Of a DNA stretch of 64,000 nucleotides, positions 1 to 64,000 are shown in pieces; position 1 is the first letter of the stretch; every line of letters begins with the position of its first letter. The notes below the pieces were generated by a model. It searched no databases, was not told where the DNA came from, and worked only from the letters and a program-made list of their open reading frames with translations. The DNA is from Microbacterium sp. MM2322 (lineage in GTDB: Bacteria > Actinomycetota > Actinomycetes > Actinomycetales > Microbacteriaceae), in NCBI RefSeq assembly GCF_964186585.1, contig NZ_OZ075067.1:124001-188000 (forward strand), given 5' to 3'. A program made the translations under genes and the position numbers.

Positions 1-546
1 GAGGAACTCCTCGACGAGGACGGGACCGTTCGGCAGGTAGGTGTCGGCGTGGGCGAGGGCGGCATCGCGGTCGGAGGTGACGATGACGCCCTTGCCGGCC
101 GCCAGGCCGTCGGCCTTCACGACGTAGGGGGCGCCGAACTCGTCGATCGCGGCGGCCACCTCGTCGCGGGTCTGCGCGCGGGCGGCACGTCCCGTGGGGA
201 CACCGGCGGCATCCATGATCCGCTTCGCGAACGCCTTCGACCCCTCCATCTGCGCCGCGGCCTTGCCGGGACCGAACACGGGGATGCCGCGCTCACGCAG
301 GGCATCGGCGACGCCCGCGACGAGAGGCGCTTCGGGTCCGACGACGACGAGGTCGATGTTCTCCTCGTTCGCGTACTGGGTGACGGCGGCGGGGTCGTTC
401 TGGTCGAGGTCCGCCACGAGGGTCGCGTCCGCGGCGATGCCGGCGTTGCCGGGAGCCGCGAAGATCTCGTGCCCGGCGCCTTCGGCGACCAGAGCGAGGA
501 TGATGGCGTGCTCGCGCGCGCCCGAGCCGAGGACCAGGATCTTCAC
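1..546 (-). CDS. purD: Phosphoribosylamine-glycine ligase, N-terminal 182 residues (cut by window edge)
   Basis: PurD joins phosphoribosylamine and glycine with ATP in cytoplasmic purine synthesis. The reverse-strand reading begins [15 protein letters not shown], the N-domain signature of the family, and continues through [19 protein letters not shown] and the early ATP-grasp part ([16 protein letters not shown]) before the window ends. About 180 of an expected 420-430 residues are visible. The start is a GTG at 544-546. It has no Shine-Dalgarno sequence but lies 6 nt after a TAGTCT hexamer, so it looks leaderless. It is divergent from the SCP-like gene and lies near purM and purF. Confidence 0.95.
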
Positions 547-552
547 CCCGTC

Positions 553-558
553 AGACTA
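553..558 (-). promoter_or_regulatory. -10 element (TAGTCT) of leaderless purD promoter
   Basis: On the reverse strand TAGTCT is followed by 6 nt (gacggg) and then the GTG of purD. Transcription would start at the start codon. There is no ribosome binding site in between. Confidence 0.55.
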
Positions 559-577
559 CCGACCGGCGCTCGCGCGT

Positions 578-583
578 TACGGT
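578..583 (+). promoter_or_regulatory. -10 element (TACGGT) of leaderless SCP-like gene promoter
   Basis: TACGGT lies 7 nt before ATG 591 with no Shine-Dalgarno sequence between them. It overlaps the alternative GTG at 582, which argues that ATG 591 is the true start. Confidence 0.5.
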
Positions 584-590
584 GGCATCC

Positions 591-944
591 ATGCCCCGCA
601 CCATCAGCACCGGCGACGGTCGCGACGCCCTCGCCGCCGTCGCTGCCGGCTCGCCCGCCCGCGCCGAGCTGGCCACCGCGGTGCGCTACCTGCTGCAGCT
701 GCTGGTCGAGAAGGCTCCGGGCAACTCGGTCGAGGTGCGCGTTCCCCCCTTCGGCGCCGTCCAGGTGGTCGAGGGGCCGCGCCACACGCGGGGCACTCCT
801 CCCAACGTCATCGAGACGGATGCCGCGACCTGGATCGCGCTCGCCACGGGACAGACCGCCTGGGCCGACGCCGTCACCGCCGGGCTCGTGCGGGCCTCGG
901 GCGTGCGCGCCGATCTCCACGGTCTCCTTCCGCTCCGCCCCTGA
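591..944 (+). CDS. Bacterial SCP-like (sterol carrier family) small protein
   Basis: This protein of about 117 aa matches in layout the small actinobacterial SCP-ortholog proteins usually found beside purD: a helical first half ([29 protein letters not shown]) followed by a beta-rich core ([16 protein letters not shown], then [18 protein letters not shown]). The ETD.ATW.ALATG segment is the most conserved part. No catalytic motif is visible, no signal peptide is present, and the ligand is unknown. The name rests on the family pattern only. The start was chosen from the leaderless -10 element just upstream. Confidence 0.65.
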
Positions 945-983
945 GCCCCCCCGACGGTACGATCGCCTGCGGAGAGGAACGGC

Positions 984-1742
984 ATGCACGCACGGCACCT
1001 CGAGGTGGATGCTCGTTTCCCGATCCTCGCGATCGCACTCGCCGTGGCGCTGCTGCCGATCATCGGAGCGGCGGCACCGGCCCACGCCGCGGCACGCAGC
1101 TGCATCGTCTCCGAGGCGAAGGCCGTGTGGGATGCCGGTGCGTCCGATGTCGAGGCCGGTGGCGCAGTCGCCGCGGCCGACGGCATCCTCACCTTCACCG
1201 GCGGGACGGGTGTGCTCGAACCGGTCGGCCCGACCGGCAGCGTCAGCTTCGACGGCACCCTCGTCTACACGAGCGCGGCCGGCGTCACGACGACGCTCTC
1301 CGCCCCCACGATCGTGATCGACGGCACGAAGGGCACGCTCCTCTTCGACGTCCAGCCGGAGGGCACCGAGCTCGTCCCGCAGGCACCGCTGGCCGATGTC
1401 GATCTCGGTGCCGCGGCCGTCTCCGAGTCCGGCGACACACTCAACCTCGACGGCGTGGGAGCCGCCACCGACCCGACCGGCGAGGGACGCGACGTCCTCT
1501 GGTCCGGCACGCTCAGCGGCCTCGACCTCACCATCGCGGCCGACTGCGCCACCCCCGAGGCTTCGGCCGACGCCGCTGCCGCAGAGAAGGATGCCGAGGG
1601 CACCGGCATCCTCGTCCCGGTCGTCGTCGTGGGCGTCGCCGCCCTCTTCGCCGCACTGCTCGCAGTCGGGTCGGTCCAGCGGCGCAAGCGCAACAGCGCC
1701 CGCACGGCGCAGCCGGAACAGGTCCACGACCCGCTCCCGTGA
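984..1742 (+). CDS. Secreted, membrane-anchored HtaA-domain-like protein
   Basis: Of 252 aa, residues about 12-36 form a signal peptide ([19 protein letters not shown] then AHA-A). Residues about 45-175 resemble one HtaA domain, seen as [13 protein letters not shown], then [12 protein letters not shown], then [18 protein letters not shown] membrane segment ([20 protein letters not shown]) and a basic tail end the protein. HtaA domains in corynebacteria bind haem at the cell surface. Here the usual GH-D-G turn reads TSAAG, so the histidine ligand I expect is missing and haem binding is doubtful. A GGAG-type ribosome binding site precedes ATG 984. The gene stands alone, not next to a haem transporter. 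Confidence 0.6.
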
Positions 1743-1764
1743 GGCGGGGGTGGACAATGGAGTC

Positions 1765-2082
1765 ATGGCCGAGCATTCCGAAACGCACGTCGAGTCCGCG
1801 GAGCTGCGGCGGAGCCCCCGGTTCGCGGCGTTCTTCGCGGCAGGGGCTGCTCTCGGCATCATCGTCGCGCTGATTCTGACGTACGCGTTCGGCGACGGTC
1901 AGATCAGCGAGAGCACGGGAGCGCGCTATTCGCAGAGCCAGGTGTTCGGCTTCCTCCTGCTTGGCTGCGTGCCCGCCGGGGTCGCGATCGGCGGCGTCGT
2001 CGCTCTCCTCTTCGACCGTGTGCTGGGACGCCGGCAGCGGACGGTGCGGATCGAGCGGGAGCGCGTCGAAACCGACGACTGA
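1765..2082 (+). CDS. Small two-helix membrane protein, function unknown
   Basis: This 105-aa protein has a charged N-terminus (about 20 residues), two membrane helices (about 21-43, [21 protein letters not shown], and about 60-84, [21 protein letters not shown]) and a basic C-terminal tail ([18 protein letters not shown]). I do not recognise an enzyme or transporter signature. Similar small membrane proteins occur near purine genes in actinobacteria. ATG 1765 lies 6 nt after GACAAT, so transcription may be leaderless, although GGAG also lies just upstream. Confidence 0.7.
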
Positions 2083-2088
2083 CAGCGG

Positions 2089-2697
2089 TCAGGCGAGTTC
2101 GGCGATGATCGGCTGGATCGCCGGGTCGAATGCGGCCACATCGCCGCGGAGGCCGTCGGTGACAGCGATCGTCAGCGATCCGATCCACCAGACCCCTCGC
2201 TGCGTCAGCGGAAGCACCTGCACGTTGAGCTCGAACGAGTGGGCCCGGCGTCCGACGCGTCGCTCGTGCTCGGCGATCGCACTGGCATACGCGCGGTAGC
2301 TGCTGGCCGATCCCGATCGCGCCTGCTGGGCGTAACGATCGCTCGCCCAGCGGGCGAAGGCCACTGCGTCGGCGGCCAGCGGCGCCATCGCGGCCCGCAG
2401 CTCGTCGAACCCGTCGACGGGGAGCACAGCTAGCGTCTCGAATCCATCGACCAGGTCGAGGGGAACGGGGGAGGGGTGAGCCTGCGGCTCGACCGCCATC
2501 GCCCAGTACGCCAGCCATTGCCGCTCCAGGAGGCGCGCATCGTCGTCGTCCTCGGGCTGGGCGGCCGGAGCACCCCGCAGGTGCGGCACCTCTTCGGGGG
2601 CACGGATGCCGAGGGCCTGACGCACGAACAGCGCGACGAGCACCGTCGCGCTCGCGTCCTCTCGCACGACCCACTCGGGCCGCTCAGCCCCACTCAT
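2089..2697 (-). CDS. Conserved actinobacterial hypothetical protein
   Basis: This soluble protein of 202 aa has no signal peptide or membrane segment. The N-terminal part (WVVREDASATVLVALFVRQALG) is helical, the middle is acidic and Pro-rich, and the C-terminal part (HSFELNVQVLPLTQRGVWWIGSL, quoted in parts) looks like a beta sheet. I do not recognise a function. It is convergent with the small membrane protein, leaving 6 nt between the two, and divergent from purM. ATG 2697 follows TAGGAT by 6 nt, giving a leaderless promoter back to back with that of purM. Confidence 0.65.
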   Translation of the reverse strand: MSGAERPEWVVREDASATVLVALFVRQALGIRAPEEVPHLRGAPAAQPEDDDDARLLERQWLAYWAMAVEPQAHPSPVPLDLVDGFETLAVLPVDGFDELRAAMAPLAADAVAFARWASDRYAQQARSGSASSYRAYASAIAEHERRVGRRAHSFELNVQVLPLTQRGVWWIGSLTIAVTDGLRGDVAAFDPAIQPIIAELA

Positions 2698-2703
2698 GCG
2701 GAC

Positions 2704-2709
2704 ATCCTA
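2704..2709 (-). promoter_or_regulatory. -10 element (TAGGAT), leaderless
   Basis: On the reverse strand TAGGAT is separated by 6 nt (gtccgc) from the ATG at 2697, and no ribosome binding site is present. Confidence 0.5.
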
Positions 2710-2770
2710 TGGCTCGGCTGTGCCGGGCGTCCCGCGACGCGAGTGGCAGATGGCGGGGCCCGGCGGCCGG

Positions 2771-2776
2771 TAGGCT
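2771..2776 (+). promoter_or_regulatory. -10 element (TAGGCT) of leaderless purM promoter
   Basis: TAGGCT is followed by 6 nt and then GTG 2783. The other in-frame GTG (2777) would touch the hexamer and would not be in the transcript, so 2783 is the better start. Confidence 0.55.
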
Positions 2777-2782
2777 GTGCGG

Positions 2783-3895
2783 GTGGCCTCCACCCCCACC
2801 AATCCCTATTCCGCTGCCGGCGTCGACACCGCGGCGGGAGACCTCGCCGTCGAGTTGATGAAATCGGCCGTCCGTCGCACCCAGGGCCCTGAGGTCCTCG
2901 GTGGTGTGGGCGGCTTCGCCGGCCTCTTCGATGCATCCGCTCTGCTCGGCTACGCCAAGCCGCTGCTCGCGACCTCGACCGACGGTGTCGGCACGAAGGT
3001 CGCGATCGCCCAGGCGATCGACAAGCACGACACGATCGGCCAGGACCTCGTCGGCATGGTCGTCGACGACATCGTCGTGGTCGGCGCCAAGCCGCTGTTC
3101 ATGACGGACTACATCGCTACGGGCAAGGTCTTCCCCGAGCGCATCGCCGACATCGTGCGCGGCATCGCCGACGGCTGCACGGCCACGGGCACCGCGCTCG
3201 TCGGCGGCGAGACCGCCGAGCACCCCGGCCTGCTGGGCATCAACGACTACGACGTCGCGGGCGCGGCGACGGGTGTCGTCGAAGCGGATGCCGTCCTCGG
3301 CGCCGACCGCGTGCGCTCGGGCGACGTCGTGCTGGCGCTCGCATCGAGCGGACCGCACTCCAACGGCTACTCCCTCATCCGCCACATCATCGCGAACGCC
3401 GGCATCGGCTACGGCGACAACGCCGCCGACTTCGGCCGCACCTGGGGTGAGGAACTCCTCGAGCCCACGCGCCTCTACACGTCGCCGCTGCTCCGCGCGA
3501 TCGACGCGCACCCCGGTGCCGTCCACTCGCTCAGCCACGTCACGGGCGGGGGCATCGCGGCGAACCTCGCGCGGGTCCTGCCCGTCGGCACATGGGTCGA
3601 CGTCGACCGCTCCACCTGGTCCCCGTCCCCCGTGTTCCGCGTCCTCGCCGACATCGGCGGGCTGTCGCTCGAGCAGACCGAAGGCACCTGGAACCTCGGC
3701 GTCGGCTTCCTCGCGGTCGTCTCAGCCGAGGCCGCCGAGGCCGCGGCATCCACCCTCTCCGCCGAGGGCATCCACACCTGGCAGGTCGGGACGGTGTCGG
3801 ACACGACGCTTCCGGCCGGCGACTACGAGCAGGGCGCGAAGGGCGTCGACGGTGGCGCAGTGCGCCTCGTCGGCTCCTACGCAGAAACGGACTGA
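2783..3895 (+). CDS. purM: Phosphoribosylformylglycinamidine cyclo-ligase
   Basis: PurM (AIR synthetase) closes the imidazole ring of FGAM using ATP. The 370-aa product begins NPYSAAGVDTAAGD, which is typical of the family. It carries the STDGVGTK phosphate-binding stretch (about residues 65-72), DIVVVGAKPLFMTDY, LVGGETAEHPGLL, SSGPHSNGYSLIR and HVTGGGIAANLARVLP, all standard PurM landmarks, and it is full length. It is followed after 9 nt by purF and is probably co-transcribed with it. The start at 2783 was chosen over 2777 because of the leaderless -10 element. Confidence 0.97.
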   Translation: MASTPTNPYSAAGVDTAAGDLAVELMKSAVRRTQGPEVLGGVGGFAGLFDASALLGYAKPLLATSTDGVGTKVAIAQAIDKHDTIGQDLVGMVVDDIVVVGAKPLFMTDYIATGKVFPERIADIVRGIADGCTATGTALVGGETAEHPGLLGINDYDVAGAATGVVEADAVLGADRVRSGDVVLALASSGPHSNGYSLIRHIIANAGIGYGDNAADFGRTWGEELLEPTRLYTSPLLRAIDAHPGAVHSLSHVTGGGIAANLARVLPVGTWVDVDRSTWSPSPVFRVLADIGGLSLEQTEGTWNLGVGFLAVVSAEAAEAAASTLSAEGIHTWQVGTVSDTTLPAGDYEQGAKGVDGGAVRLVGSYAETD

Positions 3896-3904
3896 GCTAC
3901 ACCA

Positions 3905-5368
3905 ATGTGCGGAATCGTCGGCGTCGTCGCGCAAGGGCCCGCCAACCAAGAGGTCTACGACGCCCTGCTGCTGCTGCAGCACCGCGGGCAGGACTCGACC
4001 GGCATCGCCACGGCGGAATCGAGCGGGATCTTCCACATCGCGAAGAACCGCGGCATGGTGCGTGAGGCGTTCCGCACCCGCGACATGCGCGCGCTGCTCG
4101 GCACGATCGGCCTCGGACACGTGCGGTACGCGACCAAGGGCACGGCATCCAACGAAGAAGAGGCGCAGCCCTTCTACGTCAACGCTCCGTACGGCATCGT
4201 CCTCGTGCACAACGGCAACCTCACGAACACGCGCGAGCTGACGGAAGAGCTCTTCCGCACCGACCGTCGCCACCTCAACACGAGCTCCGACACCGAGCTG
4301 CTCGTCAACGTCCTCGCGAACGAGCTGCAGCAGGTCATCTCGGGGCTCGAGCTCGACCACGAGCAGATCTTCGAGGCCGTCACCCGCGTGCACCAGCGTG
4401 TCGAGGGCTCGTACGCCGCCATCGCGCTGATCGCCGGCTACGGCCTGCTCGCCTTCCGCGATCCCTTCGGCATCCGCCCGCTCATCCTCGGCACCCGCAA
4501 GGCCGCGAACGGTCACTACGAGTGGACCGTGGCCTCCGAGTCGCTCGTCCTCGAGAACGGCGGCTTCGAGGTCGTCCGCGACGTCGAGCCCGGCGAGGCG
4601 ATCTTCATCGACCTCGAGGGCAACCTCTTCACGCAGCAGGTGGCGCCGAACCCGAAGCTCATCCCCTGCTCGTTCGAGTACGTCTACCTCGCCCGCCCCG
4701 ACTCGGTCATGAACGGCATCTCGGTCTACGAGGCGCGCCTGCGGATGGGCGAGCGTCTCGCCGACACGATCGCGAAGTACACGCCCGAGGGGTCGATCGA
4801 CGTCGTCATGCCGATCCCGGATTCGTCCCGTCCCGCCGCGATGCAGGTCGCGCGCAAGCTCGGCATCGAGTACCGCGAGGGGTTTTACAAGAACCGCTAC
4901 ATCGGCCGGACGTTCATCATGCCGGGCCAGGCGATCCGCAAGAAGAGCGTGCGACAGAAGCTCAACGCGATGTCGACCGAGTTCAAGGGCAAGAACGTCC
5001 TCCTCATCGACGACTCGATCGTCCGCGGGACGACGTCGCGCGAGATCATCCAGATGGCACGGGATGCCGGGGCCAAGTCGGTCACGTTCGCGTCCGCTGC
5101 GCCCCCCATCCGCTTCCCCCACGTGTACGGCATCAACATGCCGTCCCGTCACGAGCTCGTCGCGTACAACCGGACCATCCCCGAGATCGCAGAAGAGCTC
5201 GGCTGCGATTACCTGGTCTACCAGGAGATCGAAGACCTGAAGGCGGCCATCCTCGAGGGCGCTCCCGACGTCGAAGACCTCGACATGAGCTGCTTCGACG
5301 GTCGGTACGTCACCGGCACCGTGAGCGACGAATACCTCGCCTGGGTCGAAGGCACCCAGGAGTCCTGA
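3905..5368 (+). CDS. purF: Amidophosphoribosyltransferase
   Basis: PurF makes phosphoribosylamine from PRPP and glutamine, the committed step of purine synthesis. The protein has 487 aa. It starts MCGIVGVV, so Cys2 becomes the N-terminal nucleophile of the glutaminase domain, followed by LLLQHRGQDSTGIAT and VHNGNLTN. The phosphoribosyltransferase half carries the PRPP loop VLLIDDSIVRGTT (about residues 363-375) and ends with GRYVTGTVSDEYL. There is no propeptide, and no long cysteine-cluster tail of the FeS type is evident. It is downstream of purM in the same operon. Confidence 0.97.
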   Translation: MCGIVGVVAQGPANQEVYDALLLLQHRGQDSTGIATAESSGIFHIAKNRGMVREAFRTRDMRALLGTIGLGHVRYATKGTASNEEEAQPFYVNAPYGIVLVHNGNLTNTRELTEELFRTDRRHLNTSSDTELLVNVLANELQQVISGLELDHEQIFEAVTRVHQRVEGSYAAIALIAGYGLLAFRDPFGIRPLILGTRKAANGHYEWTVASESLVLENGGFEVVRDVEPGEAIFIDLEGNLFTQQVAPNPKLIPCSFEYVYLARPDSVMNGISVYEARLRMGERLADTIAKYTPEGSIDVVMPIPDSSRPAAMQVARKLGIEYREGFYKNRYIGRTFIMPGQAIRKKSVRQKLNAMSTEFKGKNVLLIDDSIVRGTTSREIIQMARDAGAKSVTFASAAPPIRFPHVYGINMPSRHELVAYNRTIPEIAEELGCDYLVYQEIEDLKAAILEGAPDVEDLDMSCFDGRYVTGTVSDEYLAWVEGTQES

Positions 5369-5375
5369 CCCGGCC

Positions 5376-5381
5376 TAGGGT
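5376..5381 (+). promoter_or_regulatory. -10 element (TAGGGT) of leaderless MFS gene promoter
   Basis: TAGGGT lies 7 nt before GTG 5389. It overlaps the alternative GTG 5380, so 5389 is preferred as the start. Confidence 0.5.
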
Positions 5382-5388
5382 GGATCGG

Positions 5389-6624
5389 GTGACGTCTTCC
5401 GATCCCCGCGCCCGGCGACGGGGTCGGATCCTCGCCCTCGTCGGCATCGTCCTTCTCGCGTTCTCGCTGAGGTCCGCGGTCGCCTCGCTGTCGCCGCTCT
5501 TCGACGCGATCGGTGAGGAGTTCACCCTTCCCGCAGCGGTCCTCGGTCTCATCGGGACCGTTCCGCCGCTGTGCTTCGCGGTGTTCGGCCTCCTCGCCTC
5601 CGGGTTCGAGCGCCGATTCGGCCTCGAACGCACGGCGCTCGTCGCGCTCGGGGCTGTGGGTGTCGGGCTCATCGCGCGTGCCGCAGCGACGGATGCCTAC
5701 GGGCTGCTCCTCGGTTCGGCCGTCATCTTCGCCGGCGTCGGAGTCGGCAACGTGCTCCTGCCGGCGCTCGTGAAGAAGTACTTCCCCGACCGCATCGGCC
5801 TTCTCACGACCGTCTACTCGACGATGATGGCGATCTCGACGTTCACGCCTCCGCTGGTTGCGGTCCCCATCGCGGATGCCGCGGGGTGGCGCATCTCGCT
5901 CGGGCTCTGGTCCGTCTTCGCATTGGCCGGTCTCGCGCCCTGGATCGTGCTCGCGGTCCGCGCCCGGCGAGCGGCTGCCGCCGCCGACGTCGACCTCGAA
6001 CCGGTCAGCACCCGCGTGTTCGCTCGCCTGTGGCGCCTCCCGACGGCGTGGGCGCTCGCCGTCACCTTCTTCGCCTCGAGCGCCGTCGCGTACACGTCGT
6101 TCGCGTGGTTGCCGAAGATCCTCGTCGACACGGCGGGCGTCACGCCCCAGGTCGCCGGCATCCTGCTGTCGCTGTTCGCGCTCATCGGCCTGCCGGCCTC
6201 GCTCGTGGTGCCGGCTCTCGTGGCGCGGCGCGGCATCGTCCTGCCGCTGTTCGTCATCGCGTCGGTCGCGGGAGTGTTCGGCGCGGGCGGTCTGTTGCTG
6301 GCCCCGGCATCCGCTCCGTGGCTCTGGGTGTCACTGCTCGGCACACTGCCGCTGCTGTTCCCGCTCGTGCTGACCTCGGTGGGTCTTCGCACGCGAACGC
6401 ATGACGCGACGGTCGCCCTCAGCTCGTTCGCGCAGAGCCTCGGCTATGGCGCGACGATGTTCGTCCCGCTGAGCGTGGGTCTGCTGCACGACGCGAGCGG
6501 GTCGTGGACGGGACCGCTCATCATCCTCGTCGTGATCTCGCTGCTGGCGCTCCCGGCTGGCGTCGTGATCGCGCGACGGAAGACGGTCGAACAGGAGTGG
6601 GAGCAACGCCACGGCCCGTGGTGA
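5389..6624 (+). CDS. MFS transporter of the CynX/NimT type
   Basis: This 411-aa permease shows about 12 membrane helices in two halves with a central loop (VRARRAAAAADVDLEPVSTRVF). The first helix region (ILALVGIVLLAFSLRSAVASLSPL, in parts) with R-S-A-V-A-S-LSPL is typical of the cyanate/nitroimidazole (CynX/NimT) branch. Also visible are VKKYFPDRIGLLTTVYSTMM and the late GLRTRTHDATVALSSFAQS. Substrates in this branch vary and none is indicated by the neighbours. The gene has its own leaderless promoter within the short gap after purF. Confidence 0.85.
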   Translation: MTSSDPRARRRGRILALVGIVLLAFSLRSAVASLSPLFDAIGEEFTLPAAVLGLIGTVPPLCFAVFGLLASGFERRFGLERTALVALGAVGVGLIARAAATDAYGLLLGSAVIFAGVGVGNVLLPALVKKYFPDRIGLLTTVYSTMMAISTFTPPLVAVPIADAAGWRISLGLWSVFALAGLAPWIVLAVRARRAAAAADVDLEPVSTRVFARLWRLPTAWALAVTFFASSAVAYTSFAWLPKILVDTAGVTPQVAGILLSLFALIGLPASLVVPALVARRGIVLPLFVIASVAGVFGAGGLLLAPASAPWLWVSLLGTLPLLFPLVLTSVGLRTRTHDATVALSSFAQSLGYGATMFVPLSVGLLHDASGSWTGPLIILVVISLLALPAGVVIARRKTVEQEWEQRHGPW

Positions 6625-6639
6625 GTACGACCGGGGAGG

Positions 6640-6849
6640 TCAGGCCTTCTCGAGTGACGGAGAGGGGGATTCGGACTCGTCGTCCTCGTCGTCCTCATCC
6701 GTGTACTGGTCGGCCCACTTGTCCTCGTACTGCTCGTCACCAGGCGCGCCGAGCTCACGCTCGAGCGCGTTGATGTTCAAGCTGTAGGTGTCGTACTTCA
6801 GCTCACGGGCGATTTTGGTGTTCTTCGCCTTTTGACGGCCACGCCCCAT
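6640..6849 (-). CDS. DUF3073 family small protein
   Basis: This 69-aa protein starts MGRGRQKAKNTKIARELKY, the highly conserved basic N-terminus of DUF3073, followed by SLNINALERELG and a very acidic tail (DEDDEDDESES). The family is widespread in actinobacteria and its function is unknown. The basic head suggests nucleic-acid contact, which is inference. ATG 6849 is chosen because the conserved MGRG begins there; an upstream in-frame start adds five residues. The gene is convergent with the MFS gene. Confidence 0.88.
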   Translation of the reverse strand: MGRGRQKAKNTKIARELKYDTYSLNINALERELGAPGDEQYEDKWADQYTDEDDEDDESESPSPSLEKA

Positions 6850-6996
6850 GCGTAACCCCCTCATTTCACGAGTGCGGGCTTGGTCCGGCAGCCCGACGCA
6901 GTCACAGTCCGGCAGTGGCCGGGAAGAGTAGCATTCAGGCTACCACGGTGCGTTCCCGTCGCCCTCGCGGGCGGCGACCAGGAAAGGTGAGACGAC

Positions 6997-7545
6997 ATGT
7001 CCGATGCCGTATCGCAGCCGACTGTCCGCCGTCCGCATCGCCCCGTCATCGTGGGGATCGTGCCCGGACAGCCCGCTCGCGTGCTCCGCGAAGCGTCGCA
7101 CTACGCCCGGTTGCACGGCGCATCTCTGCTCGTCGCTCACGTCGACGTCACCCGGTTCGTCTCCTATGAAGACCCCGACGGCTACGTCCACACGGCGCCC
7201 ATCAACCTCGACGCGATCCCCGGTGAAGCTCTCGAGGCACAGCTGCGCGACGAGGCATCCCGTTCGCTGTCGGGTGTCGACGTCGCGTGGCAGCTCGAGA
7301 TGCTCGCGGGCGATCCGGCGCTCGCGATGAAGGATCTCGCCGAGCGGACTGATGCCCGACTGATCGTGGTCGGAACCCGCAAGCGGGGGATCGGCGACTC
7401 GATCCGCGAGTTCTTCACCGGATCGGTCGCCGCGCGGCTCGCCCACAGGCAACCGCGGCCGATCCTCGTCGTCCCGACCGGCGAGCCGGTGAAGGACGAC
7501 GAGGACCCGTGGCGCGAGCGGCGGTCATGGCCCGAGGAGCTCTGA
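6997..7545 (+). CDS. Universal stress protein (single UspA domain)
   Basis: This 182-aa cytoplasmic protein carries one Usp fold. It has an early beta strand (PVIVGIVPGQ), a helix (ALAMKDLAERTDARLIVVGT) and the ATP-binding loop GTRKRGIGDSIREFFTGS followed by VAARLAHRQPRPILVVP, which matches the G-2x-G-9x-G(S/T) pattern of ATP-binding Usps. An insert (residues about 50-80, SYEDPDGYVHTAPINLDAIPG) is typical of actinobacterial members. The ribosome binding site GGAAAGGTGA precedes ATG. No partner is evident nearby. Confidence 0.9.
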   Translation: MSDAVSQPTVRRPHRPVIVGIVPGQPARVLREASHYARLHGASLLVAHVDVTRFVSYEDPDGYVHTAPINLDAIPGEALEAQLRDEASRSLSGVDVAWQLEMLAGDPALAMKDLAERTDARLIVVGTRKRGIGDSIREFFTGSVAARLAHRQPRPILVVPTGEPVKDDEDPWRERRSWPEEL

Positions 7546-7557
7546 CCCGGGGCTTGA

Positions 7558-8160
7558 TCACGGCCGCGTCGCGCGCCGCACAGCTTCGGCCGCGTCGTCG
7601 AGCGCTGTCTTCAGCTCATCGATGACAGATGCCGCCAGCTCGCCGCCGTGTGCGACGTGGCTCCGGAGGTCGGCGCGCACCTCGGTGCGGAACTCGCTCA
7701 GTAGCTCGTCCGCTCGACGGACCTGTTCGCGGGCGGACGCACGCGCGTCGGGTGCGGAGGGTTCCGTCGGACGGGAGGGAGCGCGGGATGCCGCGGCGAG
7801 GTCTGCCTGCAGACTGCGCATGGCCTCGCGGACGCCCGCGCGCACCTCGTCGGCGATCAGACGCACACTGTCGGCGAGGCCGGCTTCGATTCCGGCGAGG
7901 TCACCGGAGCGCGACGACACCTCGGCGCGACCGGCATCCGTGATCTCGTAGACGGTCTTGCGTCCGTCGACGGTCTTGGTGACGAGGCCTTCTTCTTCAA
8001 GCTTCGACAGGCGGGGATAGACGGTGCCGGCGCTCGGGGTGTACGTGCCGCCGGTGCGGTCCGACAGCGCCTGCATCAGGTCATAGCCGTGACGCGGCGC
8101 CTCGTCGAGAAGGCTCAGGAGGTAGAGGCGCAGATCGCCGTGCGAGAAGACGGGGGGCAT
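7558..8160 (-). CDS. PadR family transcriptional regulator
   Basis: The first 85 or so residues of this 200-aa protein form the PadR winged helix: LRLYLLSLLDEAPRHGYDLM, then TPSAGTVYPRLSKLEEEGLV, then VDGRKTVYEITDAGRAEV. The C-terminal half is a long, charged helical region instead of the short PadR dimer helix. The start MPPVFSHGD at 8160 lies one base past the stop codon of the DUF4097 gene, so the two form one operon. Regulators of this type commonly repress their own operon. The paired palindromes upstream of the DUF4097 gene are the obvious target. Confidence 0.9.
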   Translation of the reverse strand: MPPVFSHGDLRLYLLSLLDEAPRHGYDLMQALSDRTGGTYTPSAGTVYPRLSKLEEEGLVTKTVDGRKTVYEITDAGRAEVSSRSGDLAGIEAGLADSVRLIADEVRAGVREAMRSLQADLAAASRAPSRPTEPSAPDARASAREQVRRADELLSEFRTEVRADLRSHVAHGGELAASVIDELKTALDDAAEAVRRATRP

Positions 8161-8161
8161 C

Positions 8162-9013
8162 TCAGTACTCCTCTGCGACGGGCGCATCGTCCGAGATCGC
8201 GGCCGTCACGCGGCGGATGACGGTGACGTCGCCCGAGACGGTGTTGGCGCGCACGTCGGCGAAGGATCCACTCAGCTCGCCCGCGGTCCCGGAGTAGTTC
8301 GACCCGATCCCGCTCTGCGAACGGTCGATGCCGTCGACCCGGAGCTTGCCGCTCACGGTGCGGAGGGAGTACTTGGCGGGGACAGCCTCATCGAGTCGGA
8401 CGGTGGCGGCACCGCCGACGGTGTTGAAGGAGATGTTCTGCGTGGGTCCCGTCGAATCGATGAGCACGGCGCCGCTGACGGTGTCGGCGTAGGCGGTGCG
8501 GATCGTGCCGACGGCTGTGATGGCGCCCGACACGGCGTTGGCGTTGATGGTCCCGGTGAGTCCACGCATCTGCACGTCGCCAGAGACCGAGTTGGCAGTC
8601 ACGTCGCCCGTGAGGCCGTCGACGATGATGTCGCCCGACACCGTGTTGAGCTTCGCATCGGCCACGAGACCGGCCACGAGAGCACTGGCGCTCACGACGC
8701 CGAGCGTGAGAGCGACGTCGCGGGGGACGGCGATGCTGATCTCGGCCTGCGGTCCGCCGCTGCCGAAGTTGCGGAACGACGCGAGGAAGTTGTCCCAGCG
8801 AAGCTGTGCGTGATCGATCTCGATCGCACCGTCCTGCGCTTCGATGCGGAGTTCCTTCTGTGTCACCGAGTGGACCTCGATGCGAACGCCCGGCTCGTCG
8901 TGGGCGACGACGTCGATCTGACCACCGACCATTCCCACTTTGAGGCGGCGGATGCCGTCGAGATCGATGACGCGGGCCTCCCCGGGCTGAACCAACCACT
9001 TTTCGAGAGTCAT
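8162..9013 (-). CDS. DUF4097 beta-strand-repeat protein
   Basis: This 283-aa protein has repeated SGD/SGA turns (NTVSGDIIVDGL, NSVSGDVQMRGL, NAVSGAITAVG, DTVSGAVLIDS, RTVSGKLRVDG, NTVSGDVTVIRR) that build a right-handed beta-helix-like DUF4097 fold, starting near residue 95. The first 90 residues form a separate beta domain. There is no signal peptide, so it is predicted to be cytoplasmic. The role is unknown. The family is very often co-transcribed with PadR regulators, as here. A ribosome binding site (GGAGA) precedes ATG 9013. Confidence 0.85.
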   Translation of the reverse strand: MTLEKWLVQPGEARVIDLDGIRRLKVGMVGGQIDVVAHDEPGVRIEVHSVTQKELRIEAQDGAIEIDHAQLRWDNFLASFRNFGSGGPQAEISIAVPRDVALTLGVVSASALVAGLVADAKLNTVSGDIIVDGLTGDVTANSVSGDVQMRGLTGTINANAVSGAITAVGTIRTAYADTVSGAVLIDSTGPTQNISFNTVGGAATVRLDEAVPAKYSLRTVSGKLRVDGIDRSQSGIGSNYSGTAGELSGSFADVRANTVSGDVTVIRRVTAAISDDAPVAEEY

Positions 9014-9040
9014 GTTGTCTCCTGCGGAATGAGCGCGAAT

Positions 9041-9083
9041 CGAGATATATCGCGTTGAGAGGAAGATAACACGATATATCTCG
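9041..9083 (-). promoter_or_regulatory. Paired inverted operators (probable PadR sites) upstream of the DUF4097-padR operon
   Basis: Two 12-bp elements are exact reverse complements of each other: cgagatatatcg at 9041-9052 and cgatatatctcg at 9072-9083. Each contains the 8-bp palindrome gatatatc. The similarity extends to 16 of 17 positions (9040-9056 against 9068-9084). The centres are 29 bp apart. The AT-rich tract stands out from the GC-rich surroundings and lies 28-70 bp before the DUF4097 start. Confidence 0.75.
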
Positions 9084-9130
9084 AACGTCCACAGCGGAGC
9101 TCCTCGCTCGCGAGGGTTCCGGGCACGTAA

Positions 9131-9165
9131 GAGGCCCCCTCTACCGCGATGCGGGAGGGGGCCTC
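9131..9165. terminator. GC-rich hairpin terminator
   Basis: There is a perfect 11-bp stem, gaggccccctc (9131-9141) with gagggggcctc (9155-9165), and a 13-nt loop. It lies downstream of the small hydrophobic protein gene on the reverse strand. No T-run follows. Confidence 0.7.
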
Positions 9166-9220
9166 ATGACGCTCCTGGGGGAGAGCGCCGCTGACGCGCC
9201 TGGGGGTGCGCGTCAGACGG

Positions 9221-9379
9221 TCATGTGTTCTTGCGGAGTACGCGCAACAAGAAGGCGATGAGCGCGATGACACCGACGATGATGGCGACCCAGAGCAGGA
9301 ACTGGAGGCCTTCCGTGATGCCACCCACGATCGCCAGGACGATGGCGATCACGATGATGATGATGAGTGCGAGGTTCAT
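9221..9379 (-). CDS. Small hydrophobic membrane protein (52 aa)
   Basis: The reading MNLALIIIIVIAIVLAIVGG then ITEGLQFLLWVAIIVGVIAL then a basic end (RVLRKNT) gives two membrane helices in 52 residues. Similar tiny proteins are common in actinobacteria and often stress induced, but no function is known. The start ATG 9379 follows a GGGAG stretch. A strong hairpin lies downstream (9131-9165). It is divergent from the Rho-N protein and topoisomerase operon. Confidence 0.75.
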   Translation of the reverse strand: MNLALIIIIVIAIVLAIVGGITEGLQFLLWVAIIVGVIALIAFLLRVLRKNT

Positions 9380-9482
9380 TGGAGGCTCCCTCTGTTTGTC
9401 TCCGTTGTCCGCCGGGAGGCGGGGGTGACGCGGGTGTGCGTCTGTCCATTGTTATCAGCGTTCTCTCAGGTGGCAGGGGGGC

Positions 9483-9511
9483 TTGACAGGCTCCGGCAGC
9501 GGTGACATACC
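9483..9511 (+). promoter_or_regulatory. Sigma-70-like promoter (TTGACA-17-CATACC)
   Basis: A perfect -35 TTGACA (9483-9488), a 17-bp spacer and CATACC (9506-9511) lie about 54 bp upstream of ATG 9566. It would drive the Rho-N protein and topoisomerase IB genes. Confidence 0.5.
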
Positions 9512-9565
9512 GTGGCCGCACGCGGGTGATCCCTGCCCGCGCCGACCACGAGAGGCGGGTGCACC

Positions 9566-9835
9566 ATGCCGGCAGGACGCGGCTCGAACAGCCTGAAAGA
9601 CCCTGAACTCTACGAGGAACTTCGCTCCGATGGCGCGTCGAAAGAGAAGGCCGCACGCATCTCGAACGCGGCCGCCCGGGACGGCCGGAGCGCCGTCGGA
9701 AGCCGGGGCGGCAAGGCCGGGGACTACGAGGAATGGACCGTGGCGGACCTCCGCGCCCGAGCGAAGGAACTCGGCATCCGCGGCTACTCGAGCGCCCGCA
9801 AGGCGGATCTCATCGACATGCTCCGATCGCACTGA
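9566..9835 (+). CDS. Small Rho-N (SAP-like) domain protein
   Basis: This 89-aa protein has an N-terminal part (LKDPELYEELRSDGASKEKA then AARISNAAA) resembling the short plasmid-stabilisation-like proteins of actinobacteria. Its C-terminal part (WTVADLRARAKELGIRGYSS then ARKADLIDMLR) is a clear Rho termination factor N-terminal or SAP-type helix motif used for nucleic-acid contact. The stop is followed within 2 nt by the GTG of topoisomerase IB, so co-expression is likely and a role in DNA handling is plausible (inference). Confidence 0.8.
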   Translation: MPAGRGSNSLKDPELYEELRSDGASKEKAARISNAAARDGRSAVGSRGGKAGDYEEWTVADLRARAKELGIRGYSSARKADLIDMLRSH

Positions 9836-9836
9836 C

Positions 9837-10799
9837 GTGCCGAGACTGAAGCGGGTGCGCCCGGGCGCCGACCTCGGCTATCGCAGGGTGGGGTCGCCGC
9901 CCCGATTCCGTTATGTGGATGCCGACGGCAACCCGCTCCCGAAGGACGAAGCCGAGCGGGTGCGCGCCCTCGTGCTGCCGCCGGCATGGCAGGACGTGTG
10001 GATCTCCGCTGTGCCGAACGGCCACATCCAAGCGACCGGCGTCGACGAGGCCGGCCGCGTCCAGTACCGCTACCACCCGCAGTGGACGGCGGGCCGCGAC
10101 CGCGGCAAGTACGCGAGGGCCCTCCAGCTCGCAGACGCGCTGCCCCGGGCGCGGGGGCGCGTGACGACGTCGCTCCGGCGGGAGGACCTCGACCAGGAAC
10201 GGGTGCTCGCCGCGGCGTTCCGACTGCTCGATCTCGCCGCCCCCCGCGTGGGCGCGGAGCGCTACCTCGTCAAGCACGGCAGCCGCGGTCTCACGACGCT
10301 GCTGCGGCGCGACGCCGCGGTCGACGGCACCGTCGTCGCCCTTCGGTTCCCCGGCAAGAGCGGTCAGCGCCAGGAGATGGAGGTCGACGATGTCGACCTC
10401 GCCACGGCTGTCGAACTGCTCGTGGGCGGCCGGCCGAGTTCACCCCTCCTGGCCTACCTGCGAGGGCGCCGCAGGGTCGCCCTCAGCCCGACGGACGTCA
10501 ACGCCTACGTCCGCTCGATGACCGGCGGCACCTTCACGGCCAAGGACTTCCGGACGCTCCGCGGCACGATCACCGCGGCCGATGCGCTCGCCCGGATCGG
10601 TCCCGCCACCAAGAAGGCCGACATGAAGCGGGCCGAGGTGCTCGCGGTGAAGGTCACGGCCGAGGCCCTGGGCAACACCCCCGCCGTCGCCCGCAGCTCG
10701 TACATCGACCCGAGGGTGTTCGATCGGTACCGGCGCGGCATCCTCCTCGACACGACGATTTCCCCCGAATCGGCGATCCGGACGCTCATCCTCGCCTGA
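9837..10799 (+). CDS. DNA topoisomerase IB (poxvirus-like type)
   Basis: This 320-aa type IB topoisomerase relaxes supercoils through a 3'-phosphotyrosine link. The N-domain shows FRYVDADGNPLPKDEAERVR and LPPAWQDVWISAVPNGHIQA. The catalytic domain shows the Arg in LVKHGSRGLTTLL, a Lys in LRFPGKSG, GGTFTAKDFRTLRGT (second Arg), and SSYIDPRVFDRY with the candidate active tyrosine. The length suits the bacterial poxvirus-like family. It overlaps closely with the Rho-N gene (GTG at 9837). The type is unusual beside the universal TopA and occurs sporadically in actinobacteria. Confidence 0.92.
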   Translation: MPRLKRVRPGADLGYRRVGSPPRFRYVDADGNPLPKDEAERVRALVLPPAWQDVWISAVPNGHIQATGVDEAGRVQYRYHPQWTAGRDRGKYARALQLADALPRARGRVTTSLRREDLDQERVLAAAFRLLDLAAPRVGAERYLVKHGSRGLTTLLRRDAAVDGTVVALRFPGKSGQRQEMEVDDVDLATAVELLVGGRPSSPLLAYLRGRRRVALSPTDVNAYVRSMTGGTFTAKDFRTLRGTITAADALARIGPATKKADMKRAEVLAVKVTAEALGNTPAVARSSYIDPRVFDRYRRGILLDTTISPESAIRTLILA

Positions 10800-10888
10800 C
10801 CTCCGCTCCCAGCCTCACCGCGCGCAGGGCGTGGGATAGTTGAGCCCATCCCCGCACCCTCACCCTGCACCGTGGAAATGGGCTTTCG

Positions 10889-13800
10889 TTGTCTCACCTC
10901 GCCGTCCTGAGCCTCAAAAACCGCGCGCTCATCGCCCTCATCACGATCGTCGCGGCGATCTTCGGAGGGCTCGCGCTCACGAGCCTCAAGCAGGAGCTGA
11001 TCCCGCCGATCCAGCTGCCGCAGCTGTCGATCCTCACGACCTACCCCGGTGCGTCGCCCGACGTCGTCAACAACGATGTGTCGACCCCCATCGAGCAAGC
11101 GATCCAGGCCGTACCCGACCTCGAGTCCACGTCGTCGACGAGCACGACGAACGCGTCGATCATCCAGGCATCCTTCGCCTACGGCACCGACCTCGCGACG
11201 GCAGAGCAGAAGATCCTGCAGTCGATCAACCGCATCGACGACACCCTGCCCGACGGCATCGACACCAGCGTTCTCGCCTTCTCGACCGACGACCTCCCCG
11301 TCATCGCCCTCGCCGTGACCGGATACGACGACGAGGCTGCCGTGCAGTCGCGCCTCGAGAGCGCCGTCGTCCCCGACATCGAAGACGTCGACGGTGTCGC
11401 GGCCGCCCAGATCGTCGGTGGCCGGACGTCGCGCGTCACCATCACTCCCGACCAGGAGGCGCTCGCCGCCGCGGGTTACACGCAGACTGCGATCACCGAC
11501 GCGCTCGACCAGAACGGCCAGCTCTTCCCCGGTGGCACGGTGAACGAGGGCGATCAGACCCTCACCGTCCAGACCGGCACGAAGCTCGACTCGGTCGATC
11601 AGATCACCAAACTGCCGCTCGTCCCGACGAACGCCGACCAGATCGCCGCCGGAGCCCTCACCGTCGGCGACGTCGCCAAGGTCGTGCTCGACACCGACCC
11701 CGTGACCTCCATCTCACGCGTCGACGGCAAGCCCGCCCTGACGGTCTCGATCACGAAGCTCCCCGCGGCCAACACTGTCGACGTCTCGCACCTCGTCCGC
11801 GACAAGATCGGCGAGCTGAAGGATGCCCTCGGCAGCGGCGCGACCATCACGGTCGTCTTCGATCAGGCGCCCTACATCGAGCAGTCGATTGAGGCGCTCG
11901 CGCAGGAAGGTCTTCTCGGCCTGGCGTTCGCCGTCGTCGTCATCCTGATCTTCCTGCTCTCGGTGCGCTCCACCCTCGTCACCGCCATCTCGATCCCGAC
12001 GAGCGTGCTCATCACCTTCGTCGGCATCCAGGCGTTCGGGTACTCGCTCAACATCCTCACGCTCGGTGCGCTCACGATCGCGATCGGGCGCGTGGTCGAC
12101 GACTCCATCGTCGTCATCGAGAACATCAAGCGGCACTATGTCGGCGGTGCCGACAAGCTGCAGTCGATCCTGCTGGCGGTCCGCGAGGTCGCGGCGGCCA
12201 TCACGGCATCCACTCTCACCACCGTCGCCGTCTTCCTACCCATCGCCTTCGTCGGCGACCTGACCGGTGAGCTCTTCCGGCCGTTCGCCCTCACCGTGAC
12301 GATCGCGATGCTCGCCTCGCTCTTCGTGGCGCTGACGATCGTGCCCGTGCTGGCGTACTGGTTCCTGCGGCCGGGTAAGCCGGTGCTGGATGCCGCGGGC
12401 CGGGCCGTCGACCCCGAGGACCCGACCGCGCCGCCGACCCGCCTGCAGAAGTCGTACCTGCCGGTGCTCCGGTGGACCCTCCGCCACTCGGTCGTCACCC
12501 TGCTGCTGGCCGTCGTCGTGCTCGGCGGCACCATCGCCGCCGTGCCGCTCATGAAGGTCAACTTCCTCGGCGACTCGGGCCAGAACACCTTCACCGTGAC
12601 GCAGAACGTCGGCGCGACCGCGAGCCTGAAGACGCAGGACGCTGCGGCCGAGCGGGTCGAGAAGGTCTTGCTCGACGTCGACGGCATCGACACCGTGCAG
12701 ACGTCGATCGGCTCGTCCGGCTCCGCGCTCCGCGACGCCTTCTCGGGCGGCGGCACCGGCATCACCTACTCGATCACGACCGACCCCGACGCCGACCAGG
12801 AGCAGATCCGTACCGACGTGCAGAAGGCCGTCGCCGACCTGAAGAATGCCGGCGAGGTCACCGTCGCCGCGTCGCAAGGCGGGTTCGGCTCGAGCGACAT
12901 CGAGGTCGACGTCACGGCGCCCGACGCCGGCGTCCTCCGCGACGCGACGGACAAGGTCGTCGCGCAGCTGAAGGATGCCGACGGCATCGACCAGGTCGAC
13001 TCGAACCTCTCGGCATCCCTGCCGTTCGTCTCGGTCGCCGTCGACCGCGCCAAGGCCGCGGACCTGGGCCTCTCGGAGGTCGCCGTGGGCGGACTCGTGT
13101 CGAACACGATGCAGCCGCGTCAGATCGGCACGGTCGAGATCGACGACTCCACGCTCACCGTGTACCTGCAGGCGTCGGAGATCCCGAAGACCATCGCGGA
13201 GCTCCGCGGACTCGAGATCGCCAGCGCGACGGGCCTCATCCGCCTCGACGAGGTCGCGACGGTCACGGAGTCCGAAGGCCCCTCGTCCATCACGAGCGAG
13301 CGCGGTCAGCGGACGGCATCCATCACCGTCACGCCGTCGAGCGATGACCTGAACGCCGCGAACGCGACGGTCACGGCCGCTCTGAACGACGCCGACCTGC
13401 CACAGGGGGCGGATGCCGCGATCGGCGGCGTCGTCACGCAGCAGCAGGACGCGTTCGCGCAGCTCGGACTCGCGATCCTCGCCGCGATCCTCATCGTCTA
13501 CATCGTCATGGTCGCGACCTTCAAGTCGCTCCGCCAGCCGCTGCTGCTGCTCGTGTCGGTGCCGTTCGCGGCGACCGGCGCCATCCTGCTGCAGATCGCG
13601 TCGGGCGTACCCCTCGGCGTCGCCTCGCTCATCGGTGTACTGATGCTCGTCGGCATCGTCGTGACGAACGCGATCGTCCTCATCGACCTCGTCAATCAGT
13701 ACCGGGAGAAGGGTCTGTCGACGCCCGAGGCAGTGATCGCCGGTGGCGCTCGACGTCTCCGACCGATCCTCATGACTGCGCTGGCGACGATCTTCGCCCT

Positions 13801-14149
13801 CACGCCGATGGCGCTCGGCATCACGGGACATGGCGGCTTCATCTCGCAGCCCCTCGCGATCGTCGTCATCGGCGGACTCGTGTCGTCCACGGTGCTGACG
13901 CTCCTCGTGCTTCCCGCCCTCTACAACCTCGTCGAGGGCGCCAAGGAGCGTCGCGCCGCGAAGCGCGGCGACGTCGCTCCCGCCGTGGCGGCGAGCGAAG
14001 CGCCGATGACGCGTCGGGCACGGCGGGGCGCGGCATCCACCGCCGTCACCGGTGCCGCAGCGGTCGACACCGCCCTCGTCATCGAGGAGGCACCGGACGT
14101 CGAGATCCCGCTGAACGAGCCGCGGGGCGACTCCGAGCGTCGGGACTGA
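10889..14149 (+). CDS. RND family efflux transporter (AcrB/HAE-like)
   Basis: This 1086-aa inner-membrane pump starts LKNRALIALITIVAAIFGGL and has the classic layout: TM1, a first porter loop (about 35-330), TM2-6 including GRVVDDSIVVIENIKRHY (the proton-relay Asp pair of TM4), a second large loop (about 555-855) and TM8-12 with VGIVVTNAIVLIDLVNQYRE. The C-terminus is extended and cytoplasmic. No membrane fusion or outer membrane partner is adjacent, as expected in a Gram-positive. The start is a TTG; no ATG or GTG lies in frame after the upstream stop. The substrate is unknown. Confidence 0.92.
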   Translation: MSHLAVLSLKNRALIALITIVAAIFGGLALTSLKQELIPPIQLPQLSILTTYPGASPDVVNNDVSTPIEQAIQAVPDLESTSSTSTTNASIIQASFAYGTDLATAEQKILQSINRIDDTLPDGIDTSVLAFSTDDLPVIALAVTGYDDEAAVQSRLESAVVPDIEDVDGVAAAQIVGGRTSRVTITPDQEALAAAGYTQTAITDALDQNGQLFPGGTVNEGDQTLTVQTGTKLDSVDQITKLPLVPTNADQIAAGALTVGDVAKVVLDTDPVTSISRVDGKPALTVSITKLPAANTVDVSHLVRDKIGELKDALGSGATITVVFDQAPYIEQSIEALAQEGLLGLAFAVVVILIFLLSVRSTLVTAISIPTSVLITFVGIQAFGYSLNILTLGALTIAIGRVVDDSIVVIENIKRHYVGGADKLQSILLAVREVAAAITASTLTTVAVFLPIAFVGDLTGELFRPFALTVTIAMLASLFVALTIVPVLAYWFLRPGKPVLDAAGRAVDPEDPTAPPTRLQKSYLPVLRWTLRHSVVTLLLAVVVLGGTIAAVPLMKVNFLGDSGQNTFTVTQNVGATASLKTQDAAAERVEKVLLDVDGIDTVQTSIGSSGSALRDAFSGGGTGITYSITTDPDADQEQIRTDVQKAVADLKNAGEVTVAASQGGFGSSDIEVDVTAPDAGVLRDATDKVVAQLKDADGIDQVDSNLSASLPFVSVAVDRAKAADLGLSEVAVGGLVSNTMQPRQIGTVEIDDSTLTVYLQASEIPKTIAELRGLEIASATGLIRLDEVATVTESEGPSSITSERGQRTASITVTPSSDDLNAANATVTAALNDADLPQGADAAIGGVVTQQQDAFAQLGLAILAAILIVYIVMVATFKSLRQPLLLLVSVPFAATGAILLQIASGVPLGVASLIGVLMLVGIVVTNAIVLIDLVNQYREKGLSTPEAVIAGGARRLRPILMTALATIFALTPMALGITGHGGFISQPLAIVVIGGLVSSTVLTLLVLPALYNLVEGAKERRAAKRGDVAPAVAASEAPMTRRARRGAASTAVTGAAAVDTALVIEEAPDVEIPLNEPRGDSERRD

Positions 14150-14152
14150 GGC

Positions 14153-15055
14153 TCAGCCGACGAGGTCGACGCCCCAGTCGAGCGTCCAGGTCTCGTCCGG
14201 CGCGAGCCGGCGGAGGCTCCGGCCGGAGTTGAACGCGTCGGCAGGCGCCGTCATCGGCTCGATCGCGACGGCGAGGTCGTGGCCGGGGAACCGGTCGGTC
14301 GTGAACACCTGCACGTACTCGAACCCCTCGCCCGCCCAGACGGTCAGGCGGCGGCCGTCGGGTGCGATGAGGTGCGCCTCGACGCGTCCCTCGCGGCGGG
14401 GGAGGCCGGCGTAGGCCACGTCGAGCGCGAGGTCGCCGACGCGGCGCGGCGCGCTCAGGTCGTGCTCGTCGTCGATCGGTTCCTCGGCCACGGGGATGTT
14501 CTGCTCGTCGAGGCGGAACCAGGTGCGGGCCTCGAGCTGCAGCGACAGATCCGCGGTGTCGACATCCGAGATGCGGAAGTACGGGTGCGTTCCGACGGCG
14601 ACGGGCGCGTCACCGGACCCGACGTTCGTGATCTCGTGCGTGACGCGGAGCCCGCCGGCGACGAGCGCGTAGGTCACGCGGTTCTCTAGGTGGTACGGGT
14701 ACCCCGACTGCGGGAAGACATCGGCGCGCAGGGTGATCGCGGCATCCGTCTGCGTTTCAGCCCGGTAGGGAGCGAAGCGGAGCAGCCCGTGCGACGCGTT
14801 GCCGAACTTCGGCTCGGTGATCGCGAGCTGGCGGAGCTCGCCGTCGTCCTCCCAGCGTCCGTCGCGGATGCGGTTCGGCCACGGGACGAGGACGATGCCG
14901 GATGCCGCTGGTGTCGGCACGTCGGCGGGGTAATCGGGCACGAGGTCGACCCCACCGACGCGGAGTGCGCGGAGTGCGGCGCCGACCTCGGCGATCTCGG
15001 CCGACACGTCGGCGGCGCGGAGGGAGAAACGGGTTCCGGTGGGATCGGCGGCCAT
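14153..15055 (-). CDS. Aldose 1-epimerase family protein
   Basis: This 300-aa galactose-mutarotase-like protein is probably a sugar anomer epimerase. It shows GIVLVPWPNRIRDGRWE and FGNASHGLLR (the substrate-binding histidine region), then AVGTHPYFRI (second histidine), and a late VAIEPMTAPADAFNSG with the Glu that acts as base in the family. The start is ATG 15055 (MAADPTGTRFSL). It lies 6 nt after TACGCT on the reverse strand, so it is probably leaderless. It is convergent with the RND gene, with a 3-nt gap. Confidence 0.9.
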   Translation of the reverse strand: MAADPTGTRFSLRAADVSAEIAEVGAALRALRVGGVDLVPDYPADVPTPAASGIVLVPWPNRIRDGRWEDDGELRQLAITEPKFGNASHGLLRFAPYRAETQTDAAITLRADVFPQSGYPYHLENRVTYALVAGGLRVTHEITNVGSGDAPVAVGTHPYFRISDVDTADLSLQLEARTWFRLDEQNIPVAEEPIDDEHDLSAPRRVGDLALDVAYAGLPRREGRVEAHLIAPDGRRLTVWAGEGFEYVQVFTTDRFPGHDLAVAIEPMTAPADAFNSGRSLRRLAPDETWTLDWGVDLVG

Positions 15056-15061
15056 GCCGTC

Positions 15062-15067
15062 AGCGTA
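15062..15067 (-). promoter_or_regulatory. -10 element (TACGCT), leaderless epimerase promoter
   Basis: TACGCT on the reverse strand is followed by 6 nt (gacggc) and then ATG 15055. This excludes the longer upstream reading. Confidence 0.5.
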
Positions 15068-15289
15068 TCGGCGCGGCGGGTTCCCAGGTGGGACCGGTAG
15101 CGTAGTCACGTCGGCGGAGGACACCGCGCTGTGCGCGGGCATCCTGTGTAGTCCTCGGGGCCGATCGCGACGCCCGATCCGCGGCGTCGCAACCAGTAAC
15201 TGGAATGGCCCCCGGCCGACGGAAGTCCGGGTTTGACCGTGCGTGCGCGCACGGCGCTGTTCTCGTGCGAGAACTCAGAAAGAACACGC
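15068..15289 (+). promoter_or_regulatory. Long, structured leader upstream of the DEAD-box helicase
   Basis: About 220 bp separate the divergent epimerase promoter from the helicase start, which is long for this compact region. A perfect 7-bp stem with a 4-nt loop lies at 15237-15254 (ccgtgcg-tgcg-cgcacgg), followed by a small ctcg-tgc-gag hairpin near 15262. DEAD-box helicase mRNAs often carry regulatory leaders. No ORF or known riboswitch is recognised. Confidence 0.4.
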
Positions 15290-17545
15290 ATGCCCAAGAA
15301 CAAGAAGCCGGCCGGCGGCCGCGCTCAGAACTTCGAGCCCCGCTTCGGCAAGAAGACCTCCTACCAGGACGCCAAGCGTCGTCCCGGTCAGGCATCCGCC
15401 GGTACCGCCGGCAGCTCGAGCCCCAAGCACCGCGGGTACCGCGCCGCCGAGGAAGGTGGCGCCACGAAGGGCCGCTGGACCGAGCAGGACCGCGCCGGTC
15501 GCGCCGAGGCGCGCGGCATCCGCTCGCACGCGCGCAGCGACCGTGGTGACCGTCCCGCCGGTGGCGAGCGTCCGCGCTTCGACCGTGCGGGTGGCGCGGA
15601 GCGTCCTCGTTTCGACCGCAGCGAGCGTCCCGCTCGTTCGTTCGATGACCGTCCTCGTCGGGATGACCGCACCGAGCGTCCGCGCTTCGACCGTGCGGGT
15701 GGCGCCGAGCGTCCGCGCTTCGACCGCAGCGAGCGTCCCGCTCGTTCGTTCGATGGCCGTCCTCGTCGGGATGACCGTCCCGCCGGTGGCGAGCGTCCCC
15801 GCTACGACCGCGCCGGTGGCGGCGCGGAGCGTCCTCGTTTCGACCGCAACGAGCGTCCTGCGCGTTCGTTCGACGACCGTCCCCGCCGGGACGACCGGAC
15901 TGAGCGTCCGCGTTTCGACCGCAACGAGCGGCCCGCTCGTTCGTTCGACGACCGTCCGCGTCGCGATGACCGCACCGAGCGTCCGCGCTTCGACCGTGCC
16001 GGTGGCGCCGAGCGTCCCCGTTTCGACCGCAACGAGCGTCCTGCGCGTTCGTTCGACGACCGTCCCCGTCGGGACGACCGGACCGAGCGTCCCCGTTTCG
16101 ACCGTTCCGAGCGCCCCGCTCGTTCGTTCGACGACCGTCCCCGTCGCGACGACCGGACCGAGCGTCCCCGTCGCGATGACCGGACCGAGCGTCCCCGGAC
16201 CGAGCGTCCCGCTCGCACCTTCGACGACCGTCCCCGTCGGGACGACCGTCCGAACCGTGGAGATTGGAAGGCCGACGAGAAGTCGAAGGCCCACCAGGAC
16301 CACGTCGACGTCGTGCACGAGCGTCTCCAGGCCGAAGCGGTGGATGCCGCATCCGTCGAGCAGGCATCGTTCAGCGACCTCGGCCTCGGCCAGAACCTCG
16401 TCCGCACCCTCGAGGGGATGGGCGCCAAGGCCCCCTTCCCGATTCAGGCTGCGACCGTCGGTCCGATTCTCGAGGGCCGCGACGTCCTCGCCCGCGGCCG
16501 CACCGGCTCGGGCAAGACGATCGCCTTCGGCGCTCCCCTCGTCGAGCGCGTGCTGCGCGGCCAGGCCGGCAAGCGTCGCGCCTGGGGCCGTTCGCCGCAG
16601 GCCCTGATCCTCGCGCCGACGCGTGAGCTCGCGCTGCAGATCGACCGCACCGTGCAGGAGCTCGCGCAGAGCGTGGGCCTGTTCACGACGCAGATCTACG
16701 GTGGCGTCCCGCAGGGCCGCCAGGTCGGTGCGCTCAAGAAGGGTGTCGACATCATCATCGGTACCCCGGGCCGCATCGAAGACCTCGAGAAGCAGGGCAA
16801 GCTCGACCTGTCCGAGGTCGGCATCGTGGTCCTCGACGAGGCCGACCACATGAGCGAGCTGGGCTTCCTCGAGCCGATGCAGCGCATCCTCCGCCTCGTG
16901 CAGGACGACGCGCAGAAGCTGCTCTTCTCCGCCACGCTCGACCGCGAGGTCGCCGCTCTCGTCGACGAGTTCCTCGTGAACCCGGCCGTCTACGAGGTCG
17001 CCGGTGAGACGCAGGAGACCAGCACGATCGATCACCGCGTGCTCGTCATCGACCACAGGGACAAGGCCGAGATCCTCACCTCGCTCGTCGACCGCGACGG
17101 CAAGACGCTCGTCTTCACGCGGACCCGCGCGTACTCCGAGATGCTCGTCGAGCAATTCGAGGATGCCGGGATCGCCGCCGTCGCCCTCCACGGCGACCTC
17201 AACCAGGCCAAGCGCACCCGCAACCTGCAGCGTCTGACCGACGGCAAGGTCAACGTGCTCGTCGCGACGGATGTGGCGGCTCGCGGCATCCACGTCGACG
17301 ACATCGACCTGGTCGTCCAGGCCGACGCGCCCGACGAGTACAAGACGTACACGCACCGCTCCGGCCGTACCGGTCGCGCGGGCCGCACGGGCACGGTCGT
17401 CACGCTGATCACGCGTCAGCGTCGTCGGCGCATGACCGAGATGCTCGAGCGCGCCGAGATCGACGCGCCGTTCGACGAGGCTCGCGCCGGCGACGACGTG
17501 CTCGAGGAGATCACGGGTCGTCAGGCCGCGAACGTCGACGCCTGA
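15290..17545 (+). CDS. DEAD-box ATP-dependent RNA helicase with repetitive Arg-rich N-terminus
   Basis: The protein has 751 aa. Residues 1-80 are basic (MPKNKKPAGGRAQNFEPRFG). Residues about 84-325 are degenerate repeats of an 11-residue unit (ERPRFDRAGGA) and a 25-residue unit (ERPRFDRSERPARSFDDRPR plus RDDRT), probably disordered and RNA binding. The helicase core from about 360 shows the Q-motif region, GRTGSGKT, PTRELALQ, GTPGRIEDL, DEAD (VLDEADHMSELGF), SAT, ATDVAARGIHVDDID and HRSGRTGRAG. It probably acts in rRNA or mRNA remodelling, perhaps in the cold (inference). The C-terminal extension is short. The start was chosen where MPKNKKPAGG begins. Confidence 0.95.
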   Translation: MPKNKKPAGGRAQNFEPRFGKKTSYQDAKRRPGQASAGTAGSSSPKHRGYRAAEEGGATKGRWTEQDRAGRAEARGIRSHARSDRGDRPAGGERPRFDRAGGAERPRFDRSERPARSFDDRPRRDDRTERPRFDRAGGAERPRFDRSERPARSFDGRPRRDDRPAGGERPRYDRAGGGAERPRFDRNERPARSFDDRPRRDDRTERPRFDRNERPARSFDDRPRRDDRTERPRFDRAGGAERPRFDRNERPARSFDDRPRRDDRTERPRFDRSERPARSFDDRPRRDDRTERPRRDDRTERPRTERPARTFDDRPRRDDRPNRGDWKADEKSKAHQDHVDVVHERLQAEAVDAASVEQASFSDLGLGQNLVRTLEGMGAKAPFPIQAATVGPILEGRDVLARGRTGSGKTIAFGAPLVERVLRGQAGKRRAWGRSPQALILAPTRELALQIDRTVQELAQSVGLFTTQIYGGVPQGRQVGALKKGVDIIIGTPGRIEDLEKQGKLDLSEVGIVVLDEADHMSELGFLEPMQRILRLVQDDAQKLLFSATLDREVAALVDEFLVNPAVYEVAGETQETSTIDHRVLVIDHRDKAEILTSLVDRDGKTLVFTRTRAYSEMLVEQFEDAGIAAVALHGDLNQAKRTRNLQRLTDGKVNVLVATDVAARGIHVDDIDLVVQADAPDEYKTYTHRSGRTGRAGRTGTVVTLITRQRRRRMTEMLERAEIDAPFDEARAGDDVLEEITGRQAANVDA
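15541..16260 (+). repeat. In-gene tandem repeat coding ERPRFDR/ERPARSFDDRPRRDD units
   Basis: Repeats of a 33-bp unit and a 75-bp unit alternate about nine times in all, with synonymous and a few amino acid changes (S/N, F/Y, D/G). The longest arrangement is 108 bp. Copy number is likely to vary between strains by slippage or recombination. Confidence 0.85.
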
Positions 17546-17555
17546 GCGTTCTCAC

Positions 17556-17561
17556 TAGGGT
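17556..17561 (+). promoter_or_regulatory. -10 element (TAGGGT), leaderless
   Basis: TAGGGT is followed by 6 nt (gggcgg) and ATG 17568. It lies in the 22-bp gap after the helicase gene. Confidence 0.5.
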
Positions 17562-17567
17562 GGGCGG

Positions 17568-17993
17568 ATGCCGATCGTCATCCGCCCCCTCGGTGATCCC
17601 GACGTCGAGCCGGTCGTGTCGCTGTGGCACGCGGTCGGGCTGACGCGTCCCTGGAACGACCCGCACCGCGACATCGCGCGTGCCCGCGCCGTCTGGCCCG
17701 ACCTCTTGCTGGTCGCGGCAGACGGCGCTCGTGTCCTCGGATCGGTCATGGCCGGCTACGACGGCCATCGCGGCTGGCTGTACTACCTCGCGACCGATCC
17801 CGACCGGCGCGGCGAGGGCATCGGACGGATGCTGGTCGCCGAAGCCGAGCAGCGCCTCGAGGGCCTCGGGTGCCCGAAGGTGATGCTCATGGTGCGCGAG
17901 GGCAACGACGCGGTCACCGATTTCTACGACTCCATCGGCTACGCGCGTGACGCGACCTCCGTCCTCGGCAAGCGCCTGATCCCCGACGACTGA
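17568..17993 (+). CDS. GNAT acetyltransferase, YpeA type
   Basis: This 141-aa protein has the features of E. coli YpeA: SLWHAVGLTRPWNDPHRDIA near the start, VMAGYDGHRGWLYYLATDP in the middle, the acetyl-CoA loop RRGEGIGRMLVAEAE, and NDAVTDFYDSIGYARDA followed by LGKRLIPDD at the end. The substrate is not known. It appears to be transcribed from its own leaderless promoter. It is convergent with the radical SAM gene, leaving 4 nt. Confidence 0.9.
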   Translation: MPIVIRPLGDPDVEPVVSLWHAVGLTRPWNDPHRDIARARAVWPDLLLVAADGARVLGSVMAGYDGHRGWLYYLATDPDRRGEGIGRMLVAEAEQRLEGLGCPKVMLMVREGNDAVTDFYDSIGYARDATSVLGKRLIPDD

Positions 17994-17997
17994 CGGC

Positions 17998-19059
17998 TCA
18001 GAAGAGCATGGCGGAGGCCTGTTCCCGAGTCGCCGTCTTCATGACGGGACCCGTGGCCCGCACCGCCCCGAGACCCGCCCGCGGCGGCACGTCCTCCTCT
18101 TCGAGCCGGCCGTGCAGGCCGTGGCGTCGCAGCAGCGGACGCACGCGAGCCGAGAGCCACGTCCGGTACCCCTTCGGCGCCGAGACCGACGCACCCGGGT
18201 AGAGGCCGCGGTAGGCGGGCACCAGGTCGGGGCACTCGCGTTCGAGCCACGCCCAGAACCACTCCTTCGCCCCCGGTCGCAGGTGCAGTGCGCCGAACAC
18301 GACCCGACGGGCTCCGGATGCGGCGATCCGAGCGATCGCATCGTCGAGGACGTCGACCCCGTCGGTCAGGTGCGGCACGATCGGCATGAGGAAGACCGTG
18401 GTCGAGAACCCGGCATCCGTCGCTGCCTTCACCGTGTCGAGGCGCGCCTGGAACGACGGCGCGCCCGGCTCGAGGAGCTGCCGCAGCGGCTCGTGCGGGA
18501 TCGCGATCGACATGGCGATGTGGATGGGGACGCGGGTCGCGGCATCCGTCAACTGCGGCAGGTCGCGGCGCAGAAGTGTGCCCTTCGTGAGGATCGAGAA
18601 CGGCGTGCCGCTCGAGGCGAGGGCGTCGATGATGCCCGGCATCAGCCGATAACGCCCCTCGGCGCGCTGATACGGATCGGTGTTCGTGCCGAGCGCAACC
18701 GGCTCGTGTCGCCACGACGGCTTCGCGAGTTCGCGGGCGAGCACCTCGGCCACGTTCACCTTCACGACGATCTGCGAATCGAAGTCCGCGCCGGCGTCGA
18801 GGTCGAGGTAGGTGTGCGTGTTGCGCGCGAAGCAATAGGCACATGCATGTTGGCACCCCCTATAGGGATTCACCGACCAGGAGAACGGCATCGCCGATCC
18901 GCTCGGCACGTGGTTGAGCGCGGACTTCGCGACGACTTCGTGGAAGGTCATCCCCGCGAAGTCCGGCGTCGTGACCGAGCGGACGAGCCCACCCATCGAC
19001 TCGAGGCCGGGCAGAGCGCCGTCATCGACCGTCGAGATGTTCTGACCCTGCCACCGCAT
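17998..19059 (-). CDS. Rv2578c family radical SAM protein
   Basis: This 353-aa protein has the cluster motif CQHACAYC (C-x3-C-x2-C) at about residues 68-75, preceded by SVNPYRGC, which is typical of the spore-photolyase-like Rv2578c branch. Also present are EPVALGTNTDPYQRAEGRYR and FSILTKGTLLRRDL. The branch is assigned only generally and its reaction is unknown. ATG 19059 (MRWQGQN) is preferred over a longer reading because a promoter with TTGACA-17-TCGACT ends 6 nt before it. An SOS-like box sits inside that promoter, which hints at a DNA-damage role. Confidence 0.88.
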   Translation of the reverse strand: MRWQGQNISTVDDGALPGLESMGGLVRSVTTPDFAGMTFHEVVAKSALNHVPSGSAMPFSWSVNPYRGCQHACAYCFARNTHTYLDLDAGADFDSQIVVKVNVAEVLARELAKPSWRHEPVALGTNTDPYQRAEGRYRLMPGIIDALASSGTPFSILTKGTLLRRDLPQLTDAATRVPIHIAMSIAIPHEPLRQLLEPGAPSFQARLDTVKAATDAGFSTTVFLMPIVPHLTDGVDVLDDAIARIAASGARRVVFGALHLRPGAKEWFWAWLERECPDLVPAYRGLYPGASVSAPKGYRTWLSARVRPLLRRHGLHGRLEEEDVPPRAGLGAVRATGPVMKTATREQASAMLF

Positions 19060-19065
19060 CTTCAC

Positions 19066-19094
19066 AGTCGAACACATCTTCGAAATACTGTCAA
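19066..19094 (-). promoter_or_regulatory. Promoter of the radical SAM gene, leaderless, overlapped by an SOS-like box
   Basis: Reading the reverse strand: -35 TTGACA (19094-19089), a 17-bp spacer, -10 TCGACT (19071-19066), 6 nt, ATG 19059. The 16-bp tcgaagatgtgttcga (19083-19068) covers the spacer and -10. It differs from the actinobacterial LexA consensus TCGAAC-N4-GTTCGA at one position. Confidence 0.65.
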
Positions 19095-19154
19095 CGACAC
19101 ACGCGGGGTGGTCGAACACCGGGAACGCGAGAGATCGACTGCGAGACTGGGCAG

Positions 19155-20111
19155 GTGTCTGAGACGAGGAGCGCCGCCCGGCGGCAGGTGCTCCGCAGGC
19201 GCCGTCAGCGCCGAGCGCTCCTGCTCCTGACGCTCACCACCGCCCTGATCGTCACGCTCGTCGTGGTTGTCTCCCGGGCGATCGCGCCCGACGACGCCGT
19301 CGCAGACCCGGCATCCGATCCCGTTCCGGCCGCGTCGTCACCCGTTGCCGTGTCCTCCCCGCCTGCCGCCGACCCCGCAGAAGAGACCCGGCCGATCTGC
19401 GAGACGGATGCCGTGGTCTCGGCGCTCGCGGAGGGTTCCGACGCCGACGTGATCGCCGCCTTCGGGGGTGGCGAGCCGTTCCGAGCTGCCGTCGCCGCGG
19501 GCGAGGCGCCCTGCGTCGATCTCCACGAGGCGGGTCGCATCTGGGTCGTTGCGAACAAGCGCCACGCGCTCGAACCGATCGATCACTGGCCCACGCCGCA
19601 GGCGCGACCGCAGAGCACGCGCATCGTCGCGGGCGGGTGGCTGCTCGACCAGACCGCCGCCGCGCTCGACGAGCTCTCGGCGGACGTTCGCGCCGCCGGC
19701 GCCGGCACGATCGGTGTCAGCAGCGGCTTCCGCCCCTATGACTTCCAGGTCGAGACCTACAACCGCCATGTCGCCAACCGGGGCAAGGCCGCGGCCGACC
19801 TCCGCAGCGCCCGCCCCGGCCACAGCGAGCACCAGACCGGACTCGCGGTCGACGTGGTCGCGTGCGATTCCGGATGCGGCGACCACGACAGCTTCGGCGG
19901 CACCCCGCAGTCCGAGTGGATCGTCGCGAACGCCTGGCGGTACGGCTTCATCGTCCGCTACGAGGAGGGGCACACCGCCACCACGGGATACTCCGCCGAA
20001 CCATGGCACCTGCGATTCGTCGGCCGCGAACTCGCCGCCGCGTACGCCGACGGCGGCTTCCACACGCTCGAGGAGTTCTTCGGCCTCGAGCCGGCGCCCG
20101 ACTACGGCTGA
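19155..20111 (+). CDS. VanY-type D-Ala-D-Ala carboxypeptidase (M15B), membrane anchored
   Basis: This 318-aa protein has a very basic head (RRQVLRRRRQRRA), one membrane segment (LLLLTLTTALIVTLVVVVS), a Pro/Ser/Ala linker and an extracytoplasmic peptidase. Zinc motifs are SEHQTGLAVD (S-x-H-x6-D) and EPWHLRF (E-x2-H), with SGFRPYDFQVETYNRH before them. Such enzymes trim peptidoglycan stem peptides. Residues about 80-165 form an extra domain before the peptidase. GTG 19155 lies 6 nt after GAGACT, so it may be leaderless. It is divergent from the radical SAM gene. Confidence 0.92.
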   Translation: MSETRSAARRQVLRRRRQRRALLLLTLTTALIVTLVVVVSRAIAPDDAVADPASDPVPAASSPVAVSSPPAADPAEETRPICETDAVVSALAEGSDADVIAAFGGGEPFRAAVAAGEAPCVDLHEAGRIWVVANKRHALEPIDHWPTPQARPQSTRIVAGGWLLDQTAAALDELSADVRAAGAGTIGVSSGFRPYDFQVETYNRHVANRGKAAADLRSARPGHSEHQTGLAVDVVACDSGCGDHDSFGGTPQSEWIVANAWRYGFIVRYEEGHTATTGYSAEPWHLRFVGRELAAAYADGGFHTLEEFFGLEPAPDYG

Positions 20112-20977
20112 GGCTCACGCTCCACCGGCAGCCACAGCTCGCACGTCGCCGTCGAGAAGTCCTCCCCTCGCTCCAGGATCGAGACGATCGACGGCCCCGG
20201 GCGCAGCCGCCACGGGTTCGCCGGGAACCAGTCCGTCGCCGTCGCCGCCCACACCGTCTGCAGCGCATCGGGGTATGCCCCGCTCGAGCGGAACACCGCC
20301 CAGGTGCCCGCGGGGACCTCGATGACGTCGAGATCCGGCGGCACGGAGCTTTCCGCGGCGCGCGCGACCCCGTGCAGATACGTCAGCTCGGTCCCCTCCG
20401 CATAGTCGGGGTCGACGCCGTCGCTCACCTGCAGCAGCCCGGCGGGCTCGGTATCGCTCAGCCCCTTCAAGCGAGCGTGTTCGGCGGGTGGCAGCGACGC
20501 GATGTGCGCCTGGATGGCGGGGTTCGCCCCGCGGTGGATCAGTGGCACGCGTGCGGCGTGCCCGATGAGGCGGAAAGCGGGGTGGTCGACGATACGGGTG
20601 TCCATGGGGCTGCTCCCTTCTACGGTCAGGCGGAACCTGAGCTGCGGTTGTGTGCGGAGGGGGCCGCCGTCTCGCCTCACGGCAGACGGCGGGGCGCCGT
20701 GCACGGCCTGGAACGCGCGGGCGAACGCCTCGGTCGAGCCGTAGCCATAGCGCACCGCGATCGTCAGCAGGTCCTCGGACCCGACGAGGTCGCTCGCCGC
20801 GACCGTCATCCGCCGACGCCGGACGTACTCCGACAGCGGCATCCCGGCGAGCGACGAGAACATCCGACGCAGGTGGTACTCGGTCGTGCCGTGCGCGTGG
20901 GCCACGGTGGCGATGTCGAGCTCGTCGCCGAGATGCGCCTCGATGTGCTCGACGACGCGGGTCAGTGCGCTGATCAC
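20102..20977 (-). CDS. AraC family regulator with GyrI-like effector domain
   Basis: Residues 1-105 of this 291-aa protein form the AraC double helix-turn-helix (IDYVEAHLG-like IEAHLGDELDIATVAHAHG, then EYHLRRMFSSLAGMPLSEYV, then IAVRYGYGSTEAFARAFQAV). From about 130 a GyrI/effector-binding domain follows (MDTRIVDHPAFRLIGHAARV) and ends TCELWLPVE, as in the SoxS-Rob-like fused regulators. It probably binds a small hydrophobic ligand (inference). GTG 20977 is chosen because GGAGGA lies 3 nt upstream; a longer upstream reading lacks this. It overlaps the 3' end of the VanY gene by 10 bp. Confidence 0.9.
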   Translation of the reverse strand: MISALTRVVEHIEAHLGDELDIATVAHAHGTTEYHLRRMFSSLAGMPLSEYVRRRRMTVAASDLVGSEDLLTIAVRYGYGSTEAFARAFQAVHGAPPSAVRRDGGPLRTQPQLRFRLTVEGSSPMDTRIVDHPAFRLIGHAARVPLIHRGANPAIQAHIASLPPAEHARLKGLSDTEPAGLLQVSDGVDPDYAEGTELTYLHGVARAAESSVPPDLDVIEVPAGTWAVFRSSGAYPDALQTVWAATATDWFPANPWRLRPGPSIVSILERGEDFSTATCELWLPVEREPQP

Positions 20978-21186
20978 GGTTCCTCCTCCGGCATCCACTC
21001 TCATCTTCGCGCCCGGGTCACGCCCGACTTCTGCGGACCGGAACGATCGGATGCCGCGCCGCGGCACTCAGTCGCGCTCACCCTGGCATTCAATCCCACG
21101 GGGCGCGTACAGTGGATGCCGGCGACGCCGCCCACGAGCGCAGCGTCGCGCGTGTGTGAAAGCACCGACACGAAGGGGGTCCGCGC

Positions 21187-22350
21187 ATGGAGCGGAACAT
21201 CTACGACGAGGACCACGAAGCGTTCCGCGACGTCGTCAAAGAATTCATCAAGCGGTACGTCACGAACGAGAAGCGCGAACAGTGGGATGCCGCGGGTGAG
21301 ATCGACCGCGCGACGATGCTCGCGGCGGGCGAAGCCGGTGTCATCGGTCTGAGCGTCCCCGAGGAGTTCGGCGGCGCGGGAATGCTGCAGGACTACCGCT
21401 TCCGCACCGTCGTGAACGAAGAGATCATCCGGGCGGGGGCCGGCTCGCTCGCCGGCGCCTTCGGCATCCAGGACGACCTCGCCGTCCCGTACCTCGTGCA
21501 CATGGGCACCCAGGAGCAGAAGCAGACCTGGCTGCCCCGCATGGCGACCGGTGAGGTCCTCGGCGCGCTGGCCATGACCGAGCCCGGCGCGGGATCCGAC
21601 CTCCGCGGCATCTCGACCACGGCGAAGAAGACCGACGGCGGCTACATCGTCAACGGCGCGAAGACATTCATCTCGTCGGGGACGACCGCGGACATCTTCG
21701 TCGTCTTCGTGAAGACGGGCGAGGGCAACCGGCCCGACGCCTTCTCGCTGCTGCTGCTCGAAGCCGACATGGCCGGGTTCGACCACGGCAAGAAGCTGCA
21801 CAAGATGGGCTTCCAGGGGCACGACACCGCCGAGCTCAGCTTCACCGACGTCTTCGTTCCCGACGCGAACCTCATCGGCGGCGAGGAGGGCAAGGGCTTC
21901 ATCCAGCTGATGATGAACCTGCCGCTCGAGCGCCTCTCGATCGGCGTCGCGGGCGCCGCAGCCGCACAGGCCGGCGTCGAGTGGACGATCGCCTACACGA
22001 AGGACCGCGAGGCCTTCGGTCAGCGGATCATCGACTTCCAGAACACGCGCTTCACGATGGCGGACCTCGTCACGACGGTCGACGTCATGTGGGCCTACAT
22101 CGACCGGGCGATCGCGCTCTACGGTGAGAGCAAGCTCTCGGCGGAGGATGCCGCGCAGGTCAAGTTCTGGGCGACCGAGCGCGAGTGGGAGGTGCTCGAC
22201 GCGTGCGTCCAGCTCCACGGCGGGTACGGCTACATCATGGAGTACCCGATCGCGCGCGCCTTCCTGGACGCCCGCGTCCACCGCATCTACGGCGGCACGA
22301 ACGAGATCATGCGCGACATCGTGTCGCGCCAGATCGCCGGCAAGCGCTGA
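21187..22350 (+). CDS. Acyl-CoA dehydrogenase
   Basis: This 387-aa flavoprotein starts beta-oxidation by making trans-2-enoyl-CoA. It has LSVPEEFGGAGMLQDYRFRT, AMTEPGAGSDLRGISTTA (FAD and substrate signature), KTFISSGTTADIFVV, and near the end LHGGYGYIMEYPIARAFLDA, where the Glu of IMEYP occupies the catalytic position of short/medium-chain enzymes, followed by RIYGGTNEIMRDIVSRQI. The length is normal. AAGGGGG precedes ATG 21187. A large hairpin follows. No electron-transfer partner is adjacent. Confidence 0.95.
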   Translation: MERNIYDEDHEAFRDVVKEFIKRYVTNEKREQWDAAGEIDRATMLAAGEAGVIGLSVPEEFGGAGMLQDYRFRTVVNEEIIRAGAGSLAGAFGIQDDLAVPYLVHMGTQEQKQTWLPRMATGEVLGALAMTEPGAGSDLRGISTTAKKTDGGYIVNGAKTFISSGTTADIFVVFVKTGEGNRPDAFSLLLLEADMAGFDHGKKLHKMGFQGHDTAELSFTDVFVPDANLIGGEEGKGFIQLMMNLPLERLSIGVAGAAAAQAGVEWTIAYTKDREAFGQRIIDFQNTRFTMADLVTTVDVMWAYIDRAIALYGESKLSAEDAAQVKFWATEREWEVLDACVQLHGGYGYIMEYPIARAFLDARVHRIYGGTNEIMRDIVSRQIAGKR

Positions 22351-22426
22351 CCTGACGACCGAGGTCCCGATCGGGCCGGAAAACCTGCGTGGTTACCCGG
22401 CCCTATCGGGACCTCGGCGCGTCAGG
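22351..22426. repeat. Palindromic intergenic element, GAGGTCCC family copy 1
   Basis: A near-perfect stem of about 28 bp pairs 22351-22379 with 22397-22426, with one bulge and one mismatch, around a 17-nt AT-rich loop. The core is ccgaggtcccgatcgggccgg. It sits between convergent genes and probably terminates both. It is related to the elements at 31626 and 32676. Confidence 0.85.
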
Positions 22427-22443
22427 CGCGACTCGGCCCGCGA

Positions 22444-23214
22444 CTACTTGGCGACGAGCGTCGTCTCGAAGCTGTAGAGGTCGGGGCGGTAGCAGTGGTG
22501 GCCGTACTCGCATGCGCGACCGGAGTCGTCGAACGCGACGCGCTCCATCGTGAGGACCGGGCCGTTCGAGTCGATGTCGAGCAGTTCGCCCTCGTCGCCG
22601 CGGGCGCTCCGGGCGCCGATCTTCTGCTTCGCGACGCGGATGGTGACGCCCCGCGCGCGCATGATCTCGTAGAGGCCGTGCTCCTCGAGCTGCTCGCGCG
22701 TGATGTCGGCGAACTCCAGCGGAAGGTAGTTTTCGAGGACGGCGACCGGGACGCCGTCGGTGCTCCGCTGACGCCGAACGAAGACGACATCGTCGCCGAC
22801 GCTCAGCCCGAGGCTCTGGGCGACGATCTCGGACGCGGGCACGACGTCGTGCCCCAGCACACGGGTCGCGGGAACGTGCGAGGAGTTCTTCAAGTCCTCG
22901 TACAGGCTCGTCAGTTCGACCGCGCGCGTGACCTGACCCTGGACGACCTGCGTCCCGATGCCCCGGCGCCGCACGAGCAGCCCCTTGTCGACGAGCTCCT
23001 GGATCGCCCGGCGAATCGTGGGGCGCGACAGCCCGAGTCGCTGGCCGATCGCGATCTCGTTCTCGAGGCGGCCTCCCGCGGGGATCGCGCCGGAGTGGAT
23101 GGCGGCTTCGAGCCTGCTGGAGACCTGGAAGTACAGCGGCACCGGGCCGGTGCGGTCCAGGTCGGCGAAGAGTTCCGCGGGCCAGTAGGTGGCGGCATCG
23201 ACCACAGCCCTCAC
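22444..23214 (-). CDS. GntR family regulator (HutC/UTRA type), probable inositol operon regulator
   Basis: Of 256 aa, residues about 25-95 form the GntR winged helix (LYFQVSSRLEAAIHSGAIPA then LGLSRPTIRRAIQELVDKGL then VRRRGIGTQVV). Residues 100-256 are a UTRA effector domain (VRRQRSTDGVPVAVLENYLP, ending CYRPDLYSFETTLVA). It is divergent from the iol operon and so probably its regulator, equivalent to IolR of corynebacteria (inference). Two GTG starts compete. The one at 23214 is only 1 nt from AAGGAG, while GTG 23205, three codons later, has a 10-nt spacing. Confidence 0.88.
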   Translation of the reverse strand: MRAVVDAATYWPAELFADLDRTGPVPLYFQVSSRLEAAIHSGAIPAGGRLENEIAIGQRLGLSRPTIRRAIQELVDKGLLVRRRGIGTQVVQGQVTRAVELTSLYEDLKNSSHVPATRVLGHDVVPASEIVAQSLGLSVGDDVVFVRRQRSTDGVPVAVLENYLPLEFADITREQLEEHGLYEIMRARGVTIRVAKQKIGARSARGDEGELLDIDSNGPVLTMERVAFDDSGRACEYGHHCYRPDLYSFETTLVAK

Positions 23215-23319
23215 ACTCCTTCTGATGGATGACGGGTGCCACCGGCGTTTGTACCGACAACATCACGTGTCAGGCTAACGGCACATCCGCTCTGGTCTCG
23301 GGATTTGCCCTTGTGTTAT

Positions 23320-23329
23320 TGTTAGGACA
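23320..23329 (+). promoter_or_regulatory. Candidate IolR-type operator in the gntR/iolC intergenic region
   Basis: TGTTAGGACA is an exact reverse-complement match to the degenerate KGWCHTRACA motif that I recall for corynebacterial IolR. It lies about 30 bp before iolC in an AT-richer tract. A weaker related sequence, tgtcaggcta, lies at 23268-23277. Single sites of this degeneracy are weak evidence. Confidence 0.4.
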
Positions 23330-23357
23330 TGTTCGCGCCACGAGACACGACCGCCGG

Positions 23358-24320
23358 ATGACCTCTCGCGCCATCGCCCCGGAGGTCCTGTCGATCGGAC
23401 GACTCGGCGTCGACATCTACCCGCTGCAGACCGGCGTCGGCCTCGAAGAGGTCTCGACCTTCGGCAAGTTCCTCGGTGGCAGCGCCGCCAACGTCGCCGT
23501 GGCCGCCGCCCGTTACGGCCACGATGTCTCACTCGTCTCGCGCGTCGGTGACGACCCGTTCGGCCGGTACCTCCGCGCGGAACTCGACCGGCTGTCGGTG
23601 AACCCCGACCTCGTCAGCGTCGACGGCACCTACAAGACGCCGCTCACGCTCTGCGAGATCTTCCCGCCCGACGACTTCCCGCTGTACTTCTACCGCGAGC
23701 CGAAGGCGCCCGACCTCGAGGTCACGCCCGACCAGCTGCCCGACGAGGTGCTGAAAGAGGCATCCATCTTCTGGCTCACCGTCACCGGCCTCAGCCAGGA
23801 GCCCAGCCGCGCCACGCATCTCGACGCCCTGCGGCGCCGGGGTCGGTCACGGCACACGATCCTCGATCTCGACTACCGGCCCATGTTCTGGCCGGACCCC
23901 GCCGAGGCGACCGCACAGGTGTCCGCCGCTCTCGAGCACGTCACGGTCGCCGTCGGCAACCGCGAGGAGTGCATGGTCGCGGTCGGCGAGACCGATCCGA
24001 TGCGCGCCGCCGATGCGCTCCTCGACCGCGGCCTCGAGCTCGCGATCGTGAAACAGGGGCCCGACGGGGTTCTCGCGAAGACTCGTGACGAGACGGTCGT
24101 CGCGCCGCCCCACTTCGTCGACGTGGTCAACGGACTCGGCGCGGGCGATGCGTTCGGCGGCGCACTCTGCCACGGTCTGCTGAGCGGCTGGGACCTGGAG
24201 CCGATCCTCCGCTTCGCCAACGCAGCGGGCGCCATCGTGGCATCGCGCTTGGAATGTTCGACGGCGATGCCGACGGCCGACGAGGTCGAGGCGATCCTGA
24301 GCGCGGGGAGCGCGACATGA
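23358..24320 (+). CDS. iolC: 5-dehydro-2-deoxygluconokinase
   Basis: IolC phosphorylates 2-deoxy-5-keto-gluconate in inositol breakdown. This 320-aa PfkB-family kinase shows GKFLGGSAANVAVAAARYG (PfkB signature 1), TILDLDYRPMFWPD and VNGLGAGDAFGGALCHGLL (signature 2, with the catalytic Asp in GAGD). The IolC-typical IGRLGVDIYPLQTGVGLEE lies at the start. It begins at ATG 23358 in the first position of a seven-gene operon, and its stop overlaps the next start (ATGA). A longer upstream reading has no family similarity. Confidence 0.95.
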   Translation: MTSRAIAPEVLSIGRLGVDIYPLQTGVGLEEVSTFGKFLGGSAANVAVAAARYGHDVSLVSRVGDDPFGRYLRAELDRLSVNPDLVSVDGTYKTPLTLCEIFPPDDFPLYFYREPKAPDLEVTPDQLPDEVLKEASIFWLTVTGLSQEPSRATHLDALRRRGRSRHTILDLDYRPMFWPDPAEATAQVSAALEHVTVAVGNREECMVAVGETDPMRAADALLDRGLELAIVKQGPDGVLAKTRDETVVAPPHFVDVVNGLGAGDAFGGALCHGLLSGWDLEPILRFANAAGAIVASRLECSTAMPTADEVEAILSAGSAT

Positions 24321-25234
24321 GCGACCGAGTCATCAGCGAGGCGGCCTTCGCCCGGCTCCGGCAGCTGCGCGCCTTCGACCCCGAGTCGATCCGTCACGCC
24401 GTCGCGACCCGCACCCGCCGTCACCTCGACAGGGGCGACGGCCGGCTCTTCATCGTCGCTGCCGACCATCCCGCCCGCGGCGCCCTCGCGGTGGGGTCGG
24501 ATGCCACGGCCATGGCCGACCGCTACGAACTGATCGAGCGCCTCGCCATCGCGCTCAGCCGACCCGGTGTCGACGGCGTGCTCGGGACGCCCGACATCAT
24601 CGACGACCTCGCCGCCCTGGGCCTGCTCGACGGAAAGATCGTCGTCGGATCGATGAACCGCGGCGGACTCCGGGGGTCGTCCTTCGAGATGGACGACCGC
24701 TACGGCGCCTACGACGTGCCCTCAATGATCTCCGCGAATCTCGACTTCGCGAAGGCGCTCGTCCGCATCAACCTCGACGACCCGGCGACCGCGGCGACCC
24801 TCGAGGCGACGGCGCGTGCCGTCACCGCTGCGGCGGGCGCCGGCATCCCGATCATGCTCGAACCGTTCATGAGCACGTGGAACGACGGCCGGATCGTCAA
24901 CGACCTGTCGACGGATGCCGTCATCCTCTCGGTCGCGATCGCGGCGGGCCTCGGCGGGTCGAGCGCGTACACCTGGATGAAGTTGCCCGTCGTTCCCGAC
25001 ATGGAACGGGTCATGGCCGCCACGACGCTGCCGACCCTTCTGCTCGGCGGCGACTCGGGAGACGACCCCGACGAGACGTTCGCCTCGTGGCAGGACGCTC
25101 TCTCGCTTCCCGGCGTCCGCGGTCTCACTGTCGGCCGCACCCTCCTCTACCCGCCCGACGGCGACACCGCGGCGGCGGTCGACATCGCCGCGGGCCTCGT
25201 CCACTCCTCCCTCCTCACGAAGGAACAGTCATGA
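24317..25234 (+). CDS. Cgl0158-type (beta/alpha)8-barrel protein, probable DKGP aldolase
   Basis: This 305-aa protein lies between iolC and iolA, the place its relative Cgl0158 occupies in corynebacteria. It looks like a class I aldolase of the DeoC/LacD/FbaB barrel fold: LFIVAADHPARGALAVG at the first strand, GLGGSSAYTWMKLPVV carrying the likely Schiff-base lysine, LLLGGDSGDD, and GLTVGRTLLYP in the phosphate-binding strands. No IolJ is present in the operon, so this is the best candidate for cleaving 2-deoxy-5-keto-gluconate 6-phosphate (inference). It has 4-bp overlaps with both neighbours. Confidence 0.85.
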   Translation: MSDRVISEAAFARLRQLRAFDPESIRHAVATRTRRHLDRGDGRLFIVAADHPARGALAVGSDATAMADRYELIERLAIALSRPGVDGVLGTPDIIDDLAALGLLDGKIVVGSMNRGGLRGSSFEMDDRYGAYDVPSMISANLDFAKALVRINLDDPATAATLEATARAVTAAAGAGIPIMLEPFMSTWNDGRIVNDLSTDAVILSVAIAAGLGGSSAYTWMKLPVVPDMERVMAATTLPTLLLGGDSGDDPDETFASWQDALSLPGVRGLTVGRTLLYPPDGDTAAAVDIAAGLVHSSLLTKEQS

Positions 25235-26772
25235 GCACCTTCTCCACCCAGAACCGCGTCATCGGCCACTGGATCGGCGGCGCGCACCGCGCGTCCACGA
25301 GCGGACGGACGGCTCCCGTCTACAACCCCGCGACCGGTGCGGTCCAGGCCGAGGTCGCCCTCGCCGACCAGGCCGAGATCGACGCTGCGATCGCCGCCGC
25401 CGACGAGGGCTTCCGCACCTGGTCGGCTTTCTCGATCGCGAAGCGGCAGACGGTCATGTTCGCGTTCCGCGAGCTGCTGAACGCCCGCAAGGGCGAGCTC
25501 GCCGAGCTCATCACGAGCGAGCACGGCAAGGTCGTCTCCGACGCGATGGGTGAGATCCTCCGCGGCCAGGAGGTCGTCGAGCTCGCGACCGGGTTCCCGC
25601 ACCTCATCAAGGGCGCGTACTCCGAGAACGCTTCGACGGGGATCGACGTGTACTCGATCAAGCAGCCCCTCGGCGTCGTCGGCGTCATCTCGCCGTTCAA
25701 TTTCCCCGTCATGGTCCCGCTGTGGTTCGCACCCATCGCGATCGCGGCGGGCAACGCCGTCATCCTGAAGCCGAGTGAGAAGGACCCCTCGGCAGCGCTG
25801 TGGCTCGCCGAACTGTGGCAGGAGGCGGGCCTTCCCGCCGGTGTCTTCACGGTGCTCCAGGGCGACAAGCTCGCCGTCGACGGTCTGCTCCACAGCCCCG
25901 TCGTGCAGTCGATCTCGTTCGTCGGCTCGACCCCGATCGCGCAGTACATCTACGAGACGGCATCCCGGAACGGCAAGCGGGTGCAGGCGCTCGGCGGGGC
26001 GAAGAACCACATGCTCGTCCTCCCCGACGCCGACCTCGACCTCGTGGCCGACCAGGCCGTCAACGCCGGTTTCGGCGCGGCGGGGGAGCGGTGCATGGCG
26101 ATCAGCGTCGTGCTGGCCGTCGAGCCCGTCGCAGACGAACTGATCGCGAAGGTCACCGAGCGCATCGCGAAGCTCACGATCGGCAACGGCGCGGGCCAGG
26201 ACGGCGTCGAGCCCGACATGGGTCCGCTGATCACCGACGTCCACCGCGACAAGGTGTCGTCGTACGTCGACATCGCCGAGGCCGACGGGGCGACGGTCGT
26301 CGTCGACGGCCGCGGCTTCACGGTCGAGGGGCACGAGGACGGCTTCTTCTTCGGTCCGACGCTGCTCGACAACGTCCCGACCACGTCGCGCGCCTACACG
26401 GAGGAGATCTTCGGACCGGTGCTGTCGGTCATCCGCGTCGAGAGCTACGACGAGGGTCTCGCTCTCATCAACTCCGGTGAGTTCGGCAACGGGACCGCGA
26501 TCTTCACCAACGACGGCGGTGCCGCACGCCGGTTCCAGCACGAGGTGCAGGTCGGCATGATCGGCATCAACGTGCCGATCCCCGTGCCCGTCGCGTACCA
26601 CTCGTTCGGTGGCTGGAAGAAGTCCCTCTTCGGCGACGCGAAGGCTTACGGTGTCCAGGGGTTCGATTTCTTCACCCGAGAGAAGGCCATCACCAGCCGG
26701 TGGCTCGACCCCGCCACGCGAGCCCTCGGCGACCAGGGTGGCATCAACCTCGGGTTCCCCCAGAACAACTGA
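25231..26772 (+). CDS. iolA: CoA-acylating (methyl)malonate-semialdehyde dehydrogenase
   Basis: IolA/MmsA turns malonate semialdehyde plus CoA into acetyl-CoA with NAD+, the last inositol step. This 513-aa ALDH-fold enzyme shows GVVGVISPFNFPVMVPLWF (typical of the CoA-acylating branch), KPSEKDPSAALWLAELW, SFVGSTPIAQYIYETA, QALGGAKNHMLVLPDADLD, and the catalytic Cys in FGAAGERCMAISVV. A G-A-K-N-H stretch replaces the E-L-G-G of ordinary ALDHs, as expected for MmsA. It overlaps the upstream aldolase gene by 4 bp. A 39-bp gap precedes iolB. Confidence 0.96.
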   Translation: MSTFSTQNRVIGHWIGGAHRASTSGRTAPVYNPATGAVQAEVALADQAEIDAAIAAADEGFRTWSAFSIAKRQTVMFAFRELLNARKGELAELITSEHGKVVSDAMGEILRGQEVVELATGFPHLIKGAYSENASTGIDVYSIKQPLGVVGVISPFNFPVMVPLWFAPIAIAAGNAVILKPSEKDPSAALWLAELWQEAGLPAGVFTVLQGDKLAVDGLLHSPVVQSISFVGSTPIAQYIYETASRNGKRVQALGGAKNHMLVLPDADLDLVADQAVNAGFGAAGERCMAISVVLAVEPVADELIAKVTERIAKLTIGNGAGQDGVEPDMGPLITDVHRDKVSSYVDIAEADGATVVVDGRGFTVEGHEDGFFFGPTLLDNVPTTSRAYTEEIFGPVLSVIRVESYDEGLALINSGEFGNGTAIFTNDGGAARRFQHEVQVGMIGINVPIPVPVAYHSFGGWKKSLFGDAKAYGVQGFDFFTREKAITSRWLDPATRALGDQGGINLGFPQNN

Positions 26773-26811
26773 TCGCACGCCGTCCGGCGGCGGCATTCCG
26801 AGAGCGCGAAG

Positions 26812-27734
26812 ATGAGCATCGAGAACACCTGGTTCCACCGCCGCGGCGACCTGGCCGCAGGCGGCTGGGAGAGCGTCGTCGGTCGGGAGACGCCCGGCTG
26901 GCAGCACACCGGCATCCGTGTCGCCGACCTCACCGAGGGCGACGCGGTGGAACTCGCCGAGACCGATGTCGAGCGCATCATCGTGCCGCTCGCGGGATCG
27001 TTCGAGATCGTCCACGTCGATGCCGACCACGCACACGGCGCCGACCGCGAGTGGACGAGGCTGCACGGTCGCCGGTCGGTGTTCGACGGCCCGACCGACG
27101 TGCTCTACCTGCCGGTCGGGCGCACCGCCACCCTCACGGGCCGGGGCCGCGTGGCCGTCGCGGAGGCCCCGGCATCCGTTCGTCACCCGTGGCGCTACAT
27201 CGCCGCCGCGGAAACTCCGGTCGAGCTCCGCGGAGCGGGATCGTCGAGCCGTCAGGTGCACAACTTCGGGACGCCGCAGGCGCTGGATGCCGACCGCCTC
27301 ATCGTCTGCGAAGTGATCACCCCCGCCGACAACTGGTCGTCGTACCCGCCGCACAAGCACGACGAGCACGTTCCGGGGCACGAGTCGCGCCTCGAGGAGA
27401 TCTACTACTTCGAGTCGGCGCCGGTGGCAGGGTCCGCGGCATCCGCTGAAACCGCCTTCGGGATGTTCAGCACCTACTCGTCGCCCGCGGGCGAGATCGA
27501 CATCAACGCGATGGTGCGGACGGGCGACATCGCCCTCGTGCCCTACGGCTACCACGGCCCCGCCGTCGCTGCGCCGGGCTACGACCTGTACTACCTGAAC
27601 GTCATGGCCGGGCCCGATCCCGACCGGGCATGGCTCATCAGCGACGACCCCGCGCACGCGTGGGTCCGCGACACATGGGCGGAGCAGGACGTCGATCCGC
27701 GACTCCCGTACCCGACAGAGGAAGGCCGATCCTG

Positions 27735-27735
<1 letters not shown>
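26812..27735 (+). CDS. iolB: 5-deoxy-glucuronate isomerase
   Basis: IolB converts 5-deoxy-glucuronate to 2-deoxy-5-keto-gluconate. The 307-aa double-cupin protein has SSYPPHKHDEH, metal-binding His and Glu in RLEEIYYFESAP, and VPYGYHGPAVAAPGYDLYYL then NVMAGP with the last histidine, all hallmarks of IolB. The first cupin (residues 1-140) lacks metal ligands. Length is normal. The stop overlaps the iolD start by one base. Confidence 0.95.
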
Positions 27736-29656
<1,921 letters not shown>

Positions 29657-29660
<4 letters not shown>

Positions 29661-30574
29661 AGGCGGTCGTCGCCGGTGCACCGGTCAGCTTCGGCGTCTT
29701 CGAGCTGACCCCCGAGGGCGCCGAGACGATCTCGCCCGACGCGATGATGGCGGCACTCGCCGAGGCGGACTACGCCGGCATCGACCTGGGTCCCCTCGGC
29801 TTCTTGGGCGAGAACGCGGCGCTCCGTGACCGCCTCGAGCGGTTCGGCCTCGGGCTTGCCGGCGGCTGGGTGCAGCTGCCGTTCTCGGACGACGAGGCGT
29901 TCGCCGCAGCCCTCCCCGACCTGCGCGCCGCGCTCCGGCAGTTCTCGGCGGGTGCCGACGCCGGCGCCGGCCCCCTGCCGCTGCCGACTCTCGCCGACGA
30001 CGGCTCCTCGCTCCGCCGTGGCGCACCGGGTCGCGGCGCCGAGGTCGACCGGCTCGACGCGGATGCCTGGGGCCGCCTCACCGACAACGTCGCCCGCGCC
30101 GCGCGCCTCGTCCGCGACGCCGGGTTCGAGCCGACGTTCCACCACCACGCCGGGACGTTCGTCGAGTCGCCCGACGAGATCGACCGATTCGTCGCCGACA
30201 CCGACGTCGACCTGACCCTCGACACCGGTCACCTCTTCATCGCGGGCGGCGACCCGCTCGCCGCCGTCGAGCGCTGGGGCGACCGCATCAACCACCTGCA
30301 CCTCAAGGACGTCGACCTCGCCGCCCTCCGCCGGGTGCTCGCCGCCGGCGGCGGGATGCCGGAGGTCTGGTCGGGCGGATCGTTCGTCGCCTTCGGCCAG
30401 GGCGACATCGACCTCGCCGCCGTCATGACCGCCCTCGACGCCCGCGGGTACGAAGGCTGGGTCGTCGTCGAGCAGGACGTGCTCAACGGACCCGACGTCG
30501 CGCTCGACGCCTTCGTCACCGCCCGCTCCGCCGATCAGATCACCAACCGCGACGCCCTGCGCGCGTGGGTGTGA
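29657..30574 (+). CDS. iolE: myo-inosose-2 dehydratase
   Basis: IolE removes water from 2-keto-myo-inositol. The 305-aa xylose-isomerase-like TIM barrel shows GAPVSFGVFELTPEGAE at the start, ADYAGIDLGPLGFLG, FHHHAGTFVESPDEIDRF, LTLDTGHLFIAGGDP and INHLHLKDVD with the metal-binding Glu/Asp/His positions, then GWVVVEQDVL at the end. It begins inside the stop of iolD and is followed by iolG after 32 nt, in which GAACAGGAACG supplies a weak ribosome binding site. Confidence 0.94.
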
Positions 30575-30606
30575 CCCTTCCCCCTCTCTCGACGAACAGG
30601 AACGAC

Positions 30607-31617
30607 ATGACCGCCACCCCCGTCCGCTTCGGACTCTTCGGCTCCGGACGCATCGGCCAGGTGCACGCCGCGAGCATCGCCGCATCCCCCGACGCCGAGC
30701 TGGCGTGGATCGCCGACCCGTTCATCGACGGCGCCAAGCGTCTGGCCGCCCAGTACGGCGGAAAGACCACGACCGATCCCGCCGAGGTGTTCGCCTCGGG
30801 TGAGGTCGACGCCGTGCTCGTCGCCTCGCCGACCCCCACGCACGTCGACCTGATCCGCGCCGCGGTGGAGGCCGGCATCCCCGTCCTCTGCGAGAAGCCG
30901 ATCGACCTCGACATCGCCCGCGTCGAGGCGCTCCGTCCCGTGGTCGCCGCCGCCGGTGTGCCCGTCGCACTCGGCTTCAACCGCCGGTTCGACCCCGGCT
31001 TCCGCACGGCGCGTGACCGCGTCGTCGCCGGCGAGATCGGACGCCTCGAGCAGCTGACGATCATCAGCCGCGACCCCTCGGCGCCGCCGGCGTCGTACGT
31101 CGCCGTCTCGGGAGGCATCTTCCGCGACATGACGATCCACGACTTCGACATGGCGCGCTTCTTCCTGCCCGACATCATCGAGGTCACCGCCTTCGGTACG
31201 ACGACGTTCGACGAGGGCGCCCGCGAGCACGGCGACTTCGACACCACGACGGCGATCCTCAAGTCCGCCTCGGGCGCTCTTGTCACGATCGTGAACTCGC
31301 GCCACAGCACCACCGGCTATGACCAGCGCATCGAGGCGTACGGCAGCGAGGGCGACCTCACCGTCGCCAACCAGGGCACGAGTCTCGTGAGCCTCTCGAA
31401 CGCGAACGGCGTCGCAGCCGGTGCGCCGTTCGAGGCATCCATGGTCACCCGCTACACCCCCTCGTACCGGGCCGAACTCGCCGAGTTCATCGCGCTCGTG
31501 CGCGGCGAGCAGTCGTCGAGCCCGACGTTCGACGACGGCCGCGCTGCCCTGCTGCTCGCCGACGCCGCGCAGCGGTCGGCGACCGAGGGCGTGTCGGTCG
31601 CCGTCGACCTCAGCTGA
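30607..31617 (+). CDS. iolG: Inositol 2-dehydrogenase (Gfo/Idh/MocA)
   Basis: IolG oxidises myo-inositol to 2-keto-myo-inositol with NAD+. The 336-aa enzyme shows the Rossmann loop FGSGRIGQVHAASIA, ADPFIDGAKRLAAQYGG, VASPTPTHVDLI, CEKPIDLDI (catalytic Lys) and GFNRRFDPGF. The IolG-type GGIFRDMTIHDFDMARFF carries the Asp/His pair. It is the last gene of the operon, and a palindromic element follows 8 nt after the stop. No inositol transporter gene lies in or beside the operon. Confidence 0.93.
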   Translation: MTATPVRFGLFGSGRIGQVHAASIAASPDAELAWIADPFIDGAKRLAAQYGGKTTTDPAEVFASGEVDAVLVASPTPTHVDLIRAAVEAGIPVLCEKPIDLDIARVEALRPVVAAAGVPVALGFNRRFDPGFRTARDRVVAGEIGRLEQLTIISRDPSAPPASYVAVSGGIFRDMTIHDFDMARFFLPDIIEVTAFGTTTFDEGAREHGDFDTTTAILKSASGALVTIVNSRHSTTGYDQRIEAYGSEGDLTVANQGTSLVSLSNANGVAAGAPFEASMVTRYTPSYRAELAEFIALVRGEQSSSPTFDDGRAALLLADAAQRSATEGVSVAVDLS

Positions 31618-31625
31618 CCGCGGAT

Positions 31626-31682
31626 CGAGGTCCCACTCGGGCCGGGTATGCGTCGTCGTGACCCGGCCGAAGTGGGACCTCG
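31626..31682. repeat. Palindromic intergenic element, GAGGTCCC family copy 2
   Basis: Arms 31626-31647 and 31661-31682 (cgaggtcccactcgggccgggt) pair at 20 of 22 positions around a 13-nt loop. It follows iolG and precedes a co-directional gene, so it could separate the two transcripts. Confidence 0.85.
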
Positions 31683-31696
31683 CCGTGCCCGCCCCG

Positions 31697-31702
31697 TACG
31701 AT
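31697..31702 (+). promoter_or_regulatory. -10 element (TACGAT), near-leaderless
   Basis: TACGAT lies 8 nt before GTG 31711 and just after the palindrome. No ribosome binding site is visible between them. Confidence 0.45.
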
Positions 31703-31710
31703 CGACCCTC

Positions 31711-32667
31711 GTGAGGGATGCCGCCGCCGAACGTCGATCGTGGGCGTTCCCGTCGGTCGCGTTCGGGGCAGGGCTCCTTCTGCTCGCCCTCGTCGCAGCG
31801 ATGATGCTGGCCACGTCCGACCTGGACGTCTGGTCGATCCTCGCGGCCGTCCTCGGCGGCTCGGCCATCGGTGTGGCCTTCGTCGACGCGGTCGAGCGTC
31901 TCGGCGTGGCGGGCCTCGTCATCCATCTCCTCGTCGCGATCTCGGCGGGGATCGTGCTCGCTGGCGTCGGCTCATGGGGAGAACCGCCGGATGACCCGCT
32001 GCTGCGAGCGGTCGTCGTCGCCGGCGGTATCGCTGCGGCGCCGGCAGCCGCGTGGACCTGGATCGCCCTTCTCGGTCGTTTCCTCGGCCGCGCCCACACC
32101 GGCCGGCGGCGTCCGCCGCAGGAGCAGTCGACCCTCGAATGGCGCGCTGCGCCGACCGACGGCGCCGTCCTGGACGTCCGGGCGGTGCCGATGTCGATCC
32201 GGAGCCTGGCCGGCCTGATCGTCCTCGCGGTCGTGGTCACCGCCGTTCCCGTCGTCGCCGTGGTGATCAGCTTCTCCGACGTCGTCGCGCGGTTCGGCCC
32301 GCGCACCCTCGTCATCCTGGTCGCCCTTCCCTTCGCCGGTCTGGCGTACCTGTGCCTGTGGGCAGTCTTCCGCCGCAGGTCCGGGGAGTACACGATCACG
32401 TTCGGCGCCGGGGAGGTCCGCCTCGCATCCGGAGCGCGCGAGGAGCGGTTCGCCTACCGCGACATCGAGATGCTCCGCTGGCGCGAGCGCGGCGAGTACG
32501 CGCGGGTAGAGGTGCGCACGGCCGCGGCGCACCGCACCCTGCTGGTGGGACTCATCCGCCATCCCGCCCTGCCGCCCCTGTCCCGCCGGACGGTCGACCT
32601 GCTCGAGGCGGCAGGTCTCACCGCGCAGGTCTCCCGAGACCGCGCAATGACCACGTACCGGCGCTGA
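31711..32667 (+). CDS. Polytopic membrane protein with C-terminal PH-like domain
   Basis: This 318-aa protein has about six predicted membrane helices: three in residues 15-105 (VAFGAGLLLLALVAAMMLA and after), one around 110-135, then SLAGLIVLAVVVTAVPVVAV and LVILVALPFAGLAYLCLWAV. A soluble C-terminal domain of about 90 residues follows (YTITFGAGEVRLASGAREER, FAYRDIEMLRWRERGEYARV), which resembles the bacterial PH-like domains found after membrane helices. No function is known. GTG 31711 was chosen because the palindrome occupies the upstream frame and a -10 hexamer precedes it. Confidence 0.7.
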   Translation: MRDAAAERRSWAFPSVAFGAGLLLLALVAAMMLATSDLDVWSILAAVLGGSAIGVAFVDAVERLGVAGLVIHLLVAISAGIVLAGVGSWGEPPDDPLLRAVVVAGGIAAAPAAAWTWIALLGRFLGRAHTGRRRPPQEQSTLEWRAAPTDGAVLDVRAVPMSIRSLAGLIVLAVVVTAVPVVAVVISFSDVVARFGPRTLVILVALPFAGLAYLCLWAVFRRRSGEYTITFGAGEVRLASGAREERFAYRDIEMLRWRERGEYARVEVRTAAAHRTLLVGLIRHPALPPLSRRTVDLLEAAGLTAQVSRDRAMTTYRR

Positions 32668-32675
32668 GTCGCCCT

Positions 32676-32732
32676 CGAGGTCCCGATCGGGCCGTTTATG
32701 CGCCCCGGTTTCCCGGCCGAAGCGGGACCTCG
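32676..32732. repeat. Palindromic intergenic element, GAGGTCCC family copy 3
   Basis: Arms 32676-32694 and 32714-32732 pair at 16 of 19 positions. The outer part cgaggtccc is identical to copies 1 and 2. It lies between convergent genes, 7-8 nt from each stop, and probably ends both transcripts. Confidence 0.82.
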
Positions 32733-32739
32733 CGCGCTG

Positions 32740-33984
32740 TCAGGCGTCGCTCGCGACGGGATGCGGCTGCTCCCGCATCCCCCACGGCGAGCCGTAGCCC
32801 TCGGGCCGGGGCGCGGCGAGCAGGTCGAGGAACGGCTTCGCGTCGAACGCCTCGGGGCCGAGCACGCCCGTGCCCGACCACGTGCCGCGGGCGAGCAGCT
32901 CGAGCGCGATGACCGGGTTGATGGCCGTCTGCCACACGACGGCCTGCGAGTTGTCCTCGCGCATCGTCTCTTCGTTGTCGGCCACGTGGTACAGGTACGT
33001 CGAGCGCGGCTGACCGTCCTTGCCGGTGCCGGTCACCCACACGCCCGCGCACGTCTTGCCGCTCATCTTGTCGCCGAGGGTCGCCGGGTCGGGGAGGGCG
33101 GCGGCAACCACGTCGCGCGGCGAGACCTCGACGCCCTTCACGGTGAGCGGGGCGGTCTTGTCGAGGCCGAGCTTGTTCAGCACCCGCAGCACCTCGATGA
33201 ACTCGTCGCCCAGGCCGTACTTGAACGTGACGCGCTTGGCCTTCGTCCACCGCGGCATGAGGAGCACCTCTTCATGCTCGACGTTGACGCACTCGACCGG
33301 TCCGATGCCGTCGGGGAAGTCGAACACCTCGGGCTCGCTGAAGGGCTCGGTGACGTACCAGCCCTTCCTCTCCTCGTAGATGACCGGTGGGTTGAGGCAC
33401 TCCTCGATCGTCGTCCAGATCGAGAACGAGGGCGCGAAGTCGTACCCGGCGACCACGAGGTTCGCCCCGTCGCGGACGCCGAGCTCGTCGATCTCGTCGA
33501 ACAGCTCGTCTTCCGCGTAGCGCGCGAAGACGTCCGAGAGGCCGGGTTCGACGCCGATGCCTACGAGCGCGAGGCGCCCGGCATCCTTCCACTCCTGCTC
33601 CTTCGCGAACTGCTCGTCGCCGAGCTTCACGCCCACCTCTTCGTAAGGGCGATCCGGATGCCGCACCGACAGGCTCATGGCCATGTCGAGGTACGTCGCG
33701 CCGGCCGCGAACGCGCCGTCGAAGATCGGCATGACGAAGCGCGGATCGACCGCGTTGAGCACATGGGTGGCGGAGTGCTCGCGGATGAGGGATGCCACGG
33801 ACTCGGCGCTCGAGGCATCCACCTGCGCCGCGTGGAACCGCTCGTCGCCGAGCTCGTCGACGAGGGCCTGCGGGCGCGCCGGGTCGTAGTCGGCGATCAC
33901 GACGGTCTCGAAGAAGTCGCGGCGACGGAGGATGCGGGCGGCAGCACTGCCCACACCGCCCGCCCCGATGATGAGGATGCGCAT
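32740..33984 (-). CDS. Saccharopine dehydrogenase family protein
   Basis: This 414-aa NAD(P)-binding enzyme begins MRILIIGAGGVGSAAARIL (Rossmann G-x-G-x2-G) and has LNAVDPRFVMPIFDGAFAAG, YLDMAMSL and LVGIGVEPGLSDVFARYAED, the pattern of Lys1/Lys9-like and carboxynorspermidine-synthase-like proteins. The exact substrate is not clear. It is paired with an amino acid permease immediately upstream (22 nt), so a role in breakdown of an imported amino acid or polyamine conjugate is plausible (inference). AAAGGATC precedes ATG 33984. Confidence 0.88.
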   Translation of the reverse strand: MRILIIGAGGVGSAAARILRRRDFFETVVIADYDPARPQALVDELGDERFHAAQVDASSAESVASLIREHSATHVLNAVDPRFVMPIFDGAFAAGATYLDMAMSLSVRHPDRPYEEVGVKLGDEQFAKEQEWKDAGRLALVGIGVEPGLSDVFARYAEDELFDEIDELGVRDGANLVVAGYDFAPSFSIWTTIEECLNPPVIYEERKGWYVTEPFSEPEVFDFPDGIGPVECVNVEHEEVLLMPRWTKAKRVTFKYGLGDEFIEVLRVLNKLGLDKTAPLTVKGVEVSPRDVVAAALPDPATLGDKMSGKTCAGVWVTGTGKDGQPRSTYLYHVADNEETMREDNSQAVVWQTAINPVIALELLARGTWSGTGVLGPEAFDAKPFLDLLAAPRPEGYGSPWGMREQPHPVASDA

Positions 33985-34006
33985 GGCGGGGGATCCTTTC
34001 GGGCGG

Positions 34007-35551
34007 TCAGATGCCGCCGTCGATCGAACGGGGGAGGGAGCTCGTGTCGTCGGGGACGAGGACCGGGGTCTCGCGGTTGAGGCTCTCGCCGCGGAAGAAC
34101 CGCTTCGAGCGCGGGAACAAGAACCACACGACCATGAGGACCACGCCGAGTGCGAGTGCCCCGATGCCGACGACGAACGTCGAGCCGACGCCGAGCAGGG
34201 TGCCGTAGTAGCTGTAGTCCGGGGCCAGCATGTCGATCGCCGACTGGATGAACGCGTACGTGAGCATGAGCGCGCCGATCAGCGGGAAGAGCCCCTTGAA
34301 GAAGAAGTCGCGTGCCGAGCGGAACAGGTCGGCCCGGAAGTACCAGACGCAGGCGAATCCGGTGAGGGCGTAGTAGAACGCGATCGCGAGGCCGAGCGAG
34401 AGGATCGTGTCCTGCAGGATCGCGTCGCTGATCGAGGTCATCACGACGTAGTAGACGCTCGCCACGACCCCCATGACGAGGGTCGAGAACGACGGCGTCC
34501 GGTAGTCGGGGTGGACGTCCTTGAACTTCGCCGGCAGCGCCCGGTAGACACCCATCGCGAGCGTGCCGCGTGCGGTCGGGAGGATGGTCGTCTGCGTGGA
34601 CGAGACGGCGGAGATGAGGACGGCGACGACGAGCAGCCAGCCCCACGGGCCGAGCAGACCATCGCGGATGCCGAGGAAGAAGTCGTCGGCGTTCGCGTCG
34701 TTGGCCAGGCCCGGGCCGTCCTCGCCGAGGCCGGCGTACATCATCGCGGCAATTGCGACGGTGACGTAGGTCACCAGGAGCAGCACGCAGGTGAGGAGCG
34801 CGGCCAGGCCCGGGATGCGCTTCGGATCGCGGGTCTCCTCGTTGAGGGCGAGGCAGGTGTCCCAGCCCCAGTAGATGAAGATCGACAGGAGGATCGCCTC
34901 GACGAAGCCGCCCCACTCGCCGAAGGCGAACGGGTTCAGCCACTGCCAGTCGAAAGCCGTCGCGCCCGGTGCGGAACCGGCGAAGAACTGCGTGAGTGCA
35001 GCGACGACGAAGACGATCAGCGCCAGGTACTGGATGCCGAGAAGGATGTTCTGGATGCGCTCGCCGATCTCGACCCCGCGCCACGAGATCCAGGTCATGG
35101 CGGCGATGAAGGCGACCGCGACGACGATGATCCGCCAGTCGTTCGGCTCCTCGAACTCCTGGCCGAGCAGGGCCCAGAAGTAGACCGAGGCGACCTGGGC
35201 GAGGTTCGCGAGCACGATCATGCCGGCGATCGCGACGCCCCACCCGCCCATCCAGCCGACCCACGGTCCGAACGCCTTCGTCGCCCACGTGAACGCGGTG
35301 CCGCAGTCGGGCACCGCGTTGTTGAGCTCGCGATACGCGAAGGCGATGAGCAGCATCGGCACGAAGGCGATGACGAGCGCGATGGGCGCCTGCCCGCCCA
35401 CGGCGAGGACGACGTAACCGAGCGTCGCGACGAGCGAATAGACCGGCGCGGTCGAGGCGAGCCCGATGACGGTGGAGCCCCAGAGACCGAGGGTCCCCGA
35501 GGCCAATCCCTTGCCGTCCTGCCGGGTCAGATGAACGGGAGTCGTGGTCAC
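34007..35551 (-). CDS. APC family amino acid permease
   Basis: This 514-aa transporter has about 12 membrane helices. The first helix region reads LGLWGSTVIGLASTAPVYSL, a variant of the GxGxI unwound helix of APC carriers, followed by PDCGTAFTWATKAFGPWVGW in TM3. LNEETRDPKRIPGLAALLTC lies after TM6, and SAVSSTQTTILPTARGTLAM is in the TM8 region, as in the polyamine/amino acid branch. GTG 35551 follows GAGGAGG. It is the first gene of a two-gene operon with the saccharopine dehydrogenase-like gene. The substrate is unknown. Confidence 0.9.
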   Translation of the reverse strand: MTTTPVHLTRQDGKGLASGTLGLWGSTVIGLASTAPVYSLVATLGYVVLAVGGQAPIALVIAFVPMLLIAFAYRELNNAVPDCGTAFTWATKAFGPWVGWMGGWGVAIAGMIVLANLAQVASVYFWALLGQEFEEPNDWRIIVVAVAFIAAMTWISWRGVEIGERIQNILLGIQYLALIVFVVAALTQFFAGSAPGATAFDWQWLNPFAFGEWGGFVEAILLSIFIYWGWDTCLALNEETRDPKRIPGLAALLTCVLLLVTYVTVAIAAMMYAGLGEDGPGLANDANADDFFLGIRDGLLGPWGWLLVVAVLISAVSSTQTTILPTARGTLAMGVYRALPAKFKDVHPDYRTPSFSTLVMGVVASVYYVVMTSISDAILQDTILSLGLAIAFYYALTGFACVWYFRADLFRSARDFFFKGLFPLIGALMLTYAFIQSAIDMLAPDYSYYGTLLGVGSTFVVGIGALALGVVLMVVWFLFPRSKRFFRGESLNRETPVLVPDDTSSLPRSIDGGI

Positions 35552-35689
35552 GCGGGCCTCCTCAGAAACGCGAGCCGCTCCCGCGTTCGGGTGCGGCCTG
35601 CGGCATCGGGAGCCGGGGCCCTGCGGGAAAGTTGCCTCACCCTAGCACCGACGATCCCGGGCGCACGAGGGCCGGCGCGCGGCATCCGT

Positions 35690-36241
35690 TCAGGCTGTCT
35701 GGGGCGCCCGTCGTCGCGCCAGCCGGGCCACGCCGGCGGCCCGCAGTCGGTCCGCGATACGGATGCCGGCCCACGTCCCCGCCAGGCAGCTCACCGTGCA
35801 GAGTGCGATGAACAGCACCACGAGCGGCGGGCTCATCGACCACAGGTCGAACGACTGCGCGGCCAGGATCGGGTAGGCGATGCCGATGGCCGCGCCGCCG
35901 ACGTAGTGGAGCCAGGTCGACCAGCGTCGGTAGAGGGTCACCAGGAAGGGGAGCTCGGGGAAGAGCGACCAGAAGACGGTCGTCGCGACCGCGGAGATCG
36001 TCCAGAACGGGGCGAGGACGAGGCCGGAGATGACCCCGACGAGCAGTCCCGCGAACGGGCGGTTGAGTAGGCGCAGAGCGATGACGGCCGGCATGACCCA
36101 GAGGCCCGCGATCGCGACGCTCGCGAACGGGACGGTGGCGAACAGGCCGAGCGACACCCACCATCCGACGGCGAGCACGATGCCCGAGGCGACGCCGATC
36201 GCGGCGCAGGTGAGCAGGTAGGCGGTGGTGATCTTGCCCAT
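35690..36241 (-). CDS. ECF transporter S component (YkoE-like), second copy
   Basis: This 183-aa protein has five to six membrane helices (AYLLTCAAIGVASGIVLAVG, ASVAIAGLWVMPAVIALRLL, FAGLLVGVISGLVLAPFW, LHYVGGAAIGIAYPILAA, LVVLFIALCTVSCLAGTWAG), as in the YkoE branch of substrate-binding S components. YkoE is linked to thiamine or HMP in Bacillus. Here the iron box and the siderophore-interacting protein suggest a different cargo (inference). It is the last gene of the operon, starting 2 nt after the SIP stop. Confidence 0.82.
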   Translation of the reverse strand: MGKITTAYLLTCAAIGVASGIVLAVGWWVSLGLFATVPFASVAIAGLWVMPAVIALRLLNRPFAGLLVGVISGLVLAPFWTISAVATTVFWSLFPELPFLVTLYRRWSTWLHYVGGAAIGIAYPILAAQSFDLWSMSPPLVVLFIALCTVSCLAGTWAGIRIADRLRAAGVARLARRRAPQTA

Positions 36242-36243
36242 GG

Positions 36244-37101
36244 TCAGTGTCCCGTCTGTGCGGTGGCGACCCGGCCGCCGGTGGCGGTGCGGTCGGTGCG
36301 CCAGTACCCGATGAAGCTGATCGCGGCCTTGTCGACGCCCTGCGCCACGAGGTGGCGGCGTGCAGCGGTCGGCAGGTGCTGCTCGCCGACGATGAAGTGA
36401 TGCGCGTCCGGTGTGGGTGTGAGCCGCTCGAGCTCGGCGAGGGCGAGCGAGCCGGGTGCGGCATCCGCGTCGCGCACGAGCCAGCGGACGTCGACGCCGG
36501 CTGGGGCCTCGAAGGCGAGGGTGTCCTCGGCGCTCGGCGCCTCGATGAGCGCGACGCCCGTAGCCGATGCCGGCAGCGACGCGCACACGCCGGCGACCGC
36601 CGGAGCCCCCGTCTCATCGGCGACGAGCACGACCCGCTCCACCCCGCGGGCGGGGTTGAACCCGAGACCCTCGTCGATGATGACGACGCTCTCGCCCGGC
36701 TGCGCGCGCTCGGCCCATCCCGATGCCGGGCCCGCGGCATCCCCGTGTCCGTGCAGGACGAAGTCGACATCGATCTCGGCACCTCGATCGGTGGATGCCG
36801 CGCGGTAGGCGCGCACGGTGTAGTTGCGCATCACGGGGCGGACTCCCTCGGGGATGCGCAGGAACCGGAGGTAGCCCAGCAGACCGTTCGCCTTGGCGGG
36901 GATCCGGTCGAGACCCTCCTCGCCCCCGATCGGCAGGAACAGCCGGAACCACTGGTCGTAGCCGCGGAACGTGAATCGATCGATCTCGCCGCCGCCGAGG
37001 GTGACGCGCATCCAGTGCGGGGCGATCCGCTCGGTGCGTACGACGGTGAGGTGCAGGAGCTCCTGCACCTCGGGCTTCACGAGGGCGCTGGCGCGGGCCA
37101 T
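36244..37101 (-). CDS. Siderophore-interacting protein (FAD ferric reductase family)
   Basis: This 285-aa cytoplasmic flavoprotein is of the SIP/ViuB family, which reduces ferric siderophores to release iron. It shows HWMRVTLGGGEIDRFTFRGY, the FAD-binding RNYTVRAYRA (R-x-Y-T/S) and VDFVLHGHGDAAGPASGWAE, the family signature, then VLVADETGAPAVAGVCASLP, and the C-terminal FIGYWRTDR (Y-W-R of SIPs). It sits between the T component and an S component of an ECF transporter in one operon, an unusual place for it. AAGGA precedes ATG 37101. Confidence 0.93.
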   Translation of the reverse strand: MARASALVKPEVQELLHLTVVRTERIAPHWMRVTLGGGEIDRFTFRGYDQWFRLFLPIGGEEGLDRIPAKANGLLGYLRFLRIPEGVRPVMRNYTVRAYRAASTDRGAEIDVDFVLHGHGDAAGPASGWAERAQPGESVVIIDEGLGFNPARGVERVVLVADETGAPAVAGVCASLPASATGVALIEAPSAEDTLAFEAPAGVDVRWLVRDADAAPGSLALAELERLTPTPDAHHFIVGEQHLPTAARRHLVAQGVDKAAISFIGYWRTDRTATGGRVATAQTGH

Positions 37102-37116
37102 GACGGGTTCCTTCTC

Positions 37117-37923
37117 TTACAGGGTCCAGGGGAACAGGGCGATGAGGACGGCGGCCGATGCGATCCAGAACAGGGCCGTGAAGACGGTGTCGCGGGGGCG
37201 CCAGGGCAGCAGGTACCGCTCGGTGCGGTCGGGGTGGGCGCCGAACGCGCGGGCGTCCATCGCCAGCGCCACGCGCTCGGCGTGACGGATCGCCCCGGCT
37301 AGGAGCGGCACGATGTATCCCCACCACCGGGCGATCGCCGCGAACGGGCCGCGGCCGACGTGCGCGCCGCGCACCCGATGCGCCTGGCGGATGACCTCGA
37401 GCTCGTATCCGAAGCGCGGCACGAACCGGAAGGCGGCCAGGGCCGTGTACCCGATGCGGTACGGCACGCGCAGCTGCTGGACGAGCGCGCGGACGAGGTC
37501 GGGGCCGGTGGTCGTGAGTCCGGCGATGAATCCGAGGGCGAGGATCGCGGCGAGCCGGATTCCCGTCGCGAGCCCGATCTCGATCGCCCCCAGGTACAGC
37601 GTCCAGTCGCCGAGAGAGAGGATCGGCACCGACCGGTCGACCCGCGACGGGTCGGCCCAGAGCGACAGGGCGAAGCCGATGACCGCCGCCCCGACCGGCA
37701 CCGCGACGAACAGCAGCAGCGCGACACGGCCGGTCAGGCGCGCCCCCGCGAGCACCAGAACGTAGGCCAGGCCGAGGAAGACCGCTGGGGTGGCGAGGTC
37801 GCGCGTGAAGATCAGCAGCAGCATCGCCGGGAGCGGCCCGGCGAGCTTGGCGAGCGGACTCAGTCGTGCGAGGAACCCACGCACGGGCGCCCCGACCGCG
37901 TACGGGTCGATCGTCGTGGTCAT
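37117..37923 (-). CDS. ECF transporter transmembrane (T) component
   Basis: This 268-aa EcfT/CbiQ-like protein has about five membrane helices in its N-terminal half. The coupling helices carry the two Ala-Arg-Gly-like motifs, seen as QAHRVRGAHVGRG (about 175-187) and LAMDARAFGAHPDRT (about 220-234), that contact the ATPases. ATG 37923 overlaps the stop of the ATPase gene by 4 bp (ATGA), indicating translational coupling. It would hold either of the two S components encoded in the operon and just upstream. Confidence 0.92.
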   Translation of the reverse strand: MTTTIDPYAVGAPVRGFLARLSPLAKLAGPLPAMLLLIFTRDLATPAVFLGLAYVLVLAGARLTGRVALLLFVAVPVGAAVIGFALSLWADPSRVDRSVPILSLGDWTLYLGAIEIGLATGIRLAAILALGFIAGLTTTGPDLVRALVQQLRVPYRIGYTALAAFRFVPRFGYELEVIRQAHRVRGAHVGRGPFAAIARWWGYIVPLLAGAIRHAERVALAMDARAFGAHPDRTERYLLPWRPRDTVFTALFWIASAAVLIALFPWTL

Positions 37924-39701
37924 CCGAGCGCCGCCTCGAGGTCGGCGAGGCGGGTGAGTCCGGAGAGGGACGGATGCCGCGTCACGCCGCGCAGCGCGGC
38001 GGCGAGCGGCGGCGTCCGCAGTCCCGATCGGTGCAGCAGCGCCTCGTCGGCGAACACGTCCCGCGTGGGGGCGTCGGCGACGATCCGCCCGTCGTCGACG
38101 ACGATCGTGCGGGTCGCATACTCCGAGACGAGCTGCATGTCGTGGGTGACGACGAGGATGGTGGTGCCGCCGTCGTTGAGCCCCCGCAGCAGGCGCAGGA
38201 GCTCGTCGGCGCGGGCGCGGTCCTGCCCGAAGGTCGGCTCGTCGAGCGCGAGGATCGGGGCGCCCCCGACGAGCGCGGTCCCCACCGACAGACGCCGCTT
38301 CTGCCCGCCCGAGAGCAGGAACGGGTGGACGTCGGCTTTGTTCTCGAGTCCGAACCGCGTCAGCACCGCCATCGTCTGCGCGCGGATCTCCTCCTCGCCG
38401 AGGTGCCGGCCGCGCAGGCCGTGGGCCAGTTCGTCGAAGACCGTGTGGGCGATGAACTGGTGCTCGGGGTTCTGGAACACGAACCCGATGCGCTGCGAGA
38501 GGTCGCGGAGTGCCAGGCGCGCGGCATCCGTCCCTGCAACCCGCACGGCGCCGCGCGGCGGCGGGATGACCCCCGCGATCGCCTGCAGCAGGCTCGTCTT
38601 GCCGGCGCCGTTGGCTCCGACGACCGCGACGAACTCGCCGGCCGTGACGGTGAGGTCGACGTCGTGCAGCACCTCGCGCCGGCCGCGGCGGAGGGTGAGC
38701 CCGCGCACCTCGATCACCGGGTGTGCCGAGTGCAGGTCCACGCGCGGGTCTACGCCCTGTTTCGGGACCTCCGGCGGCGCTGAACCTGCACTGGGTACCG
38801 GGGCGTCGGTCGCCTCGAGCATCTCGCGGAGTTCGGTCGGGGTCAGCGGGATGCGGGGCAGGTCCCACCCCGCCCGGCGGAGGGCGAGCGCCGCGGTCGC
38901 GGAGACGGGCAGCCACACCCCGAGCGCGTGCAATTCCTCGGCGCGCCCTCGGAGCACCTCGTCGACGGTGTCGTCGGCGATGGTGCGGCCGGCGGCGTCG
39001 AGCACGACGACCCGGTCGGTGATGACGACGGCGGCGTCGAGGTTGTGCTCGACGAGGAGGATCGATCGCCCGTCGGCGACGACGGCGGCGAGTGCGTCGT
39101 AGACGTCCTCGATGCCGGCGGGGTCGAGGTTGGCGGTCGGCTCGTCGAGGACGAGGAGGTCGGACCCGAGCGCGAGGGCGCTCGCGATGGCCAGGCGCTG
39201 CTTGCCGCCTCCCGAGAGCCGGTCGGGGTTCTCGTGGCGCCTGTCCCAGAGTCCCATCCGCCGGAGCGCATGCTCGGTGCGGGACAGCACCTCGTCGACG
39301 GGACGCCGCAGGTTCTCGGGTCCGAAGGCGACGTCGTCGAGGACCGTGCCGGTGATGAGCTGCGCGTCGGGGTCCTGGAAGACCATGCCGACGTGCGAGG
39401 CGAGCGCAGCCACCGGCGTCGTCGCCGCGTCGAGTCCGGCGACCGAGACCGTGCCGGTGAGCTCGGCGGGCACCGCCTGCGGGATCAGGCCGTTCGTGGC
39501 GAGCGCCAGGGTCGACTTGCCCGATCCGCTGGGACCGAGCAGGAGCACGACTTCGCCCGGCCCGACATCGAACGAGACGGATGCCGGTACCGCCGTCTTC
39601 GCGCCCTCGTGCACGATTGCGACGTCTCGCACACACAGAAGCGCGGGCGGCGTTCCCGGGGCGAGCGGGGCTGCGGCGGCGCCGGAGTCGGCAGAGGTCA
39701 C
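37920..39701 (-). CDS. ECF transporter ATPase, two fused nucleotide-binding domains (YkoD-like)
   Basis: The protein has 593 aa. NBD1 has Walker A GPSGSGKST (about 55), Q-loop MVFQDPDAQLITG, signature LSGGGKQRLAIASAL and DLLVLDEPTANLDP. NBD2 from about 320 has GANGAGKTS, FVFQNPEHQFIAHTVFDELA, signature LSGGQKRRLSVGTAL and LALDEPTFGQD. Both signatures look functional; the first has G-G-G-K in place of G-G-Q-K. The Q-loop text (QNPEHQ) is typical of ECF and CbiO ATPases. The start is GTG 39701. An iron box lies 25 bp upstream, over the -10 hexamer. Confidence 0.93.
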   Translation of the reverse strand: MTSADSGAAAAPLAPGTPPALLCVRDVAIVHEGAKTAVPASVSFDVGPGEVVLLLGPSGSGKSTLALATNGLIPQAVPAELTGTVSVAGLDAATTPVAALASHVGMVFQDPDAQLITGTVLDDVAFGPENLRRPVDEVLSRTEHALRRMGLWDRRHENPDRLSGGGKQRLAIASALALGSDLLVLDEPTANLDPAGIEDVYDALAAVVADGRSILLVEHNLDAAVVITDRVVVLDAAGRTIADDTVDEVLRGRAEELHALGVWLPVSATAALALRRAGWDLPRIPLTPTELREMLEATDAPVPSAGSAPPEVPKQGVDPRVDLHSAHPVIEVRGLTLRRGRREVLHDVDLTVTAGEFVAVVGANGAGKTSLLQAIAGVIPPPRGAVRVAGTDAARLALRDLSQRIGFVFQNPEHQFIAHTVFDELAHGLRGRHLGEEEIRAQTMAVLTRFGLENKADVHPFLLSGGQKRRLSVGTALVGGAPILALDEPTFGQDRARADELLRLLRGLNDGGTTILVVTHDMQLVSEYATRTIVVDDGRIVADAPTRDVFADEALLHRSGLRTPPLAAALRGVTRHPSLSGLTRLADLEAALG

Positions 39702-39726
39702 GGGAGTCCAAACGGGAGGGGTGCTC

Positions 39727-39745
39727 CCAGGTTAGCCTACCCTTA
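39727..39745 (-). promoter_or_regulatory. IdeR/DtxR-type iron box over the -10 of the ECF-SIP operon
   Basis: The 19-bp sequence matches TTAGGTTAGSCTAACCTAA at 15 of 19 positions, including the whole central AGGTTAGCCTA (39729-39739). On the reverse strand it contains TAGGCT (39739-39734), a good -10 for the ATPase gene starting at 39701. It overlaps the stop codon of the upstream S component gene. Confidence 0.75.
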
Positions 39746-40300
39746 CCTGGCGTGGAGGGTCGGTCGTGCGACCCCAGCCCGGCGCAGGCTCGAGCCCACG
39801 CCGAGGCCGGCGGCGGTCCACGCGACCGGACCGAGGATCGAGATCACGAAGTAGGCGATCTGCGCCCAGGTGGGGAGCACCGTCAGGTCGGCGGCAAGGG
39901 CCACGGCCCCGGCGACCACGATCCCGATCACGACGGCCGAGACGTAGAAGCGCCAGCGCCCCCAGGCGCGGTACCGGGTGAGCGCAGCCACACCCTCCTG
40001 GATCGCGCCGAACAGGAGCGCCGTGCCGAGGAAGCGCCAGATCCAGGCCGGGTTGACGGCGCTGGCGACGAGCGCGGCCAGCACGTGCGTCAGGAGAGCG
40101 ACCAGCGGCATCCGGAACACCTGCTGCGCGATGATGCCCGGCAGCACGTGAGATCCGAGCACCGCGCCGTACGCCCAGGGTGCGAACGCGATGACGGCGG
40201 GCGTGACGACGCCGGCGACCCCGCCGAGGAGGCCGGTGGCGACTCCGAGCGCGGCGCAGACGAGCAGCACGCGCGTGGAGAAGACGGGGTGTCGGGGCAC
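39743..40300 (-). CDS. ECF transporter S component (YkoE-like), first copy
   Basis: This 185-aa membrane protein has about five helices (VLLVCAALGVATGLLGGVAG, VVTPAVIAFAPWAYGAVLGS, LVALLTHVLAALVASAVNPA, FYVSAVVIGIVVAGAVALAA, IAYFVISILGPVAWTAAGLG) and the same overall plan and C-terminal ending (GVGSSLRRAGVARPTLHAR) as the S component at 35690 (IRIADRLRAAGVARLARR). The two are therefore paralogues. It has its own leaderless promoter (TAGCCT) and ends inside the iron box of the downstream operon. It may use the same ATPase and T component. Confidence 0.82.
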   Translation of the reverse strand: MPRHPVFSTRVLLVCAALGVATGLLGGVAGVVTPAVIAFAPWAYGAVLGSHVLPGIIAQQVFRMPLVALLTHVLAALVASAVNPAWIWRFLGTALLFGAIQEGVAALTRYRAWGRWRFYVSAVVIGIVVAGAVALAADLTVLPTWAQIAYFVISILGPVAWTAAGLGVGSSLRRAGVARPTLHAR

Positions 40301-40306
40301 GGCACA

Positions 40307-40312
40307 AGGCTA
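40307..40312 (-). promoter_or_regulatory. -10 element (TAGCCT), leaderless
   Basis: TAGCCT on the reverse strand, then 6 nt (tgtgcc), then GTG 40300. No iron box is seen here. Confidence 0.5.
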
Positions 40313-40367
40313 TCCGCGGAGGAGAAGAGGGCGGGCCGTGCAAAACAGCCACATGCCGCTCATAGCC

Positions 40368-40408
40368 GCCCCACTGGTGCGCCAATGTCGGCAGACCGAC
40401 ACTGGGGC
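40368..40408. promoter_or_regulatory. Hairpin or operator upstream of the dioxygenase-like lipoprotein gene
   Basis: tgtcgg (40386-40391) and ccgaca (40396-40401) form a 6-bp stem with a 4-nt loop, nested in gcccc (40368-40372) and ggggc (40404-40408). It lies 20-60 bp before the start and may be a regulator site or leader hairpin. Confidence 0.3.
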
Positions 40409-40428
40409 GAGAGACGAGGAGTCCCGCC

Positions 40429-41343
40429 ATGAACAGTCCCCGCCCCACCGACACCCCCGACGGTCCCGCTTTCGAGGGTCGTCTGCTCGATCGACCCGAG
40501 GACGACGTCGTCGATCAGGGCGCCGCGTTCGACATCCGCACGCTGCTGACCCGCCGGAGCGTGTTCGGTGCGCTCGGGATCGTCGCCGGCGCGGCGGTGC
40601 TCGCCGCCTGCACCCCGCGCGGGTCGACCGTGCCGGCGACCTCGGCCGCGGCATCCCCCTCCGTCGCCCCCTCAGCCCCGGCAGCGAGCGCTGACGCCGC
40701 GCTGCCGGCCGGCGAGATCCCGGAGGAGACCGCGGGCCCGTACCCCGGCGACGGCTCGAACGGGCCCGATGCGCTCGAACGCGCCGGGGTGGTGCGCAGT
40801 GACCTCCGCAGCGACATCGGCGGCGGCGAGTCGGTCGCGGGCGTCGCCCTCACCTTCACGCTGCGCCTCACCGACATGGCGCAGGCCGATCGCCCGCTCA
40901 CCGGCGCCGCCGTCTACGCGTGGCAGTGCGACGCGGAGGGGCGCTACTCGATGTACACGAGCGGGGTCGAGGACCGCTCGTGGCTCCGCGGCGTCCAGGT
41001 GACGGATGCCGACGGCCAGGTCACGTTCACCTCGATCGTCCCGGGCTGCTACCCCGGCCGGTGGCCGCACATCCATTTCGAGGTCTACCCCGACGAGGCG
41101 TCGATCACCGACGCGGGTACGGCGATCGCCACCTCGCAGCTGGCGTTCCCCGCCTCGGTGGCGGACGCGGCCTACGCGCAGGACGGATACGGCGATTCGG
41201 CACGCAACCTGTCGCGGCTCTCGCTCGATTCCGACATGGTCTTCGGCGACGACGGAGGCGCGCTCCAGCTCGCCACCGTGACGGGCAGTGCCGGAGCGGG
41301 CTACGCCGCAAGCCTCGCGGTGCGCATCGACGCGACGACCTGA
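40429..41343 (+). CDS. Exported lipoprotein of the intradiol ring-cleavage dioxygenase family
   Basis: The 304-aa product has a Tat-like, twin-Arg and lipobox leader (LTRRSVFGALGIVAGAAVLA then AC at about residue 64), so it is probably anchored outside the membrane. The mature part has a Ser/Ala/Pro linker, EETAGPYPGDGSNGP (first iron Tyr region), GAAVYAWQCDAEGRYSMYT, and CYPGRWPHIHFEVY with the Tyr and His-x-His iron ligands of protocatechuate-type dioxygenases. Members exported in this way are common in actinobacteria. No aromatic pathway genes are nearby. The ribosome binding site is GACGAGGAG. Confidence 0.87.
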   Translation: MNSPRPTDTPDGPAFEGRLLDRPEDDVVDQGAAFDIRTLLTRRSVFGALGIVAGAAVLAACTPRGSTVPATSAAASPSVAPSAPAASADAALPAGEIPEETAGPYPGDGSNGPDALERAGVVRSDLRSDIGGGESVAGVALTFTLRLTDMAQADRPLTGAAVYAWQCDAEGRYSMYTSGVEDRSWLRGVQVTDADGQVTFTSIVPGCYPGRWPHIHFEVYPDEASITDAGTAIATSQLAFPASVADAAYAQDGYGDSARNLSRLSLDSDMVFGDDGGALQLATVTGSAGAGYAASLAVRIDATT

Positions 41344-41350
41344 CGGCGGG

Positions 41351-42322
41351 TCAGGGTCGCCGGCGACGCTTGGTGAGCCGGACGGTCGGCAGCGGCGGTG
41401 CGGGGATCCGCTCGTCGCCGTGGGTGACGACGTGACCGAACCGCGGCGCGTCCGCCTCCCACTCCTCCCGTGCCGACACGATCTCTTCGTGGCTGCGACC
41501 GACGAAGTTCCACCACATGACGATGTCGCTCTCGAACGGTTCGCCGCCGAGCACGAAGACCGTGACATCGGTCGGAGCCTCGATCTCGATGTTCTCGCGT
41601 GCGAGACCGAGGTAGAGCAGATCGTGATCGCCGAGCGCGACCGGCTCGTCGCCGGCATGGACCAGGGGTGAGCCGTCGACCCCGACGATCGCGTGCTCCC
41701 AGGCCGGGTTCAGGGGGATCCGGATGCGCGCCCCGGCGGGGATGTAGACCTCGGCCCCGACGATCGGCGTGTACATGGTGGCGGGTGAATGGATGCCGGC
41801 GAGCTCACCGACCACGACGACGGCCGCCGCTCCCTCGCCGAGGTCCACGATCGGGAGGTCCGTGTGGCGCTCGAAGTCGGGCTCGCCGTGTCGCCGCGAC
41901 TCGGGGAGCGCCACCCACAGCTGGAGGGCGTCGGTCACGGTGGGCTCGTCGCCCATGGAGTACTCCGAGTGCGCGATCCCGGCGCCGCTCGTCATGATGT
42001 TCAGCTGGCCGCGCTTGATGACGACGTCGGAGCCGATCGCGTCGCGGTGGCGGGTCTCGCCCGCGAACGGCCACGTGACCGTCTGCAGGCCGATGTGCGG
42101 GTGGGGTTCCACGCGCATCGTCGTCACCTGCGGCCCGAAGCGGTCGAGGAAGCACCAGGCTCCGACCATCGGCAGCTCGCGCTGCGGCAGGGCGCGGTGC
42201 ACCTGCATGCCGCGGACGCCCCCGAGGGGGACCTCCCGTGCGGTGAGCAGGAGGGAGCGTGGCCCGTCGCAGGCCGTCGGGGCGTCGACCGATTCGGTCG
42301 GGTCGGCGTCGAGGCGCGTCAT
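41351..42322 (-). CDS. Pirin family protein
   Basis: This 323-aa bicupin has the pirin metal site in FGPQVTTMRVEPHPHIGLQT and RHRDAIGSDVVIKRGQLNIM, followed by TSGAGIAHSEYSMGDE and LQLWVALPESRRHGEPDFE. The C-terminal domain (GGEPFESDIVMWWNFVGRSH) is the long pirin form. Bacterial pirins are metal enzymes with quercetinase activity or regulators; which one applies is not visible. It lies 3 nt downstream of the small acetyltransferase gene and is convergent with the dioxygenase-like gene. Confidence 0.92.
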   Translation of the reverse strand: MTRLDADPTESVDAPTACDGPRSLLLTAREVPLGGVRGMQVHRALPQRELPMVGAWCFLDRFGPQVTTMRVEPHPHIGLQTVTWPFAGETRHRDAIGSDVVIKRGQLNIMTSGAGIAHSEYSMGDEPTVTDALQLWVALPESRRHGEPDFERHTDLPIVDLGEGAAAVVVVGELAGIHSPATMYTPIVGAEVYIPAGARIRIPLNPAWEHAIVGVDGSPLVHAGDEPVALGDHDLLYLGLARENIEIEAPTDVTVFVLGGEPFESDIVMWWNFVGRSHEEIVSAREEWEADAPRFGHVVTHGDERIPAPPLPTVRLTKRRRRP

Positions 42323-42325
42323 CCC

Positions 42326-42634
42326 TTACTCCGCGTCGGGTGAGGCGACGGTGAGTCCGGGCACGTCGTGGTTCTGCAGGTATCCGGCGACGAACGGACA
42401 CTGCGGCACGACCTCCTCGCCGCGGCGGGCCAGGTCGGCGAGCGCATCCGCGACCAGCGTCGAGCCGAGGCCGTGGCCCTTGTACGCGGGGTCGATCTTG
42501 GTGTGGGGCATCACGGTGCGCCCCGACCCGTCCGCCGTGAACAGGGTGTACCCCGCCACCGCCCCGTCGACGTGGATCTCGTAGCGGTTCTTCTCGTCGT
42601 TGCGCGTGACCGTCGGTGCAGCGTCGTGTGCCAC
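42326..42634 (-). CDS. Small GNAT-fold acetyltransferase (YjdJ-like)
   Basis: This 102-aa protein is a short N-acetyltransferase of the GCN5-related YjdJ/NATD1 type: NRYEIHVDGAVAGYTLFTAD, MPHTKIDPAYKGHGLGSTLV (acetyl-CoA loop G-x-G-x2) and VVPQCPFVAGYLQNHDV, whose C-P-F-V is a family mark. The substrate is unknown. The start is GTG 42634 with a G-rich ribosome binding site (GAGGGGG) 6 nt upstream. It forms an operon with the pirin gene. Confidence 0.88.
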   Translation of the reverse strand: MAHDAAPTVTRNDEKNRYEIHVDGAVAGYTLFTADGSGRTVMPHTKIDPAYKGHGLGSTLVADALADLARRGEEVVPQCPFVAGYLQNHDVPGLTVASPDAE

Positions 42635-42823
42635 GGTGACCCCCTCTGTCGTGTGGGTCAACCGTAAGCGCCGCGCGAGCCTTCCCGCCAGACGGAGCCG
42701 AGTTGGCCGTTCGTCGCGCCGGTCGCGCCGCTCGTCGCAGCGAGCTCGGCGGTTGCGTGGGGGAGCGGCATCCGTCTTCCTACCCTGGCCTGTACGCAAG
42801 GACGCGCCCCGAAGGAGTCACCC

Positions 42824-45085
42824 ATGTCTGCACCGTCGCGCCGTGGCAAGGCCGCCACGCTCGAGCCGGATCCCTCGCTTCCCCCCGTCGCCCTCACCGA
42901 GGAGCAGACGGCGAAGGACAGCCGCTGGACGCCCGCGAAGATCGTCATCTGGGCGCTGATCGCCCTCGCCGGTGGTCTCGGCTGGACGATGCTCGCCATC
43001 GTCCGCGGTGAGACCGTCAACGCGATCTGGTTCGTGTTCGCGGCCGTCGCCACCTACCTCATCGGCTACCGCTTCTACTCGAAGGTCATCGAGAAGCACC
43101 TGCTGCGCCCCGACGACCGTCGGGCGACCCCCGCCGAGGTCAAGCAGGACGGCAAGGACTACGTCCCGACCGACCGTCGCGTCCTCTACGGCCACCACTT
43201 CGCCGCCATCGCCGGCGCCGGTCCCCTCGTCGGCCCGGTCCTCGCCGCGCAGATGGGCTTCCTCCCCGGCACGATCTGGATCATCGTCGGCGTCGTCCTC
43301 GCCGGCGCCGTCCAGGACTACACGGTGCTCTTCTTCTCGATGCGTCGCGGCGGCCGGACGATAGGCCAGATGGCGCGTCAGGAGCTCGGCCGCATCGGCG
43401 GGACGGCGGCGATCATCGCCTCGCTGCTGATCATGCTGATCATCGTCGCGATCCTCGCGCTCGTCGTCGTCAACGCGCTCGGTGAGAGCCCGTGGGGCGT
43501 CTTCTCGGTCTCGATGACCATCCCCATCGCCCTGTTCATGGGCTTGTACCTGCGGTACCTCCGCCCCGGCAAGGTGACCGAGGTCTCGATCATCGGCTTC
43601 GTGCTGCTGATCGGCGCAATCGTCGCCGGCGGCTGGGTCGCCGAGACGGCGTGGGGCCAGGAGTACCTGCACCTCGACCGCACCGTCATCGCGTGGGGCA
43701 TCATCATCTACGGCTTCATCGCCGCGATCCTCCCCGTCTGGCTGCTGCTCGCTCCCCGCGACTACCTGTCGACCTTCATGAAGATCGGCGTCATCGTGAT
43801 GCTGGCCGGCGCGATCGTGCTCGTCCGCCCCGAGATCACGGTGCCGGCGGTGACCGACTTCGCCATCGCCGGAACCGGGCCGGTGTTCGCGGGGCCGCTC
43901 TTCCCCTTCTTGTTCGTGACGATCGCGTGCGGCGCCCTGTCGGGCTTCCATGCGCTCATCGCGTCGGGCACGACCCCGAAGCTCGTCGAGAAGGAGCGCC
44001 AGACGCGCTTCATCGGCTACGGCGGCATGATCATGGAGTCCTTCGTCGCGATCATGGCGCTCGTCGCCGCGATCTCGATCGACCAGGGCATCTACTACGC
44101 GATGAACGCGTCGGCGGCGTCGACGATGGGCACCGTGGAGGGCGCTGTCGCGTTCGTGAACTCGCTCGGCATCACCGGGGTGAACCTCACCCCCGAGATG
44201 CTGACGAGCACCGCGGCGGCCGTCGGTGAGGAGTCGATCGTCTCGCGCACCGGTGGCGCACCGACGCTCGCGCTCGGGCTCGCGCACATCATGCAGCAGG
44301 CCCTCGGCGGCCAGGCGATGATGGCGTTCTGGTACCACTTCGCGATCATGTTCGAGGCGCTGTTCATCCTCACCGCGGTGGATGCCGGTACCCGCGTCGC
44401 GCGCTTCATGCTGCAGGACTCGATCGGCCACTGGGTCCCCAAGTTCCGTGACGTCTCGTGGCGTCCGGGCGTCTGGATCACGACGGCGATCATGGTCGCC
44501 GGCTGGGGAGCGATCCTCATCCTCGGCGTCACCGACCCGCTCGGCGGCATCAACACGTTCTTCCCGCTGTTCGGCATCGCCAACCAGCTGCTCGCCGCGA
44601 TCGCGCTCGCCGTCGTCCTTGCGATCATCGCCAAGCGCGGTCCGTCGTACGTGCGGTGGCTGTGGATCGTCGCCCTGCCGCTCGCGTTCGCCGCGGTCGT
44701 GACGATCACCGCGTCGGCGTACAAGATCTTCTCGCCGAACCCGGCGATCGGATACTGGTCGAACCACTTCCGCTACCGCGACGCCCTCGCCGCCGGCGAC
44801 ACGACCCTGGGCGAGCCCGCGGTCATGGAGGCCGTCATCCGCAACACCTTCGTCCAGGGCACCCTGTCGATCGTGTTCGTGGTGCTCGCCATCATCGTGA
44901 TCATCGCCGCGGTGTGCGTCACGATCGCCGCGATCCGCCGCGGCGGCGGGGACAACAACGAGGACGAGCCGGTGCCCTCGCGCCGCTTCGCCCCCGCCGG
45001 GTTGCTGGCGTCGTCGAACGAGCGCGAGCTCGAGAAGCAGTGGGAGCCGATCCTGGCCGACGAGCGCGCGACGAACAGGCACTGA
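42824..45085 (+). CDS. cstA: Carbon starvation protein A (peptide/pyruvate transporter family)
   Basis: This 753-aa membrane protein has about 16-18 helices. Family landmarks are GYRFYSKVIEKHLLRPDDRR near the start, GHHFAAIAGAGPLVGPVLAA, QMGFLPGTIWIIVGVVLAGA, TIACGALSGFHALIASGTTP, and FPLFGIANQLLAAIALAVV late. CstA-type proteins import pyruvate or peptides in E. coli. GAAGGAG precedes ATG 42824. It is followed after 1 nt by the YbdD-like gene and then by a LytS-type two-component system, the arrangement used for pyruvate sensing in other bacteria. Confidence 0.95.
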   Translation: MSAPSRRGKAATLEPDPSLPPVALTEEQTAKDSRWTPAKIVIWALIALAGGLGWTMLAIVRGETVNAIWFVFAAVATYLIGYRFYSKVIEKHLLRPDDRRATPAEVKQDGKDYVPTDRRVLYGHHFAAIAGAGPLVGPVLAAQMGFLPGTIWIIVGVVLAGAVQDYTVLFFSMRRGGRTIGQMARQELGRIGGTAAIIASLLIMLIIVAILALVVVNALGESPWGVFSVSMTIPIALFMGLYLRYLRPGKVTEVSIIGFVLLIGAIVAGGWVAETAWGQEYLHLDRTVIAWGIIIYGFIAAILPVWLLLAPRDYLSTFMKIGVIVMLAGAIVLVRPEITVPAVTDFAIAGTGPVFAGPLFPFLFVTIACGALSGFHALIASGTTPKLVEKERQTRFIGYGGMIMESFVAIMALVAAISIDQGIYYAMNASAASTMGTVEGAVAFVNSLGITGVNLTPEMLTSTAAAVGEESIVSRTGGAPTLALGLAHIMQQALGGQAMMAFWYHFAIMFEALFILTAVDAGTRVARFMLQDSIGHWVPKFRDVSWRPGVWITTAIMVAGWGAILILGVTDPLGGINTFFPLFGIANQLLAAIALAVVLAIIAKRGPSYVRWLWIVALPLAFAAVVTITASAYKIFSPNPAIGYWSNHFRYRDALAAGDTTLGEPAVMEAVIRNTFVQGTLSIVFVVLAIIVIIAAVCVTIAAIRRGGGDNNEDEPVPSRRFAPAGLLASSNERELEKQWEPILADERATNRH

Positions 45086-45086
45086 C

Positions 45087-45323
45087 ATGACTGCACAAAC
45101 GGATGCCGCGGTCTCACCGATGCGGGCGATACTCGACCTCGTCGTGCGGGCGGGCCGCGGCATCCGCTGGTACATGACCACGCTCATGGGCGACACGGCC
45201 TACGGGACCTACGTCGCGCACCACCGCCGGGTTCACCCCGACGAGGAACCCATGACCGAGCGGCAGTTCTGGCGTCAGAAGATGGACGACCAGGACCGCA
45301 ACCCGGGCGCCCGCTGCTGCTGA
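45087..45323 (+). CDS. YbdD/YjiX-like small protein (DUF466)
   Basis: This 78-aa protein has GRGIRWYMTTLMGDTAYGTY, VAHHRRVHPDEEPMTERQFW and a cysteine-ended tail (GARCC). The W-Y-...-G-D-x-A-Y-x-x-Y-V-x-H pattern and the final RQFWR are typical of the CstA-linked YbdD family. It is needed with CstA or BtsT for pyruvate transport in enterobacteria. It lies directly after cstA, so both are made together. Confidence 0.9.
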   Translation: MTAQTDAAVSPMRAILDLVVRAGRGIRWYMTTLMGDTAYGTYVAHHRRVHPDEEPMTERQFWRQKMDDQDRNPGARCC

Positions 45324-45334
45324 CCCCCGGGATC

Positions 45335-45340
45335 TAGGCT
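45335..45340 (+). promoter_or_regulatory. -10 element (TAGGCT), leaderless histidine kinase promoter
   Basis: TAGGCT, then 6 nt (cgtcgc), then ATG 45347. The kinase can therefore be transcribed independently of cstA. Confidence 0.5.
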
Positions 45341-45346
45341 CGTCGC

Positions 45347-46534
45347 ATGACCGATGCCGTCGTCCTCGCCGCTGTGCTCGGCGTGGTCGGCGGCATCGTG
45401 CTGTCGGCGCTGCTCCTGCTCGCCCGGCGCTACGCGCGCGGGCCGGGCGGACTCGGGAGCGAAGCTGAGGAGGCGACCTACCGGGCGCTCCACCAGGCGA
45501 GCCTCGCCGCTCCCTATCTGCGCGGCGGGCTCGACACCGCCGACGTCGCTCGGGCTGCGCGGCACCTGCGCGCCGTCCTCGGGAGCCCGGCCGTGATGCT
45601 CGTGGTCGGCGATGTCGTCGTGGCCCGTGATGGACAGACCGAGGGATTGGATGCCGCGGCCCGCCGCATCGCGGCGCAGGTCGCCGAGACCGGCAAGCGC
45701 CGGGTCTTCCCTCGTGCCGACGGCGGGGACGGTCTCGAGGCGGTGGGCGCGCCCGTCCGCGTCGATGGCGCCGTCGCAGGGGTACTGATCGCCTTCGCCG
45801 CTCCCGTTCGCGCCGCGCTCGTCCGCGCGGCCGGCGAGGTTGCGGACTGGTGCGCGGCGCAGGCCACCCTGGGCGAACTCGACGCGTCGCGGGCAGCGCT
45901 CGCCGAGGCCGAGCTGAGGTCGCTCCGCGCGCAGATCTCGCCGCACTTCATCTACAACGCGCTCACCGCGATCGCCTCGTTCATCTCCACCGACCCACCG
46001 CGCGCCCGCGAACTGGTGCTCGAGTTCGCCGACTTCACGCGCTACTCGTTCCGGCGCCAGGGGGAGTTCACCACCGTCGCCGAGGAGCTCCGCAGCATCC
46101 ACTCCTACCTCGAACTCGAGCACGCGCGCTTCGGCGGGCGGCTGTCGGTGACGCTGCGGATCGCACCCGAGACGCTGGCGACCGTCATCCCGTTCCTGTC
46201 GGTGCAGCCCCTGGTCGAGAACGCCGTCCGCCACGGGCTCGAGCCGGGGGAGGGTGGCGGCACGATCCTGATCGCGTCGGAGGATGCCGCGACCCACACC
46301 GAGATCACGGTCGAGGACGACGGCGCGGGGATGGACCCCGAAGAGCTGCACGCGCTCCTGACCCGCGCCGATGACGGCCGGAACGTCGGGCTGCGGAACG
46401 TCGACACGCGCCTCCGCCAGCTGTACGGCGCCGAGGGCGGACTCGTCGTCGAGACCGCGCCGGGCGCGGGTACCCTCGTCCGCATGCGGATCCCGAAGTC
46501 GCAGCCGCACCACCTGACGCGGGGCGAGGAGTGA
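45347..46534 (+). CDS. LytS-type sensor histidine kinase
   Basis: Of 395 aa, residues 4-27 (AVVLAAVLGVVGGIVLSALLLL) form the only membrane helix. Residues about 50-190 form a GAF-like sensing domain. The His kinase domain reads LRSLRAQISPHFIYNALTAI (phospho-His in PHF), followed by the HATPase with LVENAVRHGLEP and VEDDGAGMD. One membrane helix is fewer than in the multi-helix 5TM-LYT sensors, so signal input is probably cytoplasmic through the GAF-like domain. The stop overlaps the region of the response regulator start. Confidence 0.92.
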   Translation: MTDAVVLAAVLGVVGGIVLSALLLLARRYARGPGGLGSEAEEATYRALHQASLAAPYLRGGLDTADVARAARHLRAVLGSPAVMLVVGDVVVARDGQTEGLDAAARRIAAQVAETGKRRVFPRADGGDGLEAVGAPVRVDGAVAGVLIAFAAPVRAALVRAAGEVADWCAAQATLGELDASRAALAEAELRSLRAQISPHFIYNALTAIASFISTDPPRARELVLEFADFTRYSFRRQGEFTTVAEELRSIHSYLELEHARFGGRLSVTLRIAPETLATVIPFLSVQPLVENAVRHGLEPGEGGGTILIASEDAATHTEITVEDDGAGMDPEELHALLTRADDGRNVGLRNVDTRLRQLYGAEGGLVVETAPGAGTLVRMRIPKSQPHHLTRGEE

Positions 46535-46539
46535 GCGTC

Positions 46540-47250
46540 GTGATCGACGTCCTGGTCGCCGACGACGAGAAGCCCGCGCTCGACGAGCTCGCCTTCCTCC
46601 TGCGCTCCGACGACCGCATCGGCGAGGTGTTGACGGCGTCGTCGGGTGCCGAGGCGCTGCGCCTGCTCACCGAGCGTCCCGTCGCCGCGGCGTTCCTCGA
46701 CATCCACATGCCGGGGATCACGGGCCTCGAGCTCGCCGGTGCCCTGCGTGGGCTCGCGACGCCCCCCGCCATCGTGTTCGTGACCGCCGACGACGCGCAC
46801 GCGGTCGACGCGTTCGAGCTGCGCGCGCTCGACTACCTGCTCAAGCCCGTGCGGGTGGAGCGCCTGCGCCGCGCCGTCGACCGGATCGCCGTGGACGATC
46901 GCCCCGCCGAGTCCGACGAGGTGCTGCCCGTCACGGTCGGGTCGGCCGTGCGCTTCGTGCACCGCAGCGACGTCCGCTGGGTGCGCGCCGAGGGCGACTA
47001 CACCCGGCTCCACACCGACGGCCCATCGGGGCATCTCGTCCGCATCCCGATCTCGGAACTCGAGACCCGGTGGGGGGATGCCGGCTTCGTCCGGGTCCAT
47101 CGCTCGTTCCTCGTGCGGGCGGCATCCGTCACCGAGGTCCGTCTCGCGGGAGCCGAACCGACGGTCTGGATCGACGACATCGCGCTGCCGGTGAGTCGGC
47201 GCTTGCTACCCGCGGTGCGCGAAGCGCTCGTCGGGCGAGGCGGATCGTGA
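46540..47250 (+). CDS. LytTR-type response regulator
   Basis: The 236-aa regulator has a receiver domain with the acidic pair in VLVADDEKPAL, phospho-Asp in AAFLDIHMPGITGLELAG, and the Lys in LDYLLKPVRVERLRRAV. A LytTR DNA-binding domain follows from about 135 (FVHRSDVRWVRAEGDYTRLH, GFVRVHRSFLVRAASVTEVR). GTG 46540 is chosen because GAGGAG lies 8 nt upstream. The in-frame GTG at 46531 touches that site. It works with the LytS-type kinase and probably controls cstA or the downstream permease. Confidence 0.93.
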   Translation: MIDVLVADDEKPALDELAFLLRSDDRIGEVLTASSGAEALRLLTERPVAAAFLDIHMPGITGLELAGALRGLATPPAIVFVTADDAHAVDAFELRALDYLLKPVRVERLRRAVDRIAVDDRPAESDEVLPVTVGSAVRFVHRSDVRWVRAEGDYTRLHTDGPSGHLVRIPISELETRWGDAGFVRVHRSFLVRAASVTEVRLAGAEPTVWIDDIALPVSRRLLPAVREALVGRGGS

Positions 47251-47612
47251 CCCGGGAGCGGGTGCGCGTCACCGCGGGAGCCGGGCGCCCGGGCGCCCCG
47301 ACGCGCGGCATCGCCCTGCCGGGTGCGCCGGTCGACGACGCGGAGGCGGCCTACGCGCGGGCGCTCCGGCGCTCGCAGTTGCGCCTCGCGCTCGGCACAC
47401 TGCTCGGCTTCGTGACGGTGACCCTGGTGCTGCTCGGCGCGCTCACCCTCATCCCCGAGCTCGACGACATCGTGCTGCTCGGCGTGCCGCTGTCGTGGCT
47501 GCTGCACGCGTTCGGCTTCTACCCCGTGATCGCCGGGTTCGCGATCCTCTACGTCCGCGGAGCGAACCGCAACGAGCGGCGCTGGCGCGCGCTCCGCGAC
47601 GAGGGCGCGTGA
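47247..47612 (+). CDS. DUF485-like membrane protein, partner of the SSS permease
   Basis: This 121-aa protein has a cytoplasmic head of about 40 residues (DDAEAAYARALRRSQLRLAL) and two membrane helices (LGTLLGFVTVTLVLLGALTL, GVPLSWLLHAFGFYPVIAGF), ending YVRGANRNERRWR. The layout agrees with the DUF485/YjcH partners of acetate permeases, though the sequence is divergent. The GTG start overlaps the stop of the response regulator (GTGA), and the end overlaps the permease start, so it is tightly coupled. Confidence 0.75.
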   Translation: MTRERVRVTAGAGRPGAPTRGIALPGAPVDDAEAAYARALRRSQLRLALGTLLGFVTVTLVLLGALTLIPELDDIVLLGVPLSWLLHAFGFYPVIAGFAILYVRGANRNERRWRALRDEGA

Positions 47613-49066
47613 ACGCGCTGCTCGACCTCGTCGCGGTCGCCGCCGTCGTCGGGGCGACCGCGCTCATCGGTGCGTACGGGCTGCGGGTCTCGCGGACCAC
47701 GAGCGACTTCTTCGTGGCATCCCGCACCGTCCGGCCGGTGTGGAACGCCTCGGCGATCAGCGGGGAGTACCTCTCGGCGGGGACGTTCCTCGGCCTGTCG
47801 GGACTCGTGCTCCTGAGCGGTGCGGAGGGGTTCTGGTTTCCCATCGGGTACGCCGCCGGATACCTGCTCGTGCTGCTGTTCGTCGCCGCTCCCCTCCGCC
47901 GGAGCGGGGCGTACACGATCCCCGACTTCATCGAGGCACGCCTCGAGTCGCGCCTCGCCCGTCGGGTCACGAGCGCGGGATGCCTGCTCATCGGCTGGCT
48001 GTACATCGTGCCGCAGCTGCACGGTGCCGGCATCACCCTGCAGGTCGTGGCCGACATCCCGCCGTGGGTCGGTGCGGTCCTCGTCGCTGTGCTCGTCGCT
48101 GCCGCTGCGGCGGCGGGCGGGATGCGGTCCATCACCTACGTGCAGGCGTTCCAGTACTGGCTGAAGCTGACGGCGCTGCTCGTCCCGGCCGTGCTCATCG
48201 TGTTCGCCGTGACCGGGGGCGCACGCGACGTGGACCCGCTGGTCGTGTTCCCGGCAGAGGCGGGACCGTCGGGACTCGACGCGTACGCAGCGGGATCGCT
48301 GCTGCTCGCACTGCTGCTCGGCACGATGGGGCTCCCGCACGTGCTCGTGCGGTTCTACACGAGCCCCACGGGCGGCTCCGCGCGGCGGACGACGGTGCTC
48401 GTCATCGTCATGGTGAGCGTCTTCTACGCCGTCTCGAGCGTCATCGGTCTCCTCGCGCGGGTGGTCGCGCCCGACCTCGCCCGGCCGGGCGTCGCCGACA
48501 CCGTCGCGCTCGTCCTGCCCGCGCGCGTGTTCCCCGGGGTCGTCGGTGAGCTGCTGACCGCGCTCGTCGTGGCCGGTGCGTTCGCGGCGTTCCTCGCGAC
48601 CTCCGCGGGTCTCACCGTCTCGCTCGCCGGCGTCATCAGCCAGGACGTCTTCTCGGGGTCCGTCCGCTCGTTCCGCCTGTCGGCCGTCCTCGTCGCACTC
48701 GTCCCGCTCGCGATCGCGCTGCTCACGGTCCCGGCCGGGCTTGTCGCCTCGGTCGGTGCCGTGTTCGTGTTCGCGGCATCCGCTCTGTCGCCCGTCCTGC
48801 TGCTCTCGATCTGGTGGCCGCGGCTGACGGCCCGTGGCGCCGTGGCCGGCATGGTGACCGGCGCGGCGGCGTGCGGGGCGGCGTTCCTCGTGCACGCGGC
48901 GGTCGGCGGGGTCGGACTCGCGGCGCCGCTCCTCGCGCAGCCCGCCGCGTGGACGATCCCGCTCGCCACGACCGTCACCGTCGTCGTGTCGCTGACCGAC
49001 CGCGCGGGCGCGCCCGTGAGCGCGGGCGCGTACCTCGCCCGTCTGCACACACCGGGGCGTGCCTGA
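47609..49066 (+). CDS. Sodium:solute symporter (ActP-like SSS family)
   Basis: This 485-aa symporter has about 13 helices. Residues 33-60 (TTSDFFVASRTVRPVWNASA then ISGEYLSAGTFLGLSG) form the SSS signature, with the S-x-x-Y-L-S-A-G pattern typical of the ActP acetate/pyruvate branch. Later GTMGLPHVLVRFYTSPTGGS and SAGLTVSLAGVISQDVF are also ActP-like. The start GTG 47609 overlaps DUF485. Its place after CstA, YbdD and a LytS/LytTR pair supports uptake of a small carboxylate (inference). Confidence 0.92.
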   Translation: MNALLDLVAVAAVVGATALIGAYGLRVSRTTSDFFVASRTVRPVWNASAISGEYLSAGTFLGLSGLVLLSGAEGFWFPIGYAAGYLLVLLFVAAPLRRSGAYTIPDFIEARLESRLARRVTSAGCLLIGWLYIVPQLHGAGITLQVVADIPPWVGAVLVAVLVAAAAAAGGMRSITYVQAFQYWLKLTALLVPAVLIVFAVTGGARDVDPLVVFPAEAGPSGLDAYAAGSLLLALLLGTMGLPHVLVRFYTSPTGGSARRTTVLVIVMVSVFYAVSSVIGLLARVVAPDLARPGVADTVALVLPARVFPGVVGELLTALVVAGAFAAFLATSAGLTVSLAGVISQDVFSGSVRSFRLSAVLVALVPLAIALLTVPAGLVASVGAVFVFAASALSPVLLLSIWWPRLTARGAVAGMVTGAAACGAAFLVHAAVGGVGLAAPLLAQPAAWTIPLATTVTVVVSLTDRAGAPVSAGAYLARLHTPGRA

Positions 49067-49100
49067 CCGCGCCGTGCCGCGCTCACCCGCGTGCGGCCGG

Positions 49101-49170
49101 CACAACTCCGGATGAATCGCAGTTGTGACCCACGAACGGCCCCGCGCGGCGGCATCCATCCGGAGAACGG
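49101..49170. repeat. Inverted-repeat element downstream of trkA-like gene (ktr-flanking copy 1)
   Basis: cacaact (49101-49107) pairs with agttgtg (49121-49127). In addition ctccggatgaat (49106-49117) is complementary to atccatccggag (49155-49166) at 11 of 12 positions. The right half shares catccggagaacgg with the element at 51271. It lies between convergent genes. Confidence 0.6.
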
Positions 49171-49181
49171 CCGCCGGCCGG

Positions 49182-49868
49182 TCACTGCAGTGCGGCGAAC
49201 CGTTCCGTTCGCGCGACGGGGCCGATGACGATGAGCGTGTCACCCTCGCCCACGACCGACGACGCGCCCGCGGCGTGCCACTCGCCGTCGGCGGCCTTGA
49301 TTTTGACGATCGTGACACCGTGGCGGCGCCGCACCGCCGACTCCTCGAGGGTCCGGCCGACGATCTCGCTGGGCGCCGTCGTCTTGGCGACGACGAGGTC
49401 GCGGTCGAACTCGACGTAATCGAGCATCTGACCGCGCACCAGGTGTGCGACCCGGCGGCCCATGTCGGCCTCGGGGAAGATGACGTGCTCGATCCCGAGC
49501 TGCTCGAGGATGAGGCCGTGCTGCTCGCTGATGGCCTTCGCCCAGACCGAGCGCACCCCCATCCGCTTCAGCAGCGACGTCGTGAGGATGCTCGCCTGGA
49601 TGTCGGACCCGATGCCGACGACGACGCGGTCGAAGTCGGCGATGCCGAGCTGATCGAGGGCGGCCTGCCGAGTCGAATCGGCCCGAACGACGTGCGTGAG
49701 CACCCCGTTGAGCGATTGCACGATGTCCTCGTCCGCGTCGACGCCGAGCACCTCCGTGCCGGATCGCGCGAGTTCGACGGCGAGGGCGCCGCCGAAGCGG
49801 CCGAGTCCGATGACGGCCACGGAGGTGGCTGAGCTGTCGCGGCGGCGCGACCAGAAGTGGTTATCCAA
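49182..49868 (-). CDS. Potassium uptake regulatory subunit (RCK domains, KtrA/TrkA type)
   Basis: This 228-aa cytoplasmic protein gates the membrane subunit encoded upstream. It has an RCK_N Rossmann fold (SVAVIGLGRFGGALAVELAR, G-x-G-x2-G; EVLGVDADED with the acidic ribose-binding residue) and an RCK_C domain from about 145 (EFDRDLVVAKTTAPSEIVGR). RCK_N binds ATP/ADP or NAD(H) and RCK_C may bind cyclic di-AMP in relatives. The start overlaps the stop of the membrane subunit gene by 8 bp. Confidence 0.93.
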   Translation of the reverse strand: MDNHFWSRRRDSSATSVAVIGLGRFGGALAVELARSGTEVLGVDADEDIVQSLNGVLTHVVRADSTRQAALDQLGIADFDRVVVGIGSDIQASILTTSLLKRMGVRSVWAKAISEQHGLILEQLGIEHVIFPEADMGRRVAHLVRGQMLDYVEFDRDLVVAKTTAPSEIVGRTLEESAVRRRHGVTIVKIKAADGEWHAAGASSVVGEGDTLIVIGPVARTERFAALQ

Positions 49869-51210
49869 TGATCGGACGCTCCTTCGGGAGTTCGTATTGA
49901 CGTTTCTGCACGGTCAGGGCGAGAGCCGACCCGAGCAGCACGGGCCCGAGTCGTCCGATGAACATGAGGACCACGAGGATCGCCTGCGCCGCGATCGGCA
50001 GATCGGCGGTGATGCCCGTCGACAGGCCGACCGTCGCGAACGCCGAGATGACCTCGAACAGCACGCGGTCGAAAGCGAACGGACTCATCAGCATGATCGC
50101 CAGCGTGGCCGAGACGACCAGGCCGACCGACAGCAGCGCGACGGTGAGCGCCTCGCGGTGGGTCGAGCGAGGCAGACGCTTGCCGAACATGTTGACCGCT
50201 TCGCCGCCGCGGAGCTCGGTCACGATGATGAAGAACAGCACCGCGAACGTCGTGATCTTCAGGCCACCCGCCGTGCCGGCAGGGCCGCCGCCGATGAACA
50301 TCAGGATGTCGGTGACGAGCCAGCTCTCGGAGTTCATCTGCGAGATGTCGATCGTGTTGAACCCGGCGGTGCGGGGCATCACCGAGGCGGTGAACCCGGC
50401 GAGCAGGCGCCCCGCCGGGTCGAGCGCGCCGAGGGTCGCGGGGTTCGACCATTCGAGCGCCGTGAGGGCGATCGTGCCGGCGACCAGCAGGACGAGCGTG
50501 CCGATGACGACGGTGACGGTGTTGAGGGTCCAGTGCCGCGGGCGACCCAGACGCCGTCGCAGCTCCATGATCACGGGGAAGCCGAGGCCGCCGAGGATGA
50601 TGGCGCCGCAGATCGGCAGGCAGATCCACGGGTCGGTCACGAAGCCCATGAGGTTGTCGCTGAAGAGGGCGAACCCGGCGTTGTTGAAGGCGCTCATCGC
50701 GTGGAAGACACCGAGCCAGATCGCGTCCGGCAGGGTCTCGCCGTAGCCGAGCCACCAGCGGAGCGTCAGCATGGCGGCGACGACGGACTCGACGGCAAGG
50801 GTGATGAGGGCGACACCGGCGAGCACCCGTCGGACGTCGCCCACGGCGACCGTGTGCGTCTCGCTGACCGCGGTGAGCCGGGTGCGGAGCCCGAGGCGCC
50901 GCGCGACGAGCAGACCGAGAAGAGTCGCGAACGACATCACGCCGAAGCCGCCGATCTGGATGAGCGCGAGGATCACGCCCTGCCCGAACGGCGACCAGAA
51001 GGTCGGGGTGTCGACGATGACGTGACCGGTCACGCAGAGCGCGCTCGTGGCCGTGAACAGGGCCTCCATGAACGTCGCCGACCGCCCCTGCGTCGCCGCG
51101 GGCGTCAGCAGCACGCCGGTGCCGAGTGCCAGCACGGCGCCGAAGGCGAGGGCGATGGTCTGTCCCGGCCGCACGCGGGCCAGCAGCAGGGAGAGGCGGA
51201 GGGGTCTCAT
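49861..51210 (-). CDS. Potassium uptake membrane subunit (KtrB/TrkH type)
   Basis: This 449-aa channel-like transporter has four pore loops carrying selectivity-filter turns: TSALCVTGHVIVDTPTF, HAMSAFNNAGFALFSDN, SVMPRTAGFNTIDISQM and ISAFATVGLSTGITADL. Each has the conserved Gly of TrkH/KtrB. The start MRPLRLSLLLARV at 51210 follows an AGGACC site. A longer upstream reading would run through an intergenic palindrome and has no family similarity. It is in an operon with the RCK subunit. Confidence 0.94.
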   Translation of the reverse strand: MRPLRLSLLLARVRPGQTIALAFGAVLALGTGVLLTPAATQGRSATFMEALFTATSALCVTGHVIVDTPTFWSPFGQGVILALIQIGGFGVMSFATLLGLLVARRLGLRTRLTAVSETHTVAVGDVRRVLAGVALITLAVESVVAAMLTLRWWLGYGETLPDAIWLGVFHAMSAFNNAGFALFSDNLMGFVTDPWICLPICGAIILGGLGFPVIMELRRRLGRPRHWTLNTVTVVIGTLVLLVAGTIALTALEWSNPATLGALDPAGRLLAGFTASVMPRTAGFNTIDISQMNSESWLVTDILMFIGGGPAGTAGGLKITTFAVLFFIIVTELRGGEAVNMFGKRLPRSTHREALTVALLSVGLVVSATLAIMLMSPFAFDRVLFEVISAFATVGLSTGITADLPIAAQAILVVLMFIGRLGPVLLGSALALTVQKRQYELPKERPIIG

Positions 51211-51270
51211 CGGTCGGGTCCTGATCGGTGGATGCCGGGGCGCACGCACCGTCGGCACCGAGGTTACTCT

Positions 51271-51341
51271 GCGGTTCTCCGGATGAACGGCGTCTGCCGC
51301 GCCGGAGATGGGCGTGCCGCGGCGTTCATCCGGAGAACGGC
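51271..51341. repeat. Inverted-repeat element upstream of ktrB-like gene (ktr-flanking copy 2)
   Basis: Arms 51271-51292 and 51320-51341 are complementary at 20 of 22 positions, with a perfect 16-bp core gttctccggatgaacg. The spacer is 27 nt. It lies in the divergent promoter region between the potassium operon and the GH3 gene, so it may act as an operator or a mobile palindrome. Confidence 0.7.
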
Positions 51342-51368
51342 ACACTCGTGCAGGAGCAGAATGTCGGT

Positions 51369-52574
51369 GTGCGTCGGTCACTGAGATGGTCTGCCCTCGG
51401 CGCGGTGCTCACCGCGTCGATCCTCGCCGGATGCTCGGCGTCGCCCGCGGCTTCCCCGCCGCCCGCGTCGAGCCCGTCGGCATCCACACCGTCTGCCCCT
51501 TCTCCGGCGCCGTCCGCCACGCCACCGGCGACACCCTCGCCGACGCCCTCGCCGACGCAGAGCCCGGTCGACGCCCTCACGCTCGAAGAGCGGGTCGGTC
51601 AGCTGTTCATGGTCGGGACGACAGCCACCGCCGCGTCACCGGCGACCCTGTCGGCCGTCGAGGACCGCCACGCCGGCGGCGTGTTCCTGAGCGGCCGATC
51701 GCACGCCGGCGTGCAGGCGACGGCCGATGTCGTCGCCCGCTTCACCGCCGCCGCGGGGACGCAGATTCCCTTGTGGGTCGCGACGGACCAGGAGGGCGGG
51801 GAGGTGCAGGTGCTCCAGGGCCCCGGATTCGATGCGATGCCCTACGGCATCCGCCAGGCCGACCTTTCCGACGATCAGCTCCGCGCGTCCGCCGAGACCT
51901 GGGGGAGGGAGCTCGCCGCCGCCGGCGTCAACGTCGACCTCGCTCCGATCGCCGACATCGTCACGAGCAAGGCGACCCGCTTCGACAACCCGCCGATTGG
52001 CGGCTTCGGACGGCAGTACGGGTACGACGCGTCGACCGTCGCCGCCAAGGCGGGCGCGTTCGCGGAGGGGATGCGGGATGCCGGGATCCTGCCCACGTTC
52101 AAGCACTTCCCGGGCCTCGGCCACGTCTCCGCGAACACCGACACCACGGCGGACGTGGTCGACTCCGTCGTCACGCCGGACGGGCCCGATGTGGACGTCT
52201 ACCGTCCGCTCACCGAGGCGGGGCCGTCGACGGTGATGGTCTCGTCCGCGATCTACGACCGGATCGACGGGTCGACACTCGCCGTGTTCTCGCCGAAGGT
52301 GATCGGTCTTCTCCGCGGCGAGGTCGGCTTCGACGGCGTCGTGTTCTCCGATGACCTCTCGAAGGCGGTGGCCGTGTCGGCCTGGTCGCCGGCGGAGCGG
52401 GCCGTGAAGGCGATCTGCGCCGGCGTCGACGTCGTGCTGGTCTCGGCGGATCCGTCGGTGTTCCCTGCCATGTACGACGCGGTGCTCGCCCAGGCGAAGA
52501 AGGAACCGCAGTTCGCCGCGGAGGTCGACGCGGCGGCCGCGCGCGTGCTGGCGGCGAAGTCCGACATGCCCTGA
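51369..52574 (+). CDS. Glycoside hydrolase family 3 (NagZ/LpqI-like) lipoprotein
   Basis: This 401-aa exported protein has a lipobox leader (SALGAVLTASILAGC), a Ser/Pro/Thr linker to about residue 60, and a GH3 barrel: LTLEERVGQLFMVGT, VATDQEGGEVQVL, NVDLAPIADI, PTFKHFPGLGHVSANTDT and GFDGVVFSDDLSKAVAV with the nucleophile Asp. NagZ-type enzymes release N-acetylglucosamine from cell-wall fragments. The usual Asp-Ser-His after KHFPG reads Asp-Thr-Thr here, so the catalytic dyad His is missing. GTG 51369 gives the best lipoprotein leader; GTG 51348 is an alternative. Confidence 0.88.
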   Translation: MRRSLRWSALGAVLTASILAGCSASPAASPPPASSPSASTPSAPSPAPSATPPATPSPTPSPTQSPVDALTLEERVGQLFMVGTTATAASPATLSAVEDRHAGGVFLSGRSHAGVQATADVVARFTAAAGTQIPLWVATDQEGGEVQVLQGPGFDAMPYGIRQADLSDDQLRASAETWGRELAAAGVNVDLAPIADIVTSKATRFDNPPIGGFGRQYGYDASTVAAKAGAFAEGMRDAGILPTFKHFPGLGHVSANTDTTADVVDSVVTPDGPDVDVYRPLTEAGPSTVMVSSAIYDRIDGSTLAVFSPKVIGLLRGEVGFDGVVFSDDLSKAVAVSAWSPAERAVKAICAGVDVVLVSADPSVFPAMYDAVLAQAKKEPQFAAEVDAAAARVLAAKSDMP

Positions 52575-52586
52575 CGCGCCCGTCGC

Positions 52587-52665
52587 GTGTGCCCAGTGCA
52601 GGGCGAGACGCCGTCGGAGCCGGTTCGACGGCGCCCGGAGCCGATCCGACCTGCACCGGGCACAC
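52587..52665. repeat. Nested palindrome between the GH3 and helicase genes
   Basis: gtgtgcccagtgcagg (52587-52602) pairs with cctgcaccgggcacac (52650-52665) at 15 of 16 positions. Inside, gccgtcg (52610-52616) pairs with cgacggc (52626-52632). The element ends 20 bp before the -10-like hexamer of the next gene. Confidence 0.75.
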
Positions 52666-52696
52666 CGTCCCGACGCCCGTGAGGCAGACTCGAGGG

Positions 52697-55201
52697 ATGA
52701 GTGCGACGCTGCGGGACCGGATCCCGGAGGGGTCGACTGCTGACGCCGTCTACGAGGGCTTCCTCGAATGGACGATCGAGCGCGGCATCGACCTGTACCC
52801 CGCGCAGGACGAAGCCGTCATGGAGCTCGCCTCCGGCTCGCACGTGATCCTCGCGACGCCGACCGGCACGGGCAAGTCGCTCGTCGCCGTCGCGGCACAC
52901 GCGGCATCCCTCGCCCGCGGCGGCCGAACGTACTACACGGCTCCCATCAAAGCCCTCGTCAGCGAGAAGTTCTTCGCCCTCGTCGACATCTTCGGACCGG
53001 ATGCCGTGGGCATGGTCACTGGTGATTCGTCGGTGAACCCCGACGCGCCGATCATCTGCTGCACCGCGGAGATCCTCGCGAACGTGGCACTGCGCGTCGG
53101 CCCGGATGCCGAGATCGACCAGGTGGTGATGGACGAGTTCCACTACTACGGCGATCCCGATCGCGGGTGGGCGTGGCAGGTCCCGCTGCTGCTGCTCCCG
53201 AAGGCGCAGTTCCTGCTGATGTCGGCGACCCTCGGCGACGTCTCGGCTATCAAGAGCGACCTCGAGCGGCGCACCGGTCGACTGGTCGCGCACATCGCGG
53301 GCGTCGAGCGCCCCGTGCCGCTCGACTACTCGTACGCCCGGCGGCCCGTGCACGAGGTGGTGGAGGGGCTGCTCGAGAACCGCGAAACGCCCGTCTACAT
53401 CGTCCACTTCTCCCAGGCCGCGGCGCTCGAGCGGGCGCAGGCGCTGTCGAGCGTGAAGATCACGACCCGTGAGCAGCGCGACGAGATCGCCGATGCCATC
53501 GGCGGGTTCCGCTTCACGACCGGGTTCGGCAAGACGCTGTCGCGCCTCGTCCGCTCGGGCATCGGTGTGCATCACGCCGGGATGCTGCCGCGCTACCGGC
53601 GGCTCGTCGAGACGCTCGCGCAGCGCGGCCTCCTCCGCGTCATCTGCGGCACCGACACTTTAGGCGTCGGCATCAACGTCCCCATCCGGACGGTGCTGAT
53701 CACGGCGCTGTCGAAGTACGACGGCACGAAGATGCGGCAGCTCTCGGCGCGCGAGTTCCACCAGATCGCCGGCCGCGCGGGACGGGCGGGGTACGACACG
53801 CACGGCAGCGTCATCGTGTTGGCGCCGGAGTGGGAGATCGAGAACGCGGTGGCGCTGGCGAAAGCCGGCGACGATGCCGCCAAGCGCAAGAAGATCGTCC
53901 GCAAGAAGGCGCCCACGGGTGTTGTGAACTGGGGCGAGGGCTCCTTCGAGCGGTTGGTCGCGGCCGAGCCCGAGCCGCTCTCCCCGCAGCTCAAGCTGAC
54001 GACGGCGATGCTCATCAACGTCATCGGACGCGGCGGCGACGTGTTCGCGAACGTCCGCTCGCTCGTCTTCGACAACCACGAGCCGAAGGCGCGGCAGTAC
54101 GACCTGGCCCGGCGGGCGATCGCGCTGTTCCGGACCCTCGTGGCGGCGGACATCGTCGTGGCGGATGCCGACGGCATCCGTCTCACCGTCGACCTGCAGC
54201 CGAACTTCGCACTCAATCAGCCCCTGTCGCCGTTCGCGCTCGCCGCGATCGACCTGCTCGATCCGGATGCCGGTGACGCCGGCGTCGGCAGTGGTCACTA
54301 CGCGCTCGACGTGGTGAGCGTGATCGAGTCGACGCTCGACGATCCCCGCGCGATCCTGTCGCAGCAGGAGTACAAGGCGCGCGGCGAGGCGGTCGGTGCG
54401 ATGAAGCGCGACGGCATCGAGTACGACGAGCGGATGGAGTTGCTCGAGTCGGTGACGTGGCCGAAGCCGCTCGCCGAGCTCCTCGCGCAGGCCTACGAGA
54501 CGTTCGCGTCGAGCCAGCCGTGGGTGCGGGACTTCGAGCTGTCGCCGAAGTCGGTGGTGCGCGACATGTTCGAGCGGGCGATGTCGTTCGGCGAGTTCGT
54601 GTCGTTCTATCAGCTGGGGCGGAGCGAGGGACTGGTGCTGCGGTACCTGTCCGACGCGTATCGCGCGATCCGGCAGACGGTGCCGGCCGAGGCTCGCACT
54701 GACGAACTGCTCGATCTCATCGAGTGGCTCGGCGAGCTGGTGCGTCAGGTCGACTCGAGTCTGGTCGACGAGTGGCAGGCGCTGATCAACCCGGCCGCGG
54801 ACCCTGAGGCGCCGGTGGTTCCGCCCGCGCCGCCGTCGGTGATCGCGAACCGGCGCGCGTTCGTCGTGCTGGTCCGCAACGAGATGTTCCGCCGGGTGCA
54901 GCTTGCCGCGCTGCAGAACGACGATGCGCTGGTCGAGTTGGATCCGGATGCCGGTTGGCCCGACGTCCTCGACCGTTACTTCGACGACCATGACGAGATC
55001 CTGACGGGCGGCGCCGCCCGCAGCCCCGCCCTGTGCGTCTTCGACGAGTCTGATGCCGCGAACGGCATATGGCGGGTGGAGAAGATCATCGACGACCCGG
55101 CCGGCGACCACGATTGGCGGATCCGGGCGGAGGTCGACCTCGAGGCATCCGTCGAAGAGGGCGCCGCCGTGGTGCGCGTGACCGAGGTCGTGCGGCTCTA
55201 G
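52697..55201 (+). CDS. DEAD/DEAH-box helicase of the DUF3516 type
   Basis: This 834-aa Ski2-like superfamily 2 helicase shows Walker A ATPTGTGKSLVA, YYTAPIKALVSEKFFAL, DEFHYY (motif II), LMSATLGDVSAIK, GVHHAGMLPRYRRLVE, CGTDTLGVGINVPIRTVL and QIAGRAGRAGYDTHGSV. The C-terminal half (about 420-834) matches the DUF3516 region, with EYKARGEAVGAMKRDGIEYD and MFERAMSFGEFVSFYQLGRS. Its role in RNA metabolism is presumed. ATG 52697 lies 6 nt after CAGACT, perhaps leaderless. The stop overlaps that of the convergent oxidase gene by 4 bp. Confidence 0.94.
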   Translation: MSATLRDRIPEGSTADAVYEGFLEWTIERGIDLYPAQDEAVMELASGSHVILATPTGTGKSLVAVAAHAASLARGGRTYYTAPIKALVSEKFFALVDIFGPDAVGMVTGDSSVNPDAPIICCTAEILANVALRVGPDAEIDQVVMDEFHYYGDPDRGWAWQVPLLLLPKAQFLLMSATLGDVSAIKSDLERRTGRLVAHIAGVERPVPLDYSYARRPVHEVVEGLLENRETPVYIVHFSQAAALERAQALSSVKITTREQRDEIADAIGGFRFTTGFGKTLSRLVRSGIGVHHAGMLPRYRRLVETLAQRGLLRVICGTDTLGVGINVPIRTVLITALSKYDGTKMRQLSAREFHQIAGRAGRAGYDTHGSVIVLAPEWEIENAVALAKAGDDAAKRKKIVRKKAPTGVVNWGEGSFERLVAAEPEPLSPQLKLTTAMLINVIGRGGDVFANVRSLVFDNHEPKARQYDLARRAIALFRTLVAADIVVADADGIRLTVDLQPNFALNQPLSPFALAAIDLLDPDAGDAGVGSGHYALDVVSVIESTLDDPRAILSQQEYKARGEAVGAMKRDGIEYDERMELLESVTWPKPLAELLAQAYETFASSQPWVRDFELSPKSVVRDMFERAMSFGEFVSFYQLGRSEGLVLRYLSDAYRAIRQTVPAEARTDELLDLIEWLGELVRQVDSSLVDEWQALINPAADPEAPVVPPAPPSVIANRRAFVVLVRNEMFRRVQLAALQNDDALVELDPDAGWPDVLDRYFDDHDEILTGGAARSPALCVFDESDAANGIWRVEKIIDDPAGDHDWRIRAEVDLEASVEEGAAVVRVTEVVRL

Positions 55202-55749
55202 CTTTCGCGGGTCCAGCCGTCGCCGCTGCGCGCGTACACGATGCGGACGTGTCGACGGTCGGGCGATCCCTGCCAGAACTCGATGCGCTCGGGGATGAGC
55301 CGCCACAGCACCCACTCGCCGGGTTCGATGAGGGCGCCCGCGGGGCTGCCGCCGATGTCGGCCGCGCTCTCCTCTGGCGCCGCCTCGTTCACCGTGCCGC
55401 GAACGCGCACTGCTTGCATGACGGGCTGCCACCAGAAGTTCAGAGCGGCCGCAGGGTTCTCGGCGAGCTGGGCGCCTTTGGCCGATGATCGAGGGCCGGC
55501 GAACGCCCAGCCGTCGGTGTCGACGCCCTTGAGGATGAGGGTCCGCGCGTCGGGGCGACCACCGGCATCCGCTGTCGCGAGGGTGGTGGCGCGCGGCTCG
55601 GCGACGCCCACGTGGACGGCGTGGCGGATCCACGTGTCGAACAGCTCGTGCGGGTCTGCGGGGAGGTCGGTGGCGTCGAGCGGCGGCGGGGTTCCGATAA
55701 GGGAGGGCTGCTCGCGGAGCCAGCGCGTGAGCTCGTTCATGCTGTCCAT
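55198..55749 (-). CDS. Pyridoxamine 5'-phosphate oxidase family protein
   Basis: This 183-aa flavoprotein has the PNPOx order: EPRATTLATADAGGRPDART then LILKGVDTDGWAFAGPRSSA then KGAQLAENPAAALNFWWQPV (FMN-binding region), VRVRGTVNEAA, and LIPERIEFWQGSPDRRHVRI. The FWQG and Arg-x-H ending is typical of PdxH, but the R-L-H-D-R end of true PdxH is altered (RRHVRI), so activity on pyridoxine phosphate is likely but not certain. ATG 55749 follows GGAG at 4 nt; ATG 55740 is an alternative. Confidence 0.85.
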   Translation of the reverse strand: MDSMNELTRWLREQPSLIGTPPPLDATDLPADPHELFDTWIRHAVHVGVAEPRATTLATADAGGRPDARTLILKGVDTDGWAFAGPRSSAKGAQLAENPAAALNFWWQPVMQAVRVRGTVNEAAPEESAADIGGSPAGALIEPGEWVLWRLIPERIEFWQGSPDRRHVRIVYARSGDGWTRES

Positions 55750-55797
55750 CCTGCTCCTGTCGGCGGCGATGTCGGTTCGAGCGGGCAGACTGAGCGG

Positions 55798-56340
55798 GTG
55801 ACGACGTATCTGGCGTTTCTGCGGGCTATCAATCTGGGGGCGAAGCGCGTGTTCCCGAAGGGCGACATCCGTCGTGTCGTCGAGGATGCCGGTTTCGGGA
55901 GCGTCGAGACGCACATCAACACGGGGAACGTGCGGTTCGAGTCGCGGATGCGCTCCCGCGAGCGGATTGAGCGAGTCCTCGAGGAGGCGTTCATGGCGGA
56001 CCGGGGTTTCGAGGTGCCGACGATCGTGTATTCGGCCGCGGAGTTCCGGGCCGTCGCTCAGCAGACTCGTGAACTGGCCGACGCGCACCCGGGGATCGCG
56101 CGGCACTACGTCTACCTGCTGAAGGACGACCTGACCCCGGGGCAGGTCGCGGACGTCGAGGCCCGCGCCGACGGGCGGGGTCGGATGGTGGTGAGCGGGC
56201 GTGCCGCGCATGCGCTGCTGGAGCCGGGGTACCAGGAGGGCGCCGTCGACCCGCTGAGTGCCGCGAAGCTGCTGGGCGTCGCGACGAACCGCAACGCGAA
56301 CGTCATCCGTACCCTCGCGGAGAAGTGGTGCGGCGCGTGA
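55798..56340 (+). CDS. DUF1697 family protein
   Basis: This 180-aa cytoplasmic protein starts TTYLAFLRAINLGAKRVFPK with the R-A-I/V-N-x-G motif of DUF1697, followed by VETHINTGNVRFES and, near the end, VDPLSAAKLLGVATNRNANV plus IRTLAEK (T-x-R-N-x-N-T/V-x-x-K/L). The family is widespread and its function is unknown. GTG 55798 is the only start that keeps the conserved N-terminus. It is followed by the GNAT gene with a 4-bp overlap (GTGA). Confidence 0.9.
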   Translation: MTTYLAFLRAINLGAKRVFPKGDIRRVVEDAGFGSVETHINTGNVRFESRMRSRERIERVLEEAFMADRGFEVPTIVYSAAEFRAVAQQTRELADAHPGIARHYVYLLKDDLTPGQVADVEARADGRGRMVVSGRAAHALLEPGYQEGAVDPLSAAKLLGVATNRNANVIRTLAEKWCGA

Positions 56341-56810
56341 CGTTCGTGGTGCGTGAGCCGCAGATGACGGATGCCGAGGCGATCGCCGCGCTCCACGTGG
56401 CGACGTGGCGCGAGACGTACGAGCATCTGCTGCCGGAGGGGTTCTTCACCGCTGACGTGGCGGACATGCGACGCCGGATGTGGACGCAGATCCTGTCGAC
56501 GCGGCGGCCGGAGCACACCGTGCGGGTGGCGGAGGCGGGCGGGGGTCTGGTCGGCTTCGCGATGTCCGGCAGGTCGGCCGACGACGGCGCGCAGCTGTAC
56601 ATCCTGTACGTGCTGGCCGCACATCACGGGACAGGCGTGGGGCAGGCGCTGTTCGATGCGGTACTCGGTGAGGGTCCGGCGTCGCTGTGGGTGGCGACCG
56701 AGAACCCGCGGGCGATCGCGTTCTACCGCCGCAACGGTTTCGCGTTCGACGGCGCGGAGCAGTCCGACCCGGGCACGCCGGGGATCGTCGAGGCGAGGAT
56801 GGTTCGGTGA
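56337..56810 (+). CDS. GNAT family acetyltransferase
   Basis: This 157-aa N-acetyltransferase shows IAALHVATWRETYEHLLPEG (the W-R-x-x-Y of many GNATs), VRVAEAGGGLVGFAMSGRSA, then LYILYVLAAHHGTGVGQALF with the acetyl-CoA loop H-H-G-T-G-V-G, and WVATENPRAIAFYRRNGFAF. The substrate is unknown. GTG 56337 overlaps the stop of the DUF1697 gene. GTG 56325 would add four residues. It is the middle gene of a three-gene chain. Confidence 0.9.
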   Translation: MTFVVREPQMTDAEAIAALHVATWRETYEHLLPEGFFTADVADMRRRMWTQILSTRRPEHTVRVAEAGGGLVGFAMSGRSADDGAQLYILYVLAAHHGTGVGQALFDAVLGEGPASLWVATENPRAIAFYRRNGFAFDGAEQSDPGTPGIVEARMVR

Positions 56811-57079
56811 CTTCCGGGACCGATGCAGTGATTGCGGTGCTGAACGACGTGGACCCGTATGGGCTGGCGCCGGGTGAGCCGGATGGCGCTCCGCCGGACG
56901 AGTATGCCCCTGAGGCGTCGGAGCTTGCCGGGATACTCGCGCAACAGGGCAGCGTGTCATCGCAGGATGTCGACCGCGTGTGGCGGCACTGGTTCGGTGA
57001 CGCTCTCACGGGCGTGATCGGCGCCGATGCGATGACGGCTTTCGTGGTGCGGCTGAACGAACTCGCGTCCGCGTCCTAG
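56807..57079 (+). CDS. Hypothetical small acidic protein
   Basis: This 90-aa protein is rich in acidic residues at the start (DAVIAVLNDVDPYGLAPGEP then DGAPPDEYAPEA). It has a helical second half (SQDVDRVWRHWFGDALTGVI, AMTAFVVRLNELA) with a DUF1871-like ring, which is only a resemblance. I do not recognise a function. The GTG overlaps the GNAT stop by 4 bp, and the end overlaps the convergent DUF222 gene by 4 bp, so its boundaries are firmly set by neighbours. Confidence 0.7.
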   Translation: MTSGTDAVIAVLNDVDPYGLAPGEPDGAPPDEYAPEASELAGILAQQGSVSSQDVDRVWRHWFGDALTGVIGADAMTAFVVRLNELASAS

Positions 57080-58308
57080 AACGGTGGTGGGTCGGTGGTG
57101 AACTGCGGGATGCGGCGTTCGGGCTGAACGAGGTAGACCCGTCCTGCGGGTGAGGTCCATTCGAGGGTTCCGCCGGGTTTCGCTCTGACCCGCCAGTCGG
57201 TGTGGTGTTTGAGGGTGTGGTGGCCTCGGCAGAGCGGGGCGAGGTTGCTCGCGTCGGTGTGGCCGCCGTGGTGCCAGTCGATGGTGTGGTCGATGTCGCA
57301 CCGGTCGGCGGGAATCCCGCATCCGGGCGCCATGCACCGTGCTGCGCGCCACGCGACGAGGCGTCGGAGGTCGGCCGGTGGCCGGTACTGCTCGCGTCCG
57401 ACGGAGAGGACGACACCCGTTTCGGGGTGGGTGAGAACCCGCATCCACCCGGATGCCGCACCACACAACTCCCGCGCCCGGTCGAGGGGGATCGGGCCGA
57501 CGCCGTCGACCTGCGCGGCGGGACCGTCACCGGTGAGGAGTGTCAACGCGGGGACGGTGATCGCGACGGTCGGGCGGATGCCGCGGGCAGAGTCGGGGAG
57601 GGAGGTGGTTTCCCCGTCGATGAGGAGGTCCCCGAACACGTCGGCGCGTTTGTGGTCGAGGGTGCGTTCGTCGTCGAGGGTTTTCGCGATTGCGGTGAGC
57701 CTGCCGAGGATCGCGTGTGCTTCGACGGCGGGCAGGTGCGCGGTGAGCCACGCCATCCCGTCAACGCCCGGCTCTACGCGCACGTGGCGGTGGGTCACGG
57801 CGGCGGCGTGCTGCTCGGCGAGCGTCGCTTCTCGTTCCCGATCCACGATCCGTCGCACGTGGCGGCGGAATGGCCCGGTGGCCATCTCCTCCGCGGCCGC
57901 GAGAACCTCCGCGACGAGGTCCTCGCGCACACTCTCGAGCTGATCGAGTCCGTCGACGATGATCGTCGCGTGCGTGTCGGTGATCGCGGCCCGGCTCATG
58001 GAGTCGAGCACTGTCGGGTACCGGTAGACCAAGGCGCGCCCGAGGCCCATCAGCCGTCCGGCGGCGTGCTCGGTGATCCGCAGTGCGCCCGCGACTTCGA
58101 GGCGTACTGACCGTTCCACGAGCACTGCGTCACGGTCGTTCCTGTGTTCCTCCGCGATCGCGTCGTCCCAGAGTGCGACGATGCACCGGTAGCGCTGCGC
58201 TGCGTGAACGGTCGCCATGTCCGCGCACATCACCACCCAGTCCAGGGTTGACGGGACGTCGGGCGGCACCTCGGTGGGCCACCGCTCGAACTCCTCATCA
58301 CCGGACAT
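57076..58308 (-). CDS. DUF222 / HNH endonuclease domain protein
   Basis: Residues about 30-290 of this 410-aa protein are a DUF222 region (LDWVVMCADMATVHAAQRYR, MGLGRALVYRYPTVLDSMSR, DGMAWLTAHLPAVEAHAIL). The HNH domain at about 315-375 shows CMAPGCGIPADRCDIDHTID with zinc-type Cys and D-H, then WHHGGHTDASNLAPLCRGHH and TLKHHTDWRV. These proteins occur in many copies in actinobacteria and their biological role is unsettled; they may be linked to mobile or polymorphic elements. ATG 58308 follows TAGTCT by 6 nt. Confidence 0.92.
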   Translation of the reverse strand: MSGDEEFERWPTEVPPDVPSTLDWVVMCADMATVHAAQRYRCIVALWDDAIAEEHRNDRDAVLVERSVRLEVAGALRITEHAAGRLMGLGRALVYRYPTVLDSMSRAAITDTHATIIVDGLDQLESVREDLVAEVLAAAEEMATGPFRRHVRRIVDREREATLAEQHAAAVTHRHVRVEPGVDGMAWLTAHLPAVEAHAILGRLTAIAKTLDDERTLDHKRADVFGDLLIDGETTSLPDSARGIRPTVAITVPALTLLTGDGPAAQVDGVGPIPLDRARELCGAASGWMRVLTHPETGVVLSVGREQYRPPADLRRLVAWRAARCMAPGCGIPADRCDIDHTIDWHHGGHTDASNLAPLCRGHHTLKHHTDWRVRAKPGGTLEWTSPAGRVYLVQPERRIPQFTTDPPPF

Positions 58309-58314
58309 AGTCCC

Positions 58315-58320
58315 AGACTA
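58315..58320 (-). promoter_or_regulatory. -10 element (TAGTCT), leaderless DUF222 gene promoter
   Basis: TAGTCT on the reverse strand, then 6 nt (gggact), then ATG 58308. Confidence 0.5.
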
Positions 58321-58418
58321 GGAGGGGGTTCCGACATCGTCCCTGGAGTGGGAAACCGCCGCATCCGCTACCGTGACCACGGTGTTCCAGGTGCGGTGCA
58401 CCCCGAAAGGATCCCCCG

Positions 58419-59003
58419 ATGCCTCCCGCCGACGCAGCTCTCGTCACCATCCGCGACTACCGGGAATCCGACGCCGACGGCTGGGTCACGTGCCGGGTGC
58501 TGAGCTTCGTGCAGACCCAGTACTACGACGATGTGAAGCCGTCGCGGACTCGACTTCCCGATGGCGCGATCGAGCTCGTCGCAGTGGCGGACGGCGGTCG
58601 GATCGTCGGCATCCTCGACATCGAGGTCGACGGCGCAGAGGCCACGATCGACTCCGTCGCGGTGCGTCCCGGATGGCAGCATGCGGGCGTCGCCACGCGG
58701 CTTCTCTCGCATGCGCTGGTCGTGCTCGAGGGCCGCGGCGTCCGGACCCTCGATGCGTGGACCCGAGAAGATGCTGCCGCGAATCGCTGGTATCAGCGGA
58801 ACGGCTTCGCGGAGACCACCCGCTACCTCCACGTCTACCTCGGCGACGGCGACGATCCGTCCGACTTCACCACGCCGGACGGTCTGAGCAGTCCGGTCAC
58901 CGTATTCGTGCACGGACGCATCGAGGACGAAGCCGACCTCCGCGCGCGATATCGGCGGGTCTACGTGTGCCGTCGGTACGCCCGCGACCTCACCGTCCGC
59001 TGA
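58419..59003 (+). CDS. GNAT family acetyltransferase
   Basis: This 194-aa protein has an early VTIRDYRESDADGWVTCRVL, a middle AVADGGRIVGILDIEVDGAE, the acetyl-CoA segment VRPGWQHAGVATRLLSHALV (Q-H-x-G-V-A) and DAWTREDAAANRWYQRNGFA. About 50 extra residues follow the GNAT core (YLHVYLGDGDDPSDFTTPDG and on). The substrate is unknown. A ribosome binding site (AAAGGATC) precedes ATG 58419. It is divergent from the DUF222 gene. Confidence 0.88.
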   Translation: MPPADAALVTIRDYRESDADGWVTCRVLSFVQTQYYDDVKPSRTRLPDGAIELVAVADGGRIVGILDIEVDGAEATIDSVAVRPGWQHAGVATRLLSHALVVLEGRGVRTLDAWTREDAAANRWYQRNGFAETTRYLHVYLGDGDDPSDFTTPDGLSSPVTVFVHGRIEDEADLRARYRRVYVCRRYARDLTVR

Positions 59004-59021
59004 CCCCCGGCATCCCTTCCC

Positions 59022-59144
59022 CTTCCCCCGTCGCAAACTGCAGCACCCGACGGCGCGTCGTGACAGGGGAGCGACACCGAGCGGCATCCGCGCTTCCCCT
59101 GTCGCACACTGCAGCCCTCGACGGCGAGTCGGGACAGGCGAACG
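59022..59144. repeat. Two-copy tandem intergenic repeat, about 71-bp period
   Basis: Copy A (59022-59073) and copy B (59093-59144) share cttcccc, gtcgca, actgcagc, cgacggcg and gacagg with few changes. Each contains tgtcgc/gcgaca-like arms. It lies between convergent GNAT genes. Confidence 0.7.
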
Positions 59145-59168
59145 CGCGCCCCGAACGCGCCGAGCGAC

Positions 59169-59624
59169 CTAAACCGAAAGCCCCCGCGCCCACGCGACCT
59201 CGCGCGCCAACTGCCCGGTCTCGACGAACGTCCGCACCTGGTGCGTGTCCGCCAGAACCCGCGCGAGCTCCGCGCGATCCGCCGCGGCGAACCCGAGCGA
59301 CTGCCAGAACCCACCCGACCGGCGGCTGAACAGCCACGCCGTGGTCGCCCCGTCGGCGGCGGCCAGCTCCAGCGCCCACGTCGCCAGTTCGCGTCCGCGC
59401 CCGGCCAAGCGGCCCTCGGGACGCACCGCCACGCTCCGGATCAGCGCGTGCTTCCCGTCGCCGCTCAGCTCATATCCCGTGCTCCCGACGATCCGACCGT
59501 CGTCGTCGCGCTCGACCCACAGGCGCACTGCGGGCGCCTCCAGACCGGTCACGGTCAGGTCGACCTCACGCAGGAACGCCTCGACCTCACCGGCATCCGC
59601 CGCCGTGCACCTGATCAGTTCCAT
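59169..59624 (-). CDS. GNAT family acetyltransferase (ArsN2-like fold)
   Basis: This 151-aa protein reads MELIRCTAADAGEVEAFLRE then VDLTVTG, RLWVERDDDGRIVGSTGYEL, VRPEGRLAGRGRELATWALE (acetyl-CoA site with G-R-G-x-x-L) and TAWLFSRRSGGFWQSLGF. The arrangement is like the ArsN2 arsinothricin acetyltransferase type, though I claim only the fold. GGAGG lies upstream of ATG 59624. It is convergent with the GNAT at 58419 across the repeat, and divergent from recQ. Confidence 0.83.
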   Translation of the reverse strand: MELIRCTAADAGEVEAFLREVDLTVTGLEAPAVRLWVERDDDGRIVGSTGYELSGDGKHALIRSVAVRPEGRLAGRGRELATWALELAAADGATTAWLFSRRSGGFWQSLGFAAADRAELARVLADTHQVRTFVETGQLAREVAWARGLSV

Positions 59625-59698
59625 GCTCGCCCCTCCTCCCCATCCTCGCAAGGACGCCGAGACTCTCCACATCCGCAGATCGTGTCGGATGCCGCGGC

Positions 59699-59704
59699 TA
59701 GGGT
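59699..59704 (+). promoter_or_regulatory. -10 element (TAGGGT), leaderless recQ promoter
   Basis: TAGGGT, then 7 nt (tgaccgg), then GTG 59712. This excludes the longer in-frame upstream reading. Confidence 0.5.
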
Positions 59705-59711
59705 TGACCGG

Positions 59712-61775
59712 GTGAGTGACGGCGGATGGCAGAACGACCCCTACGCCGATCTCGTGTGGGATCCCGATGACGTCGCGCCGCCGGAGGACTACGACTCGCC
59801 GCCTCCGCCAGACCCGCGTTACGACGACTACGCCGCATCCGTCGCACGCGCCTCGCGCGCCGAGCCCACGCCGCCCGCACAAGTGCGCCCCGCCCGCGCT
59901 CAGCCCGCCCGCCCCGCGGCACCGCCGGCATCCGTCCTGCAACTCGAACGACGTGATCACGTCGGAGACGATCCGGTCAAGGTCCTGACCGAGGTCTTCG
60001 GCTACACCGCCTTCCGCGGCGATCAGGGCGACATCGTCTCGCACGTCATCGCCGGCGGTGACGCGGTCGTCCTCATGCCCACCGGTGGCGGCAAGTCGAT
60101 CACCTACCAGGTGCCTGCGCTCGTGCGTCCCGGCACGGGACTCGTCGTCAGCCCCCTCATCGCGCTGATGCACGACCAGGTCGAGGCGCTCATCGCTAAC
60201 GGCGTCCGCGCGGCTTTCCTGAACTCGACGCAGAGCCCTGCCGAACGCGCCGGGGTCGAGCAGGCGCTCCTCGACGGCGAACTCGACCTCATCTACGTCG
60301 CGCCCGAGCGTCTCTCCGTTCCCGCGACCACCGCGCTCCTGCAGCGCGCGCAGCTCAGCGTGATCGCGATCGACGAGGCGCACTGCGTGTCGCAGTGGGG
60401 TCACGACTTCCGCCCTGACTACCTCGCGCTCGGCGATCTCGCGGAACGGTTCCCCGGCGTCCCGCGCATGGCGCTCACCGCCACCGCGACCCGCGCGACG
60501 CACACCGAGCTGACCGAGCGTCTGCACCTTCCCGACGCGCGCCACTTCGTCGCGAGCTTCGACCGGCCGAACATCCAGTACCGGATCGAGCCCAAGGTCG
60601 ACATGCGCCGCCAGCTCGTGCAGTTCATCCGCTCCCAGCCCGAGGGCGCTGCCGGCATCGTGTACGCGCTCAGCCGCAAGTCCGTCGAGCAGACGGCCGA
60701 GTATCTGCGGACGCAGGGTCTCGACGCCCTGGCCTATCACGCGGGGTTGGATGCCTCGATCCGCGCCCGGCACCAGTCGCGCTTCCTCCGCGAAGACGGC
60801 GTCGTCATGGTCGCCACGATCGCGTTCGGCATGGGCATCGACAAGCCCGACGTCCGCTTCGTTGCGCACATCGACCTGCCGAAGTCCGTCGAGGGTTACT
60901 ACCAGGAGACCGGTAGAGCCGGCCGCGACGGTGAGCCCGCCGTCGCGTGGATGGCCTACGGCCTCGGCGACGTCGTCCAGCAGCGACGCCTCATCGACCA
61001 GTCGCCCGGCGACCGCACCTACAAGATGCGCATGGGGCAGCACCTCGATGCGATGCTCGGCCTCTGCGAGACGGTCTCGTGCCGTCGTCAGAACCTCTTG
61101 AACTACTTCGGGCAGTCCTCGGATGCCTGTGGCAACTGCGACACCTGCCTCACCAAGCCCGACACCTGGGACGGCCTCATCGCCGCTCAGAAGCTCCTCT
61201 CAACGATCGTGCGACTGCAGCGCGAGCGGAACCAGGCGTTCGGCGCCGGCCACCTCATCGACATCGTCCGCGGCGCCTCGACCGAGCGCATCCGCCAGCA
61301 GGGCCACGACAAGCTCTCGACCTACGGGGTCGGGAACGATCTGTCCGAGCAGGACTGGCGCTCGGTGGTCCGTCAGCTGCTGGCCCGCGGCATCCTCGTC
61401 GCGCAGGGGGAGTACGGGGTTCTCGTTGTCGGCGACGCGGGCATGCCGGTGCTCCGCGGCGAGGAGCCGGTGCCGCTCCGCCGCGACGTCCTGGGCCGCA
61501 CCGGCGGCGGATCGACTCGCGCGAAGAAGCAGTCGGCCGCCGACGCGCTGCCCGAGGGCGACCGCGACCTCTTCGAGGCGCTCCGCGCGTGGCGTGCCGA
61601 GCAGGCGAAAGAGCAGGGAGTTCCCGCCTACATCGTCTTCGGCGACGCGACCCTGCGCGCCCTCGCCGAGCACCGTCCGACGTCGGTCGCCGACCTCGAC
61701 GGCATCACCGGCATCGGCGCGAAGAAGCGAGAGGCGTACGGCGAGGCCGTCGTCGCCGTCATCGCGAACGCCTGA
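59712..61775 (+). CDS. recQ: ATP-dependent DNA helicase RecQ
   Basis: Residues 1-85 of this 687-aa 3'-5' helicase are an acidic and Pro-rich extension not found in E. coli RecQ. The core has the motif 0 region (VFGYTAFRGDQGDIVSHVIA), Walker A PTGGGKS, IDEAHCVSQWGHDFRPDYLA (DEAH), TATATRATHTELTERL, and YYQETGRAGRDGEPAVAWMA. The zinc motif is C-R-R-Q...DACGNCDTC (about 455-478). A winged helix and a C-terminal HRDC domain (DGITGIGAKKREAYGEAVVA) complete it. It acts in recombination repair. Confidence 0.96.
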   Translation: MSDGGWQNDPYADLVWDPDDVAPPEDYDSPPPPDPRYDDYAASVARASRAEPTPPAQVRPARAQPARPAAPPASVLQLERRDHVGDDPVKVLTEVFGYTAFRGDQGDIVSHVIAGGDAVVLMPTGGGKSITYQVPALVRPGTGLVVSPLIALMHDQVEALIANGVRAAFLNSTQSPAERAGVEQALLDGELDLIYVAPERLSVPATTALLQRAQLSVIAIDEAHCVSQWGHDFRPDYLALGDLAERFPGVPRMALTATATRATHTELTERLHLPDARHFVASFDRPNIQYRIEPKVDMRRQLVQFIRSQPEGAAGIVYALSRKSVEQTAEYLRTQGLDALAYHAGLDASIRARHQSRFLREDGVVMVATIAFGMGIDKPDVRFVAHIDLPKSVEGYYQETGRAGRDGEPAVAWMAYGLGDVVQQRRLIDQSPGDRTYKMRMGQHLDAMLGLCETVSCRRQNLLNYFGQSSDACGNCDTCLTKPDTWDGLIAAQKLLSTIVRLQRERNQAFGAGHLIDIVRGASTERIRQQGHDKLSTYGVGNDLSEQDWRSVVRQLLARGILVAQGEYGVLVVGDAGMPVLRGEEPVPLRRDVLGRTGGGSTRAKKQSAADALPEGDRDLFEALRAWRAEQAKEQGVPAYIVFGDATLRALAEHRPTSVADLDGITGIGAKKREAYGEAVVAVIANA

Positions 61776-61781
61776 GCCGAG

Positions 61782-62852
61782 TCAGCCCCAGACGTCCCGC
61801 TCGACCCGCACATCGACACCCGTCCGGGCCGACTCGCCGATCGCGAGTCCCAGCAGGTGGTCCTGGCAGGCATCCGCCAGTGGGTAAGGCTCGGGCTCGT
61901 CGCCGCGAGCCCACTCGCCGGTGAGTTCGAGCAGCGAGGCGACCGCGATGTCGTCCTCCGACAGGCGTGTCCCCACCCACGGGTTCCGATAGACGACGCG
62001 CCCCTCGAAGGCGGCCGACACCACGTCGTTGCCCTCGAGGTTCAGGTCGACACCGGTGCGGCGGTAGGTGATCGGCGACGTGATAACCTCGTCGCCCTCG
62101 AAGCGGCGCACCGTGTCGTCGACGAGCTCGCCGTGCGAGCCGCGGAGGACGATCCGGCGCGACAGGATCGGGTTCCACCACTGGTTGTCGACGAAGTCGT
62201 AGAGCCCCATCCGACCATCGCCGAAATCGAGCGTCGCGATCGTCGTCATCCGCTCCTTCGGGGCGAGATCCCCCGACCAGCCCGCCGGGCTCAGCGGGTC
62301 GACGAGCGGCGCGACGAAGGTGCGCGCCGACACGGTCGCCGCGGCCATCCCGGCATCGAGGAACGTCCGGATCATCGAGGTCGCGTGGTACAGATGCGTC
62401 GACGAGACCTGCACCCCGCCGATGGTTCCGAGTGCCCCCGAGCGCACCACCTCGAGGCGGGCGGCGTGGCCCGGCATGAGCATGTACTGCTCCGCCACCT
62501 GCACGAGTCGGCTGCCGCCGACGTCGTGCCAGAGCTTCCGGAGACCGTCGGCATCGGGCGCCGGCGGCGTCTCGGCCAGCACGCGCACTCCGCGTTCCAC
62601 GAGCTCGGTGACGACCCCCGGCATGGCCGGCCAGCTCACCGACGCGATCACGAAATCGGGTCGCGCGGCGAGCAGGTCGTCGAGCGACCGATGCACCGGC
62701 ACGTCCCACCCGGCGACTCGGGCAGCAGACGCATCGGACCGGGCGAGCACGCCCACCGCCTGCAGCCGAGCGGGCGCCGCAGCAGCTACCCGCAAGAAGA
62801 ACTCCGAGCGCCAGCCCGTGCCGATGATCGCGAATCGCGCCGGTTCCGTCAT
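61782..62852 (-). CDS. Gfo/Idh/MocA family oxidoreductase
   Basis: This 356-aa NAD(P)-dependent sugar-type dehydrogenase begins FAIIGTGWRSEFFLRVAAAA (Rossmann G-x-G with an unusual W-R in place of R-x-G). The catalytic region reads LAETPPAPDADGLRKLWHDV, where E-T-P-P replaces the normal E-K-P, so the usual catalytic Lys is absent. EQYMLMPGHAARLEVVRSGA follows. It is probably inactive on standard substrates or uses a different mechanism (inference). AAGGAG precedes ATG 62852. It is convergent with recQ. Confidence 0.85.
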   Translation of the reverse strand: MTEPARFAIIGTGWRSEFFLRVAAAAPARLQAVGVLARSDASAARVAGWDVPVHRSLDDLLAARPDFVIASVSWPAMPGVVTELVERGVRVLAETPPAPDADGLRKLWHDVGGSRLVQVAEQYMLMPGHAARLEVVRSGALGTIGGVQVSSTHLYHATSMIRTFLDAGMAAATVSARTFVAPLVDPLSPAGWSGDLAPKERMTTIATLDFGDGRMGLYDFVDNQWWNPILSRRIVLRGSHGELVDDTVRRFEGDEVITSPITYRRTGVDLNLEGNDVVSAAFEGRVVYRNPWVGTRLSEDDIAVASLLELTGEWARGDEPEPYPLADACQDHLLGLAIGESARTGVDVRVERDVWG

Positions 62853-62930
62853 GAGACTCCTTCGTCGTGCCCCGATGCGGGCGCCCCCGGCATCCTTCAG
62901 GTCTGCCCGTCCCGGGTCAACCCCGGTGCG

Positions 62931-64000
62931 TCACTCCCCGGCGCCGAGTCTCCCGCTGAGTCGACCGTGGAACGCGGATGCCGTGTCGTTCAACCCGACG
63001 ATCGTCACCGCCGTCCCGATCCGGTCGTACTTGCTGACGATCGCGTCGAGCGCGGCGACCGTCGAGGCATCCCACACGTGCGAGCGCGACATGTCGATCA
63101 CGACGTTCGCCGGATCGATCGAGTACGAGAACTGCGTCGTCAGGTCGTTGCTCGACGCGAAGAACAGCTCGCCGTCGACTGCGTAGTGGGCGGTGGATGC
63201 CGCGGCATCCACCGTTCGCGTGACCGTCACGAAGTGCGCGACGCGGCGCGCGAACATGACCATCGCGGCGATGACGCCGAGCACCACGCCGATCGCGAGG
63301 TTGTGGGTCCAGACGGTGGCGACGACGGTGATGACCATGACGGCGGTCTCGCTCTTGGGCATGCGACGCAGCGTCGAGATCCGCACGCTGTGCCAGTCGA
63401 ACGTGCCGATGCAGACCATGATCATGACGGCGACGAGCGCGGCCATCGGGATGATCGCCACGACGTCGCCGAGCGCGAGCACGAGGATGAGCAGGAACAC
63501 GCCGGCGAGGAAGGTCGAGATGCGCGTGCGCGCGCCCGAGGCCTTCACGTTGATCATCGTCTGGCCGATCATGGCGCAGCCGCCCATGCCGCCGAACGCT
63601 CCCGACAGGATGTTCGCGGCGCCCTGACCCAGAGCTTCGCGGGTCTTGGAGGAGTGCGTGTCGGTGATGTCGTCGACGAGCTTCGCGGTCATGAGGGACT
63701 CGAGCAGCCCGACGACCGCCATCGCGATGGCGAACGGGGCGATGATCTGCAGGGTCTCGAGCGTCAGCGGCACGTTCGGGATGAAGAGCGACGGGAGGCT
63801 TTCGGGGAGCTCGCCCTGGTCGCCCACGGTGGGTACGTTCCACGCGAAGATGACGACGGCGGCGGTGATCAGCACGATCGTGACGAGGGGAGCGGGGACC
63901 GCCTTCGTGAGTCGGGGCATCGCGTAGAGGATGAGGAGTCCCACCGCCAGCAGCGGCCACACGAGCCAGGGGATGCCGTCGCCGAACAGCTGCGGCAGCT
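62931..64000 (-). CDS. SulP family anion permease, C-terminal part with STAS domain (cut by window edge)
   Basis: About 356 codons of a SulP (SLC26-like) transporter are visible. The membrane part carries IAPFAIAMAVVGLLESLMTA, GQGAANILSGAFGGMGGCAM then IGQTMINVKA (the SulP signature area) and VFLLILVLALGDVVAIIPMA. The last 100 or so residues form a STAS domain (VVIDMSRSHVWDASTVAALD). The N-terminus and start codon lie beyond the window. The substrate (sulfate, bicarbonate or other anion) cannot be told from what is seen. Confidence 0.9.
   Translation of the reverse strand, partial: LPQLFGDGIPWLVWPLLAVGLLILYAMPRLTKAVPAPLVTIVLITAAVVIFAWNVPTVGDQGELPESLPSLFIPNVPLTLETLQIIAPFAIAMAVVGLLESLMTAKLVDDITDTHSSKTREALGQGAANILSGAFGGMGGCAMIGQTMINVKASGARTRISTFLAGVFLLILVLALGDVVAIIPMAALVAVMIMVCIGTFDWHSVRISTLRRMPKSETAVMVITVVATVWTHNLAIGVVLGVIAAMVMFARRVAHFVTVTRTVDAAASTAHYAVDGELFFASSNDLTTQFSYSIDPANVVIDMSRSHVWDASTVAALDAIVSKYDRIGTAVTIVGLNDTASAFHGRLSGRLGAGE

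Follow-up and report, generated by a model that had tools for sequence, protein, structure and literature searches.

Which cargo is carried by an ECF transporter whose operon also encodes a ferric-siderophore reductase? ECF transporters are known mainly to import vitamins, nickel and cobalt, and proteins of the SIP/ViuB type reduce ferric siderophores or ferric complexes as their substrates. Both are encoded side by side in a 64,000-nucleotide stretch of the genome of Microbacterium sp. MM2322 (hereafter the window).

The genes lie on the minus strand in the order S1, fused EcfA, EcfT, SIP and S2, spanning positions 40300 to 35690. S1 (39743..40300, 185 aa) and S2 (35690..36241, 183 aa) are YkoE-like ECF S components which match PF09819 with E-values of 1.4e-9 and 6.6e-12 and share 32% identity; neither matches a CbiM/NikM-type family. 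EcfA (37920..39701, 593 aa, GTG start) is a fused double ECF ATPase with two ABC_tran stretches, and it matches both TIGR04520 and TIGR04521 above the cut-off. It overlaps by 4 bases with the gene for EcfT (37117..37923, 268 aa), a member of the CbiQ family (1.4e-25), in whose Arg-rich coupling region the residues R179, A181, R185, G186, D223 and R225 are invariant among 13 aligned rows. The SIP/ViuB-type flavin-dependent ferric-siderophore reductase (36244..37101, 285 aa) matches FAD_binding_9 (6.6e-28) and SIP (7.3e-27), its closest PDB sequences are siderophore-interacting proteins, and only 2 bases separate its stop from the start of S2. The starts of EcfT and S2 were chosen inside longer open frames. 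These profile matches confirm the gene families named in the original prediction and, with EcfA ATPases, an EcfT coupling region and an S fold (in predicted models) encoded together with their own module, assign the system to the group I ECF transporters. A pirin gene (41351..42322, minus strand), the same-strand upstream neighbour in many relatives, stands outside the unit described below.

An IdeR/DtxR-like iron box, TAAGGGTAGGCTAACCTGG, is located at 39727..39745 on the minus strand between S1 and EcfA, covering the stop codon of S1 and lying 25 bases from the start of EcfA. Compared by eye with TTAGGTTAGGCTAACCTAA, which we take to be the IdeR/DtxR consensus, it agrees at 15 of 19 positions, as had been claimed, and it agrees at 16 of 19 with a degenerate form of the consensus. 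Allowing up to 3 mismatches, the degenerate form finds 7 sites in the 3.09 Mb genome and its backwards control none, and the genome contains two matches to the DtxR family (PF02742). Because S1 lies upstream of the box, only EcfA, EcfT, SIP and S2 are downstream of it. The proposed overlap of the box with a -10 element of the ATPase gene was not borne out, as no sigma-70-like promoter was detected in 35400-40500. The reported lack of a TPP riboswitch holds, since no Rfam family reached its threshold in the window; none was present in 7 relatives scanned either.

The promoter scan suggested at the outset was performed with a matrix trained on the other 6 IdeR-like sites that the genome contains, five of which adjoin genes for Peripla_BP_2 (siderophore-binding) proteins or FTR1; the box of the window scores 22.2 bits. 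Sites of at least 11 bits head 35 of 36 EcfA-EcfT operons of this family, that of the window included, versus 3 of 1798 background windows, and the sole failure, at locus L118, still shows a weak site of 8.3 bits. The count of 35 is unchanged after removing an unclear training site, while 200 column-permuted matrices reached at most 4 of the 36 heads at matched stringency. A further set of 80 named loci, taken from 431 EcfT relatives and overlapping partly in genomes with the 36 operons, gave boxes at 68 of 74 testable EcfA heads versus 7 of 3512 windows; the six heads missing a good site all belong to loci without SIP. Before S1 a box is missing as a rule: 11 bits were reached there in 4 of 66 loci, and before pirin in none of 64. 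The three best sites in ten canonical YkoE-EcfA-EcfT loci all fall outside the operon head; at L243, one of these loci, a 13.4-bit site follows EcfT at a distance of about 0.5 kb, and another (L250) has sites of 10.5-11.9 bits, all away from the head. By comparison of sequences, the box is thus conserved beyond chance and iron control of the operon is strongly supported; a chance origin is contradicted by the counts at operon heads and by the permuted matrices.

The S components retain the fold of a thiamine transporter and have lost parts of its pocket. The predicted structures of S1 and S2 both match B. subtilis YkoE (PDB 5edl) best, with TM-scores of 0.81 and 0.82, respectively, although at the sequence level S1 finds no PDB chain at an E-value of 1 and S2 finds only 5edl (0.025). 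Gln95, a thiamine contact of YkoE, is absent from all 58 aligned S sequences. It is replaced by Trp91 in S2, and the YkoE study reports that the exchange Q95W abolishes thiamine binding (PMC5037267). At the position of Trp49 of YkoE, S1 carries His in 18/18 rows of the genus, whereas Trp is kept in 8/8 genus rows of S2; His51 and His72 of S1 are invariant among the 18 aligned genus rows, the window included. In the control YkoE, Trp49 and Gln95 are conserved while Tyr46 and Glu77 are not, so the loss of pocket residues is a matter of degree. Elsewhere in the genome, a canonical YkoE of family PF09819 is located at a TPP riboswitch and ThiC is absent, from which we conclude that thiamine is served by that other locus. 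Transport of thiamine or HMP by the locus of the window was therefore rejected on the pocket residues, the position of the riboswitch and the missing ThiC.

SIP lies within the box-led unit of the window but is optional in the family: it occurs in 47 of 68 complete loci among the 80 of 431 EcfT relatives, from which the counts of complete loci below derive. The remaining 21 consist of S1, EcfA and EcfT alone. SIP-less operons in relatives had been named as evidence against the proposal, and they do count against it. The box is kept in 15 of these 21, versus 47 of the 47 with SIP (p 5e-4, a value that ignores kinship). SIP and S2 occur together in 37 complete loci, SIP without S2 in 10, S2 without SIP in none and neither in 21, an association with a p-value of 2e-10 that again ignores kinship; at locus L080, S2 is present and SIP is absent from the operon. 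A tree groups the ECF-linked SIPs (96/98), but with only three outgroup rows, all on long branches, and the stand-alone orthologues left out, we place no weight on it. These orthologues, encoded away from ECF genes, have a site of at least 15.8 bits just upstream in 18 of 18 cases examined. Because SIP is missing from 21 of the 68 loci and its orthologues stand alone, we rejected it as a fixed or obligate partner. The stand-alone SIPs may be pooled reductases, and co-location therefore need not mean a common cargo.

The neighbouring genes of the examined relatives outside the genus are mixed, and one case bears on iron. In locus L107, a box-led S-EcfA-EcfT operon continues into two ABC half-transporters, the first of which has IrtA as its best PDB match (3.9e-121). 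The second scores higher with P-glycoprotein types of eukaryotes, its best bacterial matches being IrtB and YbtQ. No siderophore synthesis genes were found among the neighbours examined, and no IucA/IucC is present in the genome.

Given the iron box, the lost vitamin-binding residues and the frequent SIP gene, the cargo is probably an iron chelate rather than thiamine. We propose that the locus codes for a group I ECF importer induced by iron starvation and that it takes up a ferric chelate from outside the cell, a xenosiderophore being the likeliest candidate; we assign this reading a probability of about 55%. With ample iron, IdeR in its iron-loaded form would occupy the box upstream of EcfA and repress EcfA-EcfT-SIP-S2; when iron runs short, the EcfA-EcfT motor would be produced together with S2. 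The motor may also serve S1, presumably transcribed from farther upstream. S1 and S2 would act as capture subunits of YkoE fold, whose pocket would be unsuited to thiamine and may bind a ferric chelate for import by the motor, and SIP, using FAD and NAD(P)H, would reduce the ferric complex once it reaches the cytosol, which frees the iron. Of the cargoes in the original prediction, a ferric chelate or haem, the former is plausible; thiamine is disfavoured.

The alternative that survives best, although we consider it unlikely, is that IdeR induces the uptake of an organic cofactor or precursor made by Fe-S enzymes, thereby sparing iron, with SIP merely co-transcribed as one more gene of the iron regulon. 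It agrees with the binding of a vitamin by the characterised B. subtilis YkoE (PMC5037267) and with the box retained in the 15 SIP-less operons; moreover, other genomes carry a stand-alone SIP gene preceded by a box of its own, so the co-location of SIP with ECF genes may be incidental. Sparing of ThiC in particular fails, given the missing ThiC, the riboswitch-controlled YkoE elsewhere and the lost pocket residues, and the L107 operon with its IrtA-like protein and second half-transporter also speaks against the idea.

Next in order, and likewise improbable, comes an importer of haem, in which S1 and/or S2 would capture haem like LhaS, the His pair of S1 would ligate the haem iron and SIP would give electrons for the release or breakdown of haem. 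LhaSTA of S. lugdunensis is described as an iron-regulated haem ECF transporter whose S component has a spectrum suggesting His-ligated haem (PMC7299338), and the His replacing Trp49 in S1 together with the second invariant His would suit such a role. On the other hand, the pocket His is missing from the box-led S2, and no HemO-type haem oxygenase was found in the genome. As a family, SIP/ViuB proteins act on ferric siderophores. An HbpS-like gene lies about 1.3 kb after SIP in locus L088 alone, and the family name HbpS is loose. An importer of a free metal or a non-iron metallophore (Mn, Co) under IdeR is very unlikely: the CbiQ family of EcfT and the Pfam name of PF09819, a cobalt permease component, would fit, but S1 and S2 match PF09819 and no CbiM/NikM-type family, SIP proteins reduce ferric complexes and the same box is found at genes for siderophore-binding proteins and FTR1. 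Least credible of all is an ordinary thiamine/HMP transporter of the YkoEDC type with a chance match to the box, since family and fold would agree with it but the 35 box-headed operons, the missing TPP riboswitches and the lost Gln95 do not.

The proposed ferric-chelate importer shares parts with several known systems. IrtAB is a mycobactin importer, an exporter-fold ABC transporter with a fused SIP-type domain; it resembles the locus in coupling an importer to a SIP-family reductase (IrtA matches the SIP of the window with 8.4e-6) and differs from it in that the reductase is separate and the transporter of ECF type here. With YkoEDC, the locus has in common the fold, PF09819 and an adjoining EcfA-EcfT module of its own, but the iron box replaces the TPP riboswitch, SIP and a second S component are added and the pocket differs as given above. 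LhaSTA is likewise an iron-regulated ECF importer for iron acquisition; compared with S1 and S2 by description only, it has a Fur box and haem as its cargo, and SIP is not mentioned in the accessible part of the report (PMC7299338). In the equibactin locus of S. equi, the three-gene ABC importer eqbHIJ, under a DtxR-like regulator and needed for siderophore-dependent import of 55Fe, adjoins the YbtPQ/IrtAB-like eqbKL (PMC3672683), company similar to that of the ECF operon in L107, while the siderophore synthesis genes of that locus have no counterpart here. A related C. difficile cluster combines an ABC ATPase and a membrane protein with what is listed as an Ecf 'cobalt' transporter (PMC6814731). 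By analogy, eqbHIJ is probably an ECF transporter as well, as judged from these descriptions; the available part of its own source does not call eqbHIJ ECF. The claim of an unusual cargo class is tempered by LhaSTA and by this probable second case. In the accessible part of the open-licence PMC literature, we found no description of an IdeR-controlled YkoE-type ECF transporter with SIP.

If the ferric-chelate reading is correct, an iron-controlled YkoE branch would add iron chelates to the cargo of ECF transporters, and xenosiderophores would have an uptake route without a solute-binding protein in a common group of soil- and plant-associated bacteria. Many genes named only 'ECF transporter S component' would gain a function, the eqbHIJ importer is predicted to be ECF, and the S proteins would offer material to study how a pocket changes from thiamine to a metal chelate. 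The wider proposition, that a branch of PF09819 has left vitamin transport and forms IdeR-controlled ECF importers of ferric siderophores that work with a cytosolic SIP reductase, joined in one lineage by an IrtAB-like ABC pair, stands at even odds in our judgement. This branch is seen in Microbacterium, in Agromyces-type genomes and in three other families of the order (Actinobacteria). In Agromyces-type genomes, solitary S1-like and S2-like genes carry no box (11 loci), and the neighbours of four solitary S-like genes examined are MobA-like, ABC or IMPDH genes. At locus L115, a DrrA/ABC-2-type pair adjoins.

All genes of the original prediction were found in the window on the minus strand: the YkoE-like (PF09819) S component S1 (39743-40300), the fused double ECF ATPase EcfA (37920-39701), EcfT (37117-37923), a SIP-family flavoreductase (36244-37101), and a second YkoE-like S component, S2 (35690-36241), which is 32% identical to S1. 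The IdeR/DtxR-like iron box TAAGGGTAGGCTAACCTGG (39727-39745) overlaps the S1 stop codon, and the EcfA start is 25 bases away from it. Because S1 lies upstream of the box, the unit it could control consists of EcfA, EcfT, SIP and S2. That the box covers a -10 element of EcfA is unproven, and a search for sigma-70-type promoters at the locus (35400-40500) found none. The closest named locus among the matches listed is that of M. oleivorans NBRC 103075, whose EcfT is 96% identical to that of the window.

Scanning the entire genome, a single contig of 3.09 Mb, with the pattern TWAGGTWAGSCTWACCTWA and up to three mismatches yielded seven sites, compared to none with the reversed control. Of the six sites outside the locus, four are beside genes for siderophore-type binding proteins (Peripla_BP_2) and one is beside an FTR1 iron permease gene. 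The sixth (L130:7612) is away from recognisable iron genes, with a PEMT-type gene about 330 bp further on. A matrix trained on these six sites alone, leaving out the window's own box, was applied to 36 EcfA-EcfT operons, one from the window and 35 from relatives in the order, scoring the 300 bp that precede EcfA or, where an S gene heads the operon, that gene. Sites of at least 11 bits were present at 35 of the 36 operon heads vs. 3 of 1798 background windows from the same loci, and a threshold of 13 bits retained 31 heads and no background window. Removing the unclear training site still left 35 of 36 heads passing, and none of 200 column-permuted matrices, set to matched stringency, found sites at more than 4 of the 36. 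A set of 80 named loci (of 431 EcfT relatives), mostly from Microbacterium and partly sharing genomes with the first set, gave sites of at least 11 bits at 68 of 74 testable EcfA heads vs. 7 of 3512 windows; these box counts come from related genomes and are not independent events. Box-positive operons were also found in genomes of the Agromyces type and in three further families of the order; their S proteins share 31-43% identity with S2. Ten canonical YkoE-EcfA-EcfT loci came from more distantly related members of the class, and the best three sites per locus were never at the head. Away from the head, L243 has a site of 13.4 bits 0.5 kb downstream of EcfT, and L250 has sites of 10.5-11.9 bits. 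This promoter scan, suggested as a check with the original prediction, provides strong comparative support for the predicted iron control.

The expected presence of SIP inside such operons held for 47 of 68 complete loci (37 with SIP and S2, 10 with SIP only), but 21 contained neither gene; none had S2 only. A box of at least 11 bits was found at all 47 SIP-containing loci, compared with 15 of the 21 that lack SIP. Six complete Microbacterium loci have no good box before EcfA (L139, L170, L171, L180, L204 and L209), and every one of them is a SIP-less S1-EcfA-EcfT locus, which hints that box and SIP were lost or gained together. Outside this list, a genus relative (L080) has S2 in the operon without SIP and keeps a SIP gene elsewhere in its genome. 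Two loci (L146, L151) show two adjacent SIP matches each, which may reflect a broken or frameshifted gene. A search of 396 genomes from the order found relatives of this SIP at 1e-35 in 83. In a sample of 18 places away from known ECF loci (L254-L271), no EcfT or S gene was found near SIP, and all 18 carried a site of at least 15.8 bits no more than about 150 bp upstream of the SIP match. Therefore, this SIP is a member of the iron regulon in its own right, and in some lineages it is joined to the ECF operon. A mycothiol-S-transferase gene is next to SIP at two of these places (L255, L256). In addition to the ECF-linked SIP gene, the genome has three others, whose identity to it is about 30% in each case. 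The position of SIP in the operon speaks for a cargo related to iron, without proving that reductase and transporter share it.

A pirin gene (41351-42322, minus strand, in the window) lies upstream of the operon on the same strand in 66 of 159 loci searched, taken from overlapping sets, with 49-219 bp between the pirin and S1 matches in 40 loci. The intradiol-dioxygenase-like gene between them in the window (40429-41343, plus strand) was found in none of 66 loci examined for it. Sites of at least 11 bits preceded pirin in none of 64 loci and S1 in 4 of 66; because boxes are so rare before S1 and missing before pirin, S1 is probably made under its own control, using the shared motor. Solitary S1-like genes with the pocket histidine (L095, L097, L101-L106, L110), near which neither EcfT nor an iron box was found, may be served by a shared EcfA-EcfT at a distance, for example that of L247 or L248, whose boxes score 23.4 and 17.0 bits. 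At another locus, an iron/manganese superoxide dismutase gene (L123:8845-9534, plus strand) is divergent from and adjoins the S gene heading a box-led operon.

We regard the locus as a YkoE-branch ECF importer which moved from vitamin to iron control. Beyond its regulatory part, the original prediction of an importer for a ferric chelate or haem stands as a good hypothesis, and we rate the ferric chelate slightly above even odds (about 0.55). A serious rival is iron-sparing vitamin import under iron-box control. As predicted, no TPP riboswitch was found in the window, nor in seven relatives scanned. The single riboswitch match of the genome is located directly at the canonical YkoE gene elsewhere and ThiC is absent, which suggests that the canonical YkoE plausibly covers the vitamin need; the simplest form of the rival, sparing ThiC, is excluded here. 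AlphaFold models of S1 and S2 (pLDDT 91.6 and 92.8) resemble B. subtilis YkoE (5edl; TM 0.81 and 0.82 for these predicted structures), their only PDB match below E 0.001. Although the fold is matched, the Gln95 contact is lost. According to excerpts of the YkoE study, thiamine is contacted by Trp49, Glu77, Gln95, Asp131 and Tyr46, and its binding is abolished by Q95W (PMC5037267). Gln95 is missing from 58 of 58 aligned S sequences (one row, L121, is frame-broken), being replaced by Trp in 7 of 8 S2 sequences of the genus and by Phe or Ile in all 18 of S1, the same rows having His for Trp49. The canonical YkoE of this genome keeps Trp49 and Gln95, and Tyr46 and Glu77 are not kept.

For the ferric chelate, a comparison is offered by a relative whose box-led S-EcfA-EcfT operon (L107:2243-9076, minus strand) continues with two ABC half-transporters without a SIP domain. 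The best PDB match of the first is IrtA (3.9e-121); for the second, eukaryotic P-glycoprotein types score higher, and the best bacterial matches are IrtB and YbtQ. Importer genes are in similar company in the equibactin locus of Streptococcus equi, which has a DtxR-like regulator; according to extracts of its description, the putative ABC transporter eqbHIJ is required for siderophore-dependent 55Fe import and adjoins the YbtPQ/IrtAB-like eqbKL (PMC3672683). For a related C. difficile cluster, an Ecf 'cobalt' transporter is listed together with an ABC ATPase and a membrane protein (PMC6814731). From these descriptions, we infer that eqbHIJ is probably an ECF system. The use of foreign siderophores would fit the four boxed Peripla_BP_2 genes and the absence of IucA/IucC-type siderophore synthases from the genome. 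Import of haem is the second serious rival, for which the haem ECF LhaSTA of Staphylococcus lugdunensis gives a precedent (excerpt of PMC7299338) and the His conserved in S1 would speak; against it, no HemO-type oxygenase was found in the genome. In one relative, a gene for an HbpS-like 'haem-degrading domain' protein of about 160 aa (L088:11556-12041, plus strand) follows 1.3 kb after the ECF-linked SIP.
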